Assembly (NCBI GenBank): GCA_029781795.1
Contig: JAKOWB010000276.1
Span: 62,001 to 126,000 of the forward strand
DNA length: 64,000 nt
Direction of reading: 5' to 3'
From: Pseudomonadota bacterium
GTDB taxonomy: Bacteria; Pseudomonadota; Alphaproteobacteria; Kiloniellales; JACOMY01
Shown: positions 1-64,000 of the stretch, piece after piece
Layout: the number at the start of each line of letters is the position of its first letter
Position numbering within the stretch: the stretch's first letter is position 1
The notes under the pieces: generated by a model
The model's input: the letters and a program-made list of their open reading frames with translations, nothing else
Told to the model about the DNA's origin: nothing
Databases searched by the model: none
Program-made: the position numbers and the translations under genes

Positions 1-1041
1 GCGGTACTCGGGATGCAGCGGGAAGGCGACCTTCCACTCCATCGCCATGCGATAGACCGGCGAGCTTCGCGCCGCCTCCAGCCAGGCTTCCGGCACGCCG
101 TCGCGGCGGGCCTGCTCGACGACCGCCGGATCGTTCGGGTCGAGGAAGATGTCGAGCTGCGCCTGGTAGAGGTCCTGCGGGTCGGCGACCGAGGCCGCCG
201 CCTCGATGCGGTCGGCGTCATAGAGCAGGACGCCGAGGTAGCGGATGCGGCCGACGCAGGTCTCGGAACAGACGGTGGGCTGGCCCGCCTCGATGCGCGG
301 GTAGCAGAAGATGCACTTCTCCGACTTACCCGACGACCAGTTGTAGTAGATCTTCTTGTAGGGACAGCCCGAGACGCACATGCGCCAGCCGCGGCAGCGT
401 TCCTGGTCGATCAGCACGATGCCGTCCTCCTCGCGCTTGTAGATCGCGCCCGAGGGACAGGCCGCCACGCAGGTCGGGTTCAGGCAATGCTCGCAGAGCC
501 GCGGCAGGTACATCATGAAGGTGTTCTCGAACTGGCCGTAGATCTCCTTCTCGATGCCGGCGAAGTTCGCGTCCTGCGAGCGCTTGGCGAACTCGCCGCC
601 CAGGATCTCCTCCCAGTTCGGCCCCCATTCGATCTTCTCCATGCGCTCGCCGGTCAGCAGCGAGCGCGGCCGCGCCGTCGGCGCCGCCTTCGATTCCGGC
701 GCCGTCTGCTGGTGCTCGTAGTCGATGGTGACGGGCTCGTTGTAGTCGTCGATCTCGGGCAGGTCGGGGTTGGCGAAGATCTTCGCCTGGATGCGCCACT
801 TCGGGCCCATCTTCGGCCGGATCCGGCCGCTCCGGGTCCGCACCCAGCCGCCGTTCCAGCGCCGCTGGTTCTCCCAGTCCTTGGGATAGCCGATGCCCGG
901 CTTGGTCTCGACGTTGTTGAACCAGGCGTATTCCATGCCCTCGCGGTTGGTCCAGACGTTCTTGCAGGTGACCGAACAGGTGTGACAGCCGATGCACTTG
1001 TCCAGGTTCAGCACCATGCCGATCTGCGCGCGGATCTTCAT
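1..1041 (-). CDS. narH: Respiratory nitrate reductase beta subunit NarH (5' part; runs off window)
   Basis: Iron-sulfur electron-transfer subunit of the membrane-bound NarGHI nitrate reductase, passing electrons from NarI haem to NarG. The protein opens MKIRAQIGMVLNLDKCIGCH, so the first ferredoxin-type CxxCxxC cluster motif lies near residues 16-22. Further cysteine groups follow (CEHCLNPTC, CPSGAIYK, CRGWRMC, CIFCYPR), as in NarH. The RGWRMC motif carries the Trp that replaces a Cys in the [3Fe-4S] site of this family. The ATG is preceded by AAGGAGG and overlaps the narG stop in ATGA, implying translational coupling. The reading frame is open to base 1, so the C-terminal third is outside; narJ and narI would be expected further left. 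Confidence 0.97.
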   Translation of the reverse strand, partial: MKIRAQIGMVLNLDKCIGCHTCSVTCKNVWTNREGMEYAWFNNVETKPGIGYPKDWENQRRWNGGWVRTRSGRIRPKMGPKWRIQAKIFANPDLPEIDDYNEPVTIDYEHQQTAPESKAAPTARPRSLLTGERMEKIEWGPNWEEILGGEFAKRSQDANFAGIEKEIYGQFENTFMMYLPRLCEHCLNPTCVAACPSGAIYKREEDGIVLIDQERCRGWRMCVSGCPYKKIYYNWSSGKSEKCIFCYPRIEAGQPTVCSETCVGRIRYLGVLLYDADRIEAAASVADPQDLYQAQLDIFLDPNDPAVVEQARRDGVPEAWLEAARSSPVYRMAMEWKVAFPLHPEYR

Positions 1042-4000
1042 TCTGCCGCCTCCTTTGCCGGTCCCTCGAGCCAGTCGACCTTGTTCATCTTGCGCACCAC
1101 GACGAACTCGTCGCGGTTGGAGCCGACCGTGCCGTAGTAGTTGAAGCCGTAGGCGAGCTGCGCATAGCCGCCGATCATGTGCGTCGGCTTCAGCACCGCG
1201 CGGGTCACCGAGTTGTGGATGCCGCCGCGCTGCCCGGTGGTCTCGGCGCCGGGGACGTTCACGATCTTCTCCTGCGCGTGGTACATGAAGAGCGTGCCCT
1301 CCTTGATGCGCTGGGAGACGACGGCACGGGCGACCAGCGCGCCGTTGGCGTTGTAGGCCTCGACCCAGTCGTTGTCGGCGATGCCGGCACGCCGGGCGTC
1401 GACCTCCGACAGCCAGACGATCGGCCCGCCGCGCGACAGCGTCAGCATCATCAGGTTGTCGGTGTAGGTGGAGTGGATGCCCCACTTCTGGTGCGGCGTG
1501 ATGAAGTTCAGCACCACCTGCGGGTTGCCGTTGCCCTTGCTCTCGATCACCGGCGCCACCGACCGGGTGTCGATCGGCGGGCGATAGACACAGAGCGCCT
1601 CGCCGAAGGCGCGCATCCAGAGGTGATCCTGGTAGAGCTGCTGCCGGCCGGTCAGCGTGCGCCAGGGAATCAGCTCGTGCACGTTGGTGTAGCCGGCGTT
1701 GTAGCAGACCTTCTCGGACTCGATGCCGGACCAGGTCGGCGAGGAGATGATCTTGCGCGGCTGGGCGACCACGTCGCGGAAGCGGATCTTCTCGTCCTCC
1801 TTCGGCACCGCCAGGTGGCTGTGGTCGCGCCCGGTGTTGGCGCCGAGCGCCTGCCAGGCCTTGACCGCGACCTCGCCGTTGGTCTCCGGCGCCAGCATCA
1901 GGATCACCTCGGTGGCGTCGATGTCGCTGTCGATCCGCGCCATGCCCTTGGTCGGGCCCTCGTCGGCGACCGTGCCGTTCAGGGCCCGCAGGTTCTCCAC
2001 CTCGTGCCGGGTGTTCCAGGTGATGCCTTTGCCGCCGTTGCCGAGCTTGTCCATCAGCGGCCCGAGCGCGGTGAAGCGGCGATAGAGGTTCGGATAGTCG
2101 CGCTCGACCACGGCGACCTGCGGCATGGTGCGCCCTGGCACCGGTTCGGTCTCGCCGCGCTTCCAGTCCTTCACCGTCAGGGGCTGCGCCAGCTCGGCCG
2201 GCGTGTCGTGCTGGATCGGCGTCAGGACGACGTCCTGCTCGACGCCCAGCACCTCGGGCGCCACGGCCGAGAAGGCCTTGGCGATGCCCTTGTAGATCTC
2301 CCAGTCGCTGCGCGCCTCCCAGGCCGGGTCGGCCGCGGCGGTCAGCGGATGGATGAAGGGGTGCATGTCCGAGGTGTTGAGGTCGTTCTTCTCGTACCAG
2401 GTGGCCGTCGGCAGCACGATGTCGGAGTAGACGCAGGTCGTGGACATGCGGAAGTCCAGCGTGACCAGCAGGTCGAGCTTCCCCTCCGGCGCCGCGGCGT
2501 GCCATGCGACCTCGCGCGGATGACGCGCGGCATCGTCGCCCAGGTCCTTGCCCTGCACGCCGTGGCTGGTGCCCAGCAGGTGCTTCAGGAAGTACTCGTG
2601 GCCCTTGCCCGACGAGCCCAGCAGGTTGGAGCGCCAGACGAAGAGGTTGCGCGGCCAGTTGCGCGGATCGTCCGGATCCTCGCAGGACATCATGAGGCTG
2701 CCGTCCTTGAGACCGCGCGCCACGTAGTCCTTGGCCTCCAGCCCGGCCGCCTTGGCGTCCTTCGCCACTTGCAGCGGATTGGTCCTGAGCTGCGGTGCCG
2801 ACGGCAGCCAGCCCATGCGCTCGGCGCGCACGTTGTAGTCGATCAGCGCGCCGTCCCACGGCCCGCCCGGCGCCGTCGGCGAGACGATGTCCTCCATCCC
2901 CAGGGTCTCGTAGCGCCACTGGTCGGTGTGCGCGTACCAGAAGGAGGTGGAGTTCATCTGCCGGGGCGGCCGGCCCCAGTCGAGGGCGAAGGCCAGCGGC
3001 AGCCAGCCGGTCTGCGGGCGCAGCTTCTCCTGGCCGACGTAGTGCGACCAGCCGCCGCCGGACTGGCCCACGCAGCCGCACATGACCAGGAGGTTGATGA
3101 TCCCCCGGTAGTGCATGTCCATGTGGTACCAGTGATTGAGGCCGGCGCCGAGGATCACCATCGAGCGGCCCTTGGTCTTTTCCGCGTTGCTGGCGAACTC
3201 GCGCGCCACGGTGACGATGCTCGCCGCCGGCACGCCGGTGATGCGCTCCGCCCAGGCCGGCGTGTAGGGCAGGTCCTCGTCATAGCTCTTGGCCGCGAAC
3301 TCGCCGCCGAGGCCGCGATCGAGGCCGTAGTTGGCGACGAACAGGTCGAAGACCGTCGCCACCATGCACTCGCCCTCGGCGAGCGCCAGGCTGCGCGCCG
3401 GCACGCGGCGCACCAGCACGTCGGGATGCTCGGTGCCGGCGAAGTGGTCGTGCTTGCGGTTGCCGAAGTAGGGAAAGCCGACCTCGGCATAGCCCTGTCC
3501 GTCGGCGTCCTGGATGAAGCTGAGCTCGAGCTCGACCTCCTGCCGGCGCGAATCCTTCGCCTCCAGGTTCCACTTGCCCTGCTCGCCCCAGCGGAAGCCG
3601 ACCGAACCCAGCGGCACCACCGGCTGGCCGCTGCGGCGGTCGATCGCGACGGTCTTCCAGTCGGGATTGTTCGTCTCGCCCAGCGCGCCGGCGAAGTCAG
3701 AGGCGCGCAACAGGCGATCCGGCACCAGGTAGCCGTCCTTCTGCACCAGCTTCACCAGCATCGGCATGTCGGTGTAGCGGCGGCAGTAGTCCTCGAAGTA
3801 GGCCGCCTGCCGGTCGAGGTGGAACTCGCGCAGGATCACGTGACCCATGGCCATCGCCAGCGCCGAGTCCGTGCCCTGCTTGGGATGCAGCCAGAGGTCG
3901 GCGAACTTGGCCGCCTCGGAATAGTCGGGCGACACCACAACCGACTTGGCGCCCTTGTAGCGCACCTCGGTATAGAAGTGGGCATCGGGCGTGCGCGTCT

Positions 4001-4775
4001 GCGGCACGTTCGAGCCCCAGAGAATGAGGAAGCCCGAATTGTACCAGTCGGCCGATTCCGGCACGTCGGTCTGCTCGCCCCAGGTCTGCGGCGAGGAGGG
4101 CGGCAGGTCGCAGTACCAGTCGTAGAACGACATGCAGACGCCGCCCATCAGCGAGAGGTAGCGCGAGCCCGCCGCATAGGAGACCATCGACATCGCCGGG
4201 ATCGGCGAGAAGCCGATGACCCGATCGGGCCCATAGGTCTTGACCGTATAGGCGTTGGCCGCGGCGATGATCTCGTTGACCTCGTCCCAGCCGGCGCGCA
4301 CGAAGCCGCCGAGGCCACGCTGCTTGACATAGCCGTCGCGCAGCTTCGGCGTCTCGACGATGGAGGCCCAGGCGGCGACCGCCGAGCGTGTGAGACGCGC
4401 CTCGCGCCAGGCCTTCAGCAGCCTGGCGCGGACCAGCGGGTACTTCACGCGGTTGCCGCTGTAGAGATACCAGCTGTAGCTCGCCCCGCGCGAGCAGCCG
4501 CGCGGCTCGTGGTTCGGCAGGTCCGGCCGGGTCCGCGGATAGTCGGTCTGCTGGGTCTCCCAGGTGATGATCCCGCCCTTGACGTAGATCTTCCAGGAGC
4601 AGGAGCCGGTACAGTTCGCACCGTGCGTGGAGCGCACGATCTTGTCGTGCTGCCAGCGCTTGCGGTAACCCTCCTCCCAGCCGCGATCCTCGTTGGTGGT
4701 GACGCCGTGGCCCCCGGCGAAGGGCTCCGCCTTGACCCGGCTGAAGAAGGCGAGACGATCCAGCAGCAGGCTCAT
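1038..4775 (-). CDS. narG: Respiratory nitrate reductase alpha subunit NarG
   Basis: Molybdopterin catalytic subunit (nitrate to nitrite, cytoplasmic face of the membrane), 1245 residues, the usual NarG length. The start MSLLLDRLAFF at 4775 has AGGGAG eight bases upstream and overlaps the narK stop; the frame stays open further upstream but only as antisense to narK. The N-terminal FS0 cluster region reads HGANCTGSC then EPRGCSRG (His plus three Cys), diagnostic of NarG. Typical downstream blocks are present (WGSNVPQTRTPDAHF, KGRSMVILGAGLNHWYH, VLPTATWYEKNDLNTSDMH). No Tat leader, as usual for NarG. Co-transcribed with narK and narH. Complete and apparently intact. Confidence 0.98.
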   Translation of the reverse strand: MSLLLDRLAFFSRVKAEPFAGGHGVTTNEDRGWEEGYRKRWQHDKIVRSTHGANCTGSCSWKIYVKGGIITWETQQTDYPRTRPDLPNHEPRGCSRGASYSWYLYSGNRVKYPLVRARLLKAWREARLTRSAVAAWASIVETPKLRDGYVKQRGLGGFVRAGWDEVNEIIAAANAYTVKTYGPDRVIGFSPIPAMSMVSYAAGSRYLSLMGGVCMSFYDWYCDLPPSSPQTWGEQTDVPESADWYNSGFLILWGSNVPQTRTPDAHFYTEVRYKGAKSVVVSPDYSEAAKFADLWLHPKQGTDSALAMAMGHVILREFHLDRQAAYFEDYCRRYTDMPMLVKLVQKDGYLVPDRLLRASDFAGALGETNNPDWKTVAIDRRSGQPVVPLGSVGFRWGEQGKWNLEAKDSRRQEVELELSFIQDADGQGYAEVGFPYFGNRKHDHFAGTEHPDVLVRRVPARSLALAEGECMVATVFDLFVANYGLDRGLGGEFAAKSYDEDLPYTPAWAERITGVPAASIVTVAREFASNAEKTKGRSMVILGAGLNHWYHMDMHYRGIINLLVMCGCVGQSGGGWSHYVGQEKLRPQTGWLPLAFALDWGRPPRQMNSTSFWYAHTDQWRYETLGMEDIVSPTAPGGPWDGALIDYNVRAERMGWLPSAPQLRTNPLQVAKDAKAAGLEAKDYVARGLKDGSLMMSCEDPDDPRNWPRNLFVWRSNLLGSSGKGHEYFLKHLLGTSHGVQGKDLGDDAARHPREVAWHAAAPEGKLDLLVTLDFRMSTTCVYSDIVLPTATWYEKNDLNTSDMHPFIHPLTAAADPAWEARSDWEIYKGIAKAFSAVAPEVLGVEQDVVLTPIQHDTPAELAQPLTVKDWKRGETEPVPGRTMPQVAVVERDYPNLYRRFTALGPLMDKLGNGGKGITWNTRHEVENLRALNGTVADEGPTKGMARIDSDIDATEVILMLAPETNGEVAVKAWQALGANTGRDHSHLAVPKEDEKIRFRDVVAQPRKIISSPTWSGIESEKVCYNAGYTNVHELIPWRTLTGRQQLYQDHLWMRAFGEALCVYRPPIDTRSVAPVIESKGNGNPQVVLNFITPHQKWGIHSTYTDNLMMLTLSRGGPIVWLSEVDARRAGIADNDWVEAYNANGALVARAVVSQRIKEGTLFMYHAQEKIVNVPGAETTGQRGGIHNSVTRAVLKPTHMIGGYAQLAYGFNYYGTVGSNRDEFVVVRKMNKVDWLEGPAKEAAE

Positions 4776-7504
4776 GGCATGACTCCCTGCAGGGTGGTGG
4801 CACGGCCCCGCTCGATGGCGTGCAGCAGGCCGCCACGGCGGGTGTAGACGAACCAGGTGACCAGGGCGCAGGTGACGTAGAAGGCGAGGAAGGCCCAGAG
4901 CGCGGCATTCGGCCCGCCGGTCAGCGCGATGGAGGAGCCGTAGGCCTTGGGGATGAAGAAGGCCCCATAGGCCGCCAGCGCCGAAGTGAAGCCGATGATC
5001 GCGGCCGATTCCTTCTCGGACTGACGCAGCCGCTGGGCGGCCTCCATCGCCGGCATGAGGCGGCCGATCTCCTGGCGCATGATCACCGGGATCATCTGGA
5101 AGGTGGAGGCATTGCCCACGCCGGTGGCGAGGAACAGCACCATGAACATGGCGAAGAAGCCCCAGAAGGCGCCGGGCTGCTCCTTGATCGACAGGAAGTA
5201 GAGCACGCCGCCGACCGCGGCGATCATCACCACGAAGACCCAGAAGGTGACGCGCCCGCCGCCGAAGCGGTCCGAGATCCATCCGGTGGCGGCGCGCGAC
5301 AGCGCCCCCACCAGCGGGCCGAGGAACACGTACTGCAGCGAGTCGACCGCGGGGAACTGGGTCTTGGCCAGCAGCGGGAAGCCCGCGGAGTAGCCGATGA
5401 AGGAGCCGAAGGTCCCGGTGTAGAGCCAGCACATGATCCAGTTGTGCTTGCGCTTGAAGATGACCGACTGCTCCTTGAACGAGGCCTTCGCCGTGGCGAG
5501 GTCGTTCATGCCGAACCAGGCCGCCAGGGTGCCGAGGATCAGGAAGGGCACCCAGATGAAGCCCGCGTTCTGCAGCCACAGCTGCCCGCCCGCGCTGACG
5601 CTCTGCGGCTCGCCGCCCAGGGCGCCGAACACGCCGCCGGTGATCACCAGCGGGATGGTGAACTGCATGATGCTGACGCCGGCATTGCCCAGGCCCGCGT
5701 TGAGCGCGAGGGCGTTGCCCTTCTTCGACTTGGGGAAGAAGAAGCTGATGTTGGCCATCGAGGAGGCGAAGTTGCCGCCGCCCAGGCCGCAGAGCAGCGC
5801 CAGCACCAGGAAGATGAGGTAGGGCGTGCCGGGGGTCTGCACCGCGTAGCCGATGCCGAAGGCCGGGATCAGCAGCGAGGCACTGGTCATGGTGGTCCAC
5901 AGCCGGCCACCGAAGATCGGCACCATGAAGGAGTAGAAGATGCGCAGCGTCGCGCCCGAGAGGCCCGGCACCGCCGCCAGCCAGAAGAGCTGGTCGGTCG
6001 TGAAGTTGAAGCCGATGGCCGGCAGCTTGGCCACCACCACGCTCCACACCATCCAGACCGCGAAGGCGAGCAGCAGGTTCGGTACCGAGATCCAGAGATT
6101 GCGCCGTGCGATACGGCGCCCGGTGCTCTCCCAGAAGGCCGGATCCTCGGGGCGCCAGTCGGCGATGGTCGCGGGCCGGGCCTTCACGACCGGGGGATGG
6201 ACCTCTTCCATCTCCGGCAGTTCGGGCAGCTCGGCCAGCTTCTCTTGCGGCACGCCGCGTTCCATGCGGCGGATGGCGAAGTGCATCCAGACCAGGGCGA
6301 CGGCGACCAGGCCGAAGAGCAGCATGAAGCAGCTCGTCGCGACGCCGGTCAGGTCGTTCATCACGCCGAAGGCGATGGGCAGCACGAAGCCGCCCAGGCC
6401 GCCGATCATGCCGACCAGGCCGCCGACCGACCCGACATGCCCCGGGTAGTAGACCGGGATGTGCTTGTAGACAGCGGCCTTGCCCAGCGACATGAAGAAG
6501 CCGAGGACGAAGATCAGGACCACGAAGGGCACGACGCCGACGCGGGTCGAGAAGGCGATGGGCCCCTCGATGCCGTGGATCACGTAGTCGGTGTTCGGAT
6601 AGGACAGCAGGAAGGTGCAGACCACCGAGACCAGGAAGGTCGCGTACATGATCCGGCGCGCGCCATAGCGGTCCGAGAGATAGCCGCCATAGGCTCGGAA
6701 GAGGCTCGCCGGGATGGAGTACAGCGCCGCCAGCATGCCCGCCGTCTCGATGTCGAGCCCGTAGACGCCGACCAGGTAGCGCGGTAGCCACAACGCCAGG
6801 GCGACGAAGGCGCCAAACACGAAGAAGTAGTAGAGCGAGAAGCGCCAGACCTGCAGCTTGCCGAGCGGCGCGAGCTGCTTGAGGAAGGGCTCGGGCTTGC
6901 GTGCCTCCCGCCGGCGGCGCGCCAGGTCGGGATCGTCCTTGGTGGTGACGAAGAACAGCACCGCCGTGATGGCCAACGCGACCGCCCAGGCCTGCGCCAC
7001 CATTTCCCAGCCATAGGCCACCATGACGAAGGGGGCAACGAACTTGGTGACGGCGGCGCCGACGTTGCCCATGCCGAAGATGCCGAGCGCCGTGCCCTGC
7101 TTCTCCTTCGGGTACCACTTGGAGACATAGGCGATGCCGACCGCGAAGGAGCCGCCGGCGATACCGACGCCGAGCGCGGCGAGCAGGAACTGGCCATAGG
7201 TCGAGGCCCAGGAGAGCAGGAAGGTCGCCAGCGCGCCGGCCAGCATGACCAGCGCGAAGACGCGCCGGCCGCCGTACTGGTCGGCCCAGATGCCCAGGGC
7301 CAGGCGCGACAGCGACCCGGTGAGAATCGGCGTGCCGACCAGCAGGCCGAACTGCGCATCGCTGAGGCCCAGGTCCGCTTTGATCCTGACGCCGATGATG
7401 GAGAAGATGGTCCAGACGGCGAAGCAGACGGTGAAGGCGACTGTGCTGATTCCCAGGGCGCGATTGCCATCACCCGGAGTAGTCAGCGTGGACGGCTCGG
7501 TCAT
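4772..7504 (-). CDS. narK: Fused NarK1-NarK2 nitrate/nitrite transporter
   Basis: 910-residue major facilitator protein made of two NarK-type halves. Residues about 20-430 (MTEPSTLTTP, then RIKADLGLSDAQFGLLVGTP) form a NarK1-like nitrate/H+ symporter. After a hydrophilic linker rich in Glu/Pro (about 430-480) a second 12-helix unit begins (NLWISVPNLLLAFAVWMVWS), resembling NarK2 nitrate/nitrite antiporters. Such fusions are known from Paracoccus and other denitrifiers. The start at 7504 has a very strong GAGGAGGGGAC just upstream. First gene of narK-narG-narH, downstream of an FNR-type box at 7580-7593. Its stop overlaps the narG start by four bases (ATGCCATGA context). Confidence 0.93.
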   Translation of the reverse strand: MTEPSTLTTPGDGNRALGISTVAFTVCFAVWTIFSIIGVRIKADLGLSDAQFGLLVGTPILTGSLSRLALGIWADQYGGRRVFALVMLAGALATFLLSWASTYGQFLLAALGVGIAGGSFAVGIAYVSKWYPKEKQGTALGIFGMGNVGAAVTKFVAPFVMVAYGWEMVAQAWAVALAITAVLFFVTTKDDPDLARRRREARKPEPFLKQLAPLGKLQVWRFSLYYFFVFGAFVALALWLPRYLVGVYGLDIETAGMLAALYSIPASLFRAYGGYLSDRYGARRIMYATFLVSVVCTFLLSYPNTDYVIHGIEGPIAFSTRVGVVPFVVLIFVLGFFMSLGKAAVYKHIPVYYPGHVGSVGGLVGMIGGLGGFVLPIAFGVMNDLTGVATSCFMLLFGLVAVALVWMHFAIRRMERGVPQEKLAELPELPEMEEVHPPVVKARPATIADWRPEDPAFWESTGRRIARRNLWISVPNLLLAFAVWMVWSVVVAKLPAIGFNFTTDQLFWLAAVPGLSGATLRIFYSFMVPIFGGRLWTTMTSASLLIPAFGIGYAVQTPGTPYLIFLVLALLCGLGGGNFASSMANISFFFPKSKKGNALALNAGLGNAGVSIMQFTIPLVITGGVFGALGGEPQSVSAGGQLWLQNAGFIWVPFLILGTLAAWFGMNDLATAKASFKEQSVIFKRKHNWIMCWLYTGTFGSFIGYSAGFPLLAKTQFPAVDSLQYVFLGPLVGALSRAATGWISDRFGGGRVTFWVFVVMIAAVGGVLYFLSIKEQPGAFWGFFAMFMVLFLATGVGNASTFQMIPVIMRQEIGRLMPAMEAAQRLRQSEKESAAIIGFTSALAAYGAFFIPKAYGSSIALTGGPNAALWAFLAFYVTCALVTWFVYTRRGGLLHAIERGRATTLQGVMP

Positions 7505-7579
7505 GTCCCCTCCTCGCAGTAGTGGCGAGCCTGCTCGCCGGTCACGGAGAAGGATTTGGAGAAGTATCGCCAAGCTGAT

Positions 7580-7593
7580 TTGATTCAGGTCAA
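7580..7593 (-). promoter_or_regulatory. FNR/NNR-type box upstream of narK
   Basis: The sequence TTGATTCAGGTCAA matches the FNR consensus TTGAT-N4-ATCAA at nine of ten defined positions. It is centred about 82 bases upstream of the narK ATG. Likely site for activation of narKGH under oxygen limitation or NO, by the adjacent Crp/Fnr protein or by a genomic FNR. The exact transcription start was not resolved. Confidence 0.8.
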
Positions 7594-7694
7594 ATACGCG
7601 CGCTAGCGTCGGAGAAACAAGGTGATGACCGCAGATGGCGGCATCATCGATTGACTCCTCCGTGACCGGAACTTGACCAATGCACTCTATGAGC

Positions 7695-7708
7695 TTGATG
7701 AATATCAA
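7695..7708 (+). promoter_or_regulatory. Perfect FNR box just upstream of the regulator start
   Basis: TTGATGAATATCAA is a perfect TTGAT-N4-ATCAA palindrome. It ends only 17 bases before the ATG of the Crp/Fnr gene at 7726. At this distance it overlaps the expected ribosome-binding or promoter region of that gene, which favours autorepression. It could also act at long range on narK. Confidence 0.85.
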
Positions 7709-7725
7709 GAGGCCGGCTGGCGGAC

Positions 7726-8424
7726 ATGCGCTCTGACGATCTGGCCTCGATCCGGCGTCTTCCGCTTTTCGCGACGATGCGCGAGGAGAACTTCGCCGCG
7801 CTGACGCCTGCCTCCTATCTGCAGGCCTTTCCGCCGCAGATGCAGTTGATCACCGAGGGCGACCACGCGGACTTCCTGCATGTCGTGGTCGAGGGCTGCG
7901 TCGAACTCTTCGCCCGGCACAACGGGCGCGAGACGACGCTGGCGCTGCTTCGGCCGGTGTCGACCTTCATACTGGCGGCCGTGGTCGAGGAGGCGGTGCA
8001 CCTCATGTCGGCGCGCACCACCGAGAAGTCCCGCGTGCTGATGATCCCGGCGCAGGATATCCGCGACCTGGTCGCCCGCGACGCGGCCTTCAGCGCCGCC
8101 ATCCTGCGCGAGCTGGCCGGCGGTTTTCGCGCGCTGGTGCGGGAGCTGAAGAACCAGAAGCTGCGCACCGCGGTCGAGCGGCTGGCCAACCACCTGCTGC
8201 GGCTCGACGCCGAGCAGGGCGGGCACAGCGTTGTCGAGCTGCCCTACGACAAGCGCACGCTGGCTTCGCTGCTCGGCATGACGCCGGAGAACCTGTCGCG
8301 CGGCTTCGCCACGCTCCGGCCCTATGGGGTCGAGGTCAATGGCGGCTCCATCCGCCTGACCAAGCCGGACGACCTTCGCCGCCTCGCCAAGCCAAGTCCG
8401 CTGGTAGATCCCGGGACCCGCTAG
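7726..8424 (+). CDS. Crp/Fnr-family transcriptional regulator (NarR/NNR/DNR-like)
   Basis: 232-residue regulator with an N-terminal cyclic-nucleotide-fold sensor domain (about 10-130), a dimerisation helix (about 130-160) and a winged HTH (about 170-225). The recognition helix MTPENLSRGFATL keeps the E188-x-x-S191-R192 pattern that in FNR reads TTGAT. That fits the two FNR boxes next to this gene. The N-terminus lacks the four-cysteine set of oxygen-sensing FNR, so it is more like the NO/nitrite-responsive DNR/NNR/NarR branch; the signal itself is inference. Divergent from narKGH across a 221-base region. Shine-Dalgarno is weak (CTGGCGGAC before ATG). Confidence 0.9.
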   Translation: MRSDDLASIRRLPLFATMREENFAALTPASYLQAFPPQMQLITEGDHADFLHVVVEGCVELFARHNGRETTLALLRPVSTFILAAVVEEAVHLMSARTTEKSRVLMIPAQDIRDLVARDAAFSAAILRELAGGFRALVRELKNQKLRTAVERLANHLLRLDAEQGGHSVVELPYDKRTLASLLGMTPENLSRGFATLRPYGVEVNGGSIRLTKPDDLRRLAKPSPLVDPGTR

Positions 8425-8437
8425 CGGGGCGGCGAGT

Positions 8438-9115
8438 CTAGGCCGCTGGCGCCACGGCAAACCGCGGGAACAGCAGGTTGTTCTCCAGGTGGATGTGCTG
8501 CATCAGGTCGTCGCTGAGCTTGGCGACCCCGGTGTAGAGCGCCTGCCAGGAGCGGCAGGCTTCCTCCGGCACGCGGAACTCGTCGGTCAACTCCGCCAGG
8601 CGCTGCAGCTGCTCCCCGTGGTGCAGATGCTCCTGCCGCATCATGCCGATCGGCTGCGCGATCATCGGATGGCCGCCGCGCAGCAGCAGCGGGAAGAGCA
8701 CCTGCTCCTCCTTCGCCATGTGCGCCTCCAGCTCCGCCTGCATCTCCTCCAGATGCCCGGCAAGACCGCGTGGTGCCTTGGGATGCTCGCCATGCACGCG
8801 CTCGACCTTCTTCGCCAACCGGATCAGCTCCGGCAGCTCGCGCCGGTGGGTCTCGTGATAGCGGCTCAGGATGTGCGCGACGAGGTCCGCGGTCGTGTCG
8901 GGGGCGGCCGCCTCTCCGGCGGCCTGGAGCGCGGCCAGCTGAGCCTCGACCGCGGCCGGATCGACGCCGCGGCTTGCCGCCGCTTCGGCCAGCGGCCGGT
9001 CGCCGCCGCAGCAGAAATCCAGCTTGAACCTGCGGAAGACCGCCGTAGCCCCCGGCAGGGTGGCGGCGATCTCACCAAGGGTCCTGGAGCCACGGTTGCT
9101 GTCGGTCGCGCTCAT
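8438..9115 (-). CDS. RIC/YtfE/ScdA di-iron iron-sulfur cluster repair protein
   Basis: 225-residue protein of the repair-of-iron-centres family (YtfE, DnrN, NorA, ScdA), which restores Fe-S clusters damaged by NO or peroxide. The N-terminal ScdA/DUF542 domain carries the paired cysteines in DFCCGGDRPL (C35, C36). The rest is a hemerythrin-like bundle with iron-binding His/Glu motifs (HETHR, HMAKEEQVLFP, HLHHGEQ, HIHLENNLLFP). The chosen start MSATDSN has GGAG six bases upstream; the frame is open slightly further but without a ribosome site. Divergent from the NsrR gene, with an NsrR-like operator directly upstream, consistent with NO-induced expression. Confidence 0.95.
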   Translation of the reverse strand: MSATDSNRGSRTLGEIAATLPGATAVFRRFKLDFCCGGDRPLAEAAASRGVDPAAVEAQLAALQAAGEAAAPDTTADLVAHILSRYHETHRRELPELIRLAKKVERVHGEHPKAPRGLAGHLEEMQAELEAHMAKEEQVLFPLLLRGGHPMIAQPIGMMRQEHLHHGEQLQRLAELTDEFRVPEEACRSWQALYTGVAKLSDDLMQHIHLENNLLFPRFAVAPAA

Positions 9116-9136
9116 GTCTCGCTCCTTCATGGCATG

Positions 9137-9159
9137 AATATGCATTTCCAATACCTCTT
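9137..9159 (-). promoter_or_regulatory. NsrR-like operator upstream of the RIC gene
   Basis: Read on the minus strand, this 23-mer matches the enterobacterial NsrR consensus (AAGATGCATTT-N-AAATGCATCTT) at 18 of 23 positions in my manual alignment. The strongest half is GAAATGCATATT. It lies 22 bases upstream of the RIC ATG, a position suited to repression. Confidence 0.72.
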
Positions 9160-9169
9160 TAACTCAGAT

Positions 9170-9192
9170 AAGATGTACCGAGAATACCTATT
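9170..9192 (+). promoter_or_regulatory. Second NsrR-like site upstream of nsrR
   Basis: Begins with the half-site AAGATGTA and matches the same 23-base NsrR consensus at about 15 positions. It ends 14 bases before the nsrR ATG and starts 33 bases (about three helical turns) from the first box. Probably autoregulatory; weaker than the first site. Confidence 0.5.
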
Positions 9193-9206
9193 AAGCAGGA
9201 GCGTCA

Positions 9207-9698
9207 ATGCGCCTCACCAGTTTCACCGACTACGGACTGCGCGCGCTGATGCTGCTCGCGGCCAGGCCGGATCAAAGCCTCCGCATCGCCGACCTGGCCC
9301 GCGAACTCGCGCTGTCGCATGACCATCTGGCCAAGATCATGCTGGAGCTGGCGGCCGCGGGTGTGGTGGCGACGCAGCGGGGACGCGGCGGCGGCCTGCG
9401 TCTGGCGCGCCCGGCGGCGGAGATCCGCCTGGGCGAGGTTACGCGCCTGCTGGAGGCGCGCCAGGCCATGGTCGAGTGCTTCCGCGCCGATGGCGGCGCC
9501 TGCAACCTGACGCCACGCTGCCGGCTGAAGGGGCATCTGGCCATCGCGGAGGAAGCCTTCTATGCCGCGCTCGACCGCGCGAGCCTGGCCGACTGCGCGC
9601 TCCGCGAAGTGACCAGCCGGCCCGGCGACGGCGCACCGCTCTCGGCAGGTCGGCGGGCGGCCGCGACCCGCGTTGCCGCCGCGTCCTCGAAGTCCTGA
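9207..9698 (+). CDS. nsrR: Rrf2-family NO-responsive repressor NsrR
   Basis: 163-residue Rrf2 protein. The N-terminus MRLTSFTDYGLRALMLLA and the winged HTH with HDHLAKIMLELAAAGVV are typical of NsrR. Three cysteines in ECFRADGGACNLTPRC (C91, C99, C105) have the number and spacing used to ligate the NO-sensitive Fe-S cluster. This is a C-x7-C-x5-C pattern, close to characterised NsrR proteins. The start has AGGAG five bases upstream. Divergent from a RIC/YtfE gene, the classic NsrR target. The Ala/Arg-rich last 30 residues look disordered. Confidence 0.92.
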   Translation: MRLTSFTDYGLRALMLLAARPDQSLRIADLARELALSHDHLAKIMLELAAAGVVATQRGRGGGLRLARPAAEIRLGEVTRLLEARQAMVECFRADGGACNLTPRCRLKGHLAIAEEAFYAALDRASLADCALREVTSRPGDGAPLSAGRRAAATRVAAASSKS

Positions 9699-9865
9699 CC
9701 GGACCTCGAGCAGCCGATGATCCGCCGAGAGCCTGTGCGCGAGGGTGTGACATGCGCTAATCGCGGCTGCCATCGACGCGGGTGACTGTAAACTTGCCTG
9801 GCCACTGACCAGCGTCGGGAACGTCAGGGTTTCAAGGTCCACGCAGAACCGGGAGAGGTGTCGCC

Positions 9866-10738
9866 TTGGGAGAGATCCTCCGGTTCGCATCCAGTGGCGG
9901 CATCTCGATCGTGGCCGAGAGCTTCGGTACGCCATCCGAGAGAACTGCCCTGCTTGCGCACGGCGGCGGGCAGACGCGGCATGCCTGGGGCGCGACGGCG
10001 CGCAGCCTGGCCAAGCGCGGCTGGCACGCGCTGGCGATCGACCAGCGCGGACACGGCGACAGCGGCTGGTCGAGCGACGGCGACTATTCGCTGGAGCTCT
10101 TCGCCGGCGATCTGCTGACCATCGCCGACAGCCAGGCTGTGCCACCCGTACTCGTCGGTGCCTCGCTCGGCGGCCTTGCCGGCCTGCTGGCCCAGGGCGA
10201 AATGGTGCCGGCCGGCCGCCGCGGCTTCTCGGCTCTCGTGCTGGTCGACGTGACACCGACGGTGGAGCGGGACGGGGTCGAGCGCATCCGCGGTTTCATG
10301 ACGGCCTACATGGAGCAAGGCTTCGCCAGCCTCGAAGAGGCCGCGGAGGCCATCGCGACCTACCTGCCGCATCGGCCGGCGCCGCGCAGCCTCGAGGGCC
10401 TGCGCAAGAACCTGCGTCTCGGCAAGGACGGGCGCTATCGCTGGCACTGGGATCCGAGCTTCGTCCGCGGCCGCCCCGTCGGCGACTTCATGCGCACCTA
10501 CAGCGAGCGGCTGAAGCGCGCGGCCGAAGCGATCGCGGTCCCGACCCTGCTGGTGCGCGGCGCTCGCAGCGAGGTGGTCAGCGACGAGGGCGTGCGCGAG
10601 TTTCTCGCCCTCATGCCCACGGCGAAGCATGTCGACATCCGCAATGCCGGCCACATGGTCGCAGGCGACGAGAACGATAGCTTCAGCGGCGCGGTGCTCG
10701 ACTTCCTCGCGGGGCTGGGCGCCGGCCCGGCGGGCTAG
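9866..10738 (+). CDS. Alpha/beta hydrolase
   Basis: 290-residue alpha/beta hydrolase of the epoxide-hydrolase/esterase type. It shows an oxyanion-type HGGGQTRHAW near residue 32, DQRGHGDSGW, the nucleophile elbow GASLGG, and a C-terminal catalytic His in NAGHMVAGDE. The start is TTG at 9866, with GGGAGAGG about eight bases upstream; no ATG fits in frame nearby. It converges with the enoyl-CoA hydratase gene to its right with only five bases between the stop codons. The substrate cannot be told from sequence. A role in the neighbouring acyl-CoA pathway is possible but unproven, because it is on the opposite strand. Confidence 0.88.
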   Translation: MGEILRFASSGGISIVAESFGTPSERTALLAHGGGQTRHAWGATARSLAKRGWHALAIDQRGHGDSGWSSDGDYSLELFAGDLLTIADSQAVPPVLVGASLGGLAGLLAQGEMVPAGRRGFSALVLVDVTPTVERDGVERIRGFMTAYMEQGFASLEEAAEAIATYLPHRPAPRSLEGLRKNLRLGKDGRYRWHWDPSFVRGRPVGDFMRTYSERLKRAAEAIAVPTLLVRGARSEVVSDEGVREFLALMPTAKHVDIRNAGHMVAGDENDSFSGAVLDFLAGLGAGPAG

Positions 10739-10743
10739 GCCGC

Positions 10744-11544
10744 TCAGTCGCCGCTGTAGGACGGCTTGCGGCGGGCGAAGATGGCGTCGAGCGCCTCGCG
10801 ATGGTCGCGCGTGTGCTGCACGATCGACTGGAAGGCCGCCGCCATCTCCAGGCTGCGGGACAGGTCGACGCCCTGCGAATCCCGCACCAGGCGCTTGGTC
10901 AGCCGCGTCGCGCGGCGCGGCTGGGCGGCGATCCGCCGCGCCAGGTCCAGCGCGGCCGGCAGGAGGGCGTCGGGCGCCACGACACGAGAAACCAGGCCGA
11001 TGCGCTGGGCCTCCTCCGCCCCGACCTCGTCGCAGGTCAGCGCCATCTCCATCGCCTTCGAATAGCCGACGACACGCGGCAGGAACCAGGCGCCGCCGTC
11101 GCCGGAGATCAGCCCGACGCGCAGGAAGCTCTCGGCAAAGCGCGCCCGGTCCGAGGCGATGCGGACATCGCACATCGTCGCCATGTCGCAGCCGGCGCCG
11201 ATCGCCGGGCCATTCACGGCGGCGACGAGCGGCACGTCGGCCGCGTGGAAGGCACGCGGCAGAAGCTGGATGCTGTGGCGATAGGCCTCCTGCATGTCGG
11301 ACGGACTGCCGGCGAACATGGGATGCGTCCCGTCGCGCATGTCCTTCAGGTTGCCGCCGGAGCAGAAGGAACTGCCGGCACCGGTCAGCACGGCGCAGCC
11401 GACGGCGAGGTCGCGACTGGCCTCTTCCAGCGCGGCGATGAGCGCGTCGACCATCGCCTGCGACAGGGCGTTGCGCTGCTCCGGGTCGTTCAGCGTCAGC
11501 ACGGTCACCGGGCCGTCGCGCTCGATCAGCAGGGGAGCGGTCAT
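10744..11544 (-). CDS. Enoyl-CoA hydratase/isomerase family protein
   Basis: 266-residue crotonase-fold enzyme that would hydrate or isomerise an enoyl-CoA thioester. Oxyanion-hole signatures are SFCSGGNLKDM (about 60-70) and NGPAIGAGCDMATMCD (about 110-125). Start ATG at 11544 lies in the ATGA overlap with the upstream acyl-CoA dehydrogenase gene, so it is the last gene of the leftward acyl-CoA operon that begins near 23.3 kb. The specific substrate is unknown. FAESFLRVGL near 140 places a Glu-like side chain in the catalytic region, consistent with an active hydratase. Confidence 0.92.
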   Translation of the reverse strand: MTAPLLIERDGPVTVLTLNDPEQRNALSQAMVDALIAALEEASRDLAVGCAVLTGAGSSFCSGGNLKDMRDGTHPMFAGSPSDMQEAYRHSIQLLPRAFHAADVPLVAAVNGPAIGAGCDMATMCDVRIASDRARFAESFLRVGLISGDGGAWFLPRVVGYSKAMEMALTCDEVGAEEAQRIGLVSRVVAPDALLPAALDLARRIAAQPRRATRLTKRLVRDSQGVDLSRSLEMAAAFQSIVQHTRDHREALDAIFARRKPSYSGD

Positions 11545-12566
11545 CGCGTTTCCTCGTCAGCGGCATGGGGGGACAGGGGGGCGATCATCGGCCAGAGTCC
11601 GTCGCCACCGGCGGCGAGAGCGGCCGTGCCGATCAGGGCCTCGCAGCGGCCCTGCGAGATCCAGGCGTCGCGCCAGCTCCAGAGGCGCGTGGTGAAGCGA
11701 TGCAGCGGGTGCTCCAGCGTCAGGCCGATGGCGCCGAGCACCTGGTGAGCGACGGCGGCGACCCGGGTCGCGGCGCGGCCGGCCGTCGCCTTGGCGGCCA
11801 GCCAGCCCAGACCGGGCCCCTCCTGTCGCAGTTCCAGCAGCGCCGCCTCCAGGGCCGAAGCGGTGAGCGCGGTCTCGGCGGCGGCATCGGCGATCAGGTG
11901 CTGCACCGCCTGGAAGCGGCCGATCGCCTGGCCGAACTGCACGCGGTCGCGGGCGTGCGTCAGCACCATGTCGAGCACGCTCTCCATCGCGCCGGCCATC
12001 GCAGCGACTGTCAGGGTGGCCCCCAGCGCCGTCACGCGCCCGGCGCGCAGTCCCGCGGGAAGCGCGGGGCTCTCGCCGGCCTGCGCGACGGCCAGGAGCA
12101 CACGCTGCTCGCCGGCCAGGCCGGTGACGACCTCTCCCGCCGCGACCGGCATCGAGACCAGCCGGTCGCGACCCTCTTCGTCCCCGGCGATCACCAGGAC
12201 AGAGGTCGCCCCCGGCCCCAGAGCGGCATCGAGCAGCGGACCGGAAAGACGGCCGGCGCCATCCAGCCGGTGTCCGGCCGGCGGCGCCAGCACCGCGGAG
12301 CCGGGCGTCAGGCCCATGCCGGCAGCGTCGGCCACCAGCTCGGCCAGCAGCATCTCCACCAGGGGCAGCGGTGCAGCCAGGCGGCCCCAGGCGCGCGGCA
12401 GCACGGCGACCTCCGCCGGCTGGCAGTCGGCGCCGCCAGCGGTTTCCGGCAGCAGGGCAAGCAGCAGCCCCGACTCCACGAGGCCGGCATGCAGGCGCTC
12501 GGCATCCTCGGCCTGGGCCAGAAGCCGCTCGGCGCTCTCCTCCAGCAGACGGGCCAATTCGCTCAT
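11541..12566 (-). CDS. Acyl-CoA dehydrogenase, small subunit-like (probable heteromeric partner)
   Basis: 341-residue, divergent acyl-CoA dehydrogenase homologue. The middle flavin-binding beta domain is degenerate and Ala/Gly-rich. The C-terminal helical domain is recognisable (HARDRVQFGQAIGRFQAVQH, then AAVAHQVLGAIGLTLEHPLHRF). It lacks the usual YEGT block, and I see no convincing catalytic Glu. It is translationally coupled to a full-length dehydrogenase (12563-13711) and to the hydratase gene. In steroid and terpenoid catabolism such pairs form alpha2beta2 dehydrogenases in which one subunit is catalytically poor. I infer the same here. Confidence 0.88.
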   Translation of the reverse strand: MSELARLLEESAERLLAQAEDAERLHAGLVESGLLLALLPETAGGADCQPAEVAVLPRAWGRLAAPLPLVEMLLAELVADAAGMGLTPGSAVLAPPAGHRLDGAGRLSGPLLDAALGPGATSVLVIAGDEEGRDRLVSMPVAAGEVVTGLAGEQRVLLAVAQAGESPALPAGLRAGRVTALGATLTVAAMAGAMESVLDMVLTHARDRVQFGQAIGRFQAVQHLIADAAAETALTASALEAALLELRQEGPGLGWLAAKATAGRAATRVAAVAHQVLGAIGLTLEHPLHRFTTRLWSWRDAWISQGRCEALIGTAALAAGGDGLWPMIAPLSPHAADEETR

Positions 12567-13711
12567 CTGAGGCCCAGCTCCCGGGCGACGATGCCCTTGA
12601 GGATCTCGCGCGTGCCGCCACGCAGGCTGAAGGCGGGCGAGAAGAGGATCGCGTCGGCCAAGGCGTGCTGCAGCGGCGTGCCGTCCAGCCGGGGCACGAC
12701 GGCGACCAGCCGGCGCACGACCTCCGGGATCTCCTGCTCCAGCGTCGTGCCGATCTCCTTCATCAGCGCCGCGCTCGCCGCCGGGGACTGGCCGCGGTCG
12801 AGCAGGCCGGCGATGGCCAGCGACATCTGCCGCACGGACATGAGGCGCACCACCAGGCGGCCGATCTCCTGCGTCGCGTTGGCGTCGTCCTGGCCCGCCA
12901 GGGCGTCGACCGCCAGGCGCAGCAGGCCGAAGGTGCTGAGAAAGCGGTCCGGCCCGCTGCGCTCGAAGGCCAGCTCCTCGGTGACGAGGCGCCAGCCCTC
13001 GCCCTCGCCGCCGAGCAGCGCGTCGGCGTCGACTTCCACGTCCTCGAGCAGGACCTCGTTGAACTCATGGATGCCGTTGGTGAGCTGGATCGGCCGGACC
13101 GTGAGCCCCGGCAGCCGCAGGTCGACGACGAACTGCGACAGCCCGGCATGGCGGTTCTTCTCCGCGGGGGAGGTCCGCGCCAGCAGGATCATGTAGTCGG
13201 CATGGTGCGCGTTGGTGCTCCACAGCTTGCGGCCGTTGATCCGCCAGCCTGCCCCATGCCGTTCCGCCCGCGTGCGGATCGACGAGAGATCCGAGCCCGA
13301 GTCGGGCTCGCTCATCCCGATGGCGAAGCCGCAGCGGCCGGCCGCGATCGCCGGCAGGATGCGCTGCTTGAGCGCCGCGCTGCCATTGCGCAGGATCTGG
13401 GGACCGGACTGCCGATCGCTGATCCAATGCGCCCCCAGCGGCGCGCCGCCGGCCAGCAGTTCTTCCAGCACCACGAAGCGTTCCAGCGCGCTGCGCTCGT
13501 GACCGCCATAGTCGCGCGGCCAGGTCATGGCAATGTAGCCGCGCGCCCCACAGCGTTCGGAGAAACCGCGGTCCCAGGTGGTCCAGGTCTGGCGCCCCAC
13601 AGCAATGCGGCCGGCCGCCGCCTCTTCGGCCAGGAAGGCGCGCACCTCCCGGCGCAGGTCGTCGCATGACGGGGGCAGGGCCGGAGGGTGCAGGTCGAAG
13701 CGGCCGCTCAT
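12563..13711 (-). CDS. Acyl-CoA dehydrogenase, catalytic subunit-like
   Basis: 382-residue FAD enzyme introducing an alpha,beta double bond into an acyl-CoA. The beta domain carries IGMSEPDSGSDLSSIRT and WRINGRKLWSTNAHHADYM. The helical domain contains LAFERSGPDRFLS, whose Glu sits where IVD- and ChsE-type enzymes keep their base. The end reads FSLRGGTREILKGIVAREL, with the MCAD-type Glu replaced. The start at 13711 (MSGRFDLHPP) overlaps the AtuA stop in ATGA; the open frame further upstream is antisense read-through. Pairs with the smaller dehydrogenase immediately downstream, probably as a heterotetramer. Confidence 0.92.
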   Translation of the reverse strand: MSGRFDLHPPALPPSCDDLRREVRAFLAEEAAAGRIAVGRQTWTTWDRGFSERCGARGYIAMTWPRDYGGHERSALERFVVLEELLAGGAPLGAHWISDRQSGPQILRNGSAALKQRILPAIAAGRCGFAIGMSEPDSGSDLSSIRTRAERHGAGWRINGRKLWSTNAHHADYMILLARTSPAEKNRHAGLSQFVVDLRLPGLTVRPIQLTNGIHEFNEVLLEDVEVDADALLGGEGEGWRLVTEELAFERSGPDRFLSTFGLLRLAVDALAGQDDANATQEIGRLVVRLMSVRQMSLAIAGLLDRGQSPAASAALMKEIGTTLEQEIPEVVRRLVAVVPRLDGTPLQHALADAILFSPAFSLRGGTREILKGIVARELGLR

Positions 13712-15483
13712 GGCGCGGGCCCCGGCACCGGCATGGTGAGCAGGATCTGGGCGAAGGTCTTGCCCAGGGGATCGTTGCGCAGGGACGCGGTGCCGCCGCC
13801 GTCGAGCGCGTTCTCGAGCACGAAGTTCAGCGCGCCGAGGCCAGGCACCTCGTAACGGCGGACCGGTCCGCCGGCCAGATGGCCGAGCCATCGGCCCACG
13901 GCCTCCGGCGTCAGCACGCGGCGCAGCAGCGGCAGGTCGTCAGGTCGCCGCGCGATGATGCCGATATTGACGGTGTTGCCCTTGTCGCCGCTGCGTCCAT
14001 GCGCCAACGCGATCAGCGGGACGCTGTTCCCGCCGATCGGCAGCTCCGTCCCACCCTTGGCCGCGGGCGAGGGCGTCTCAGGTGGCGCGACCTGCGAGGC
14101 GGCCGTCGGCGGGACCGACAGGGATTCGCCGTCGAGCGCGACCCGCGGCGAGATCATGGCCTTCGGCACGAGGCAGGAGAAGAGCCGCACCACCGGCATC
14201 ACGTCCGGTCGACCGCCAACCAGACTGCAGCGCCCCGGCGCCATCGCGGTTCCCGCCGGCGCGATCTCGCGGGAGAAGACCTCGACCGCCTCGCGCCGGT
14301 CATGGTGCACGTCGATCCGCAGCATCACCTCGCGGGTCGCCCAGGCCTCCGGACGGGCATGCGGGCCGAAGGCCTCCTCGCTGCCGATGAGCTTGATGCT
14401 GCTGCGCCGATAGTCGCCAAGGCCGCGCGCCGCGAAGAGCCGCCGCGTCCGGGCCAGGATCGATTCGCCGACACGCTGCGCCTTGGCGGCCGCCTCGGCG
14501 CCGACGATCGTGAACATCGCCGTCGCGCGGAAGCCGTCGCCGAAGGTCGCGCTGACCTTGTAGTCCGGCCCCGGCGCCCGGCCGCGCGCACCCTCGACCA
14601 GGACCCGGCCGGGCCCGTCGGGGGACAGGCGTACCTGGGTGAAGTCGCAGGTGACGTCCGGCAGCAGATAGGTCGCGGGGTCGTGCACCTCGTAGAGAAT
14701 CTGCTCGGCCACTGTCGCCGGCGTCACCAGCCCGCCGGTGCCTGCCGGCTTGGTCACCACGAAGCTCCCGTCGCGGCGGCACTCAACGATGGGGAACCCC
14801 ATGTCGTCCCAGCCCGGCACCTCCCGCCAGTCGGTGAAGAGACCGCCGGTCGCCTGGCAGCCACACTCCACGACGTGCCCGGCCAGACTGCCGGCGGCAA
14901 GCCGGTCATAGTCGTCCGGCGCCCAGCCGAAGGCATGCAGCAGCGGACCCAGAACCAGGGCGCTGTCGACACAGCGGCCGGTGATGACCACCTGCGCGCC
15001 GCCGGCCAGGGCCGCCGCGATCGGCTGCGCGCCAAGATAGGCGTTCACGCTCCACAGATCCTGCGGCAGCGCGCCGCCGTCCTCCATCGCGCGCAGGCCC
15101 ATCTGCCGCAGCTCGCCGGCGCGGGCGAGCAGGTCGTCGCCTTCGACCACCGCCACGCGGAGCCGCAGCCCGAGGCTCTCGGCCAGCTTCAGGAGCTCGT
15201 CCCGGCAGGCCGCGGGATTGACCCCGCCGGCGTTGCAGACGACCTTCACGCCGCGCTCGACGAGATCCGGCAGGACCTCGGCCATCACCGGACGCACGAA
15301 GTCCCTGGCGTAGCCGGCCTGGGGATCGCGCGCCCGTGCCCGCGCCAGGATCGACATGGTGACTTCGGAAAGATAGTCGAACACCAGTACGTCGATCGGC
15401 CCGGCCAGGAGCTGCGCCGCCGCTGCGGGCGAATCACCCCAGAACCCCGCCGCGCAGCCGATGCGGATCACGTCACCGTTCAC
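13708..15483 (-). CDS. atuA: AtuA-family protein (acyclic terpene utilisation, DUF1446)
   Basis: 591-residue protein of the AtuA family. The first 440 residues are the DUF1446 domain (IRIGCAAGFWGDSPAAAAQL, LAFDYL-type segment, VVCNAGGVNP, VITGRCVDSALVLGPLLHAFGW). The last about 100 residues form the AtuA-like C-terminal domain (LAHGRSGDKGNTVNIGIIAR, then LNFVLENALDGGG). AtuA is needed for citronellol/geraniol use in Pseudomonas, but its biochemical role is unknown; in many bacteria it is linked to acyl-CoA carboxylases, as here. Start ATG at 15483 overlaps the biotin-subunit stop (ATGA). The assignment as atuA in the strict sense depends on the neighbouring carboxylase substrate. Confidence 0.88.
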   Translation of the reverse strand: MNGDVIRIGCAAGFWGDSPAAAAQLLAGPIDVLVFDYLSEVTMSILARARARDPQAGYARDFVRPVMAEVLPDLVERGVKVVCNAGGVNPAACRDELLKLAESLGLRLRVAVVEGDDLLARAGELRQMGLRAMEDGGALPQDLWSVNAYLGAQPIAAALAGGAQVVITGRCVDSALVLGPLLHAFGWAPDDYDRLAAGSLAGHVVECGCQATGGLFTDWREVPGWDDMGFPIVECRRDGSFVVTKPAGTGGLVTPATVAEQILYEVHDPATYLLPDVTCDFTQVRLSPDGPGRVLVEGARGRAPGPDYKVSATFGDGFRATAMFTIVGAEAAAKAQRVGESILARTRRLFAARGLGDYRRSSIKLIGSEEAFGPHARPEAWATREVMLRIDVHHDRREAVEVFSREIAPAGTAMAPGRCSLVGGRPDVMPVVRLFSCLVPKAMISPRVALDGESLSVPPTAASQVAPPETPSPAAKGGTELPIGGNSVPLIALAHGRSGDKGNTVNIGIIARRPDDLPLLRRVLTPEAVGRWLGHLAGGPVRRYEVPGLGALNFVLENALDGGGTASLRNDPLGKTFAQILLTMPVPGPAP

Positions 15484-17435
15484 GGCGCCCCCTCCGCCGG
15501 CGGCGCATCAGGCCTGATCTCGACCAGGAGCTGCCGGGCGGAGACCTGCTGCCCCTCCACGACCGCGATGCGCAGCACCTCGCCCGCGACGGCCGCACGC
15601 ACCTGCATCTCCATCTTCATCGCCTCGATCACGCAGGCAACCTGGCCGCGCGCCACCCGTTCGCCGATGGCGAGGCCGAGCTTCAGCAGGCGGCCCGACA
15701 AGGGCGCCAGGACGCGCCCGTCACCGTCGTCGGCGGGCCGCTCGCGGCCCGCCATGGCATGCCGGAATCCCTGCGCCGCCGTACCGCCATCGACATGCAC
15801 GCCGGCTTCGTCGCAAGCCACCTGGAAGCGCCTGAGCACGCCATCCGCCAGGCAGACCAGCGTGGCGCCGTCGAAGGCCTCGACATCGAGCAGCAAGGCG
15901 CTCCCGCCGGCCTCCGCCTCCACCCGTCCGCCGCGCAGGCGCCGTATGCGAACCGGCCCGCTCTCGAAGGCCACGGTCCAGCGGCCCGGCCCGGCCCGCC
16001 GCCAGGCTTCCGGCGCCTCTCCTCCGGGCCAGCAGACAACCAGGGCGGCGACCGCGGCGAGCAGCGGATCGGGACCGTCCGCAAGCGCGAAGCTGTCTAG
16101 AAGACCCGTCGTGGCGCCGCCGGCGACGAAGGTATCGTCGGCGAGGACACGCTGCAGCAGGGTTTTGTTGGTCGCCACACCCAGCAGCACCGTATCGCGC
16201 AGAGCGGCGGCCAGGCGACGCCTCGCCTCTTCGCGGTCGCGACCGTGCGCCACGAGCTTCGCCAGCATCGAATCGTAGTGGGCGGTGATCTCCTGGCCGG
16301 CAGCCAGCGCCGCATCGACGCGAACGCCGGCCCGCTCAGGCGCGCGCCAGGCAAGGACGCGCCCGGTCTGCGGCAGGAAGCCCTGCGCCGGGTCCTCGGC
16401 GCAGAGCCGCACCTCGATCGCGTGACCTTTGAGGGTGACCTCGTCCTGCCGGAAGGGCAGCGGCTCGCCGGCGGCCAGCCGCAGCTGCAGCGCGACGATG
16501 TCGAGGCCGGAGACCATCTCGGTGACCGGGTGCTCGACCTGCAGGCGGGTGTTCATCTCGATGAAGTAGAAGTCGCCGTCCGGCCCCATGATGAACTCGA
16601 CCGTTCCGGCGCCTTCGTAGGAGACGCTGGCGGCGGCGGCGACGGCGGCCTGCCCGAGCCGGGCGCGCAGTTCAGGATCAACGGCCGGCGAAGGCGTCTC
16701 CTCGACGACCTTCTGGTGGCGCCGCTGCACCGAGCAGTCGCGCTCGCCCAGATGCACGACGCCGCCGTAGCGGTCGCCCAGGATCTGCACCTCGATGTGA
16801 CGCGCCGGCTCGATCGCGCGTTCCAGGTAGACACGGCCGTCGCCGAAGGCATTGGCGGCCTCCGAGCGCGCCGAGCGATAGGCGGCGAGGAAGTCGGCCG
16901 GGCCGCCGACGCGGCGCATGCCGCGCCCGCCGCCGCCGGCCGCCGCCTTGATCATCACCGGATAGCCGACGCCCGCCGCCCTGGCGAGCAGTTCGCTGTC
17001 CGGCAGTCCCTCCTCCAGCGTGGCGCCCGGCACGCAGGGGACACCCGCCGCCGCCATGCGCGCCCTGGCCGCCGTCTTGTCGCCCATGGTGGCGATGGCC
17101 TCTGCGGACGGGCCGATGAAGACCAGCCCGGCCTCGCGACAGGCGGCGGCGAAAGCCGCGTTCTCCGCCAGGAAGCCATAGCCCGGGTGAATCGCCTCGG
17201 CACCCGCCTTGCGCGCGGCGGCGAGGAGGCGATCGATGGAGAGATAGGAGTCGCGGGCCGCCGCCGGACCCAAGGGCACAGCCAGGTCGGCATCCCGCAG
17301 GTAGGGTGCGCCGGCGTCGGCTTCGGAGAAGACCGCGATGGCAAGGTAACCCTCGTTGCGCAGCGTGCGGAGGACACGGCGCGCGATCTCGCCGCGGTTG
17401 GCGACGAGGACGGACGAGAAGGGCGTCCGGCTCAC
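15480..17435 (-). CDS. Acyl-CoA carboxylase biotin-containing alpha subunit (AtuF/LiuD/MccA type)
   Basis: 651-residue ATP-dependent biotin carboxylase fused to a biotin carrier. N-terminal biotin carboxylase domain (VLVANRGEIARRVLRTLR; ATP-grasp loop AAAGGGGRGMRRV; RDCSVQRRHQKVVEE; FIEMNTRLQVEHPVTE). A central BT-type domain follows, and a C-terminal biotinyl domain has EAMKMEM with the biotinylated Lys about 35 residues from the end. It works with the carboxyltransferase encoded at 18259-19869. The family includes geranyl-CoA, 3-methylcrotonyl-CoA and propionyl-CoA carboxylases, and sequence by eye cannot separate them. The AtuA neighbour and the absence of an HMG-CoA lyase gene here favour a terpenoid acyl-CoA. 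Confidence 0.93.
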   Translation of the reverse strand: MSRTPFSSVLVANRGEIARRVLRTLRNEGYLAIAVFSEADAGAPYLRDADLAVPLGPAAARDSYLSIDRLLAAARKAGAEAIHPGYGFLAENAAFAAACREAGLVFIGPSAEAIATMGDKTAARARMAAAGVPCVPGATLEEGLPDSELLARAAGVGYPVMIKAAAGGGGRGMRRVGGPADFLAAYRSARSEAANAFGDGRVYLERAIEPARHIEVQILGDRYGGVVHLGERDCSVQRRHQKVVEETPSPAVDPELRARLGQAAVAAAASVSYEGAGTVEFIMGPDGDFYFIEMNTRLQVEHPVTEMVSGLDIVALQLRLAAGEPLPFRQDEVTLKGHAIEVRLCAEDPAQGFLPQTGRVLAWRAPERAGVRVDAALAAGQEITAHYDSMLAKLVAHGRDREEARRRLAAALRDTVLLGVATNKTLLQRVLADDTFVAGGATTGLLDSFALADGPDPLLAAVAALVVCWPGGEAPEAWRRAGPGRWTVAFESGPVRIRRLRGGRVEAEAGGSALLLDVEAFDGATLVCLADGVLRRFQVACDEAGVHVDGGTAAQGFRHAMAGRERPADDGDGRVLAPLSGRLLKLGLAIGERVARGQVACVIEAMKMEMQVRAAVAGEVLRIAVVEGQQVSARQLLVEIRPDAPPAEGAP

Positions 17436-18247
17436 CGCTTGCTGCTCCAGGAAGGCGCCCGCTTCTCGCGGAACGCGGCCGCTCCCTCTGTGCCTTCCGC
17501 GCCGCGGTAGGCGGCGGCGAAGGTCTCGGCGGCCAAGTCGAGCAGAGCCTCGTGTCTAGTCACCTGCGCCTCGGCGATGAGCCGCTTGCTCGCGGCCATG
17601 GCGCCGGGGGCGCAGCGGTCGATGCGGCGCAGCACCGCCGTCAGGGCCGCTTCCAGCGCGGCGCCATCGGCGCAGCATTGATGCACCAGGCCGACCCCCG
17701 CCGCCTCCGCCCCGCTCAGGCTCGCCGCGGTCAGCGCCAGGCGGCGCGTCTCGGAGGGGCCCAGACGGCGGACCAGGAAAGGCACGATCTGGGCGATCGG
17801 GATGCCCAACGTGGCCTCCGGGATGCGGAAGGTCGCGTCCTCGCGCGCGATCGCGATGTCGGCGACGCAGACCAGCCCCATGCCGCCGCCCAGGGCAAAG
17901 CCCTCCACCACGGCGATGACGGCCTGCGGCGCCTGGTCGATCAGGGTCAGGATGCGCCCGGCGCGGCGGTTGCGCGCGACCAGCGGATCGCCGTCCTCGG
18001 CGTGCTGGATGGTATCGCGCTCCTTCAGGTCGCCGCCGGCCGAGAAGGTGCCGCCGGCGCCGCGCAGCACCACGGCGCGCAGGCTGCGGTCGTCCGCGAT
18101 GGCGGTGAAGACGGCTTCGAGCTCGCTCCACATCCGGGCGCTTAAGGCGTTGCGCAGCTCCGGGCGGTTCAGCGTCACGTCGAGTCGCCAGCCCTCGCGC
18201 TTCAGCAGCAGCGTCTCGCAGACTGGCAGGGGTGAGCCGCTGGCCAT
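17432..18247 (-). CDS. Enoyl-CoA hydratase (AtuE/LiuC-like position)
   Basis: 271-residue crotonase. Signatures: TLNRPELRNALSARMW, the first oxyanion segment TFSAGGDLKERD, and the second VEGFALGGGMGLVCVADIAI, followed by FRIPEATLGIPIAQI with the catalytic-region Glu. Start chosen at ATG 18247 (MASGSPLPVC) with GAGAGG upstream; a longer open frame runs into the carboxyltransferase gene and is not used. It sits between the two carboxylase subunit genes, the position of AtuE (isohexenylglutaconyl-CoA hydratase) or LiuC (methylglutaconyl-CoA hydratase). It would hydrate the carboxylated product. Confidence 0.9.
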   Translation of the reverse strand: MASGSPLPVCETLLLKREGWRLDVTLNRPELRNALSARMWSELEAVFTAIADDRSLRAVVLRGAGGTFSAGGDLKERDTIQHAEDGDPLVARNRRAGRILTLIDQAPQAVIAVVEGFALGGGMGLVCVADIAIAREDATFRIPEATLGIPIAQIVPFLVRRLGPSETRRLALTAASLSGAEAAGVGLVHQCCADGAALEAALTAVLRRIDRCAPGAMAASKRLIAEAQVTRHEALLDLAAETFAAAYRGAEGTEGAAAFREKRAPSWSSKR

Positions 18248-18258
18248 CCTCTCTCCGT

Positions 18259-19869
18259 TCAGAAGCGGGCGACGCCGAAGGTGATGGGCTGCACCGGGCG
18301 CACGGCGCCCTCGGCGCAGGTCGCCAGGCAGAAAGCCAGCACGCGCCGCGTGTCGCGGGGGTCGATGATGCCGTCGTCCCACAGCCGCGCCGTGGCATAG
18401 AGCGCGGTCGATTCGCGCTCGAAGCGCTCGATGATCTCGCGCCGCATGGATGCCAGCCGCTCGGCGTCGGGCGACTTCCCGCTGCGCTGCAGCTTCTGCT
18501 CGGTCACGATCTGCATAACGGTCGCGGCCTGCTCGGCACCCATGACGGCGATGCGCGAGTTCGGCCAGGCGAAGATGAAGTCCGGCTGGTAGGACCGGCC
18601 GCACATGCCGAAGTTGCCGGCCCCGAAGGCCCCCCCCACAAGGAAGGTGATGCGCGGCACCGGCGCGTTGGAGACCGCCTGTATCAGCTTCGCGCCATGC
18701 TTGATGATGCCGGACTGCTCGGCCTCCTTGCCGACCATGAAGCCGGTGGTGTTCTGCAGGAACACGATGGGATGGCGGGCTTGGGTGCAGAGCTGGATGA
18801 ACTGGGCCGTCTTGGCAGCGTCGTCCGCCTCGATCGGGCCGTTGTTGCCGATGAAGGCGCAGGGCCGCCCCTCGACCTCACCAACGGCACAGAGCATGTG
18901 GCTGCCATAGTCCGGCTTGAAGTCAAGAAACGCGGAGCCATCGGTCAGGCGGCAGACCAGTTCGCGGATGTCGTAGGGCCGCCGATAGTCGACCGGGACG
19001 GCACCCGCCAGTTCCTCGGTCGGGTGGAGCGGCTCGTGCCAGGTCCCTGCCGGCGGCGGCGCGGCCGGGGCGAAGCGGCCGACGATCTCGCGGGCGATGG
19101 CAATGGCACCGGCGTCGTCCTCGGCGATGAACTCGGCCGTGCCGGCGACCGTGGCATGCATCTCGGCACCGCCGAGTTCCTCGTCGCCGGCGACCTCGCC
19201 GGTCGCGGCCTTGAGCAGGGGCGGCCCGGCCAGGAAGACCTTGGCCCGGCCGCGCACCATGATGGTGTAGTCGGCCAGACCGGGGACATAGGCGCCGCCG
19301 GCGGTCGAGGAGCCGCAGACCACGGCGATCTGCGGCACCCCCGCGGCCGACAGGCGGGCCATGTTGTAGAAGCGCCGGCCACCCTCGACGAAGATCTCGG
19401 ACTGGTAGCCCAGGTTGGCGCCCGCGCTCTCGACCAGCATGATCACCGGCAGGCGGTTGGCGAGCGCGATCTCCTGGGCACGGAGATACTTGCGCAGGCC
19501 CATCGGCATGGTGGCCCCGCCCTTGATCGCGCTGTTGTTGGCGATGGCCATGACGCGCCGGCCGCGGACGAAGCCGATGCGCGCCAGCACGGCGCCGCCC
19601 AGCACCTCTGCTCGCCCGTCGTCGTCATGCATGCCGAGGCCGGCCAGCCGGGACAGGTCCAGCCAGGGCGCCCCGGGGTCCAGCAGCCGTTCCATGCGCT
19701 CGGTCGGCAGCAGCTGGCCGCGCTTCTCGAAGCGCGGCCGCTCGGCCTCGGTGCGCTGCTCGATGCGGCCGTGCAGCGACTCGACCTCCGCCACCAGCGC
19801 CAGCATCGCCTGGCGCTCGGCGGCGAACTCCCCACCCGTCACGTCGATCCTTGAGCGGAAGACTGTCAT
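18259..19869 (-). CDS. Acyl-CoA carboxylase carboxyltransferase beta subunit (AtuC/LiuB/MccB type)
   Basis: 536-residue biotin-dependent carboxyltransferase of the MCC/GCC beta family, transferring CO2 from carboxybiotin to an enoyl- or methyl-branched acyl-CoA. It shows the start region RMERLLDPGAPWLDLSRLAG, ANNSAIKGGATMPMGLRK, CGSSTAGGAYVPGLADYTIM, and in the C-terminal half FLVGGAFGAGNFGMCGRSY and FAWPNSRIAVMGAEQAATVM. Length is standard. Twelve bases upstream of the hydratase start. It forms a holoenzyme with the biotin subunit at 15480-17435. Geranyl-CoA versus methylcrotonyl-CoA preference is not determinable by eye. Confidence 0.93.
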   Translation of the reverse strand: MTVFRSRIDVTGGEFAAERQAMLALVAEVESLHGRIEQRTEAERPRFEKRGQLLPTERMERLLDPGAPWLDLSRLAGLGMHDDDGRAEVLGGAVLARIGFVRGRRVMAIANNSAIKGGATMPMGLRKYLRAQEIALANRLPVIMLVESAGANLGYQSEIFVEGGRRFYNMARLSAAGVPQIAVVCGSSTAGGAYVPGLADYTIMVRGRAKVFLAGPPLLKAATGEVAGDEELGGAEMHATVAGTAEFIAEDDAGAIAIAREIVGRFAPAAPPPAGTWHEPLHPTEELAGAVPVDYRRPYDIRELVCRLTDGSAFLDFKPDYGSHMLCAVGEVEGRPCAFIGNNGPIEADDAAKTAQFIQLCTQARHPIVFLQNTTGFMVGKEAEQSGIIKHGAKLIQAVSNAPVPRITFLVGGAFGAGNFGMCGRSYQPDFIFAWPNSRIAVMGAEQAATVMQIVTEQKLQRSGKSPDAERLASMRREIIERFERESTALYATARLWDDGIIDPRDTRRVLAFCLATCAEGAVRPVQPITFGVARF

Positions 19870-19899
19870 GCTGTGTCGGTGGCCGGGCGGACCGCCGCC

Positions 19900-21054
19900 T
19901 CAGCGGCGCCCGGTCAGCCCCATCTCCTTGGCGATGATAGCCATCATCACCTCGTTGGCGCCGCCGCCGATGGCGACCAGCCGGCTGTCGCGCAGCATGC
20001 GGGTGACGCGGTTCTCCCAGAGATAGCCGGCCCCGCCCATGAACTGCATGCACTGGTCGGGGACCGAGCGCGCGAGCTTGCCGGCCTTGAGCTTGGCCAT
20101 CGACGTCATCAGCCTGACGTCTCGCCCCTCGACATAGCCCGCCACGGCGAGCTGGGTCAGCGCCCGCAGGGACGCGACCTCGGTGGCGAGGTCGGCCAGC
20201 GTGTAGTGGATCCACTGGTTATCCAGCAGCGGCTTGCCGAAAGCCACCCGGTCGCGCGTATAGGCGACCGTGTCGTCGATGCAGTCCTGCATCTGCGAGA
20301 CGGTGCGCGCGGCGGCGAAGAGGCGCTCCTCGATGAACTGCTCCATCTGGTAGATGAAGCCCATGCCTTCCTCGCCGACGCGGAAGCGCTGCGGTACGCG
20401 CACCTCGTCGAAGAAGAGCTGCGTGGTATCGACCGCGCGCAGGCCGAACTTGTTGAGCTTCGGCGCCCGCTGCACGCCCTTGGTATCCAACGGCAGGATG
20501 ATCAGCGACTTGTTCTTGTGCGGGCCGCGCTCCTGGCTGGTGTTGGCCAGCAGGCACATCCAGTCCGCCTGGTTGCCGTTCGTCGTCCACATCTTGCCGC
20601 CGGAGATGACGTAGTCGTCGCCGTCCTTGCGGGCGAAGGTCTTGATGCTGGCGACGTCCGAGCCGGCGCCCGTCTCGCTGACGCCGATGCAGGTCACCAC
20701 CTCGCCGGCGATCGCCGGCGCCAGGAACTCGCGGCAGAGCTCCGGGCTGCCGTGCTTGGCCAGGGCCGGCGTCGCCATGTCGGTCTGGATGCCGAGCGAG
20801 CTGGCCACCGAGCCCGAGCGGATGTGCCCCAGCTCCTCGGCCCAGATCGTCGAGTAGGAGTAGTCGAGCCCCATGCCGCCATAGGCCACCGGCTTGGAGA
20901 TGCCGAGGAAGCCCGCGTCGCCGGCCTTCTTCATCACCGTCCGCGTCGGATACTCGTTGGCCGCTTCCCAGGCATCGACGTGGGGGTTCACCTCCTGCGC
21001 GATGAAGCGTCGCAGGGAGTCGCGCAGCGCCTCGTGCTCCGGGGTCACGTTCAT
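19900..21054 (-). CDS. Acyl-CoA dehydrogenase (AtuD/LiuA-like)
   Basis: 384-residue FAD acyl-CoA dehydrogenase. Motifs: CIGVSETGAGSDVASIKT, WTTNGNQADWMCLLANTS, TRDRVAFGKPLLDNQWIHY, and FMGGAGYLWENRVTRMLRD. The base is most likely the Glu in FIEERLFAAA, the position used by isovaleryl-CoA dehydrogenase. The usual YEGT stretch reads IGGGANEVM. That pattern suits branched substrates such as citronellyl- or isovaleryl-CoA. Start ATG at 21054 (MNVTPEHEAL) lies 14 bases past the ligase stop; a longer frame upstream is antisense. First oxidative step before the carboxylase. Confidence 0.91.
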   Translation of the reverse strand: MNVTPEHEALRDSLRRFIAQEVNPHVDAWEAANEYPTRTVMKKAGDAGFLGISKPVAYGGMGLDYSYSTIWAEELGHIRSGSVASSLGIQTDMATPALAKHGSPELCREFLAPAIAGEVVTCIGVSETGAGSDVASIKTFARKDGDDYVISGGKMWTTNGNQADWMCLLANTSQERGPHKNKSLIILPLDTKGVQRAPKLNKFGLRAVDTTQLFFDEVRVPQRFRVGEEGMGFIYQMEQFIEERLFAAARTVSQMQDCIDDTVAYTRDRVAFGKPLLDNQWIHYTLADLATEVASLRALTQLAVAGYVEGRDVRLMTSMAKLKAGKLARSVPDQCMQFMGGAGYLWENRVTRMLRDSRLVAIGGGANEVMMAIIAKEMGLTGRR

Positions 21055-21068
21055 CGCATGGCTCCGCG

Positions 21069-22523
21069 TCAGCTCCGTTGCACCGAGCGCACGATGTGCC
21101 GCTCGTCGATCAGGCGGCGCGGCTTGCCCTCGCGGCCGACGTTGGTATCCAGCTCGCCTTCCGGCGCCAGCTCGATCAGGGGCTTGATCCCGAGATCGGC
21201 CCGCAGGCGCTCGGCCAGGAACTCGTCGAGGCCTTCCAACGAGCCGCTGCCGCTCTTGACCTCGACCCGCACCACCAGCTCGTCGCGCAGCACGCCGTTC
21301 TGTTCGAAGCGGCGCGCGATGCAGAGCCACTCGCCCGTGGTGCGGCTGTCGCTGCGCACGGCCCTGAGGCAGCCCATGGGATAGACGTTGGTGCCGCGGA
21401 TCTTGACCATCTGGTCGCTGCGCCCGAGGAACTTGTCCATGCGGCGGAAGTTGCTGCCCAGCGGGCTGGTCCCTTCGTACTTGATCCGCGCGAGGTCGCG
21501 CAGGTTGTAGCGGATCAGCAGCGGGATCTGCCGGTGCAGGTGGGTGAAGGTCAGGTCGCCGGCCTCGCCGGTCGCCACCGGTTGCAGCGTGTCGGTGTCG
21601 ACGAACTCGAAGACCGCGGCGTCCTCCATGAGGTAGAGGCCGTCCTTGTCCTCGCCTTCGAAGGCCACGCCGCCGGTCTCGTGCGTCCCATAGTTGTCAT
21701 AGACCGGGCAGCCCCACAGCTCCTCGACATAGTTGCGCAGCGAGTTGTCGAGATCGGGGCCGAGGTAGGTGGTGATCAGCTTGGTGCCCAGCTCGCGGAC
21801 GCTACGGCCCAGTTCCTTCTGGCAGACATGGGCTAGCTGCGTCATGTACTCAGGGAAGGAGGTCCAGATGTTGGTACCCAGCTGCAGCGCGTACTCGAGC
21901 TGGCGACGGCTGGGCGTGACCACGCCGCTTCCGGTGGTGATCGGCACGATGCCGAGATAGTGGTGCGCCGCCTGGTAGTAGGCCCAGCCCATGTTGGAGA
22001 GCGAGAGGGTCCCGGTGATCTGCAGCCGATCGCCTGGTCGTCCGCCCTGGGCATAGAGCTCGCGCGCGATGAAGAGCCCGTTGTACTCCCAGTCCTTCGA
22101 GCCGAAGAGCGTGGGCCGCGGCAGCCCCGTGGTGCCGCTGCTGGTCTGCATCTTCAGCGGATGCTGCCGGCTGTAGGCCGCGGCATCGATGCCGCAGACC
22201 TCGCCGAAGGGCGGCCTGGCCGCGATCGAATCCTTCACGTCCTCGGAATTGAAGATCGGGATCTTGTGCAGGTCGTCGAGGCTGCGGATGTCACCGGGCT
22301 CGAGCCCGGCCGCCCGCCAGCGCCGGCTGTAGAAGGCGTTGTCCCAGGCCTCCGCCACGCGCTGCATGAAGTGGTGGTTCTGGTAGGCCCGCAACTGGTC
22401 GCGCGACCAGCGAAAGTTCGTCTCGTACCAAACGTCCGGCGGCGGCGTTTGCTCGAAGAAGCTCTCCCAGTCGATCGAGTTGACGTAGAGCGGCAGCCTG
22501 CTGTTCCGGGCGACCTTGGGCAC
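21069..22523 (-). CDS. Phenylacetate-CoA ligase-type adenylate-forming enzyme
   Basis: 484-residue ANL-superfamily protein of the PaaK branch that would activate a carboxylic acid to its CoA thioester. The P-loop-like TSSGTTGLPRPTLFG is near residue 130. YDNYGTHETGGVAFE supplies the adenylation core, and RSDQMVKIRGTNVYP is the hinge/A8 region. The start is GTG at 22523 with GGAGG five bases upstream. Pathway logic places it first: acid to acyl-CoA, then dehydrogenase, carboxylase and hydratase. In Pseudomonas the corresponding AtuH is not of the PaaK branch, so the ligase may point to a different acid, perhaps alicyclic or aromatic. Confidence 0.9.
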   Translation of the reverse strand: MPKVARNSRLPLYVNSIDWESFFEQTPPPDVWYETNFRWSRDQLRAYQNHHFMQRVAEAWDNAFYSRRWRAAGLEPGDIRSLDDLHKIPIFNSEDVKDSIAARPPFGEVCGIDAAAYSRQHPLKMQTSSGTTGLPRPTLFGSKDWEYNGLFIARELYAQGGRPGDRLQITGTLSLSNMGWAYYQAAHHYLGIVPITTGSGVVTPSRRQLEYALQLGTNIWTSFPEYMTQLAHVCQKELGRSVRELGTKLITTYLGPDLDNSLRNYVEELWGCPVYDNYGTHETGGVAFEGEDKDGLYLMEDAAVFEFVDTDTLQPVATGEAGDLTFTHLHRQIPLLIRYNLRDLARIKYEGTSPLGSNFRRMDKFLGRSDQMVKIRGTNVYPMGCLRAVRSDSRTTGEWLCIARRFEQNGVLRDELVVRVEVKSGSGSLEGLDEFLAERLRADLGIKPLIELAPEGELDTNVGREGKPRRLIDERHIVRSVQRS

Positions 22524-22542
22524 GTTCACCTCCCTCTTCCGG

Positions 22543-23307
22543 CTAGCCGCCGATGTGCTGCCCGCCATCGACGCTGAACACCTGGCCGGTGATGTAGGCA
22601 CCCTCCTCGCTCGCCAGCATCGCGATCATGGCCGCCACTTCCTCGGGCCGGCCGATGCGGCCAAGCGGGATGCCGGAGAGCACCTTCTTGGTGGTCTCCT
22701 CGCCCCAGGCCTCAAGGATCGGCCGCGTCATGTCGGTATCGGTGATGCCGATCCGCACGCAGTTGGCGCGGATCCCCGCGCGCGCCTCCTCCTTGGCCAG
22801 CACCTTCACCAACGCCTCGACGCCGGCCTTGGCGGCGGCGCCATTGGCGTTGCGAGGCGGCATGAGCTTGACGGCGATCGAGGAGACCATCACCACGACG
22901 CCGCCGCCGCCGTCACGCAGCGGGCCGATGCCATAGCGTGCGACATGGAAGGCGCCGTTGAGGTCGACATCCAGGAAGGCCTTCCACTCCGCCGGCTCGA
23001 GGCTGCGGATCGGCTTGGTCGGCGCCGGCGCGCCGGTGGTGTTCACCAGGATGGAATAGCCGCCCAGCGCCTCGACGGCGCGCGCGACGGCCGCCTGCAC
23101 CTGGGCCGGATCGACCACGTCCGCCTTGATCGGCACGGCCTTGCGGCCAGCGGCCTCGATCGCCTTCGCGGTCTCCGCCGCCGCGGCCTCGTCGCCGCGA
23201 TAGACGAAGGCGACGTCCGCTCCCTCCTGGGCCAGGCGCAGGGCGGTTGCCCGGCCGACACCCCGGCCGCCACCGAAGACCAGTGCCTTGGAACCTATCA
23301 ACCGCAT
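22543..23307 (-). CDS. SDR-family oxidoreductase lacking the catalytic tyrosine
   Basis: 254-residue Rossmann-fold short-chain dehydrogenase/reductase. The cofactor motif is FGGGRGVGRATALRLA near residue 11, then NTTGAP in place of NNAG, and MVSSIAVKL supplies the catalytic-region Ser. Where classical SDRs have YxxxK, this one reads NGAAAKAG, so the Lys is present but the Tyr is replaced by Gly. The C-terminus DTDMTRPIL...GQVFSVDGGQHIGG is typical. First gene of the leftward operon; GTG-started ligase follows 19 bases later. Activity as an ordinary alcohol dehydrogenase is doubtful. It might be a variant reductase or a binding protein. Confidence 0.88.
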   Translation of the reverse strand: MRLIGSKALVFGGGRGVGRATALRLAQEGADVAFVYRGDEAAAAETAKAIEAAGRKAVPIKADVVDPAQVQAAVARAVEALGGYSILVNTTGAPAPTKPIRSLEPAEWKAFLDVDLNGAFHVARYGIGPLRDGGGGVVVMVSSIAVKLMPPRNANGAAAKAGVEALVKVLAKEEARAGIRANCVRIGITDTDMTRPILEAWGEETTKKVLSGIPLGRIGRPEEVAAMIAMLASEEGAYITGQVFSVDGGQHIGG

Positions 23308-23378
23308 CGCGTCCCCCCCGGTGGTAATGATTGATCGGGCCGTTGGCGGCCTTCTGGCGTGAAGGAAAAATAGTAAAC

Positions 23379-23406
23379 TTGAACCATGAACCGCAAGTCA
23401 TTTAAA
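23379..23406 (+). promoter_or_regulatory. Probable sigma-70 promoter for the divergent crotonase
   Basis: TTGAAC (23379-23384) is followed after 16 bases by TTTAAA (23401-23406). The predicted start of transcription is near 23413, about 27 bases before the GTG at 23440. This A+T-rich patch stands out in a GC-rich window. The element TTGAACCATGA resembles TTGAACTATGA upstream of the flavin reductase gene at 31972. Confidence 0.5.
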
Positions 23407-23439
23407 TGCGCCGCTGAACGAAAGCAGAGGGGAAGCAAC

Positions 23440-24201
23440 GTGGCCTACCAGGACATCCTGTATTCCGTGCGCGACGGCGTCGCGACCATCGCGATCAACC
23501 GGCCGCAGACGCTGAACGCGATGCGGGGAATCACGATCGACGAGATGGAACAGGCGATCGCCGCGGCCGAAGCCGACCGCTCGGTCGGCGTGCTGGTGCT
23601 CACCGGGGTCGGCGACAGGGCCTTCTCGTCCGGCGGCGACGTCAAGTGGGAACTCGAAGGCGGGCTCAAGGACCTCGACCTGCGGGTCAACCGCCTCGTT
23701 CTCAACGTGCTGAAGCCGGTCATCGCGCGCGTCAACGGCTATGCCATCGCCAGCGGCAACCACATCGCCTACTTCTGCGACTTCACCATCGCCGCCGAGC
23801 ACGCGATCTTCGGACAGAACGGGCCGAAGATCGCCTCGCCCGCCGCCGGCCACTATGTCTCGCACCTCGCCAACATCATCGGCCACAAGCGGGCGCGGGA
23901 GATGTGGATGCTCTGCCGCCGCTACAGCGCGAAGCAGATGCTCGAGTGGGGCCTGGTGAATGCCGTCGTGCCGAAGGAAGAGCTCGACGCCGAGGTGGAG
24001 CGCTGGTGCAAGGAACTGCTGGCGATGAGTCCGACCTCGCTGCGTACGGTCAAGCGCTCCTTCAACCGCATGGTCGACCTGACGCCGTTGATGGACGTGC
24101 TGAACGAGGTGCGTCCGGGCTTCTTCGAAAGCGGCGAGCTGGAGGAAGGCGCCAAGGCCTTCCTGGAGAAGCGGAAGCCGGACTTCAGCCCCTGGCGCTA
24201 G
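23440..24201 (+). CDS. Crotonase-family protein, BadI/MenB-like
   Basis: 253-residue crotonase resembling ring-cleaving 2-ketocyclohexanecarboxyl-CoA hydrolase (BadI) and MenB rather than simple hydratases. Similar blocks: INRPQTLNAMRGITIDEM, SSGGDVKWEL, ARVNGYAIASGNHIAYFCDF, FGQNGPK, and the tail EEGAKAFLEKRKPDFSPW. The start is GTG at 23440 with AGAGGGGAAG upstream. Odd points: the GGG of the second oxyanion segment is ASG, and the D-G-G-Y-G block that carries the catalytic Asp of MenB/BadI reads ASPAAGHY, so the Asp is Ala (A135). It may therefore catalyse a different step. Divergent from the atu-like operon, so likely part of the same pathway. Confidence 0.88.
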   Translation: MAYQDILYSVRDGVATIAINRPQTLNAMRGITIDEMEQAIAAAEADRSVGVLVLTGVGDRAFSSGGDVKWELEGGLKDLDLRVNRLVLNVLKPVIARVNGYAIASGNHIAYFCDFTIAAEHAIFGQNGPKIASPAAGHYVSHLANIIGHKRAREMWMLCRRYSAKQMLEWGLVNAVVPKEELDAEVERWCKELLAMSPTSLRTVKRSFNRMVDLTPLMDVLNEVRPGFFESGELEEGAKAFLEKRKPDFSPWR

Positions 24202-24209
24202 CATCGCCC

Positions 24210-24247
24210 CTGGCCTTGCGGCGGACGTGTCCGCCGCCAGCGGCCAG
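24210..24247. terminator. Convergent hairpin, probable bidirectional terminator
   Basis: Lies between the converging crotonase stop (24201) and livF stop (24260). The core is GCGGCGGAC-GT-GTCCGCCGC, a perfect nine-base inverted repeat (24218-24237). It is flanked by an outer CTGGCC (24210-24215) and GGCCAG (24242-24247). There is no long T-run, so termination may be Rho-assisted or simply structural. Confidence 0.6.
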
Positions 24248-24259
24248 ACGCGCCCGCGT

Positions 24260-24979
24260 TCAGATTCCTAGGTAGGCGCGGCGGACAAAATCGCTGTCCG
24301 CGAGGTCCGCGGAGGCGCCTTCCATCATGATCTCGCCGTTCTCGATCACGTAGGCGTGCTGCGAGAGCTTGAGCGCCAGCTGCGCGTTCTGCTCCACCAG
24401 CAGGATGTCGACGCCGGCCTGGCTGATGGCGCGGATGATGTCGGCGATCACCTGGACGATGACCGGGGCCAGGCCGATCGAAGGCTCGTCCAGCAGCATC
24501 ATGCGCGGCGACGACATCAGGGCGCGCGCCACCGCCAGCATCTGCTGCTGCCCGCCGCTGAGATTGCGGGCGCGCTGCCCCAGGCGCTCGCGCAGCACCG
24601 GGAAGTAGCCGAGCGCCTTCTCCAGATCGGCGGCGACGCCCGCGGAGTCCGTGCGCCGGTAGGCGCCCATCAGCAGGTTCTCGCGCACCGTCATCGACTT
24701 GAAGAGGCGCCGTCCCTCCGGCACCAGGACGACGCCGCGCTTGACGATGTCGTCGACCGAACGGCCGACGATCTCCTCGCCGTCGAAGCGTATCGAGCCG
24801 CCGCCCGGCGGCACCAGGCCGGCGATGGCCTTCATGATCGTGCTCTTGCCGGCGCCGTTGGAGCCGATGATGGCCGTGATGGCGCCGCGGCGGACCTGGA
24901 AGGCGGCGCCGGAAATGGCGCGCACCTTGCCGTAGGAGACCTCCAGCCCGCCGACCTCGAGAATCGGGTCCGTGCTCAT
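24260..24979 (-). CDS. livF: Branched-chain amino acid-type ABC transporter ATPase LivF
   Basis: 239-residue ABC ATPase. Walker A is GSNGAGKST (about 36-44), the signature LSGGQQQMLAVAR, and Walker B RMMLLDEPSIGLAP, with H-loop region ILLVEQNAQLA. Size and the EGRRLF block are typical of LivF. Last gene of a five-gene leftward importer operon (binding protein, LivH, LivM, LivG, LivF), with its start overlapping the livG stop. HAAT-family systems import branched amino acids, amides or diverse organic acids. The setting between two acyl-CoA clusters suggests import of the acid those clusters degrade, which is inference. Confidence 0.95.
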   Translation of the reverse strand: MSTDPILEVGGLEVSYGKVRAISGAAFQVRRGAITAIIGSNGAGKSTIMKAIAGLVPPGGGSIRFDGEEIVGRSVDDIVKRGVVLVPEGRRLFKSMTVRENLLMGAYRRTDSAGVAADLEKALGYFPVLRERLGQRARNLSGGQQQMLAVARALMSSPRMMLLDEPSIGLAPVIVQVIADIIRAISQAGVDILLVEQNAQLALKLSQHAYVIENGEIMMEGASADLADSDFVRRAYLGI

Positions 24980-25710
24980 GCCGCCTCGCCCAGGTAGGCC
25001 TTGATGACGTCGGGATTGCGGCTGACCTGCTCCGGCGTGCCCTCGGCCAGCTTGCGGCCGGCGTCCAGCACGACGATCCGCTCGCAGAGCGACATCACCG
25101 CCCGCATGTTGTGCTCGACGAAGAGGACCGAGGTGCCGAACTCGGCACGCAGCGCCTTGATGGCGCCCAGGGTCTCGTTGACTTCGGTCTGGTTCAGCCC
25201 GGTCAGGGGCTCGTCAAGGCAGAGCAGCCGCGGCCGGCTTGCCGCGGCGATCGCCATGGCGAGCCGGCGCTGCGAGCCGTGCGGCAGGTTGCGCGCCTTC
25301 TCGCTCATCACGGCCGTCAGCCCGAAGCGCCGCGCGACATCGGCGACGCGCTCGGCACGTTCCGCCGTGCGCGCGATGAACTGCTCGAGGCCGATCACGA
25401 TGTTGTCCAGCACCGTCATCTCGCTGAGATAGCTCTCGTGCTGGAAGGTCCGCACCATGCCCAGCCGCGCGACCCGCTCCGGCTTCAGGCCGTCGATGCG
25501 CTGGCCGTCCAGCAGGATGCGGCCTTCCGATGGGCGATAGAACCCGGTGATGACGTTGAAGGTCGTGCTCTTGCCGGCGCCGTTCGGCCCGATCAGCCCC
25601 AGGATCTCGCCCCGGCCCAGCGTGAAGGAGAAGTCCGAAACGGCGGTCAGGCCGCCGAAGCGGCGGGTCAGGCCTTCCACCACGAGCAGCGGCGTCTCGT
25701 CGGCGCTCAT
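24976..25710 (-). CDS. livG: Branched-chain amino acid-type ABC transporter ATPase LivG
   Basis: 244-residue ABC ATPase with Walker [10 protein letters not shown], the LivG-specific [18 protein letters not shown] region, and Walker [18 protein letters not shown]. The signature motif reads [12 protein letters not shown] where most LivG proteins have LPYGQQR. Start ATG at 25710 (MSADETPLL) overlaps the livM stop. The longer open frame upstream is a shadow of livM. It forms the ATPase heterodimer with LivF. Confidence 0.94.
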
Positions 25711-26663
25711 GACGTGCGCGCCTCCCGGCGGAGGATCACCGCGTCGGCCTCGGCGTCGCGCAGCAGCCGCATGCGGGTCATGAGTCCGACCAGGCCATTG
25801 GGCATGAAGAGGATGGCGACCAGCAGCGTCGCACCATAGAAGATCAGCTCCAGCTGGCCGAACTTCAGCAGGAACTGGCCGAGCGCCGTGAGCAGGGCCG
25901 CGCCGATGATCGGCCCGGTCGGATCCTCCTCGCCGCCCAGCTTCACGTAGGCCAGGGCGTAGACCGACACCAGTATGGTGAAGTCGCCGGGGCTGACCAC
26001 GTTGTTGGAATGGGCATAGAGCGCGCCGCCAACCGCCAGCGCCATGGAGGCGACGGCCAGGCAGAAGACCTTCATGCGCAGCACGTCGATGCCGACGCTC
26101 TGCACGATCGCGTCGTTGTTCAGGATGGCGCGGAAGATGCGCCCATAGCGCGACCGCTCGATGGCATAGAGCACCAGCAGAAGCAGGATGATCACGCCGA
26201 TCACGAAGGCGGGGAAGTAGGCCTCCAGCAGGCGCGGCGGGAAGATGCCGACGATGCCCGAGGCACCGCCGATCGCATCGGTCCGGTTGGCGATCAGCCG
26301 CACGATCTCGGCGAAAGCGAAGCTGATGAGCATGAAGTAGGGACCCTTCGAGCGCATGGTACCGTAGCCGAAGGCCACCGCGACCAGCCCGGCGACCACC
26401 AGCGCGGCAAGCAGCGAGACCACGAAGGGCAGGTCCCACATGGCGGTGCAGACCGAGGCGACGTAGGCACCGATGCCGTAGAAGGCGGCCGTCGCCATGT
26501 TCGCCTCGCCGACCAGCAGCACGAAGCGCATGGCCGCCGCGATGAGGGCGTTCAGCGACATCCACATCAGCACCCGGGCGATGAATGGGTCGCCCAGCAG
26601 CGCCAGCAGGAACGCACCAATGCCGACTGCCAGCACCAGCAGATGGAATCTACCTTTCGACAT
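25707..26663 (-). CDS. livM: Branched-chain amino acid-type ABC permease LivM
   Basis: 318-residue inner-membrane permease of the LivM family, with about eight to ten hydrophobic helices. Family landmarks are [40 protein letters not shown], and [20 protein letters not shown]. The start at 26663 overlaps the end of livH by 14 bases. Partner of LivH in the channel of the importer. Confidence 0.94.
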
Positions 26664-27534
26664 TGCCGGTCAGACCCTCCGGGCGAAGTATCAGGACGGC
26701 AACGACGGCGACGAAGATCATGATCGAGGCGATCGACAGGTCGAAGAAGTAGCCGATCAGGCTGTGCACGAAGGCGAAGAGGAACGAGGCGATGATGGCG
26801 CCTGGCACGCTGCCCAGACCGCCCAGGATGACGATCATGAAGCCGTTGATCAGGTAGCTCTCGCCGATCGAGGGCACGACGACGCCGATCGGCGCCACCA
26901 GACAGCCGGCGATGGCGGCCAGCAGGGTGCCGATCAGGAAGCCATAGAGCGCGATGCGCTTGTAGGGCACGCCCTGCAGCATCGCCGCCTCATGGTCGTC
27001 GGCCATGGCGACCAGGCCCATGCCCAGCTTGGAGCGACGGATGAAGAGATAGAGGCCGGCGGCGATGGCCAGCGACACGATGCAGATGACCAGGCGCTGC
27101 GTTGACATGGCCGCGCCGAAGATGGTCACGCGCCCGTCGATCAGGCTGGGTGCATTGTGCGGCTGCCCGCCGAAGATCTCGAACAGCAGGCCCTGCATGA
27201 GCAGCACCAGGCCGAGCGAGAAGATGAAGCCACCCACCATGTCGCGCAGCAGCCGGTGCAGGCCGAAGCGATAGATCGCGAAGCCAACCACGAGCACCGT
27301 CGCCAGCGACGCCAATACGGCGATGAGATAGCTGAGCCAGAGCGGCAGCCCATGGCTGCCGGCAAGCTGGCCGGTCACGGTGGCCGCGAGCAGCGCGGCG
27401 AGCGAGAAGAACTCGCCATGGGCGAAGTTGATGATCCGCATCACGCCGAAGATCAACGTCAGGCCGAGGGCGAAGAGCACATAGACCGCCCCGATCTGCA
27501 GGGTGTTCAGCAGCAATTGCGGCAGAACGCTCAT
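26650..27534 (-). CDS. livH: Branched-chain amino acid-type ABC permease LivH
   Basis: 294-residue permease of the LivH family. It starts MSVLPQLLLNTLQIGAVYVL with ATG at 27534 and shows the landmark GVMRIINFAHGEFFSLAALL near residue 30, then NGFMIVILGGLGSVPGAIIA. About eight membrane helices. Separated from the binding-protein gene by 85 bases that hold a strong hairpin. The longer reading frame upstream passes through that hairpin and is not coding. Confidence 0.94.
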   Translation of the reverse strand: MSVLPQLLLNTLQIGAVYVLFALGLTLIFGVMRIINFAHGEFFSLAALLAATVTGQLAGSHGLPLWLSYLIAVLASLATVLVVGFAIYRFGLHRLLRDMVGGFIFSLGLVLLMQGLLFEIFGGQPHNAPSLIDGRVTIFGAAMSTQRLVICIVSLAIAAGLYLFIRRSKLGMGLVAMADDHEAAMLQGVPYKRIALYGFLIGTLLAAIAGCLVAPIGVVVPSIGESYLINGFMIVILGGLGSVPGAIIASFLFAFVHSLIGYFFDLSIASIMIFVAVVAVLILRPEGLTGNVER

Positions 27535-27558
27535 ACTAGCGAACCCTCGGAAGCGCCA

Positions 27559-27590
27559 TGGCGCGCCGCACCGGCGGGTGCGGCGCGCCA
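27559..27590 (-). terminator. GC hairpin between binding-protein gene and livH (attenuator)
   Basis: A perfect 14-base inverted repeat with a four-base loop: TGGCGCGCCGCACC, GGCG, GGTGCGGCGCGCCA. It lies 29 bases after the binding-protein stop and 24 bases before the livH start. No T-run follows, so it probably acts as a partial terminator or an mRNA 3'-end stabiliser, giving more binding protein than permease. Confidence 0.7.
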
Positions 27591-27619
27591 GGCCACTGCT
27601 CGCTGCAGCCGGCTGCTGG

Positions 27620-28798
27620 CTACTTTGCCAGCTCCGGTGAAGCGATGCGGATGATCTCGACCGGCTTGCCGTCCTGGATCTGGCTGACGATGATCGGCAG
27701 CAGCATCTGATTGGGCAGGCCGTAGGACGCCGCCAGGCCGAAGCCCGACGGCCCATAGGACGACTCGAACTTGAGGGTCGGCAGCGCCGCGGCGACCACC
27801 GCGGGATCGACGCTGTCGGTCGCCTTCATCGCAGCGACGATGGCGGCGATCGAGTCCCAGGACATGATGGTCACCTGGTCCAGCGGCTGGCCGAGCTCGG
27901 CCTTCGCCTTCTCGTTCAGCTCACGCTGGATGTCGGTGGCCAGCGGACCGCTGAAGTCCGCCGAGAGGCCGATGTAGGTGCCGTTTGCCGCGGCGCCGCC
28001 GGTGGTCACGATGTCGTTGACCGAGGAGCCCGAGGCGTTGACCTTGACGCCGTCCCAGCCGAGCACTTCCAGCTCCTTCAGGACGTTGCCCGCGACCTGC
28101 AGCGGCGTCGCGGCCAGATCGAGGATGTCGGGATCGGCCTCGGCGATCTTGGTGGCGATCGGCGCGAACTCGGTCGTGTTGCGGTCGAAGAAGTCGCTGC
28201 CGACAACCTGCAGCCCCAGCTGATCCCAGGTCGCGTGGGCGACCGACTCGACGTCCTGGCCGCTCGCGTCGTTCGGGTTGATCAGATAGACCGTCTTGGC
28301 ATCAGGGTACTTCTCGTGCAGGTAGCTGTAGAGCGGCCCGAAGATCTCGGCCGGGCTGTTGAGCTGGGTGAAGGTCATGGGGAAGTCCTTGCCCTTCACG
28401 CGCTTGCCCCAGGCACCGGTGAAGTGCAGCACGCCCGCCCGCTCGGAGATCGCCTGCAGCGCGCTGACGGCGGCGGTCGACATGCTGGCGACGATGAACT
28501 TGACGCCGTCGTCGTTGATCAGCGTCTGCGCCACCTTGGCGCCATCGGCGGCGTTGTACTTGTTGTCGTAGGCGATGATCTCGATCTTGTAGGTCTTGCC
28601 GCCGATCGTCAGGCCGCCGGCGTCGTTGATCTTCTTGGCGGCCTGCTCGGCCGTCCAGACGGTGCCGGTGCCGTAGGCCACGGCCGGCCCCGAGAGGATG
28701 GCGGAGATACCGAACTTCAACGTCTCGTCGGCCTGCGCCGAGACCGCGCCGGCGAGTGCCAGCGCCGCGATACCCATGGTCAGTCGCTTCAGCAGCAT
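27620..28798 (-). CDS. ABC transporter periplasmic binding protein (LivJ/LivK family)
   Basis: 392-residue exported type I binding protein. It has a classical signal peptide, MLLKRLTMGIAALALAGAVSAQA, with cleavage after SAQA. The mature start ETLKFGISAILSGPAVAYGTG is typical of the HAAT receptor family. Ligand-site style blocks include SMSTAAVSALQAISERAGV and INPNDASGQDVESVAH. GGGAGG lies upstream of the ATG at 28798. First gene of the liv-type operon. The ligand is unknown. Context (atu-like operon left, oxygenase cluster right) suggests an organic acid rather than leucine. Confidence 0.93.
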   Translation of the reverse strand: MLLKRLTMGIAALALAGAVSAQADETLKFGISAILSGPAVAYGTGTVWTAEQAAKKINDAGGLTIGGKTYKIEIIAYDNKYNAADGAKVAQTLINDDGVKFIVASMSTAAVSALQAISERAGVLHFTGAWGKRVKGKDFPMTFTQLNSPAEIFGPLYSYLHEKYPDAKTVYLINPNDASGQDVESVAHATWDQLGLQVVGSDFFDRNTTEFAPIATKIAEADPDILDLAATPLQVAGNVLKELEVLGWDGVKVNASGSSVNDIVTTGGAAANGTYIGLSADFSGPLATDIQRELNEKAKAELGQPLDQVTIMSWDSIAAIVAAMKATDSVDPAVVAAALPTLKFESSYGPSGFGLAASYGLPNQMLLPIIVSQIQDGKPVEIIRIASPELAK

Positions 28799-28911
28799 TG
28801 TCGTATCCTCCCCTCGTTCCGGCGACCTCTAGCGGACGCCTTGCTGGATCTGGTCAGGTCGGCCCTTCTGAGTGGCCTTGTTGTTTGCTCTTGGCACGCC
28901 TCGCGAGGCGG

Positions 28912-29697
28912 CTAGGCCTCCTCGTCGAGGAAGCCGGCGATCAGCCGGGCCAGGGCCTCGGGCTGATCGAGATCGGCCAGGTGTCCGGCCTGAGGCAGCG
29001 TGGCGATGCGGACCGGCGCGCCGATCCGCTCGGCATAGAGCTGCGGATAGACCGCGGGGACCACCTCGTCCGCCTCGCCGTGGACGATCAGCGTGCGCCC
29101 GCGGATGCGGTGCAGCCGCCTCTCCAGCTGGGTGTCGCCAAGCGGCCAGAGCAGGCGGGCCGCGGCCTCGCTGGCCCGGCTTTCCAGGATCTTGAGTTCA
29201 ACCTGGTCCTCCCCGCTGGCCGCGGCGAAGAGGCCGCTGTAGCGCTCCGGCGCCTGGCACAGCAGCTCGGGCAGGGCGCCCGGCCGCTGGGCCCAGAGAT
29301 CGGCGACGGGGTCGTCCTCGCGGCAGAGTCCGAGCGGTCCCACCAGCACCAGGCGGGCGGTCGAGGGCCACATCGCGGCGGCCTCGGCCGCCAGCGTGCT
29401 GCCGACGGAGATGCCGACGAGGTCCACGGCGTGCAGGCTGGCCGCGTCGAGCAGGTCGCCCACCGCGACGATCCAGTCCAGCGTGCTGTCCAGTTCGTCG
29501 TGCCCCCTGGCGCCGGGCTGTCCCGGCAGCGAGGGCACCACGACATGTCGTCGCGTCGAGAGGGCTTCGAGGAAAGGCGTCCATTTGGGCGCGCCGCCGA
29601 AACCGGGGAACACCGCGACCTTGGGTCCCGCGCCCTTCTCCCACAGACGGACCGGACGGCCGCGGACCTGGAGCGTGGTTTCGCGCGGCATCGTCAT
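28912..29697 (-). CDS. Alpha/beta hydrolase
   Basis: 261-residue alpha/beta hydrolase. Oxyanion-side PGFGGAPKWTPFLEAL, nucleophile elbow GISVGS (Ser about 96), acid GEADEVVP and His in QAGHLADLDQP complete a triad. The start is ATG at 29697, in the four-base overlap with the LLM oxidoreductase stop, so the two are translationally coupled; a second ATG two codons on is possible. Such coupling suggests hydrolysis of the oxygenase product, for example an ester or lactone. That role is inference. A 14-base palindrome follows the stop but has only a five-base stem. Confidence 0.88.
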   Translation of the reverse strand: MTMPRETTLQVRGRPVRLWEKGAGPKVAVFPGFGGAPKWTPFLEALSTRRHVVVPSLPGQPGARGHDELDSTLDWIVAVGDLLDAASLHAVDLVGISVGSTLAAEAAAMWPSTARLVLVGPLGLCREDDPVADLWAQRPGALPELLCQAPERYSGLFAAASGEDQVELKILESRASEAAARLLWPLGDTQLERRLHRIRGRTLIVHGEADEVVPAVYPQLYAERIGAPVRIATLPQAGHLADLDQPEALARLIAGFLDEEA

Positions 29698-30962
29698 GAC
29701 GCGGCCTTCAGCGCCTGTGGCTGCGGGCGCCGGGCGCCCTGCGGCCACCAGCGGTCCTCCCAACGGTCGTCGAAGAGATCCTGGAGCTGCGGGGCGACGC
29801 GCCGCGCGAAGAGATTGGCGTTGTAGCTGGCAAGCTGCCGGCCCATGTTGCCGAACTGGAGCAGCAGCATGAGGTGGCCGACGTTCAGCTCCTGCGCCAC
29901 GGCGCGCAGCTGCTCGGCGACTTCGTCGGGCGAGCCGATCACGACATAGCCGCGATCGACGATGGACTGCCACTCGGGCGGCTTGCTGGGCGGCCCCTTG
30001 AGGCGCCGCGAGCCCGACGCCGCGTCGGCGTTGGCCAGGGTCTCGACCTGCGAGGTCACGCGTGCGCGCATCGTCGCCTCGGACTTGTGGCCGGGCGGCG
30101 TGGCGTAGCGCGGGTCGACCCGCAGGCAGCGTCCGTAGAAGTACTCGGCCGGCTCGCGGTAGAGCTCCAGTGCCTCCTGGCGGGTCTCGGCGACGCCGAC
30201 GAACTGCAGGAAGCCCGCCCGGTAGGGATTGCGGTCCTTGCCCAGCTCGTCCATGGCGTTCCAGAAGCCGTCCATGGTCTCGCGGCCCATCTTGTGGCCG
30301 AAGTAGGACAGGTACGAGTAGACGTAGTCGCTCTCGGCGCACCAGCGCCAGGTTTCCATCGACCCGCCGCCGGGCACCCAGATGGGCGGGTGCGGCCGCT
30401 GCAGCGGGCGCGGCAGGACATTGACGTAGCGCAGCTTGTTGAAGCGGCCGTTGAACGAAAAGACCTTCGGCTCGGTCCAGCTGCGCACGATCAGGTCGTG
30501 CGCCTCGGCGTAGCGCGCCCTCAGCTGGCTGGGGTTCTGCCCATAGGCGTAGCAGGTGTCCATCGGCGTGCCGACGGGAAACCCGGCGATGACCCGCCCG
30601 CCTGAGATGCAGTCGACCATCGCCATCTCCTCGGCCACCCGGATCGGCGGGTTGTAGAGCGCGAGGCTGTTGCCGAGGATGCAGATGGCGCTGTCGCGCG
30701 TCTGCCGGGCCAGGGTCGAGGCGATGAGATTGGGCGACGGCATGAGGCCGTAGCCGTTGGAGTGGTGCTCGTTGACGCAGACCGCGTCGAAGCCGAGTTC
30801 GGCCGCCTCGATCAGCTCGTCGATGTAGTCGTTGTAGACCTCGCTCATGCGCTCCCGGTCGAAGAGCGCGGGATCGATATCGATCCAGACGGAGGGATGC
30901 TTCTCCCGGAAATCGTCCGGCAGATGGGGATAGGGCATCAGGTGGAAGTACATCAACTTCAC
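29694..30962 (-). CDS. LLM-class flavin-dependent monooxygenase
   Basis: 422-residue bacterial-luciferase-like protein, probably using FMNH2 supplied by a separate reductase. N-terminal MYFHLMPYPHLPDDF, the barrel blocks ELGFDAVCVNEHHSNGYG, SGGRVIAGFPVGTPMDTCYA and PHPPIWVPGGGSMETWRWC, and C-terminal YVVIGSPDEVAEQLRAVAQE are all characteristic. The start is GTG at 30962, with GGGAG eight bases upstream. In this family the NEHH motif is common among alkanal, Baeyer-Villiger type II and desulfurising enzymes. A flavin reductase gene (32032) lies nearby under a similar upstream motif. The substrate is unknown; ring or ketone oxygenation would fit the neighbouring lactonase and acyl-CoA genes. 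Confidence 0.9.
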   Translation of the reverse strand: MKLMYFHLMPYPHLPDDFREKHPSVWIDIDPALFDRERMSEVYNDYIDELIEAAELGFDAVCVNEHHSNGYGLMPSPNLIASTLARQTRDSAICILGNSLALYNPPIRVAEEMAMVDCISGGRVIAGFPVGTPMDTCYAYGQNPSQLRARYAEAHDLIVRSWTEPKVFSFNGRFNKLRYVNVLPRPLQRPHPPIWVPGGGSMETWRWCAESDYVYSYLSYFGHKMGRETMDGFWNAMDELGKDRNPYRAGFLQFVGVAETRQEALELYREPAEYFYGRCLRVDPRYATPPGHKSEATMRARVTSQVETLANADAASGSRRLKGPPSKPPEWQSIVDRGYVVIGSPDEVAEQLRAVAQELNVGHLMLLLQFGNMGRQLASYNANLFARRVAPQLQDLFDDRWEDRWWPQGARRPQPQALKAAS

Positions 30963-31067
30963 GGCGCGCTCTCCCTGCCCGCCGGCTTCACGTCGCATGC
31001 GCGAGCCCACGGCTTTTTTTGCGGATGGTGTGTGCCGCGCCCGCGACCTGTCAAGAAGAATGAACAA

Positions 31068-31082
31068 TGACCCATAGTTCAC
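31068..31082 (-). promoter_or_regulatory. Candidate operator upstream of the LLM monooxygenase operon
   Basis: On the minus strand this reads GTGAACTATGGGTCA, matching TTGAACTATGAGTCA (31972-31986, plus strand) at 13 of 15 bases. Both have the partial dyad TGA-N3-AT-N3-TCA. It lies about 105 bases upstream of the LLM GTG start. I propose a shared regulator site, possibly for the TetR-type protein at 32614; the match alone cannot prove it. Confidence 0.45.
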
Positions 31083-31107
31083 ACTTCTCCCGAAGGGCGG
31101 CGGTGGT

Positions 31108-31950
31108 TCATGGCGCTGCGGTCCAGGCGAGGGCGGCCGCCAGCAGCGCCTGACTGGCGGCGGTTCCCGGGATTCCCAGGCCGATCGCAAAGTGATGCGC
31201 CTCGGGAATTTCGCCGAAGGAGACCTTCGCGCCGGCCGCCTGGCAGGCCGCCGCGTAGCGCCGCGACTGGTCGCGCCACGACCGCGATTCGAGCGCCCCC
31301 ACCTGAACGACGAGGGGCAGACCGGCGGGCGGCGGGCGGTGCAGGGGACTGAGGTCGCGCGCGTTCCGGCGATCGAGGCCCAGCGCCGCGCCGACCGGCA
31401 GCTCCGCCAGGGGCTCGAGGTCGTAGAGGCCGCTGCTGAGGAAGGCGCCACGGATTGCGGAACCTCCCCGCCCCTCCGCCACGGCGGCCAGGGCACAGGC
31501 CGCGAGATGGGCGCCCGCCGAACTGCCCGCCAGCACCAGGCGGCTGGGGTCGACGCCGTGGCTGGCGAGATTGTCGCCGCACCAGGCCAGCGCCTCGTCG
31601 ATCTCGGCGACGATGCGCGCCAGCGGCACGCCGGGGCAGAGGTCATAGCCCACATGGACGCTGGCCAGGCCGGCGGGAACCAGGGTCGCCGCTACGCCGG
31701 CGACGAACTCCTTGGAAAGCGCGCGCCAGTAGCCGCCATGAATGAAGATCACCGCGGCGGCCCCCGGCGCGGCCGGAAAGATGTCGAGGCATTGCCGCGG
31801 CCCGGCGCCGTAGCGCAGGTCGGCGCGATGCGGCAGCGATCGCCGCGCCGACTCGGCCGCGCGCGACCAAGCGGCGAGGTGGTCCCGCCAGTCCGCCACG
31901 CCCGCGGTCGGATCGTACTCTTGCGCCAGGGCCGGGTCCGAGAGGGTCAT
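31108..31950 (-). CDS. Alpha/beta hydrolase (esterase/lipase, HSL or kynurenine formamidase-like)
   Basis: 280-residue carboxylesterase-type alpha/beta hydrolase. It has the oxyanion motif IFIHGGYWRALSK (HGGYW, near residue 75), the nucleophile elbow LAGSSAGAHLAA and the C-terminal histidine in PEAHHFAIGLG. HGGYW is frequent in formamidase-like hydrolases of the HSL group. A short N-terminal extension (DPTAGVADWRDHLAAW) precedes the core. Start at 31950, divergent from the flavin reductase, with a candidate shared operator between. Probably hydrolyses an ester or amide intermediate of the local pathway. Confidence 0.88.
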   Translation of the reverse strand: MTLSDPALAQEYDPTAGVADWRDHLAAWSRAAESARRSLPHRADLRYGAGPRQCLDIFPAAPGAAAVIFIHGGYWRALSKEFVAGVAATLVPAGLASVHVGYDLCPGVPLARIVAEIDEALAWCGDNLASHGVDPSRLVLAGSSAGAHLAACALAAVAEGRGGSAIRGAFLSSGLYDLEPLAELPVGAALGLDRRNARDLSPLHRPPPAGLPLVVQVGALESRSWRDQSRRYAAACQAAGAKVSFGEIPEAHHFAIGLGIPGTAASQALLAAALAWTAAP

Positions 31951-31971
31951 GCGGGTCCACGACGAAGAAAC

Positions 31972-31999
31972 TTGAACTATGAGTCACCATTCGTATAAT
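31972..31999 (+). promoter_or_regulatory. Sigma-70 promoter with candidate operator for flavin reductase
   Basis: TTGAAC (31972-31977), 16-base spacer, and a perfect TATAAT (31994-31999) predict transcription starting near 32006, 26 bases before the flavin reductase ATG. The -35 box and spacer form TTGAACTATGAGTCA, which is repeated upstream of the LLM gene. A repressor bound there would block the promoter. Confidence 0.72.
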
Positions 32000-32031
32000 C
32001 CTTGTCAAGTGCTGCCGGGAGGGCTCCGCCC

Positions 32032-32544
32032 ATGAACGATGATCTGCAGCTGCCTGACCGCTTCCGTATGGCGATGCGCCAGTTCGCGGCTACCGTGTCA
32101 GTCATCTCGACGGCGGACGGTGGTCAGCGCTACGGCATGACCGCGACCGCCGTCACGTCGCTTTGCGTCGAGCCGCCGACACTGCTGGTCTGCGTCAACC
32201 GCGGCGCCAGCATCCATACGCCGCTGAGCCGGGCCGGCCACTTCTGCGTGTCGGTCCTGCGCGACCACCATGTCGCGCTTTCCCACGCCTTCTCGGGTGG
32301 ACTGGACCCTTCAAGACGCTTCAGTCTGGGCGACTGGCAGGACACCGAGGAGGGCCTGCCCTTCCTGGCCGACGCGCAGGCCTCGTTCGTCTGCCGCCTG
32401 GCCCGCACGCTCGAATACGCGACGCACTCGGTGTTCATCGGCGAGGTGTTGCGCGCCTGCTCCAGCGAGGCAGCCGCGCCGCTGGTCTATCACGCCGGCC
32501 GCTATGCCGGACTGGCCCCTCTCGAGCAGGCGCGACCCGGCTGA
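32032..32544 (+). CDS. Flavin reductase (HpaC/DIM6/NTAB family)
   Basis: 170-residue flavin reductase domain protein that would supply reduced FMN to a two-component monooxygenase. Typical landmarks: FRMAMRQFAATVSVISTADG, YGMTATAVTSLCVEPPTLLVCVN (flavin site), HFCVSVLRDHH, and the end APLVYHAGRYAGL. The ATG at 32032 has GGGAGGG eight bases upstream. A TTG ten codons earlier in frame has no such site and falls before the predicted transcript start. Its natural partner is likely the LLM oxygenase at 29694-30962. Confidence 0.93.
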   Translation: MNDDLQLPDRFRMAMRQFAATVSVISTADGGQRYGMTATAVTSLCVEPPTLLVCVNRGASIHTPLSRAGHFCVSVLRDHHVALSHAFSGGLDPSRRFSLGDWQDTEEGLPFLADAQASFVCRLARTLEYATHSVFIGEVLRACSSEAAAPLVYHAGRYAGLAPLEQARPG

Positions 32545-32613
32545 GAGGCGGGAGGTTGCGGTTGGCCGGCTGTTGTAAGATGGCTGCCACCCGAGTCCTG
32601 ACAAGGGCGCCCC

Positions 32614-33768
32614 ATGGACAAGAATTCCGCCCACCTGCCGGCCGAGGAGACAGCGAGCGAGCCCTCGTCGCTCCGCGCCAAGCAGGCGCAGAGCCGCCAC
32701 CGCCGCCTGTTCAACGCCGCCCTGAAGGTGGTCGGCGAGGCCGGCTACACCGAGACCACGATATCCAAGATCACCAAGCGCGCCGGCATGGCGCAGGGCA
32801 CCTTCTACAACTACTTCGATTCACGGCAGGAACTGTTCGAGAAGCTGTTGCCGACGCTGGGCGACGAACTCATGGAGTTCCTCGACCGCGCACTGGTCGG
32901 CTCGGACGATTTCGTCGAGAAGGAAGAACGTTGCCTGCGCGGCTTCTTCGACTTCAGCCGCGAGCATCCGGAGTTCTACCGCATCCTGACCGAGGCCGAG
33001 GTCTTCGTACCGAACGCGCACCGGGCCTATGTCGCCAAGCTCGCGGACTGGTACATGAAGGTCTTTTCCGAGCAGGCGAACGGCGGCGCCCTGGTCGGCT
33101 ACTCCGACCAGGAGCGCGAGGTGGTCGCCTATATCCTGCTGGCCGCCCACCACTACCTGACCATGCGCTACACCCATTGGATCGGTCATTCCGGCCGCAT
33201 TCCCGACTGGGTCGTGGCGGCCTACATGCGCTTCGTCGGCCGCGCGATCGGACCGCAGCAGGCTGCCGCGGCAGGCCCGCTGCCCACGCCGGCCCGCGGT
33301 TCCGCGCGCAAGGGCCGGAAGTCGGCGGCGAAGGAGGCCGCGGTGCAGGCGCTTCGCTTCGTGCCGCAGCTGGTCCCGCGCCCCTATTCCGAGAATGCGG
33401 CCTTCGTGCCGCAGATCGACTGTCGGACCACCATCCGCGACGACGGGCTGGTCAAGGTGGAGCTGGATCTGCACCCCGGGCTGCTGAACAGCCGTGGCGC
33501 CGCCAGCGGCGGCTTCATCACGACCCTGGCCGAACTGGCCGGCGCGGCCGCGGTTTGCCACGACCGGCAGGAGGTCATCTCGGTCGAATCGGTCGGCCTG
33601 GCCGCGACCTTCGTGCGCCCGATCAGCGAAGGCACGCTGGTCGCTGTCGCCCGCCGCGAGAACTCGGGCCGCAACATCCGCTTCGTCGATATCCGCGTGC
33701 TGCAGGATGACGAGGATGGCCCGCTGGTCGCGCACATCTCCGGAACCTGGCGTGTCCTCGGCGACTGA
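32614..33768 (+). CDS. TetR-family regulator fused to a C-terminal PaaI-like hotdog domain
   Basis: 384 residues, about twice a normal TetR. Residues about 25-75 are a TetR HTH (NAALKVVGEAGYTETTISKI, TKRAGMAQGTFYNYFDSRQE). Residues 76-215 are the helical ligand domain (HPEFYRILTEAE, HHYLTMRYTHW). After an Ala/Lys/Arg-rich linker (216-245), residues about 255-380 form a hotdog fold like PaaI thioesterases (LHPGLLNSRGAASGGFITTL, VESVGLAATFVRPI). The PaaI HGG motif reads ASGG and the catalytic Asp position is Glu, so it may bind an acyl-CoA rather than cleave it. Probable acyl-CoA-sensing repressor of the local cluster; overlaps the next gene by 17 bases. Confidence 0.9.
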   Translation: MDKNSAHLPAEETASEPSSLRAKQAQSRHRRLFNAALKVVGEAGYTETTISKITKRAGMAQGTFYNYFDSRQELFEKLLPTLGDELMEFLDRALVGSDDFVEKEERCLRGFFDFSREHPEFYRILTEAEVFVPNAHRAYVAKLADWYMKVFSEQANGGALVGYSDQEREVVAYILLAAHHYLTMRYTHWIGHSGRIPDWVVAAYMRFVGRAIGPQQAAAAGPLPTPARGSARKGRKSAAKEAAVQALRFVPQLVPRPYSENAAFVPQIDCRTTIRDDGLVKVELDLHPGLLNSRGAASGGFITTLAELAGAAAVCHDRQEVISVESVGLAATFVRPISEGTLVAVARRENSGRNIRFVDIRVLQDDEDGPLVAHISGTWRVLGD

Positions 33769-35167
33769 TCGTTCCGACCCGCTCTGGCTCGAGAGGCTTG
33801 CCATCGGCGACGAGCTCGCCCTCGGCACCGTGGTCTGCTCCTCGGCGGCGATCGACGGCTACGCCGCGGCCACGGGTGACGACCACCCGATACACAGCAA
33901 CCGGGACGCCGCCCGGCAGCTGGGCTTTGCCGACCGCATCGCACAGGGCCCGCTGCCGCTCGGTTTCGCGCTCTCCGCCCTGGCGCGCCGCCTTGGGCCA
34001 TCGGTGCGCACGCTGCTCTCGGTCGACGCGTGGGCCTTCAAGGCGCCGGCGGTGGCGGACGTGGCGCTCGACGGCCGGGCGAGGGTCGCATCGATCGGTC
34101 CCGCCCGGCGCTCCGGCACGCCGGTGACCTTCGATCTCGACCTGGTCGAGCAGTCCGGGCGCGTGGTGCAGTCCGGACGCGCGACGCTGCTGGTGCGAGC
34201 CGACCCGGCCGGGGCGGCGGCGGCGCCGGCGGCCGCCTGGCGCGAACTGGCGAGCGGCCTGGCCTTCCCGGAAGGCCCGGTTGCCCTGCCGAATGGCGAC
34301 CTCCTGATGGTCGAGGTGGCGGCCGGCCGGGTCACCGTGGTCGGCGGCGGCCTTGCCCCGAGCGGCGAGCTGAGGGTGGTGGCGCGCCCTGGCGGTGGCC
34401 CCAACGGCGCGGCCCGCGGCCCCGATGGGCGCATCTATCTCTGCAACAACGGCGGCCTCGAGTGGCTGGAGCGCGATGGCGTGCTCTATCCCGGCCATGC
34501 GCGGCCCGACGCCGTCGGCCGCATCGAGGCGCTGGACCTTGCGACAGGTGCCGTCGAGCGGCTGTTCGACAGCTGCGACGGCCAGCCCCTGCTTGGCCCC
34601 AACGACCTGGTCTTCGACCGGCAGGGCGGCCTCTGGTTCACCGACCATGGCCGCCGGCAGGAGCGAACGCGGCAGGCGGGCGCGGTCTACTACGCCGACC
34701 TCGGCCAGCGCAGCGTCCGGCGGATCGCCACCGGCATCGAGCAGCCGAACGGCATCGGGCTTTCACCGGACGAGACCCGGCTCTATGTCGCGGAGACGCC
34801 GACCGGGCGCCTCTGGGTTTTCGAGCTCGAGGCGCCAGGACGTCTGGCGCGCCAGCGCCAGGCCGTGCCCTGGCTGCGCGGACGGATCCTGCTGGGCAGC
34901 ACCGACTATCGCCTCTTCGATTCCCTCGCCGTCGAGGCCGGCGGCGATGTCTGCGTCGGATGCTGCGGCGAGGGCGGCATCGCCGTGGCCGCGCAGGCCG
35001 GCGGCCTGCGCGCCTTCCTGCCGCTGCCCGACCTCTTCGTGACCAACCTCTGCTTTGCCGGGCCAGGGCTGAGGACGGCGGCGATCACCCTGTCCGGCAG
35101 CGGCCGGCTGGTCGCACAACCCTGGGCACGGCCAGGCCTTGAACCGAACTTCGCTGGAGCTGTCTGA
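33752..35167 (+). CDS. MaoC-like hydratase domain fused to SMP-30/gluconolactonase propeller
   Basis: 471-residue two-domain protein. Residues about 10-150 are a MaoC/(R)-hydratase hotdog with AATGDDHPIHSN, where D43 and H48 take the place of the catalytic Asp-His pair. Residues about 163-465 are an SMP-30/LRE six-bladed propeller. Its likely metal ligands are the Glu in FPEGPVALPNGDLL, the Asn of LGPNDLVFD and the Asp in RLFDSLAVEA; PNGIGLSPDETRLYVAE is a typical blade. SMP-30 enzymes open lactones. Start GTG at 33752 lies inside the end of the TetR gene. I see no strong ribosome site, so coupling is likely. A fusion of these two activities is unusual. Confidence 0.87.
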   Translation: MSSATDRSDPLWLERLAIGDELALGTVVCSSAAIDGYAAATGDDHPIHSNRDAARQLGFADRIAQGPLPLGFALSALARRLGPSVRTLLSVDAWAFKAPAVADVALDGRARVASIGPARRSGTPVTFDLDLVEQSGRVVQSGRATLLVRADPAGAAAAPAAAWRELASGLAFPEGPVALPNGDLLMVEVAAGRVTVVGGGLAPSGELRVVARPGGGPNGAARGPDGRIYLCNNGGLEWLERDGVLYPGHARPDAVGRIEALDLATGAVERLFDSCDGQPLLGPNDLVFDRQGGLWFTDHGRRQERTRQAGAVYYADLGQRSVRRIATGIEQPNGIGLSPDETRLYVAETPTGRLWVFELEAPGRLARQRQAVPWLRGRILLGSTDYRLFDSLAVEAGGDVCVGCCGEGGIAVAAQAGGLRAFLPLPDLFVTNLCFAGPGLRTAAITLSGSGRLVAQPWARPGLEPNFAGAV

Positions 35168-35973
35168 TGGCATCGCCGCGCCATGACGAGTCGCTGGTTG
35201 CGCTGGAGCGCGTCGACGGTGTCGCGGTCCTCAGCCTGGACGACCAGAAGCGCCGCAACGCGCTCTCCGCCGACCTGCAGGATGCCCTGGCCGGGCGCCT
35301 TTCCGAGATCCGTGGCGATCCCCAGGTACGGGCCGTCGTGCTGACGGCCAGGGGCCGCTATTTCAGCGTCGGCGGCGACGTCGGCGCCATGACCGGCGAC
35401 CCCCTCTCGCCCGCCGAGGCGCGGCAGCGCCTGGCGCGCCTGCAGGGCTGTGTCGAGGGGCTGCGCTCGCTGGAGGTGCCGCTGGTCGCCGCCGTCAACG
35501 GCCCGGCCTTCGCCGGCGGCTTCAGCCTGGCGCTCACCGCCGACTTCGTGGTCGCCGCCGAAAGCGCGACCTTCTGCGCATCCTTCGGCCGCTTCGGACT
35601 GGTGCCCGACGTCGGCATCGTGCATGCCCTGACCCGGCTCGTGGGGCTGGCGCTGGCGCGCGAACTGCTGCTGACGTGCCGCAGCGTCACCGCGGCCGAG
35701 GCGCTGGAGCGGGGCTTCGTGCGCTCGCTGCATCCCCCTAGCGAGGAGCTGGCGGCGGCAATCGCGCTCGCGGGCCGCCTCGGCGGCGCCTCGCCCACCG
35801 CCTATGCGCTCACCAAGATGATGCTCAACCGCGCCGCCGAGGCGGACCTGGCCTCGCTGCTGGAACTTGAAGCCCTGGCGCAGCCGATCTGCCTCGACAC
35901 AGCCTATCATCGCGAGGCCCTGCGCCGCTTCCTGGCGCGCGAGCCGCTGGCCTTCCAATGGGACCAGGAATGA
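35167..35973 (+). CDS. Enoyl-CoA hydratase/isomerase family protein
   Basis: 268-residue crotonase. Oxyanion segments are RYFSVGGDVGAM (about 62) and NGPAFAGGFSLALTADFVV (about 111), with FCASFGRFGLVPDVGI in the catalytic region; the usual catalytic Glu positions carry other residues there, so isomerase rather than hydratase activity is possible. ATG at 35167 shares one base with the preceding stop (TGATG), so it is coupled to the MaoC-SMP-30 gene. Likely a beta-oxidation step after lactone opening. Confidence 0.9.
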   Translation: MASPRHDESLVALERVDGVAVLSLDDQKRRNALSADLQDALAGRLSEIRGDPQVRAVVLTARGRYFSVGGDVGAMTGDPLSPAEARQRLARLQGCVEGLRSLEVPLVAAVNGPAFAGGFSLALTADFVVAAESATFCASFGRFGLVPDVGIVHALTRLVGLALARELLLTCRSVTAAEALERGFVRSLHPPSEELAAAIALAGRLGGASPTAYALTKMMLNRAAEADLASLLELEALAQPICLDTAYHREALRRFLAREPLAFQWDQE

Positions 35974-35993
35974 GGCTGCGGGTCGTGCCGGGG

Positions 35994-36914
35994 CTAGACC
36001 GGATCCCAGGTAAAGAGCCCGGCCGAGGTCTCCAGCGGATAGAAATCGGGGGCGAAGGCCGGCAGCGCGCGCTCGGCGATCGTGTCCGGCGTCCAGCCCT
36101 CGCCGCTGTGCAGCGAGCGCAGCACGCGCGGCTGGGAGAAGAGGAAGAGCTCGTTGGCGCGCACGCCGAAGATCTGCCCGGTCACCGTCGCCGCCGCGTC
36201 GCTCAGCAGGAAGGTGACCAGCGCGGCGACCTTCTCGGGGCCCAGCTTCTTCAGCTGCTCGATGCGGGCGCGCTCGGCCTCGGTACTGTCCGGCACCGAG
36301 CCGGTCATGCGGCTCCAGGCGAAGGGCGCCACGGCGTTGGAGCGGACGTTGAAGCGGGCCATGTCGACCGCGATGGCCTTCGACATGGCGGCGACGCCGA
36401 GCTTGGCGGCGGCGTAGTTGGCCTGGCCGACATTGCCGATCAGGCCGCTGGTCGAGGTCATGTGCACGAGGCTGCCGGACTGCTGGGCGCGGAAGTGCGC
36501 CGCCGCGGCGCGGCTGACATAGAAGCTGCCGCAGAGATGGACGCCGATCACCGCGTCCCAGTCGGCGACGGGCATCTTGTGGAAGATCGAATCGCGCAGG
36601 ATGCCGGCGTTGTTCACCACGGCATCGATCCGGCCGAAGCGATCGACCGCGGCCTGCACCAGGGCCTCGGCCTGGTCTGCGGCGGCCACGCTGTGGTGAT
36701 CGGCCGCGGCGGCACCGCCGGCCTGCCGGATCTCTTCCGCGACCGTCTCAGCCAGGCTGGCATCGCCGCCCTCGCCGCCGAGGGCCACGCCCGGATCGTT
36801 CACCACGACCGCCGCCCCGTGCGCCGCGAGCGACAGGGCGACAGCCCGCCCGATACCGCGACCTGCGCCGGTGACGACGGCGACCTTGCCGTCCAGCCGT
36901 ACCCTTCCCGTCAT
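35994..36914 (-). CDS. SDR-family 3-hydroxyacyl-CoA-type dehydrogenase
   Basis: 306-residue short-chain dehydrogenase. Cofactor motif [17 protein letters not shown]; a long loop [20 protein letters not shown] resembling the SDR domain of peroxisomal multifunctional enzyme type 2 (HSD17B4); [14 protein letters not shown]; catalytic Ser in [15 protein letters not shown] with Tyr and Lys intact. The extended C-terminus (beyond about 230) ends [12 protein letters not shown]. Probably oxidises a 3-hydroxyacyl-CoA. Convergent with the hydratase (20-base gap) and divergent from the thiolase across 92 bases, so regulated together with the latter. Confidence 0.92.
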
Positions 36915-37006
36915 CGCGCTCTCCGCAATACCAGCATCTGCGTAATCCCCTCCGGGACATCCCGGCGGCCCGCCGAGCTATAGCATCAAGCAGGAGGATC
37001 ACAAGA

Positions 37007-38185
37007 ATGCGCGAGGCCGTCATCGTCTCGACCGCCAGGACGCCGATCGCCAAGGCCTTTCGCGGCGCCTTCAACGCCACCCATCCGATCGAGCTGGGCG
37101 GCCACGTGATGCGGCACGCGGTTTCCCGCGCCGGCGTCGACCCGGCCGAGATCGAGGACGTAATCTTCGGTTGCGGCATCCCGGAGGGCGCGACGGGCTT
37201 CAATATCGCCAGGGCCTCGGCATTGCGCGCCGGGATTCCAGTCACCGCCGGCGCCGCAGTGGTCTCGCGCCACTGCGCCTCGGGCCTGCAAGCGATTGCC
37301 ACGGCGGCGCAGCGCGTGATCGTCGACGGCGTCGACGCCGTGCTTTCCGGCGGGATCGAGCACATCACGCTTGTGCAGCCGGGCCGCAACACAGCCTTCC
37401 GCGAGCCGTGGATTCTGGCGCACAAGCCGGAGCTCTACATGCCGATGATCGACACCGCCGAGATCGTCTCGCGGCGTTACGGCGTCGGCCGCGAGGCCCA
37501 GGACGAGTACGCGCTGGAGAGCCAGCAGCGCACGGTCGCGGCGCAGCGTGCCGGCCGCTTCGCCGCCGAGCTGGTGCCGCTGCCGACCCGCAAGGAGATC
37601 CGTGAGCGCGGCAGCGAGACCGTGACCCACCAGGAGGTGCTGCTGGAGCAGGACGAGGGGCCGCGGGCCGACACCACGGCGGCCGGCCTGGCGGCGCTGG
37701 CGCCGGTAAAGGGCGAGGGCGGCACCGTGACGGCGGGCAATGCTTCGCAGCTGTCCGACGGGGCCTCGGCCTGCGTCGTCATGGAGCGCCGCGTGGCGGA
37801 AGCGCGCGGCCTGCGACCGCTCGGCTTGTTCCGTGGCTTGGCCGTCGCCGGCTGCGAGCCCGATGAGATGGGCATCGGTCCCGTCTTCGCGGTGCCGCGC
37901 CTGCTGCGGCGGCATGGACTGACGGTCGACGACATCGACCTCTGGGAACTGAACGAGGCCTTCGCCGTGCAGGTGCTCTACTGCCGAGACCGGCTGGGCA
38001 TTCCCGGGGAACGGCTCAATGTCGACGGCGGCGCCATCGCAGTCGGCCATCCCTATGGGATGACCGGTGCGCGCCTGGTCGGCCATGCCCTGCTGGAGGG
38101 ACGCCGGCGCGGCGCGCGGCACGTTGTCGTCACACTCTGCATCGGCAGCGGACAGGGCGCGGCGGCGCTCTTCGAGATCTGTTGA
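37007..38185 (+). CDS. Thiolase (acetyl-CoA acyltransferase)
   Basis: 392-residue thiolase of standard length. The active-site Cys is in [10 protein letters not shown] near residue 90, with [15 protein letters not shown] supplying the catalytic His and [14 protein letters not shown] the second Cys near the C-terminus. [14 protein letters not shown] also matches degradative thiolases. AGGAGG lies ten bases before the ATG. It would release acetyl- or propionyl-CoA, completing beta-oxidation with the hydratase and SDR next door. Note [15 protein letters not shown] rather than the more usual GxFxGxL in the N-terminal region. Confidence 0.95.
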
Positions 38186-38341
38186 TCGCCGCGCGCGGCT
38201 GGCGCATCGGTGGCCTTGCCGCCCCGGCGCCATCTGCAAAGTCGATGGCCACATCGAATCATTGAGTTATGCGGCCGCCCTGACGGCTGCCTAGGCTTCG
38301 CGCGTTAGCTCTGCGGCCTCTCCGGCCAGTGGGCGAAGCGG

Positions 38342-40393
38342 ATGGAGCCCGGCATGGCGGCGTTTGGCGCATTGCTGTCACCGTTCCAGCTAAGGCACCT
38401 GACGCTGCGCAACCGCGTGGTCAGCAGCGCGCATGCGCCGGGCTATGCCGTCGAGGGCCTGCCGGGGCTGCGCTACCAGCTCTATCACGAGGAGAAGGCC
38501 AAGGGCGGCATCGCGCTGACCATGTTCGGCGGCTCGTCGAACGTGGCGCGTGACTCGGGATCGATCTACGGCCAGATCTTCGTCGGCTCGGACACGGTGG
38601 TTCCGGCCTTCCGGGACTTCGCCCGGCGCATCCATCGCCACGGCACCGCGCTGATGTGCCAGATCTCGCACATGGGGCGCCGGACGACCTGGGACTCGGG
38701 CGACTGGCTGCCGACCATCGCACCCTCCGTCATCCGTGATCCCGCTCACCACTCCGTCCCGCGCGAGATGGACGCGCACGACATCCGCCGCATCGTCGCC
38801 GCCTTCGGCCAGGCGGCGCGGCGCTGCCGCGACGGCGAGCTGGACGGCTGCGAGATCCTGGCGACCTCGCATCTCGCCGGGCAGTTTCTCTCGCCGCTCA
38901 GCAACCGCCGCCAGGATTCCTACGGCGGCTCGCTCGACAACCGCCTGCGCTTCCTGACCGAGGTGCTGGAGGAGATCCGCCATCAGGTCGGTGCGGACTT
39001 CATCGTCGGTGTCCGCTATGCCGCCGACGAATCCCGCGACGGCGGCTTCTCCGCGGACGAGGGCGTCGAGATCGCGCGCCGCCTGGCGCGGGGTGGCCTG
39101 GTCGACCTGTTCAACGTCAACGGTGGCTATGGATCGACCACCCCCGGGCTGGGCGAGATCATTCCGACGATGGATCGGCCGAGCGCAGCCTACCTGGAGC
39201 TGGCGCGCCGGGTACGGGAGGCGACCGGCCTGCCGGTGATGCAGGCGGCGAAGATCGCCGATCCCGCGACGGCGGACCATGCCGTCCGCGGCGGCTACCT
39301 CGACCTCGTCGGCATGACCCGCGCGCACCTGGCCGATCCGCATCTGGTCGAGAAGCTGCGGCGCGGCGAGCCCGAGCGAATCCGCCCCTGCGTCGGTGCC
39401 GGCTACTGCGTCGACCGCATCTATCGCGGCCAGGACGCGCTCTGCCTCCACAACGTCTCCACCGGCCGCGAGGAGAGCCTGAGCCACGAGGTTCCAACGG
39501 CGCCGGAGCGCCGCTGCGTGGTGATCGTCGGCGGCGGCCCGGCTGGGCTGGAGGCCGCCCGTGTCGCCGCCCTGCGGGGCCACCGGGTGGTACTGTTCGA
39601 AGCCGCCCAGAGGCTTGGCGGCCAGGTGGTCCTGGCCGCCAAGGCGAGCTGGCGGCGCGACATCATCGGCATCGTCGACTGGCTCGCGCAGGAGGTGGAG
39701 CGCCTGGGCGTCGAGCTGCGCCTCGGCTTCTACGCCGACCAGGAGGCGATCCTGGCGGAGGCGCCCGACGCCGTGGTGGTGGCGACGGGCGGCGTGCCGC
39801 AGGCGGAGCTCCAAGGCGCCGGCGCGGACTTCGCACTGTCCTCCTGGGACCTGCTCTCCGGCCAGGCCGCACCGGGCGACAGCGTGCTGATCTATGACGA
39901 GGCCGGCGGCCACGCGGCCCTGTCGCTCGCCGACTGGCTCGCCGAGCGAGGCAGCAGGGTCGAGTTTGTCACCGCCGACCGCCTCGCTGGCCGCGACGTC
40001 GGTGGCCTCAACTATCCCGTCTATCTGAAGCACCTCTACGGCCGCGGCGTCGCGCAGACGCCCGACCACAGGCTGGTGGAGGTGCTGCGCGACGGCAACG
40101 CCCTGATCGCCAGACTGCGCAACGAGTACACCGGCGAGGTCCGCGAGCGTCGCGTCGACCAGGTCGTGATCGACCAGGGCACGCTGCCGGCGGACGAGGT
40201 CTATCGCGCCCTGCGGCCGCTCTCTTCGAACGAGGGGGTGACGGACCTCGAAGCCCTGCTCGCCCTCGCCCCACAACCGGCCGACCGCAATGGCAATGGC
40301 GGGTTCCAGCTGTTTCGCGTCGGCGACGCCGCCGCGAGCCGCGACCTCCACGCCGCGCTGCTCGATTCCAACCGCCTGTGCAGGACCATCTGA
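38342..40393 (+). CDS. FMN/FAD iron-sulfur oxidoreductase, DgcA/trimethylamine dehydrogenase-like demethylase
   Basis: 683 residues: an old-yellow-enzyme TIM barrel (1-345; LRNRVVSSAHAPGY, QISHMGRRTTW), a cysteine cluster segment, then an FAD/NAD(P) half (about 390-650; VVIVGGGPAGLEAARVAA). Blocks such as MTRAHLADPHLVEKL followed by CVGAGYCVDR resemble dimethylglycine and N-methylproline demethylases more than 2,4-dienoyl-CoA reductase. The usual CxxCxxC is C350-x2-A353-x2-C356 with C368, so the middle Cys is Ala. Start ATG at 38342 or, equally possible, 38354 (MAAFGALLSP); no clear ribosome site. Probably oxidatively removes an N-methyl group. The downstream transporter and methyltransferase genes support a methylated-amine substrate. 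Confidence 0.85.
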   Translation: MEPGMAAFGALLSPFQLRHLTLRNRVVSSAHAPGYAVEGLPGLRYQLYHEEKAKGGIALTMFGGSSNVARDSGSIYGQIFVGSDTVVPAFRDFARRIHRHGTALMCQISHMGRRTTWDSGDWLPTIAPSVIRDPAHHSVPREMDAHDIRRIVAAFGQAARRCRDGELDGCEILATSHLAGQFLSPLSNRRQDSYGGSLDNRLRFLTEVLEEIRHQVGADFIVGVRYAADESRDGGFSADEGVEIARRLARGGLVDLFNVNGGYGSTTPGLGEIIPTMDRPSAAYLELARRVREATGLPVMQAAKIADPATADHAVRGGYLDLVGMTRAHLADPHLVEKLRRGEPERIRPCVGAGYCVDRIYRGQDALCLHNVSTGREESLSHEVPTAPERRCVVIVGGGPAGLEAARVAALRGHRVVLFEAAQRLGGQVVLAAKASWRRDIIGIVDWLAQEVERLGVELRLGFYADQEAILAEAPDAVVVATGGVPQAELQGAGADFALSSWDLLSGQAAPGDSVLIYDEAGGHAALSLADWLAERGSRVEFVTADRLAGRDVGGLNYPVYLKHLYGRGVAQTPDHRLVEVLRDGNALIARLRNEYTGEVRERRVDQVVIDQGTLPADEVYRALRPLSSNEGVTDLEALLALAPQPADRNGNGGFQLFRVGDAAASRDLHAALLDSNRLCRTI

Positions 40394-40426
40394 GCCTTGG
40401 GGCTCGCAACCAGGGGAGAGGCAACC

Positions 40427-42133
40427 ATGACTTCGGCAGATGAGACGGTAACCCACAGCAAGGTCAAGGAAGCACTGGATCTGGTCGGTCAGGGCCGGAT
40501 GGGCCGGCGCGAGTTCGTGCGCATCGCCGCGATGCTCGGCCTTGCCGCGTCCTCGGCCTACGCCCTGGCAGGCCTGCCCGTGCCGGCCGCCGCCGCCGAC
40601 AACCTGCCCTTCCCGGCGGACGACCCCGCGGCCAAGGCCGGCGGCACGCTGCGTGTCGCCATGCTGGTGCAGAAGATGGAGGACCCCGCGACCTACACCT
40701 GGGGCGAGATGGCGAATCAGACGCGCCACATCCTCGAGTACCTCACCACGACCGGTCCGGACAATGTGACTCGCCCGATGCTGGCCGAGTCCTGGGAGGC
40801 CTCCGACGACCTGACGACCTGGACCTTCCGCATCCGGCCGGGCGTGAGCTGGCACAACGGCGAGACGCTGAACGCCCGGCAGGTGGCGTGGAACCTGGAG
40901 CGCTGGCTGGATCCCGCCCTCGGCTCGGGCAACCGCGGCCTCTCGACCTTCGCGGCGATGCTGCGCGACACCGACAAGAAGGACGACAAGGGCAAGGTCA
41001 TCAAGGAGACGATCCCCGGCTCGATCGAGCTGGTGGACGACATGACGCTTCGCCTGCATCTCTCGAAGCCGGTCCTGTCGGTGCCGCAGGACCTGAACAG
41101 CTATCCCTGCGCGATCGTGCACCCCTCGTTCAAGGCACCCTTCTCCGACAATCCGATCGGCACCGGCCCCTTCACGCTCGCCGAGCTCAAGGTGGGCGAG
41201 CGCTGCATCCTGAAGCGCGTGACGCAGACCGGCGACGGCAAGGCCTTCGCCTATTGGGGCGGCAAGGTCTATCTGGACGAGATCCACTACTACAACTTCG
41301 ACAACGACAACCAGCTGACGGCCTTCGCGTCGGGCGACGTGGACGCGATCTACCAGCTCGGCATCGAGCAGATGGAGCTGGCCAAGTCGCTGGACCAGCA
41401 GATCCTCTCGGCGAAGACCTCGCAGAACCTCTTCCTGCGCATGCAGGTGGACCAGAAGCCCTTCGACGACATCCGCGTGCGCCGGGCGATCCAGCTTGCG
41501 GTCGATCGCGCGGCCATCAACGCGCTGGTCTATCCCGACAACCGCGATGTCGGCGAGGACCATGCCGTGGCGCCCGTCCACCCCGAGTACTTCGCCCTGC
41601 CGCCACTGCGGCGCGACGTGGTGGCTGCCAAGGCACTGCTGGCGGAGGCTGGCCACGCGGGCGGCCTCGAGATCACGGTCGACTGCGGCAATACCAACGG
41701 CCCATGGCAGCAGACCGTCTGCGAGGCGGTGCGCGACCAGGTCAAGGACGCCGGCATCACGCTGAATGTCAATGTCATGCCTTCGTCGAAGTACTGGGAG
41801 GTCTGGAAGACCACGGCGTTCGGCGCCACGGCCTGGACCCACCGTCCGCTCGGCACCATGGTCAACTCGCTCGCCTTCCGCAGCGGCGTCAACTGGAACG
41901 AGACGCATTTCGCCGACCCGGCCTTCGACGCGGCGCTGGACGAGGCGGAGGGCCTGCTCGACGTCGAGGCACGGCGCGCGAAGATGCAGGCGGTGGAAAA
42001 GATCCTGCAGGACGCCGCGGTCGTGATCATGCCGATCTGGCGGCCGATCTACTTCATCGTACGCAAGGACGTGCACGGCTATCCGGCGCACCCGACGCAG
42101 GACCACCTCTTCAACAAGGTCTGGATCGGCTGA
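40427..42133 (+). CDS. ABC transporter solute-binding protein, family 5, with Tat signal
   Basis: 568-residue extracytoplasmic family 5 (dipeptide/oligopeptide/nickel) binding protein. The leader contains GRREFVRIAAMLGLAASSAY, a twin-arginine signal, with cleavage likely after PAAAA near residue 57, so it is exported folded. Mature landmarks: AGGTLRVAMLVQ, WTFRIRPGVSWHNGETLNA, IGTGPFTLAEL, VRRAIQLAVDRAAINAL. ATG at 40427 has GGGGAGAGG upstream. It serves the permeases at 43516-45488. Followed by a strong hairpin, so it may be expressed more than downstream genes. The ligand may be a betaine-like compound by context. Confidence 0.93.
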   Translation: MTSADETVTHSKVKEALDLVGQGRMGRREFVRIAAMLGLAASSAYALAGLPVPAAAADNLPFPADDPAAKAGGTLRVAMLVQKMEDPATYTWGEMANQTRHILEYLTTTGPDNVTRPMLAESWEASDDLTTWTFRIRPGVSWHNGETLNARQVAWNLERWLDPALGSGNRGLSTFAAMLRDTDKKDDKGKVIKETIPGSIELVDDMTLRLHLSKPVLSVPQDLNSYPCAIVHPSFKAPFSDNPIGTGPFTLAELKVGERCILKRVTQTGDGKAFAYWGGKVYLDEIHYYNFDNDNQLTAFASGDVDAIYQLGIEQMELAKSLDQQILSAKTSQNLFLRMQVDQKPFDDIRVRRAIQLAVDRAAINALVYPDNRDVGEDHAVAPVHPEYFALPPLRRDVVAAKALLAEAGHAGGLEITVDCGNTNGPWQQTVCEAVRDQVKDAGITLNVNVMPSSKYWEVWKTTAFGATAWTHRPLGTMVNSLAFRSGVNWNETHFADPAFDAALDEAEGLLDVEARRAKMQAVEKILQDAAVVIMPIWRPIYFIVRKDVHGYPAHPTQDHLFNKVWIG

Positions 42134-42151
42134 AGCCCTTCACGCCGGTCC

Positions 42152-42179
42152 CTGCCGCGACCTTCCGGGGTCGCGGCAG
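42152..42179 (+). terminator. Hairpin after the binding-protein gene (attenuator)
   Basis: Perfect 11-base stem with a six-base loop: CTGCCGCGACC, TTCCGG, GGTCGCGGCAG, starting 19 bases after the stop and ending 39 bases before the M24 start. Only a short CCCTTCT follows, so partial termination or mRNA stabilisation is more likely than a full stop. It mirrors the hairpin after the liv-type binding protein. Confidence 0.65.
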
Positions 42180-42218
42180 CCCTTCTGCTGCCATCCAGCG
42201 CAATCGGAAGTGCCAGAG

Positions 42219-43481
42219 ATGTCCGTCGTCACCCTGCCCGGCTTCACCGACCCCCGCAAGAAGGCCTACCTGAACGCCGACGGCGCAGACCGGCCGATGA
42301 GAAGCGCGATACCGCCCGAGACGCTGCGACGCGCGCGCGCCTACCGCCTTGGCCGCATCCGCCAGCAGCTGGCGCTGCACGACTGCGCCGCCATCCTGCT
42401 CTACGATCCCCTGAACATACGCTATGCGCTCGATGCCTGCGCCATCCAGCTCTGGGCCACGCACAATGCCACGCGCTCGGCCCTCATCCTGAACGGCGGG
42501 CCCGCCATCGCCTTCGAGTACAAGGGCATGGAGCATCTGATGGCCGATCTCGAGACGATCGACGAGGTCCGCCCCAACATCTCCTGGTTCTACGGCGTCG
42601 TCGGCGACAGGATCGACCGGCAGGTCGAGGCCTGGGCCGACGAGATCGATGCGCTGCTGCGGCGGCATGGCGGCGGCAATCGTCGTCTCGCGGTCGACAA
42701 GCTCGAGCCGCTCGGCGTCGCCGCGCTGCAGCGGCGCGGGATCGTCCTGGTGGAAGGACAGCGGCTGACCGAGACCGCGCGCTCGATCAAGTCCGCCGAC
42801 GAGATTGCCCTGATGCGCTGGACCATCAGGGTCGCCGAGGCGGCGATGGCGCGGATGTACCAGCACTCGGTCCCCGGTCGCAGCGAGCAGGAAATCTGGG
42901 CCGAGCTGCACTACGAGAACATCCGCTCGGGCGGCGAGTGGCTGGAAACCCGCATCTGCGTCGCCGGGCCCCGCACCAACCCCTGGTACCAGGAGGCCTC
43001 GGACTACATCTGCCAGGCCGGCGACATGCTGGCCTTCGACACCGACATGATCGGCCCCTATGGCTACTGCGCCGACCTGTCGCGCGCCTGGACCATCGGG
43101 CACACGCGCATGACCAACGCCCAGCGTGACCTCTATCGGACGGCACTCGAGCAGATCGAGCACAATCTCTCGGTCATCCGGGCCGGCATGAGCTTCGAGG
43201 AGTTCAACCGGCGCCAATGGCAGATCCCCGAGCGCTATCTCGCCAACCGCTACTCGCTCGCCGCGCACGGTGTCGGCATGGCGGATGAATGGCCCGTGGT
43301 GCTGCTGCCGCCGGACGCCGCCCACCAGCATGGCGGCGGCTTCGAAGAGGGCATGGTGATCTGCGTCGAGAGCCTGATCGGCGAGCAGGGCGGACGCGAG
43401 AGCGTGAAGCTGGAAACCCAGGTGCTGGTGACCGACCGCGGCGCCGAGCGGCTGGACAGCTTTCCCTGGGAGGAAGTCTGA
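42219..43481 (+). CDS. M24-family metalloenzyme resembling DMSP lyase DddP
   Basis: 420-residue pita-bread-fold protein with an N-terminal creatinase-like domain (about 40-185). Metal ligands are D274 and D276 in FDTDMIGPYGY, D286, H350 in AAHGVGMADEWP, E384 and E399. As I recall, DddP uses D295, D297, D307, H371, E406 and E421. The offset is constant (21, then 22), and the D-x-D pair is unlike common Xaa-Pro peptidases. Start chosen at ATG 42219 (GGAAG eight bases upstream); an in-frame GTG at 42210 is possible. It may be a lyase for DMSP or another betaine, a creatinase-type hydrolase, or a peptidase. Placed between a binding protein and its permeases. Confidence 0.8.
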   Translation: MSVVTLPGFTDPRKKAYLNADGADRPMRSAIPPETLRRARAYRLGRIRQQLALHDCAAILLYDPLNIRYALDACAIQLWATHNATRSALILNGGPAIAFEYKGMEHLMADLETIDEVRPNISWFYGVVGDRIDRQVEAWADEIDALLRRHGGGNRRLAVDKLEPLGVAALQRRGIVLVEGQRLTETARSIKSADEIALMRWTIRVAEAAMARMYQHSVPGRSEQEIWAELHYENIRSGGEWLETRICVAGPRTNPWYQEASDYICQAGDMLAFDTDMIGPYGYCADLSRAWTIGHTRMTNAQRDLYRTALEQIEHNLSVIRAGMSFEEFNRRQWQIPERYLANRYSLAAHGVGMADEWPVVLLPPDAAHQHGGGFEEGMVICVESLIGEQGGRESVKLETQVLVTDRGAERLDSFPWEEV

Positions 43482-43515
43482 CCCATGCCGGCGGCCCAGC
43501 GGGAACGTTGAGACC

Positions 43516-44466
43516 ATGGCGCGCCTGATCTTCGAGCGCCTGCTGCAGATGCTGCTGATCATGGCGCTGACCTCGCTCTGCCTCTTCGCGCTGTTCGACA
43601 GCGACAAGTTCCGCCTGCAGATCGCCAACGCCGAGCTCGGCAACTTCGGGCTGGCCACCATGAGCGAGGCGGACTACCAGGCCTGGCTGGAGCGGAAGGG
43701 GCTGACCGTTCCCTTCTTCGATCGCTACCTGCTGTGGCTGGGCGATGTGTCGCGCGGCGACCTCGGCCAGTCCTTCGAGAAGAACGCCGAGGTCTCGACA
43801 CTGATCGGCGAACGCCTGGCCAATACCGCGGTTCTGGCCGCCGTGGTCTTCGCGGTCATGATTCCCCTGGCTCTGACGCTGGGCATCGCCGCCGGCATGC
43901 GGGAGGGCTCGCGCCGCGACCGGGCGATCTCCATCTTCTGTGTCGGCACCACGTCGTTTCCCGAGATCGCCACCGCCATCGTGCTGACGGTGGCCTTCGC
44001 CCTGGGGCTGGGCTGGCTGCCGGCCAAGTCGGCGATGATCGCCGGCTGGGACTGGCGGCAGGTGATCCTGCCGGCGGCGACGCTGGTGCTCTACGACTTC
44101 GGCTACGTGGCGCGGATGACGCGCGCCTCGATGATCGAAGTGATGACGACACCCTTCATCCGCACCGCGATCCTCAAGGGTCTGCCCTATCGCCGCGTGA
44201 TCCTGAAGCACGCGCTGCGCAACGCCATGATCGCCCCCTTCACCGTGATCGTGCTGCAGCTCAACTGGCTGCTGTCGGGCGTCGTCGTGGTCGAGGTCTT
44301 CTTCGACTATGCCGGCTTCGGCAAGCTGCTGCTCGACGCCGCGCTGTTCGGCGACATCTACGTCATCCAGGCGGCCACGCTGGTCGCGGTCGTCGTCGCC
44401 GTCGCCTCGCAGATCATCTCCGACATCGGCTACATCCTGCTCAATCCCAGGATCCGGTTCGGCTAG
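43516..44466 (+). CDS. ABC permease, DppB/OppB type
   Basis: 316-residue inner-membrane permease with the N-terminal helix MARLIFERLLQMLLIMALTS, a periplasmic stretch (about 35-95, GDVSRGDLGQSFEKNAEV) and the BPD_transp_1 domain. Its EAA-like loop is FIRTAILKGLPYRRVILKHAL. About six helices. Length is typical for DppB. Starts 34 bases after the M24 stop; the second permease follows two bases after its own stop. No ATPase gene is in the cluster. Confidence 0.92.
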   Translation: MARLIFERLLQMLLIMALTSLCLFALFDSDKFRLQIANAELGNFGLATMSEADYQAWLERKGLTVPFFDRYLLWLGDVSRGDLGQSFEKNAEVSTLIGERLANTAVLAAVVFAVMIPLALTLGIAAGMREGSRRDRAISIFCVGTTSFPEIATAIVLTVAFALGLGWLPAKSAMIAGWDWRQVILPAATLVLYDFGYVARMTRASMIEVMTTPFIRTAILKGLPYRRVILKHALRNAMIAPFTVIVLQLNWLLSGVVVVEVFFDYAGFGKLLLDAALFGDIYVIQAATLVAVVVAVASQIISDIGYILLNPRIRFG

Positions 44467-44468
44467 CC

Positions 44469-45488
44469 ATGACCCTGCTCGCCCCTGCGACCGGAAGCGG
44501 TCAGGCGCTGCTGCGCCGGATGAGCCGTCCGGCCACGCTCGTCGCGCTGTTCGCCGCCATCTGGCTGCCGCTGCTCGCCTACGTACTCGACGGCGGAAGG
44601 GAGGTCACGCGCCCGGCCCTGCTGATCGCGGTGCCGTCGAGCCTGCTGCTCTACCTGGCGCTGCTGGCCGCCTGGCAGGAGTCGGGCGTGGCGCGCTTCG
44701 GCCTGACGATCGTGATGTTCTGGATACTGGTGGCGGTCAGCGTTCCCTTCCTGGGGTTGATCGACCCGAACAAGCCGATCGCCCCCTTCGCCCTGCCCTG
44801 GAGCGAGAAGTCCGGACATTTCTTCCCGCTGGGCGCGGACCTGAAGGGACGGGACATGCTGGCCCGGATGCTCTGGGGCTGCCAGCGGGTCCTGGTTTGG
44901 GGCATCAGCGCCACGGCCGTCGCCTATGCCATCGGCGTGATGCTCGGCCTGGCCGCCGGCTACCTGGGGGGCTGGTGGGATCGGATCATTTCGATGATCG
45001 GCAACGTCATTCTCTCCTTTCCCGTGATGGTGCTCTTCATCCTGATCCTGAACTACATCGGGGCCAGCGGCTTCAACATCATCGTCGCGGTGACCTTCGC
45101 GTCCTCGCCGGCGATCATGCGGATCGTGCGCGGCCTGGCACTCGACCTGCGCACGCGGGAATTCGTGGCCGCGGCGCAGACCCGCGGCGAAGGCCGGCTG
45201 CGCATCATGCTTGTCGAGATCCTGCCGAACGCGCGGGGGCCGCTGATCGTCGATGCCTGCCTGCGCCTCGGCTACACCACGGTGGCCATCACCACGCTAA
45301 CCTTCCTCGGACTTGGCCTGCAGCCCCCGGACGCGGACTGGGGGCTGATGATACGCGAGGCCGCCAAGGCGGCCCTGCTGTGGAAGTTCTCCTACATGCT
45401 GATGATCCCCGCGCTCGCGGTTTCCAGCCTGATTCTCGGCTTCAACCTCATGGCTGACGGCCTGCGCGAAATGAGCCTGAAGGACTAG
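44469..45488 (+). CDS. ABC permease, DppC/OppC type
   Basis: 339-residue permease. The N-terminus has three hydrophobic segments before the conserved block FFPLGADLKGRDMLARMLWG. The transport domain has the EAA-like loop RTREFVAAAQTRGEGRLRIML and ends FNLMADGLREMSLKD, as in DppC. It is somewhat longer than usual because of two extra N-terminal helices (about 20-85). Tightly coupled to the first permease. Forms the channel for the family 5 binding protein; the ATPases must be supplied from elsewhere. Confidence 0.92.
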   Translation: MTLLAPATGSGQALLRRMSRPATLVALFAAIWLPLLAYVLDGGREVTRPALLIAVPSSLLLYLALLAAWQESGVARFGLTIVMFWILVAVSVPFLGLIDPNKPIAPFALPWSEKSGHFFPLGADLKGRDMLARMLWGCQRVLVWGISATAVAYAIGVMLGLAAGYLGGWWDRIISMIGNVILSFPVMVLFILILNYIGASGFNIIVAVTFASSPAIMRIVRGLALDLRTREFVAAAQTRGEGRLRIMLVEILPNARGPLIVDACLRLGYTTVAITTLTFLGLGLQPPDADWGLMIREAAKAALLWKFSYMLMIPALAVSSLILGFNLMADGLREMSLKD

Positions 45489-45492
45489 CGCC

Positions 45493-47028
45493 ATGACTGC
45501 GGCACATGCCAGGGCCCTGCTGCTGACGGGCCGCGATCTTTCGCCGGAGGCGGTCGCCCTGGCGGCAAGGCCAGGTGGTCGCGTCGCGCTGTCCGGCGAA
45601 GGCCTGGAGCGCATGGCGGCCGCGCGGGCAGTCGTCATGACGGCGATCGCCCATCGCGTACCGATGTACGGCGTGACCACGGGCCTGGGTACCCGCGTCA
45701 GCGAGACGCTCGACGAAGGCGCGCTCACCGCCTTCTCGCGACAGACATTGCGCGGCCGCGCCCAGGCCATCGGCGCGGCCCTGCCGGTCGCCGTGGTGCG
45801 CGGGGCGATGCTCATCCGCGCCAACACGCTGCTGCTGGGCGCCGCCGGCGCGGCGCCGGCCGTCGCCCAGTTCCTCGTCGACTGCCTCAACCGGGACCTT
45901 ACGCCGCTGGTGCCCGAGCTCGGCTCGATCGGCACCAGCGACCTGCTGCCCGCCGCGGTTCTGGGCAGCGCCCTGGTCGGCGAGGGAACGCTGCTCTCGG
46001 CCGATGGCGTGGCCCGGCCAGCAGCCGAGGCGCTCCGTGAGGCCGGCATGGCACCGCTGGCACTCGGCCCGCGCGACGGCCTGGCGCTCTGCGGGCACGA
46101 CGGGCTGTCCGCGGCCATGGCGGCCCTGGGCGTCGCCGAGGCCCGCCTGCTGCTGGGCGCCTGCCAAGCCGCCGCCGCCCTCGCCTGCGAGGGCTTTCGC
46201 GCCAACCTGACGCCGCTGCGGCCGGAGGCCCTGGCCTTTCGGGCGCAACCCGGAGAGGCGAAGGCTGCCGCCGACCTGCGCCGGCTGCTGGAGGGCAGCA
46301 GCCTGTTGCAGCCCGGCCAGGCCCGCCGCCTGCAGGACCCCCTGTCGTTCCGCACGCTGGCCCAGGTGCATGGCGCGGTCCAGGCCGCGCTGGATTTTGC
46401 CGATGGCGTGGTGCGCGCCGAGATCAACGGCGCGAGCGACAATCCGGTGGTGCTGGCGGCCAGCGGCGAAGTGATTTCCAGCGGCAACTTCCACAATCCG
46501 CACCTGACGCTGGCGGGCGATCTTCTGGCACGTGCCCTGACGTTCGCTGCCGCGTTGCAGGCCGCGCGCATCGCCAAGCTGCTGTCAGCGCGCTTCACCG
46601 ACCTGCCGGCCTACCTGGCGCGTCCCGGCGCCGACAGCAACGGCTTTGCCCCGCTGCTCAAGCTGGCGGAGTCGCTGCTCGCCCGCGTGCAGGCCGAGGC
46701 GACGCCGGTGCCGATCTGGCCGAGCATCAGCGCCGACGGCGTCGAGGACGCGCTGACCAACGCGCAGGAGTCCGGACGCAAGCTGCTCCTCGTGACCGGC
46801 GCCTGCCGGCAACTGGCGGCGCTGGAACTCATGGTGGCGGCGCAGGCCGTGGAGCTGAGGGGCCTCGACGGCGGCCTGGCAACCCGCATGCGGCGGCTAC
46901 TCGCCTTCGTTCGCACGCTGGTGGCGCCGCTGCGCGAGGACCGCCCGCTGGCCGGTGAGTTGACGTCTTTGGTCGAGGCGGTCGCGGCTGGCCGTCTGCG
47001 CGACCTGATGGATGAAACCGCTGCCTGA
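45493..47028 (+). CDS. Aromatic ammonia-lyase (HAL/PAL) family protein with degenerate MIO motif
   Basis: 511 residues, clearly of the histidine/phenylalanine ammonia-lyase fold: YGVTTGLGTRVSE (Y59 matches HAL Tyr53), NGASDNPVVLA, SSGNFHNPHLTLAGD, QDPLSFRTLAQVHGA. The prosthetic-group motif, ASG in G-S-V-G-A-S-G-D-L, reads GSIGTSDLLP here: Thr148-Ser149-Asp150, with the Gly apparently missing. The HAL Asn195 position (LALLNGT) reads LALCGHD, and HAL Tyr280 (QDPYSLR) is Leu284. These losses suggest it is not a normal MIO ammonia-lyase. Lies four bases after the permease stop and overlaps nothing else real. It could be a MIO-free lyase, a binding protein, or a relative of ergothionase. Function unknown. 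Confidence 0.85.
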   Translation: MTAAHARALLLTGRDLSPEAVALAARPGGRVALSGEGLERMAAARAVVMTAIAHRVPMYGVTTGLGTRVSETLDEGALTAFSRQTLRGRAQAIGAALPVAVVRGAMLIRANTLLLGAAGAAPAVAQFLVDCLNRDLTPLVPELGSIGTSDLLPAAVLGSALVGEGTLLSADGVARPAAEALREAGMAPLALGPRDGLALCGHDGLSAAMAALGVAEARLLLGACQAAAALACEGFRANLTPLRPEALAFRAQPGEAKAAADLRRLLEGSSLLQPGQARRLQDPLSFRTLAQVHGAVQAALDFADGVVRAEINGASDNPVVLAASGEVISSGNFHNPHLTLAGDLLARALTFAAALQAARIAKLLSARFTDLPAYLARPGADSNGFAPLLKLAESLLARVQAEATPVPIWPSISADGVEDALTNAQESGRKLLLVTGACRQLAALELMVAAQAVELRGLDGGLATRMRRLLAFVRTLVAPLREDRPLAGELTSLVEAVAAGRLRDLMDETAA

Positions 47029-47074
47029 GGGCATCGAACAGGCCCGATCGTCGCGGGGCGAAGGAGATTGCAGT

Positions 47075-48631
47075 ATGCAAGACGACAGCGTCACCACCCC
47101 GTCGCGGCGCAGTGGACGACAGCGCAACCTGAACGCACGCGCCACCGTCGCCATTGCCCAGCGCCCCTGGCAGCAGCCGCGCTCTCGGCTGGCGCCGGTC
47201 GAACTGCTGTCGACCGACGAGCTGGAAAGCATTCATCTCACCTCGCTGCGCATCCTCGAGGAGATCGGCATCGACTTTCTCTCCCCGGCCGCACGCGAGA
47301 TCGTACGCGAAGCCGGCGGGACGACCCTGCCGGGGTCCGAGCGGGTGCATCTCGACCGGCGGCTGGTGGAGTCGCTGGTGGCCAAGGCGCCGCCCTCGTT
47401 CCAGCTGCACGCGCGCAATCCGGAGCGCAGCCTGCAGGTCGGCGGCGGCAGTACCTTCTTCTGCTGCGTCGCCAGCCCGCCCAACTGCCAAGGGCTGGGG
47501 CAGCCCCGCCATCCGGGCACGCTGCCGGACTTCCGCACCTTCCTGAAGCTCGGCCAGCAGCTGAACATCATCCACGCCTTCGGCGGCTATCCGGTCGAGC
47601 CGTCGGAAATCAATGCGCGGGTACGCCACCTGCTCTGCCTGGCGGACCTGGCCAGCATGACCGACAAGGTCTTCCACGCCTATGCCCTCGGCCGGGAGCG
47701 CATCCTCGACGCCATCGAGATCGTGAAGATCGTGCGGGGTATCGACGAAGAGCGGCTGGCGCGAGAGCCAAGCTTCTTCACGGTCGTCAACTCCAGCTCG
47801 CCGCTGCGATACGACAAGCCGATGCTGGAAGGCGCCATCGAGATGGCGCGGCGCAACCAGCCCGTGGCCTACACGCCCTTCACCCTCGCCGGAGCGATGG
47901 CGCCGATCACGCTGGCCGGCGCCCTGGCACAGCAGAACGCCGAGGTGCTTGCCGGCGTCGCCTTCAGCCAGATGGTGCGGCCGGGCACGCCCTGCCTCTA
48001 TGGCGCCTATACCTCCAACGTCGACATGCGCTCCGGCGCGCCGGCCTTCGGTACGCCGGAGTACGCCAAGACGACCCTGATCAGTGGGCAGTTGGCACGC
48101 CGCTATCGCCTGCCCTATCGCGCGTCCAACGGCAACGCGGCGAACGGCCCGGACGCCCAGTCGGTCTACGAGTCCGCCATGTCGCTCTGGAGCGCGATGC
48201 TGGCCCAGAGCAACCTGATGATGCATGCCGCCGGCTGGCTGGAAGGCGGGCTCTGCTCTTCGTTCGAGAAACTGGTGATCGATGCCGAGATGCTGCAGAT
48301 GATCGCCGCCTTCATGGAGCCGACGCCCATCACCGAGGAAACCCTGGCGCTGGATGCCATCCGCGATGTGGGCCCCGGCGGGCACTTCTTCGGCACGCCG
48401 CATACGCTTGCACGGTACGAGAGCGCGTTCTACGTGCCCATGCTTTCGGACTGGAGCAACTATGGACGCTGGCAGGAGGGCGGCGCGCAGGACGCCTTTA
48501 CCCGCGCCGGCGAGATTGCCCGGCGGCTGATCGACAGCTACGAGCCGCCGCCGCTCGCCCCAGATCGCGCGGATGCGCTGGCGGACTTCGTCGCCCGCCG
48601 CACGGCGGAGGGCGGAGCACCGGCCGACTGA
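47075..48631 (+). CDS. Trimethylamine/glycine-betaine methyltransferase (MttB superfamily, non-pyrrolysine)
   Basis: 518-residue MttB-family protein. Typical blocks: SLRILEEIGIDFLSPAARE, KAPPSFQLHARNPERSLQVGG, YTPFTLAGAMAPITLAGALA, APAFGTPEYAKTTL, MHAAGWLEGGLCSSFEK, VGPGGHFFGTPHTLARYESAF. No in-frame TAG occurs, so pyrrolysine is absent, as in glycine-betaine-type (MtgB-like) relatives. ATG at 47075 has AAGGAG eight bases upstream. The enzyme would transfer a methyl group from a quaternary amine to a corrinoid protein, yet no corrinoid-protein or MtbA-like gene is in the window. Supports a methylated-amine theme for the cluster. Confidence 0.92.
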   Translation: MQDDSVTTPSRRSGRQRNLNARATVAIAQRPWQQPRSRLAPVELLSTDELESIHLTSLRILEEIGIDFLSPAAREIVREAGGTTLPGSERVHLDRRLVESLVAKAPPSFQLHARNPERSLQVGGGSTFFCCVASPPNCQGLGQPRHPGTLPDFRTFLKLGQQLNIIHAFGGYPVEPSEINARVRHLLCLADLASMTDKVFHAYALGRERILDAIEIVKIVRGIDEERLAREPSFFTVVNSSSPLRYDKPMLEGAIEMARRNQPVAYTPFTLAGAMAPITLAGALAQQNAEVLAGVAFSQMVRPGTPCLYGAYTSNVDMRSGAPAFGTPEYAKTTLISGQLARRYRLPYRASNGNAANGPDAQSVYESAMSLWSAMLAQSNLMMHAAGWLEGGLCSSFEKLVIDAEMLQMIAAFMEPTPITEETLALDAIRDVGPGGHFFGTPHTLARYESAFYVPMLSDWSNYGRWQEGGAQDAFTRAGEIARRLIDSYEPPPLAPDRADALADFVARRTAEGGAPAD

Positions 48632-48656
48632 CTGTCGCCGGCCGACCGCCCTGGCG

Positions 48657-49586
48657 TCAGGACATGACGTCCTGCAGGCGCTCGGGCAGGAAGCTGCCCG
48701 CCAGCTTGGCCAGCGCATCGGCCTGAGGCGTCAGCGGTCCGCCGCGGCGGCCATAGAGCGCGATGGTCAGCGGCTCGCAGGGATCGGAGATCGGACGGTA
48801 GACCAGGCGTCGCCCGTCATAGCTCGTCGTCACCGCCGGCAGCAGATAGGCGATGCCGAGTCCGACGCCGTTGCCGATCATGCTGCACATCATCTCGAAG
48901 GAGTTGACATCGATGATCCGCCGCGGGCTGTGCCCCGCGACCGTGAAGAGCGACAGCAGCTGCTCCTTGCCCGCGGGTTCGTCGACCACTACCAGCGGCT
49001 GGCTGGCCAGCTCCGCCAGCGACATCGTTCGGTTCGCCGCCAGGCGGTGGGTCGAGGGCAGCAGCGCTCGCGGCTGCAGCGCCATCACCGGCGTGATCAT
49101 CTCGGCATCGCCCAAGGCGATGTTGTAGGTGAGCGCCAGATCGACCCGCCCCGACAGCAGGGCCTCGTTGATCTCGCCGAAGCCCGAGAAGAAGGGCAGC
49201 AGCTGGCAATTCGGGTAGAGCTGCTCCCACCGCCGGATCAGCGGCGTCATGCAGATCGGCGCCAGGTACCAGTAGCAGCCGAGCCTGCAGACCCCGTCGA
49301 GCCCGCTGGGCCGGCCGGCGCCAAGGTCGAGCAGCTGGTCGACCTGTTCGAGAATGCCGCGCGCCCGGCTGAGCACCTCGGCCCCGAAGGCGGTCAGGCG
49401 GACGCCATCGGCGGCCCCGCGCTCGAACAGCCGCTGGCCCAGGCTCTCCTCGAGCTTGGCGAGCGCGCTGGAGATGGCGGACTGGGAGATGTGCACGGCG
49501 CGCGCGGCGGCCGTGATGCCGCCCTTGTCGGCGATGGCCACCAGGTAGGTCAGCTGTGTCAGCGAAATCCGCATCGGCGGCAGCAT
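48657..49586 (-). CDS. LysR-family transcriptional regulator
   Basis: 309-residue LysR-type regulator with HTH SQSAISSALAKLEESLGQRLFER near residues 30-55 and a LysR substrate domain (VCRLGCYWYLAPICMTPLI, NGVGLGIAYLLPAV). Start taken at ATG 49586 (MLPPMRISLTQL) because AGGCGG lies eight bases upstream; an ATG at 49574 (MRISLTQL) is also possible. Convergent with the MttB-family gene (25 bases between stops). A likely regulator of the cluster at 38.3-48.6 kb or of the leftward genes, though it is divergent from neither promoter. Effector unknown. Confidence 0.93.
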   Translation of the reverse strand: MLPPMRISLTQLTYLVAIADKGGITAAARAVHISQSAISSALAKLEESLGQRLFERGAADGVRLTAFGAEVLSRARGILEQVDQLLDLGAGRPSGLDGVCRLGCYWYLAPICMTPLIRRWEQLYPNCQLLPFFSGFGEINEALLSGRVDLALTYNIALGDAEMITPVMALQPRALLPSTHRLAANRTMSLAELASQPLVVVDEPAGKEQLLSLFTVAGHSPRRIIDVNSFEMMCSMIGNGVGLGIAYLLPAVTTSYDGRRLVYRPISDPCEPLTIALYGRRGGPLTPQADALAKLAGSFLPERLQDVMS

Positions 49587-49983
49587 AGGTCTTGCCGCCT
49601 GAGGCACGGAAGTAGCGTTCTGGCGGGGCATCGCGCCGGCCGCCGTCCGGCCAGATGAATCAAGCTGTCGATTCTGCCAAGCCTTCGCGGCTCGACCCGC
49701 CCCGGGGGAGGCTTCGCTCCTACTCCGCAGGTGTTCCTTATCAATGAGTTAACGATCGTCGAGGCGATGCTTCATGCAAGCGTCTCCTGCACGTTCCGCT
49801 GGAGCCAGCCGTCGTTCCGGCCCCCTGGATTCTGCCGCTGTCGAGGACGGCCCGCCGCAGTTCCGGACTCAACGATAGGCCGGCAGGTCGGCGCCAAGGC
49901 CCCGTTTCACCCCCTGTCGATCAACTGGCAGCGCACCTCTGCAAGGCGACCCTGCTCGACGGCGGCAGCGGCATGGACTGCGG
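49587..49983. other. Intergenic region without a recognised gene
   Basis: About 400 bases between the divergently placed LysR start and the DsrE-like stop. It contains an A+T-richer patch at about 49735-49755 (TTCCTTATCAATGAGTTAACG) that may hold the LysR promoter region. A short open frame from 49731 has no ribosome site and no family resemblance. No tRNA, repeat or convincing terminator seen. Confidence 0.5.
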
Positions 49984-50421
49984 TCACTCCGTGATCTTCA
50001 CGAAGCCCTGTTGGACGAGCTGGATCGTGCGGGCCATCGCGTCCCGATTGACCTTGATGTCTGGAAGCAGATCCGCATTGCCCCAGTCGTTGACGCGCGC
50101 AGTCGCGCCGCACAGCTCGACCTTCACGCCGCGCTTCACCAGATCGGCGACGAGATACCTGTAGGGGTTGCCGGTCGCGACGTTGCGCGCGGCATTGTAC
50201 GCGCTGTCGTTCAGCGTCACGTGACCGGCATTGGTGTGGAACACCGCGATCACCTCGCAGTCCGCACCCCACTCGGCGATGTCACCGGTGATGAGCTGCA
50301 GATGGAAGATCGCGGCCGGCAAATCGCCTTCGAACTGCAGCGCGCCGATACTATGCACGCATTTGACATGCCGAAGGACGACGGGAACATCGATGCTCAG
50401 AGCCTTGCCCGAATGGATCAT
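49984..50421 (-). CDS. DsrE/DsrF-like family protein
   Basis: 145-residue small protein with a DsrE-like alpha/beta fold: VVLRHVKCVHSIGALQFEG leads into AIFHLQLITGDIAEWGADCEVIAVFHTNAG, and YLVADLVKRGVKVELCGATAR carries the Cys (in ELCGATA) where sulfurtransferase relatives have their active cysteine. The family includes sulfur-carrier and peroxide- or sulfide-linked proteins of uncertain role. Start ATG at 50421 with GGGGAAG upstream. A longer open frame overlaps the metallo-hydrolase gene and is not used. Last gene of the leftward stress-type group. Confidence 0.75.
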   Translation of the reverse strand: MIHSGKALSIDVPVVLRHVKCVHSIGALQFEGDLPAAIFHLQLITGDIAEWGADCEVIAVFHTNAGHVTLNDSAYNAARNVATGNPYRYLVADLVKRGVKVELCGATARVNDWGNADLLPDIKVNRDAMARTIQLVQQGFVKITE

Positions 50422-50459
50422 GATGTCTTCCCCAGCTTGCGGGATGGGTTGGCGCGGCC

Positions 50460-51407
50460 TCAGACGCCGCGATAGACCAGCGCCGTGAACAGGGCGCCAT
50501 CGATGATCGATTGGCCCCATTGGGCGTCATAGACCGCGGTGGGATGCGCCGCCTGGACCTCTTCCAGGCTCAATCCCTTCGCCTTAAAGGCGGCGACCCG
50601 GGCGCGGACGTCCACTAGCATGTCGCGAAAGGCGAGAAGCTGGGCACGGTCCCCCAAAGGCCCGTGGCCGGGGATCACCTGGGTCTGCGCCGTGGCGAGC
50701 GCCAGGTTCTCGTTGGCGGCTTCGATCATGCCGTCGATGCCTCCGCCGGCGACATAGTCGATGAAGGGATACATGCCGTTCCAGAAGGTATCGCCGGTCT
50801 GCAGGACGTCGGCCTGCTCGAAGTACACCGACAGGTCCCCGTCCGTGTGTGAATGCGCATAGGGTCGGATGATCACGGTCTCGCCCCCGAAGGTGAGCGT
50901 CGTTTCGCCTTCGAGCCGTACATTGGGAAGATCCGCTTCGGGAACGGGCGTGAAGGTGTGGCCCCATTCCTCGACGCGCAGGGTCTGCGACAGGCGCGCT
51001 ATCGTCTCGCGGGTCGCCATGAGCTGGGCGCCCCGGCGACGAACCCATCCATCGCCATCGGCGTGATCCCAATGCCAGTGCGTGAGGATCGCATAGCGGA
51101 GCGGGCCGCTGTTCAACCGAGCCAAGGCATCCTCGATCTTCTGCTGCGAGATTGCGATGCCGCAGTCGACGATGAGAAGACCATCCCGTCCGGCGAGGAC
51201 GCCGATGTTGCCCCCGGAGCCCTCCAGCATGCTGACGCCGCCGCGCAGGGGATGAACCGTGATCGGCGACGCCGCGGCCGCTGCATTGATAGTGCTGTAG
51301 GGCGTAGCAGTGGGGGTCTGGGCGACCGCCGCTCCCGCCGCCCAGCCCAGGACGCAAAGGCTTAGAACGAAGCGCATCGCGGTTCCCCGCGCGAACAGGT
51401 CCGACAT
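50460..51407 (-). CDS. Exported metallo-beta-lactamase-fold hydrolase
   Basis: 315-residue MBL-fold protein with a cleavable signal peptide (hydrophobic MRFVLSLCVLGWAAGAAVAQ, cleavage after AVAQ or near it). Zinc-site motifs: HWHWDHADG (HxHxDH, near residue 112), HSHTDGDL, GDTFWNG and the final His in IPGHGPLG. Start at 51407 has AAGGATAGGAC upstream; a later ATG at 51377 (MRFVLSL) also has a fair ribosome site. This SoxH-like periplasmic group includes quinoprotein-relay and lactonase-like enzymes; the substrate is unknown. Neighbour of a DsrE-like gene, so a sulfur or detoxification role is possible. Confidence 0.9.
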   Translation of the reverse strand: MSDLFARGTAMRFVLSLCVLGWAAGAAVAQTPTATPYSTINAAAAASPITVHPLRGGVSMLEGSGGNIGVLAGRDGLLIVDCGIAISQQKIEDALARLNSGPLRYAILTHWHWDHADGDGWVRRRGAQLMATRETIARLSQTLRVEEWGHTFTPVPEADLPNVRLEGETTLTFGGETVIIRPYAHSHTDGDLSVYFEQADVLQTGDTFWNGMYPFIDYVAGGGIDGMIEAANENLALATAQTQVIPGHGPLGDRAQLLAFRDMLVDVRARVAAFKAKGLSLEEVQAAHPTAVYDAQWGQSIIDGALFTALVYRGV

Positions 51408-51541
51408 GTCCTATCCTTCCTTGGCTATGGAGATGGGCACCACGCTGGGCGCGGCCTGCACAAGCGAGTCGTGTCTTGGATGCCGACGGGCTTCCCGGAT
51501 CTTCGACGGGCAGGCTTCGACGGAGCCGAGTTGCGCCAGCA

Positions 51542-52477
51542 TCATCGATTCCGCGGATCGCAAGAGATCAGCCTGAAGGCCAGGTCCCACAGCCGCTCGG
51601 CGTTGCCGGGATCGAGCGCATAGTCGGCCACACCCCCGCTGAAGTCCGTCGGACGTTTCGTGATCCGCATGGCCTGATTGCAGTCCTCGAAGTACCGCCC
51701 GCCGATCCCGTCCAGCAAGGGCGACGCTGCCAGCAGCACCGAGGTTGCAGCCCCCTGCGCGGGTGTCTTCCGGCGCTCGACCGGGGTCTTGAGACCGCCC
51801 GTGTACTTCTGCAGTCCCGTCTGGATGGCGCCCGGATTGGCCGCGTTCGAGACGATGCCGTCGTCCCGCCAGCGACCGGTCACACCTACCGCCAGCAACG
51901 CGCATGCGGTCTTCGACTGCCCATAGGCGCCGATCGGGGTGTAGGGCACGAAGTCGAAGTTCACATCGTCGAACATGACGGGCGAAAAGGCGTGAGCGCT
52001 GGAGCTAAGCGAGACGACGCGCGCGCCCGCGGCCGCGGCCAGCGCCCGATGCAGCCCGACCGTCAGCGCGAAATGACCGAGAAAGTTCGTGCCGAACTGC
52101 ATCTCATACCCTTGCGGCGTCGTCTCCAGTGCCGGGACCGCCATGATGCCGGCATTGTTGACGAGGATATGGAGCGGCCCGTTCCAGCCATCCGCGAAGG
52201 CTTTCACCGACCGCAGATCCGAGAGATCGAGAAGCCGAACATCGACCGACGCATTGGGCGTCGAGCGGCGGATCTCCGCGGCCGCCGCCTGCGCCGCATC
52301 CGGGCGGCGGACGGCGAGCGTGACGGACGCGCCCGCCCTTGCCAGCGCCCGCGCGGTCTCGACGCCAAGGCCGGCCGCGCCTCCCGTCACCACGGCCGTC
52401 CTGCCGCTCAGGTCGATGCCGTGAATGACCTCCTGCGCTTCGGTGGCAAAGCCGAACGGCGTGGTGACGGGCGTCAT
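51542..52477 (-). CDS. SDR-family oxidoreductase (retinol dehydrogenase-like)
   Basis: 311-residue short-chain dehydrogenase with VVTGGAAGLGVETARALARAG (cofactor site), NNAGIMAVP, catalytic Ser in SLSSSAHAFS and YGQSK with Tyr and Lys in place. The late NPGAIQTGLQKY block and overall length resemble the retinol-dehydrogenase/WWOX-like SDR group common in Proteobacteria. Start ATG at 52477 with GAGGAC upstream. Likely reduces a carbonyl xenobiotic or stress product, by context with quinone reductase and tautomerase genes. Confidence 0.9.
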   Translation of the reverse strand: MTPVTTPFGFATEAQEVIHGIDLSGRTAVVTGGAAGLGVETARALARAGASVTLAVRRPDAAQAAAAEIRRSTPNASVDVRLLDLSDLRSVKAFADGWNGPLHILVNNAGIMAVPALETTPQGYEMQFGTNFLGHFALTVGLHRALAAAAGARVVSLSSSAHAFSPVMFDDVNFDFVPYTPIGAYGQSKTACALLAVGVTGRWRDDGIVSNAANPGAIQTGLQKYTGGLKTPVERRKTPAQGAATSVLLAASPLLDGIGGRYFEDCNQAMRITKRPTDFSGGVADYALDPGNAERLWDLAFRLISCDPRNR

Positions 52478-52543
52478 CGTCCAAGTCCTCGGGGCTGCCC
52501 GCGCCTTGGCATCAGCGGATCCCAGGTCCGCGGCCGTGCGCGC

Positions 52544-53521
52544 CTATGCCTTGATGAAGGCAAGAACATCCGGGTTGATGATGTCGGGATGGCTGGCGAA
52601 CATTCCGTGCGGCAGGTCCTTGTAGACCTTGAGCGTGCCCTGCTTCAGCAGCTTGACGGCGAGCGGCGCGGAATCGGCGAATGGCACCACCTGATCGTCT
52701 TCGCTGTGCAAGCTGAGCACCGGGACGTCGATGAGCCTGAGATCATCGGTCAGGTCCGTTTCCGAGAACACCTTGATGCAGTCATAGTGCGCCTTGGTTC
52801 CGCCCATCATGCCCTGGCGCCACCAGTTGCGGATCAATCCCTCGGAGACTCTCGCGCCTGGCCGATTGAAGCCGTAGAAGGGGCCGCTCGCCACATCGAG
52901 ATAGAATTGCGCGCGGTTCGCGGCGAGAGCGGCACGATAGCCGTCGAACACCTCGATCGGCGTGCCGCCAGGGTTGTTGTCGCTCTTCACCATGACGGGG
53001 GGGATGGCGCTGATCAGCACGGCCTTGGCGACCCGGCCCCTGCCGTGGCGGGCAACATAGCGGGTCACCTCGCCGCCGCCGGTGGAGTGGCCGATGTGAA
53101 TCGCGTCCTTCAGATCGAGCGCCGCGACGAGTTCTGCGACGTCGGCGGCATAGGTGTCCATGTCGTTGCCGGTGTCGGTCTGTGTCGAGCGACCATGGCC
53201 ACGCCGGTCATGGGCGATCACGCGATAGCCCCTCTCGAGGAAGAAGAGCATCTGGTTGTCCCAGTCATCCGCGCTGAGCGGCCAGCCGTGATGGAACACG
53301 ATCGGCTGCCCCGAACCCCAGTCCTTGTAGAAAATCTGCGTGCCATCTTTCGTCGTGATCGTGCTCATGGGCGGGTTTCCTTCGTCGTGGGTTGTCTGGG
53401 CCTGGGGTGAGCTACCGGCGATCGTCGACATGAACGCGGCGGGGAGGCCGGCTGCGAAGGCAGCGGTGGCCGCGCCCTTCAGGACGGCGCGGCGCGACGC
53501 CGCGGTGGCGGGCAGCTTCAT
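52544..53521 (-). CDS. Non-haem chloroperoxidase-type alpha/beta hydrolase with Tat leader
   Basis: 325 residues. The last about 274 (from [18 protein letters not shown]) are a cofactor-free haloperoxidase/perhydrolase: [27 protein letters not shown], nucleophile [18 protein letters not shown] and LPHGMFASH for the His. In front sits [20 protein letters not shown], a twin-arginine leader with [10 protein letters not shown], so the product may be exported. A start at 53368 (MSTITT) also has GGAAA upstream and would give the usual cytoplasmic enzyme; both forms may be made. A still longer upstream frame has no ribosome site. Part of the leftward stress group. Confidence 0.88.
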
Positions 53522-53603
53522 GTCCGTGGTCCTCGCATCCTCTGCGGGCGCTGATCTCGCATGCGCTCGCCACCGAAAGCGGGCGATACGGGCGGTTGCC
53601 CCG

Positions 53604-53906
53604 TCATCGGCCGACCGCGGGTGCCGCGGCGGCAAGTTCCTTGCGGGTGGTCGGCCTGCCGCCGATGCTCTCGTAGATGGCCTTCGTTCGCCCCAGCATA
53701 TCCATCAGCGACTTGGGCCCCTCGAAGGGCCTGCCGCCGATGTGCCAGCCATCTGTATGCAGCTCCTCGATCAGCACCCAGACCACCTCGCGGAACGCCT
53801 CCGAGCCTTCGAACCTGACCATCACATCGGTGATGGCCGCAGCCATCGCGTGCTTCTCCTCGGGCGTGAAGACCCCTTCCACCAGCTTGATGTTGACGAA
53901 TGGCAT
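53604..53906 (-). CDS. 4-oxalocrotonate tautomerase-family protein
   Basis: 100-residue member of the tautomerase superfamily. After Met removal it starts [20 protein letters not shown], so Pro1 is available as the catalytic base. [20 protein letters not shown] is the conserved second half. The 35-residue tail ([15 protein letters not shown] and Ala-rich end) is longer than in 62-residue 4-OT. Catalyses enol-keto or related isomerisation; substrate unknown. Same operon direction as the quinone reductase 48 bases upstream. Confidence 0.88.
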
Positions 53907-53954
53907 GACATCAGCTCCTTCGATTGCTGCGAGTAGCGTCGCCAGTTCTGCGTC

Positions 53955-54953
53955 TCAGTCAGCGATCTCCACGACGACCTTGCCGGTGGCGCTTCGATCC
54001 TGGATGGCGCGGTGGGCAGCCGCTGCCGAATCCAAGGTGAAGCGGCGCGGATCGAGCACCGGCATGACCTGGCGAGCTTCCACGAGCCGACTTGCTTCGC
54101 GCAGAATCTCGCCGTGATGTGCCCGGCCCTCGCCGGTCAGCATCGGCAACAGCGTGAAGACTCCGGAGTAGCTCGCGGCGCGAAACGAGAGCGGCGCGAG
54201 CGAATGCGTTCCCCAGCCGAGGCAGCTTACGACGTGCCCAAAACGCCGGACGGCTTTGAAGCACGTGTCCAGCACGGGGCCGCCCACGGTATCGTAGACG
54301 ATATCGAATCCGTGCCCGGCGCTGTGATCGTTGACATACTCCTCGATGGTGGACTGGCCATAGTCGATCGCAGTCGCGCCAAGCTGTTCGATCAGCGCCT
54401 GCTTCGCGACCCTATCCACGGCGAAGACCTCGGCGCCGAAAGCACGGGCGATCTGGATCGCCATCTGACCAACACCGCCGGCTCCCTGGATCAGTACCTT
54501 CTGGCGGGCCTGCACCTGGGCACGATCGACAAGACCTTCCCAGGCAGTGATGAAGATGAGCGGCAGTGCCGCTGCCTCGCGCATGCTGAGATTCGACGGT
54601 TTCAGCGCAAGCAGGTCGGCATCGACAGCGACGAATCCGGCGAGCGAGCCTTGCAGGCCACCGACGCCGCCGGCCAGCCCGTAGACCTCGTCGCCCGGAG
54701 CCAGGCCGGTCACCCCAGGCCCAAGCGCCTCGACGCTACCGGCGAGATCCATGCCGAGAATCGCGGGCAGGGGGTGCTTCGCATGCGGCGCCTGTCCGCT
54801 CCTGATCTTTAGGTCAAGCGGATTGACCCCGCTCGCCTTGATGCGCACGAGCACCTGACCCGGTCCGGGTGTCGGCCGGCACATCGTCGTTCGGACGAGC
54901 GGTGCATCAACACCGTCGAGCACGAGGGCATCCATCAAACCTTCTGCGGTCAT
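53955..54953 (-). CDS. Zinc-independent NADPH:quinone reductase-type MDR protein
   Basis: 332-residue medium-chain dehydrogenase/reductase of the quinone oxidoreductase type. GroES-like domain: KASGVNPLDLKIRSGQAP and GMDLAGSVEALGPGVTGLAPGDEVYG. NADPH-binding domain: KVLIQGAGGVGQMAIQIARAFGA. No zinc-ligand cysteines at the usual positions, so Zn-independent. Start ATG at 54953 (MTAEGLMDAL); an ATG six codons later (54935) has GAAGG four bases upstream and could be the true start. First gene after the large regulator and perhaps the first transcribed from its own promoter in the 157-base gap. Confidence 0.9.
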   Translation of the reverse strand: MTAEGLMDALVLDGVDAPLVRTTMCRPTPGPGQVLVRIKASGVNPLDLKIRSGQAPHAKHPLPAILGMDLAGSVEALGPGVTGLAPGDEVYGLAGGVGGLQGSLAGFVAVDADLLALKPSNLSMREAAALPLIFITAWEGLVDRAQVQARQKVLIQGAGGVGQMAIQIARAFGAEVFAVDRVAKQALIEQLGATAIDYGQSTIEEYVNDHSAGHGFDIVYDTVGGPVLDTCFKAVRRFGHVVSCLGWGTHSLAPLSFRAASYSGVFTLLPMLTGEGRAHHGEILREASRLVEARQVMPVLDPRRFTLDSAAAAHRAIQDRSATGKVVVEIAD

Positions 54954-55110
54954 GATCTGCCTGTTCCCCTGGCCGAATGCATGCAGAACAATTCGGAACT
55001 GCTCAGAAGCTTGAGCGCCCCGGCTCGACGGTGGCCAGTGCATCGTCGTGAATTCTTGTGAGCGCGGCCAATTGCTCGCGCGGATCAAGGCGTGCTCTGT
55101 GTGAGCCAGA

Positions 55111-57969
55111 TCAGGATAGCTGCGCGAGAAGCGCGCTGGCGGTCTTCAAGTCCGTGGTCGCGAAGCCTTCGCTGAATCGGGCACGCACCTCAGCCAGTTG
55201 CCTCTGCGCCTGCCTGGCTTGATTCCGGTCTCGCTGCAATCGAGCGAGACTCACCGCGGCCCGCAGCTCCCACGACAAAGCCTCCTGCCGGCGCGCCTGC
55301 TCGATCGATTGCCGGAAAAGCTGCTCGGCGGCGGCGACGGATCCTTCCCTGAGGACGACTTCTCCTTTGACGCGCAGGAGCTCGGCGGCACACCAGAGCT
55401 CCTGTTTCTCCGTACAGCGCGCAAGCCCCCGTTCGACCGCCAGATAGGCCTCCTGAACGCGGTCGGCCTGCACCAGTCCCTCCGCGAGAATGGCCAGAAA
55501 CGCGCTGCTATAGAGCGAGAACAATCGCCCTTCCTGCAATGCGGCGAGCGCCGCCTCGACGAGGGGAATGCCGTTGCCGACATCGCTTTCTCTGATGAGC
55601 AGCGCTCCCCGCCAGCAGCGCCCGAGTATGCTCCAGGAACCCAGGTTGTGCTGCTCGGCATGATCGAGCAGCATCGTTGTCGCTCGCCGAGTGGCGGCCA
55701 GGTCTGCCGCCAGGAACGCGACCGGGCAGGCCCCGCGCGCCAGAGCTTCGCACAGCGATATCGCGTGCCCGGCTGTCAGCGCCTCCTGGACGCCGGCTTC
55801 GACAATGCGCGCCGCCTGGTCGGGAAAGCCGTGGAGCCACAGTACTTGGCCGAGGAGGGCCCGCCCCGCGACCGGTTCATCGAACCTGAAGCCTATGGGC
55901 TTCTCCGATTCGACGGCGGACACGAAAGGCCGGGCGCGCATGCGATCAAGCTGGCGCCGCGCATCGCCGATTTCGCCAAGGCAGAACAGCGCCGTGCTGA
56001 TCAGCCGGTCGCCGATCGCGAGGTCGGCGGCGCTTTGCGCAAGACCGGCAAAGCGTCGCGCCGTATCCAGAGCAGCGCGATACTCGCCGGCTCCTACCTG
56101 ACAGAACCAGACCCCCCAAAGTGCTTCCAGCTGGTCGTCGGCGTCGCCCAGGTCTTCCGCGATCTCCAGGGCCTTTGCCCAGGCGGCGGTAGCCTGGGGC
56201 GCAAGCCCCGAGGTGAACACCCGGGAGAGCCCCAGTGCGCAGTAGAGCCGCATCACATGCCGCGCGTGGGCCTCCCTGGTCTCTTCCGAGGCCGCGCTCG
56301 CCAGCGCGCAATGGACTCGATCGCGACACTCATCGACCAGCGACAGCCGGAACCAGAGCGGAATGGCCGCCACCGTTAGCGCCATGCCCGGTGATGGATC
56401 GCCCCCGGGCGAGAATGCCCAGTCGAGCGCTCGCTGCACGGTGTTGACGTAGCGACCGTACCGCGCAAGCCATTCAGGTCCCGGCTGGATCTCCAGTTCG
56501 CGCAGCGCGCCGTCGAAGACGCCGCACAGATGGGTGGTGAGCCGGCGCAAAGCCGGATTGAAGTCGTCACTGTGCGATAGCTTGCCGAAGGCATAGGCCC
56601 GCGTCGTGTCGAGCAAGCGGTAGCGCGCAACCGATCCACGGGTGTCGACGGTAACGAGCGACTTTACAATCAGGCTGGCGAGGTGATCGGCGCAGTCCGC
56701 CTCGAACGTCTCGCTCTCGATGGCCACGGCTCGGGCCTCGTCCAGAGTGAAATCCCCGGCGAAGACCGATATGTGACACAGGAACATGCGCTCGGCCGGC
56801 GAGAGGGAGTCATAGCTCCAGTCCAGTGTGGCGGTCAGCGTCTGATGGCGTGGGAGCGCAGTGCGCCGGCCGCCCTTCAGAAGCCGAAAGCGGTCATCGA
56901 GGCGTTCGGCGATTCCTCGAACGCCAAAGGCATCGATGCGACCAGCGGCGAGCTCGATGGCCAGCGCGATCCCGTCCAGCTGCCAGCATATGTCAGCGAC
57001 GAGCGGCGCTTCGATGTCGGTAAGTTCAAACTCGCTGCCGCCTGACGCGGCGCGTTCGACGAACAGCTGGACGGCAGGGTAAGTCAGTGCTTCCGCAGCG
57101 GTCAGCCCCGCCAGAACCGGCGGCGACTCCAGCGGCGGCAGCCTGTAGACGCTTTCCCCCTCGGCACGCAGCGCCTCGCGGCTGGTGGCGAGGACATGAA
57201 TGCCCGGCGCGGCCTTTACCAGCGTTTCGGCCAGCATGGCCGCGGTGTCGACAACCGTCTCGCAGCTATCGAAGAGTAGCAGCATGTGCCGCTTCTGCAG
57301 GAATGCCGCGAGATCCGGTAGTGGGTCTTCCGCAACATTCGCAAGGCCCAGCGCCGAGGCCAGAACACCGGCGACCAACCGGGCGTCGGTCAATGGTGCC
57401 AAGTCGAGAAAACAGACACCGTCCTTGTAGGAATCCGCAAGCTCCTCGGCCACGGCCAAGCTGAGCGTCGTCTTGCCGATTCCCCCGTGGCCCACGATCG
57501 TCACGATGCGGTAACGGTTGAAACGACCCTTGACAGTGCTGATCGCGGCGTCCCGGCCAATCGGCCGCTCGAGACGAACGGGGAGACTATGCTGGCCCTG
57601 CCGTACCCCTGGCGCCGGTGACGTACGGGAGACCGGCGCCACGAAACGGTAGCCACGCCCCGGTACCGCGACGATGTAGGAGGTGCCGGCCCTGCGCTCG
57701 CCCAGCGCCTTCCTCAGCACCGCGACTTGCGCCCTCAGGTTCGACTCGTTGACGGTGAAGTTCGGCCAAGCGCGCGCGACCAGTTCGTCCCTCGTCACCA
57801 ACTCCCCCGCGCGATCGGTCAACGCCAGCAGGATGTCCAGTGCCCGGGAGCCTATCGAGACAGGCGCGTCGCCCTCGAACAGCAAATGGCGATCGGGAAG
57901 CAGGCGGAAAGGACCGAAAAAGACCGCTCGGTCGGTTAGCTCCGTCGAATGAGGCCGTGCCTCACCCAT
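55111..57969 (-). CDS. Large winged-helix/NB-ARC-like ATPase/TPR transcriptional regulator
   Basis: About 952 residues. N-terminal OmpR/CadC-type winged helix (about 15-110; FGPFRLLPDRHLLFEG, LVARAWPNFTVNESNLRAQV, VPGRGYRFVAPV). Then a STAND ATPase with Walker A GHGGIGKTTL (near 165) and LLLFDSCETVVD as Walker B. LATSREALRAEGESVYRLPPL and LDWSYDSLSPAERMFL are typical of AfsR-like regulators. The C-terminal 450 residues are helical repeats of TPR character. Start ATG 57969, with GGAG three bases upstream; GTG at 57978 is an alternative. Probably senses a stress signal and controls the downstream leftward redox genes. That link is inference from position. Confidence 0.9.
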   Translation of the reverse strand: MGEARPHSTELTDRAVFFGPFRLLPDRHLLFEGDAPVSIGSRALDILLALTDRAGELVTRDELVARAWPNFTVNESNLRAQVAVLRKALGERRAGTSYIVAVPGRGYRFVAPVSRTSPAPGVRQGQHSLPVRLERPIGRDAAISTVKGRFNRYRIVTIVGHGGIGKTTLSLAVAEELADSYKDGVCFLDLAPLTDARLVAGVLASALGLANVAEDPLPDLAAFLQKRHMLLLFDSCETVVDTAAMLAETLVKAAPGIHVLATSREALRAEGESVYRLPPLESPPVLAGLTAAEALTYPAVQLFVERAASGGSEFELTDIEAPLVADICWQLDGIALAIELAAGRIDAFGVRGIAERLDDRFRLLKGGRRTALPRHQTLTATLDWSYDSLSPAERMFLCHISVFAGDFTLDEARAVAIESETFEADCADHLASLIVKSLVTVDTRGSVARYRLLDTTRAYAFGKLSHSDDFNPALRRLTTHLCGVFDGALRELEIQPGPEWLARYGRYVNTVQRALDWAFSPGGDPSPGMALTVAAIPLWFRLSLVDECRDRVHCALASAASEETREAHARHVMRLYCALGLSRVFTSGLAPQATAAWAKALEIAEDLGDADDQLEALWGVWFCQVGAGEYRAALDTARRFAGLAQSAADLAIGDRLISTALFCLGEIGDARRQLDRMRARPFVSAVESEKPIGFRFDEPVAGRALLGQVLWLHGFPDQAARIVEAGVQEALTAGHAISLCEALARGACPVAFLAADLAATRRATTMLLDHAEQHNLGSWSILGRCWRGALLIRESDVGNGIPLVEAALAALQEGRLFSLYSSAFLAILAEGLVQADRVQEAYLAVERGLARCTEKQELWCAAELLRVKGEVVLREGSVAAAEQLFRQSIEQARRQEALSWELRAAVSLARLQRDRNQARQAQRQLAEVRARFSEGFATTDLKTASALLAQLS

Positions 57970-58441
57970 GGGCTCCACTACTCCGAAAAGAACATCAACG
58001 ATCTCGTGATGCTACACGAAAGACACACTGGGCTGGGAACGCTGCCAGGGTGAAGCTCAGAAGCCAGACATTTCTCCCGATCCCGAAGTCGGACAGCAAG
58101 GGATGACTGAGCCAATTTGAGCCTGCTCCAGTAAAGAGCGCCGGAAATGGCAACCGCGTCCCCGTTCCCGCCCTGAATTCGCTGCGCCCGTTCAAGAGAC
58201 TGACCCTTGCCGGCGATGCTCCCTGGCTCTGCGGTGCGAAACCTGAAATCCCCGCGGCAGTATCCCCCGCTACGCCAGCCAAGTGGGCGGGGCACCCGGG
58301 GAGTTCGCCGGCAAATCACGCCAATGCCTCGCGTAGCCGCAACGCGCCAGCCTCTAGGCCCGTCTGGTATCGCCCATGCCGTAGTCTTGCCGTACAAAGC
58401 CCGGCCGGGCCTGCCAACTTTTGCTAAGCTTTTGAAAAGCT
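57970..58441. other. Intergenic region between large regulator and tRNA-Glu
   Basis: About 470 bases. It holds the promoter region of the regulator, not resolved. Next to the tRNA 3' end is AAGCTTTTGAAAAGCTT (about 58427-58442), an inverted repeat, followed to the left by the GC palindrome GCCCGGCCGGGC (58401-58412). On the minus strand this palindrome is followed by GC-poor TTTG only weakly, so it may help end the tRNA transcript. Open frames here lack ribosome sites and family resemblance. Confidence 0.45.
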
Positions 58442-58517
58442 TGGCGTCCCCTAGGGGATTCGAACCCCTGTTACCGCCGTGAGAGGGCGGTGTCCTGGGC
58501 CTCTAGACGAAGGGGAC
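58442..58517 (-). tRNA. tRNA-Glu (anticodon CTC)
   Basis: On the minus strand a 76-base cloverleaf: acceptor GTCCCCT pairs with AGGGGAC. D-arm TCGTCTAGAGGCCCAGGA. Anticodon stem CCGCC/GGCGG around the loop CTCTCAC (anticodon CTC, glutamate GAG codons). T-arm CAGGGGTTCGAATCCCCT. Discriminator G and an encoded CCA at 58442-58444. Confidence 0.96.
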
Positions 58518-58640
58518 CCACGAGCAGCGGCGGACACGCCCCTGATAGGAAGGGGGGTCGGCCGGGCCGTGTTGATAGCGAAAGGGCCGGGCGGGCGCAA
58601 GGCTCGTTTCGAGCCGATGACGCGAAGCCTCCTGAAAGGC

Positions 58641-59396
58641 TCAGGTGCCCTGGCCGGGAGCCGGCGGCGGCGGCTCGGCCGCCTTCTCGTCCAGCAGGAT
58701 CACCTTGCGCTCCCAGCGGCCGTCCGCGCCGCGGCAGGCAATGCCGCGCTCCTGGTAGGGCCGGCCCTGGATCTCGGCCGCGATGCGGTACTCGCGGCAC
58801 CACTGGCCGGCGGCGCTCTTGTAGGTGCGGACGGCGACCAGCTGGCCGCTACCCTCGCCGCCCTGCTGCCAGGGCAGCGGCGTGCCGCTGACCTGGGTCT
58901 CCAGCGTCTGCTGCAACTGGGCCTCCAGCGCGGCCAGGGCCTGGTCGTGCGCCTGCTGATGGACCGCCAGGCGCTGCTCCGTGACCTTGGCCGACCAGAG
59001 CCAGGCGCCAGCCGGCAGGACCAGCGCCAGGGCGATCGAGGCGGCCAGCGCCAGCGGCAGCCAGCGGCGGCGTGGCGGCAGCGCGACCACGTTGGTCCCA
59101 ACGGCCCCACCGGCAGCGGCAGGCGTCGGCGCACTCGCCGCGGGCCGCGGTGGCAGGCGGGTGACCTGCCCGGCCAAGGTTGCCTCGACGCGGGCCAGCA
59201 GGGCCGCAGGCACCGGTTCGCGCAGCGGCGCGTCAACGGCCTCCCGCAGCAGAGCATCGGCCGCCTGCAGGGACCGCAGCAGGTCGCTCGCCGCCGGGTC
59301 CTCGGCCAGCCAAGCCTCGGCCTCGGCGCGCTGCGCCGCGTCGGCCTCGCCATCCAGCCAGGCCTGCAGCAGGATCTCGTCGCGAATCGCCGTCAT
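58641..59396 (-). CDS. Transmembrane anti-sigma factor with 17-kDa-antigen-like periplasmic domain
   Basis: 251 residues. N-terminal cytoplasmic helical region (LLQAWLDGEADAAQRAEAEA, near 8-27) of the anti-sigma type, without HxxxCxxC zinc motif. One membrane helix (LPLALAASIALALVLPAGAW, near 112-131), then a coiled-coil-like Ala/Gln/Leu stretch and a periplasmic domain (about 175-235) with the QWCREYRIAAE and IACRGADGRWE blocks. This last domain resembles the C-terminal domain of the 17-kDa surface antigen family and the protein at 60849. ATG at 59396 overlaps the sigma-factor stop, a standard sigma/anti-sigma arrangement. Likely holds the sigma factor inactive until an envelope signal. Confidence 0.85.
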   Translation of the reverse strand: MTAIRDEILLQAWLDGEADAAQRAEAEAWLAEDPAASDLLRSLQAADALLREAVDAPLREPVPAALLARVEATLAGQVTRLPPRPAASAPTPAAAGGAVGTNVVALPPRRRWLPLALAASIALALVLPAGAWLWSAKVTEQRLAVHQQAHDQALAALEAQLQQTLETQVSGTPLPWQQGGEGSGQLVAVRTYKSAAGQWCREYRIAAEIQGRPYQERGIACRGADGRWERKVILLDEKAAEPPPPAPGQGT

Positions 59397-59944
59397 GCCG
59401 GCTCGCTCCCTTCCATCAGCGCCTTCAGCGCCAGCCGGCCGCGCGCCAGCCGGCTGGTCACCGTGCCCATCGGCAGGTCCAGCGCCGCGGCGGTCTCCTG
59501 GTAGCTCAGGCCCTCGACCGCGATCAGCAGCAGCACGCTGCGCTGCTCCTCCGGCAGGCGCCCCAGCAGGTCGCGCACGCGCTTGAGGTCCAGGCGCGCC
59601 TCCTGTCCCGGCCGGGCGTCGGCGGCGTGCGCGTCCTCGTGGTCGGCGATGTCCTGCTGCGGCCCGCGCACCTTCCGCGACCGCAGCTCGTTCAGAAAGA
59701 GGTTGCGGGCGATGCGGAACAGCCAGGCGTCCAGGCGGCTGCCCGGCTGCCAGGTGTCCAGGTGGCGGATGGCGCGTTCGCAGGTGGCCTGCACCAGATC
59801 GTCTCCATCGGCACGCGACCCTGTCAGGGCCTGGGCGTAGCGGCGCAGGCGCGGCAGGAAGGCGACGATCTCGCGCTTCAGCGTCTCGTCCATTCCAGCC
59901 GTCGCATCCCCCGCTGCCGTCCGGTCCTGGTCACGTCTGTCCAC
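59393..59944 (-). CDS. ECF-type RNA polymerase sigma factor
   Basis: 183 residues. Region 2: RRYAQALTGSRADGDDLVQATCERAIRH and the AWLFRIARNLFLNELRSR block. Region 4: LPEEQRSVLLLIAVEGLSYQETAAALDLPMGTVTSRLARG. Start GTG at 59944 as the longest form. ATG at 59893 (MDETLKREIVAFLP) gives a more usual ECF N-terminus; neither has a strong ribosome site. Coupled to the anti-sigma gene. Targets may include the two divergent exported-protein genes at 60163 and 60849, an inference from position and shared domain content. Confidence 0.93.
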   Translation of the reverse strand: MDRRDQDRTAAGDATAGMDETLKREIVAFLPRLRRYAQALTGSRADGDDLVQATCERAIRHLDTWQPGSRLDAWLFRIARNLFLNELRSRKVRGPQQDIADHEDAHAADARPGQEARLDLKRVRDLLGRLPEEQRSVLLLIAVEGLSYQETAAALDLPMGTVTSRLARGRLALKALMEGSEPA

Positions 59945-60162
59945 GCAATGAACACCCTGGGGCGCCGGTTTCTTCCCTGGGCGCCACAGAAATCGTCGCA
60001 GGTGGGGGGAAGAAAGTCATGTCGTGGCGTGTTATCCCGCTGCAGACCTGCTGGCCGTCTCCCGGCGGGAGCTACGCCCCGGTCTGCCTGGGCGCGCCTT
60101 GCCGCGCCAGGTCTGCTACAGTGGCGGGGCTGCAAGACCCTGCGGCGGAAGGACTCTTTGCC

Positions 60163-60840
60163 ATGCCCGCTCGGGCGCGAGGTGCTGAGCATTCGACCAA
60201 CCGGCCGGCCCGTGCCGGTGCGTCACGCCGCTTGCGGTTGCTGGCCGGCGCCAGCGCCCTCGCGGTGCTCCTGAGCGCGTCGCCGCTGGTGCCTCGCTGG
60301 CACCTGCCGACCGGCGAGCAGGTCAGCGGCGGCGCTTCCTTCACCCTGGACTGGCAGTACGCCTTTGGCGAAGGCGGCGACGGCGGCGGTGACGGCGGCG
60401 GTGACGGCGGCGGCGAAGGCGGCTCCGGCGGCGGCGATTCCGGCGGCTCCGGCGGTGGCGATTCCGGCGGCGAAGGCGGCTCCGGCGGTGGCGATTCCGG
60501 TGGCGACGGCGGTGGCGATTCCGGCGGCGAGGGTGGCTCCGGCGGCGGCGATTCCGGTGGCGAGGGCGGCGGTGATTCCGGCGGCGAAGGCGGCAGTGGC
60601 TCAGGCGACAGCGGCAGCGGCGGTGGCGACGACGGCAGCGAAGGCGGCGAATCGGGCGACGACGGCGGCGACGACGGCAGCAGCGGCAGCGGCGAGTCGG
60701 GCGACGACGGCGGCGACGACGGCAGCAGCGAAGGCGGAGAAGCGGGTGACGACGGCGGGGAGTTTGGCGATCTTGCGCCGGTCGGGCCGGACCTGACGCC
60801 GGAGGAGGAGGGCAAGGCCATCTCCTCGGGCTGGGAGTAG
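60163..60840 (+). CDS. Exported or membrane-anchored Gly/Asp/Ser/Glu-repeat protein
   Basis: 225 residues. A basic N-terminus and hydrophobic segment (LRLLAGASALAVLLSASPLV, near 25-44) form a signal peptide or anchor. A short ordered-looking stretch (ASFTLDWQYAFGEGG) is followed by about 130 residues almost entirely Gly, Asp, Ser and Glu, in repeats such as GGDSGGEGGSGG. The acidic tail ends LTPEEEGKAISSGWE. ATG at 60163 has GGAAGGA nine bases upstream. No known family recognised. The acidic repeats could bind cations or act as a flexible cell-surface spacer. Divergent from the ECF sigma operon. Confidence 0.7.
   Translation: MPARARGAEHSTNRPARAGASRRLRLLAGASALAVLLSASPLVPRWHLPTGEQVSGGASFTLDWQYAFGEGGDGGGDGGGDGGGEGGSGGGDSGGSGGGDSGGEGGSGGGDSGGDGGGDSGGEGGSGGGDSGGEGGGDSGGEGGSGSGDSGSGGGDDGSEGGESGDDGGDDGSSGSGESGDDGGDDGSSEGGEAGDDGGEFGDLAPVGPDLTPEEEGKAISSGWE
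60370..60760 (+). repeat. In-frame GC-rich low-complexity repeat tract
   Basis: Degenerate tandem units built on GGCGGCGATTCC, GGCGGCGAAGGC and later GACGACGGCGGC encode Gly-Asp-Ser-Glu repeats. The unit length varies (mostly 9-27 bases), always a multiple of three, so the frame is kept. Likely prone to slippage and length variation between strains. Confidence 0.85.
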
Positions 60841-60848
60841 AACCGGGC

Positions 60849-61205
60849 ATGGGGGTGGGGCGTCTCGTCATCGGTATTCTTTGCGCGCAGCTGGCGCTGC
60901 CGGCGCTGGCCAATGGCAATCCGCTCTATGCCTCGCTGGCCGAAGAGGACCGGGCCCGCGCCGCCGCGGCCGTGCAGGAAGCCCTGGAGACCCTGCCCAG
61001 CCAGCAGACCCGCCACTGGACCAACCCGGACAGCGGCACCTCGGGCTTCGTCACGCCGCAGCGCACCTTCAAGATCAAGTCGGGTACCTTCTGCCGCGAG
61101 TACCAGGAGGCCGTGGTCACCCCCGCCGGCGCCGAGGCCCGGGTCTTCACCGCCTGCCGGCGCCCGGCCGATGGCTTCTGGATCATGATCGCCAACCGCG
61201 GCTGA
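60849..61205 (+). CDS. Small exported protein, 17-kDa surface-antigen-like domain
   Basis: 118 residues with a signal peptide (MGVGRLVIGILCAQLALPALA, cleavage after ALA). The mature part has HWTNPDSGTSGFVTPQRTFK, GTFCREYQEAVV, and ACRRPADGFWIMIANRG, the pattern of the C-terminal domain in Rickettsia-type 17-kDa surface antigens and related outer-membrane or envelope proteins. Two cysteines may form a disulfide. Starts eight bases after the repeat-protein stop, so co-transcribed. The anti-sigma factor at 58641 carries a similar domain. Confidence 0.85.
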   Translation: MGVGRLVIGILCAQLALPALANGNPLYASLAEEDRARAAAAVQEALETLPSQQTRHWTNPDSGTSGFVTPQRTFKIKSGTFCREYQEAVVTPAGAEARVFTACRRPADGFWIMIANRG

Positions 61206-61232
61206 ACGCGGTCAAGGCCGGAGGAGCAGGAA

Positions 61233-64000: not shown

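Follow-up and report, generated by a model that had tools for sequence, protein, structure and literature searches.

What does a protein of the aromatic-amino-acid-lyase fold do when the loop that holds Ala-Ser-Gly in histidine ammonia-lyase (HAL) is one residue short? The question is raised by a gene in a 64,000-nucleotide stretch of an alphaproteobacterial genome, here called the window. The first-pass annotation had taken its product for a repurposed scaffold which had lost its motif and become fixed in a methylated-amine operon, perhaps as a MIO-free lyase or as a binding protein, with a ligand resembling histidine or a betaine. The MIO-free lyase is the part of this proposal that is upheld here.

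The lyase-fold protein and its active site

The open reading frame is uninterrupted from ATG to stop. Both the frame and the surrounding operon are intact, and a pseudogene was therefore ruled out. Residues 16-473 correspond to the Pfam family Lyase_aromatic (PF00221, E 1e-109). An AlphaFold (AF2) model of the protein has a mean pLDDT of 91.6 and a pTM of 0.92, and the fold superposes on HALs with 1.6-2.9 Å over ~500 residues. The gene and the positions discussed below are:

45493..47028, + strand: MIO-free (Gly-deleted) protein of the aromatic-amino-acid-lyase fold, 511 aa, proposed betaine/trimethylamine-lyase (PF00221, ergothionase match, AF2)
45757..45759, + strand: R89, column of the ring-recognising HAL His83 (alignment)
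45934..45942, + strand: T148-S149-D150, what is left of the MIO loop, a residue short of Ala-Ser-Gly-Asp (alignment)
46093..46095, + strand: G201, column of HAL Asn195 (alignment)
46324..46353, + strand: R278..R287 (RLQDPLSFR), with the same QDPLSFR in ergothionase (alignment)
46660..46662, + strand: K390, column of ergothionase Lys384 (alignment)

The window lyase was aligned with 17 HAL-type sequences and ergothionase. Its loop reads GSIG-TS--DL, whereas true HALs have GSVG-ASG-DL. The T-S-D reading with a deleted Gly, proposed from the sequence of the window, is thus borne out. The same alignment confirmed the other residue assignments made at that stage: HAL Asn195 is replaced by G201 and Tyr280 by L284, while Tyr53 (Y59), Arg283 (R287) and the GNFH segment (331-334) are kept. 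Glu414 is also retained, as E418. The His83 column holds Arg in the window lyase and in groups F1-F3, and His in ergothionase and most HALs. R278 is invariant across the MIO-free rows and absent from HALs. Against the HAL profile TIGR01225 the protein scores 311 bits, below the cut-off of 539. It differs at ten otherwise near-invariant positions, for example R398 (Glu elsewhere) and T148 (Ala elsewhere). Compared with HutH (P. putida 1b8f and others), to which it is ~31% identical, the window lyase shares the fold, Tyr53, Arg283, Glu414 and GNFH; it differs in the absence of ASG, so that MIO is not expected, and in the replacement of Asn195, Tyr280 and His83.

Orthologues and kinship with ergothionase

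The same one-residue deletion, together with the change of Tyr280 to Leu or Ile, was found in ~20 orthologues that are 47-57% identical to the window protein; most of their many source genomes belong to the same order, a few lie outside it. A sequencing or assembly error hiding ASG, such as the three-base error considered at first, was ruled out on this ground. Nor is the motif lost in this protein in particular, as had been supposed: the whole clade lacks it. The orthologue loops read A-S-D, A-G-D, A-A-D or G-G-D, with A-G-D in several close orthologues, and where the loop contains no serine the MIO methylidene cannot form. Equally short loops without Tyr280 occur in a Paraburkholderia/Bosea/Mesorhizobium group (Q-S-D), in Treponema denticola ergothionase (E-G-D) and in further groups, and nearly all short-loop groups, ergothionase included, carry QDP[LI][SC][FLI]R. 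At the motif sites the window copy stands apart in just two residues: T148, where 19 of 20 orthologues have Ala, and G201, where the others have Asn or Ser. The Lys384 column is Lys in the window protein and in every window-clade orthologue with sequence there, and in none of the HALs.

Ergothionase, an ergothioneine trimethylamine-lyase, is the nearest solved relative of the window lyase, at 28% identity. The first-pass annotation had named it for alignment without mentioning that it is MIO-free. It is the best sequence match in the PDB (6s7j) and ranks first in a Foldseek search with the AlphaFold model; in VIA-align it ties with HALs and aminomutases. Ergothionase (6s7j/6s7q) and the window protein have in common the fold, a short loop ending in Asp, QDPLSFR, R278, the Lys384 column and the MIO-free state. 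They differ in the loop (E-G-D versus T-S-D), at ergothionase His84 (Arg89 here) and at ergothionase Lys64 (Val69 here, with Arg68 beside it). Position 68 is R or K across the window clade, and Gln in a few members. Lys64 and Lys384 we take to be among the essential residues of ergothionase. According to a 2026 paper the enzyme has no MIO, and it is regarded as rare and isolated (PMC13405746).

In the tree, one branch separates the MIO-free from the MIO rows (SH-aLRT 100), and the same split was obtained with the motif columns removed (SH-aLRT 99). A tree that puts ergothionase with the MIO enzymes passes the AU test (p 0.088), and some branches are long; MIO was therefore likely, but not provably, lost only once. 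The deletion and the Tyr280 change are common to the orthologues and ergothionase, and the window protein is therefore an ergothionase-like MIO-free lyase and not a decayed HAL. The subfamily that has Arg in place of HAL His83 but retains Lys384 of ergothionase is new. As HAL His83 is Arg89 here, recognition of an imidazole must differ from that in HAL and ergothionase, and from Arg89 the subfamily is predicted to hold the ring or acid group differently.

The genome of the window (G000) contains further lyase-fold genes. A fourth Gly-deleted lyase (L022, C364:27296-28270) has the loop GTVGEADI and a segment NRGGG that resembles NRGVG of ergothionase; its contig carries none of the seven MttB genes of the genome. 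Very divergent paralogues on contigs C417, C209, C263 and C219 (L023, L024, L080, L081) read CPGE, SAGE, ASGE and SEGE at the MIO loop, so that Glu follows the MIO position, and share QAP[VI]SxR. PF00221 was matched by L023, L024 and L081, the three that were tested, and on C209 an MttB gene lies 2.7 kb away.

Operon, MttB partner and hut-linked sister genes

The window lyase lies among the following genes:

40427..42133, + strand: family 5 extracellular solute-binding protein (PF00496, E 7e-74)
42210..43481, + strand: DddP-like M24 protein, an onium-lyase relative (NF043017; PDB 4rzy/4b28)
43516..44466, + strand: ABC permease (BPD_transp_1)
44463..45488, + strand: ABC permease (BPD_transp_1), ending 4 bp short of the lyase start
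47075..48631, + strand: MttB/MtgB-type methyltransferase without pyrrolysine, 518 aa (PF06253, E 6e-193)
48657..49631, - strand: LysR-type regulator, convergent with the operon (PF03466/PF00126)

The gaps are operon-like, with 4 bp between permease and lyase and 46 bp between lyase and MttB. For the latter gene an alternative upstream start at 47012 is possible. The window MttB matches 500 of the 500 positions of PF06253 (641.9 bits) and has no in-frame TAG; against TIGR02369 (trimeth_pyl) it scores 302 bits, below the cut-off of 525. It thus belongs to the non-pyrrolysine quaternary-amine family, whose member MtgB demethylates glycine betaine together with MtgC in alphaproteobacteria (PMC12478193). 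Glycine betaine methyltransferase is among its relatives of solved structure. The genome of the window encodes a single corrinoid-binding protein of the B12-binding_2 family, on contig C262.

MttB genes were found within ~5 kb of 14 of 32 lyase-fold genes, where 0.55 were expected; the count comes from 10 genomes, some of them close kin, which leaves a P value without meaning. In the genome of the window three of the seven MttB genes have a lyase-fold gene no more than 3 kb away. The closest homologues of the window MttB are the MttBs that adjoin the sister, hut-linked lyases. When it was searched against eleven genomes, eight of which have an MttB linked to a hut-type lyase, the best match was the lyase-linked MttB in seven of the eight (in G130 tied with a second MttB), and in the eighth (G006) an MttB on the contig of the lyase, 12 kb off. 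From these matches lyase and MttB look like a co-inherited pair, and the window pair like a divergent copy. Co-location counts and pairing test together rule out a chance neighbour. In the open-access literature we found no description of an MttB/MtgB paired with a MIO-free lyase, or of its substrate in such a pair.

MttB-family genes also occur ~0.3-2.3 kb from canonical MIO-type HAL-like genes (G000:C262, G002:C59, G009:C46, G054:C306 and G055:C173).

Six genomes from four families have the sister lyase in one cluster with hutI and hutF (G002, G009, G028, G054, G006 and, on contig C419, the genome of the window, whose hut-type paralogue is found on contigs C345/C419). In five of the six hutU is part of the cluster; in G006 it lies elsewhere in the genome. 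Both hutI and hutF of G002 exceed their curated cut-offs. Compared with a hut cluster as known, HutU, HutI and HutF are present alongside the sister branch, whereas the MIO-free lyase, an OCD/mu-crystallin protein, a fatty-acid-desaturase-like protein and, often, MttB are added and the canonical HAL is located elsewhere. A DAO oxidase and a phosphonate-type binding protein are occasional members. Sister genes in hut clusters with MttB, together with a nearest solved structure that is MIO-free, favour the lyase reading of the first-pass annotation. No hut genes linked to the window copy itself were found.

The idea that the lyase had settled in a methylated-amine operon is not supported. Hut-linked branch aside, the closest orthologues lack an MttB and have varied surroundings, among them valyl-tRNA synthetase, class III aminotransferase, amidase and OCD genes. 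Their neighbours gave no clue to the substrate except the recurrent OCD protein.

An OCD/mu-crystallin protein adjoins lyases of both branches (L056, L122, L129, L130 and the hut-linked loci), and these copies are 62-92% identical to that of G002.

The proposed reaction and its alternatives

We infer that the window protein catalyses a 1,2-elimination without MIO, as ergothionase does, and that it probably frees trimethylamine or another good onium leaving group from an amino-acid betaine and is paired with MttB (probability roughly 0.6). Trimethylammonium is already a good leaving group, which makes MIO unnecessary. An acid-base set of Tyr59 and Glu418, with Lys390 and an Arg-rich anion site, would replace the electrophilic MIO: the acid-base residues would remove the beta-proton, and Lys390 and the arginines would hold the substrate. 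Methyl groups, whether from the betaine or from the amine set free, would next be transferred to a corrinoid protein by the MttB/MtgB-type partner. For the sister branch, urocanate is the natural input for HutU, and the most likely substrate, as a best guess, is therefore hercynine (histidine betaine), converted to urocanate and trimethylamine. The urocanate would be degraded further by HutU, HutI and HutF. A description of hercynine breakdown by such a lyase was not found in the open-access literature. The window copy, a paralogue, has an ABC importer and a DddP-like enzyme of its own, and its substrate is likely a related onium amino acid.

The DddP-like neighbour bears on the nature of the leaving group. 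Genes of this kind adjoin Gly-deleted lyases in three contexts (the window, G046 and G349), and the window M24 protein aligns with DddP through the whole metal and active-site region. This would suit a MIO-free lyase acting on a sulfonium, for example a DMSP-like one, a secondary amine or a substrate with an acidified beta-carbon, with a leaving group other than trimethylamine. However, quaternary amines are the substrates of the family to which the MttB/MtgB partner belongs, and the nearest relatives of this partner are hut-linked. The genome of the window contains six DddP-like genes, which weakens the link between DddP and lyase, as one neighbour may be there by chance. We regard such a leaving group as unlikely.

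Against NF043017 the window M24 protein scores 388 bits, below the DddP cut-off of 600. The DddP-like genes beside Gly-deleted lyases lie at 42210-43481 in the window, L084:9105-10349 and L125:8294-9511; the first two were tested and are below the DddP cut-off.

A catalytically dead scaffold, in which the lyase fold now serves for binding or regulation, would explain why the MIO loop is gone, Asn195 has become Gly and ten near-invariant positions are changed in the window copy. It is improbable, because Tyr59, Arg287, Glu418, Lys390 and R278 are retained, the deletion is the norm of the family, ergothionase shows that catalysis is compatible with it, the frame is intact and the operon is tight. 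The ergothionase-type residues thus tell against the mere binding protein of the initial proposal. Least probable is an ammonia-lyase for histidine or an aromatic amino acid in which T-S-D still cyclises to MIO, or which works poorly without it: a Thr-Ser pair followed by Asp remains and the protein superposes closely on HALs, but the loop is one residue short with no Gly to cyclise, orthologues with A-G-D and G-G-D have no Ser at all, scores are far under HAL cut-offs, and a canonical HAL that has both ASGD and Tyr280 is encoded in this genome at C262.

The ergothionase-kind reading thus describes a real, well-conserved MIO-free lyase. What is new is the subfamily and its linkage to hut and MttB, not an enzyme class. 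As a tentative extension, the subfamily in which Arg replaces His83 and Lys384 is kept, inherited together with MttB/MtgB, might open a hercynine route that feeds urocanate into the hut pathway, and the duplicated pair in the window might serve a different onium amino acid with its DddP-like enzyme and own importer. If the hut-linked branch does turn hercynine into urocanate, this would be a gene-level route for the breakdown of histidine betaine, and histidine betaine would be an environmental source of trimethylamine. Ergothionase is now joined by a broad array of MIO-free lyases, four Gly-deleted copies of which occur in one alphaproteobacterial genome, where a family search would call them weak histidine ammonia-lyases. 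If the proposed reaction is true, an enzyme fold sheds its built-in cofactor once the substrate supplies the leaving group.
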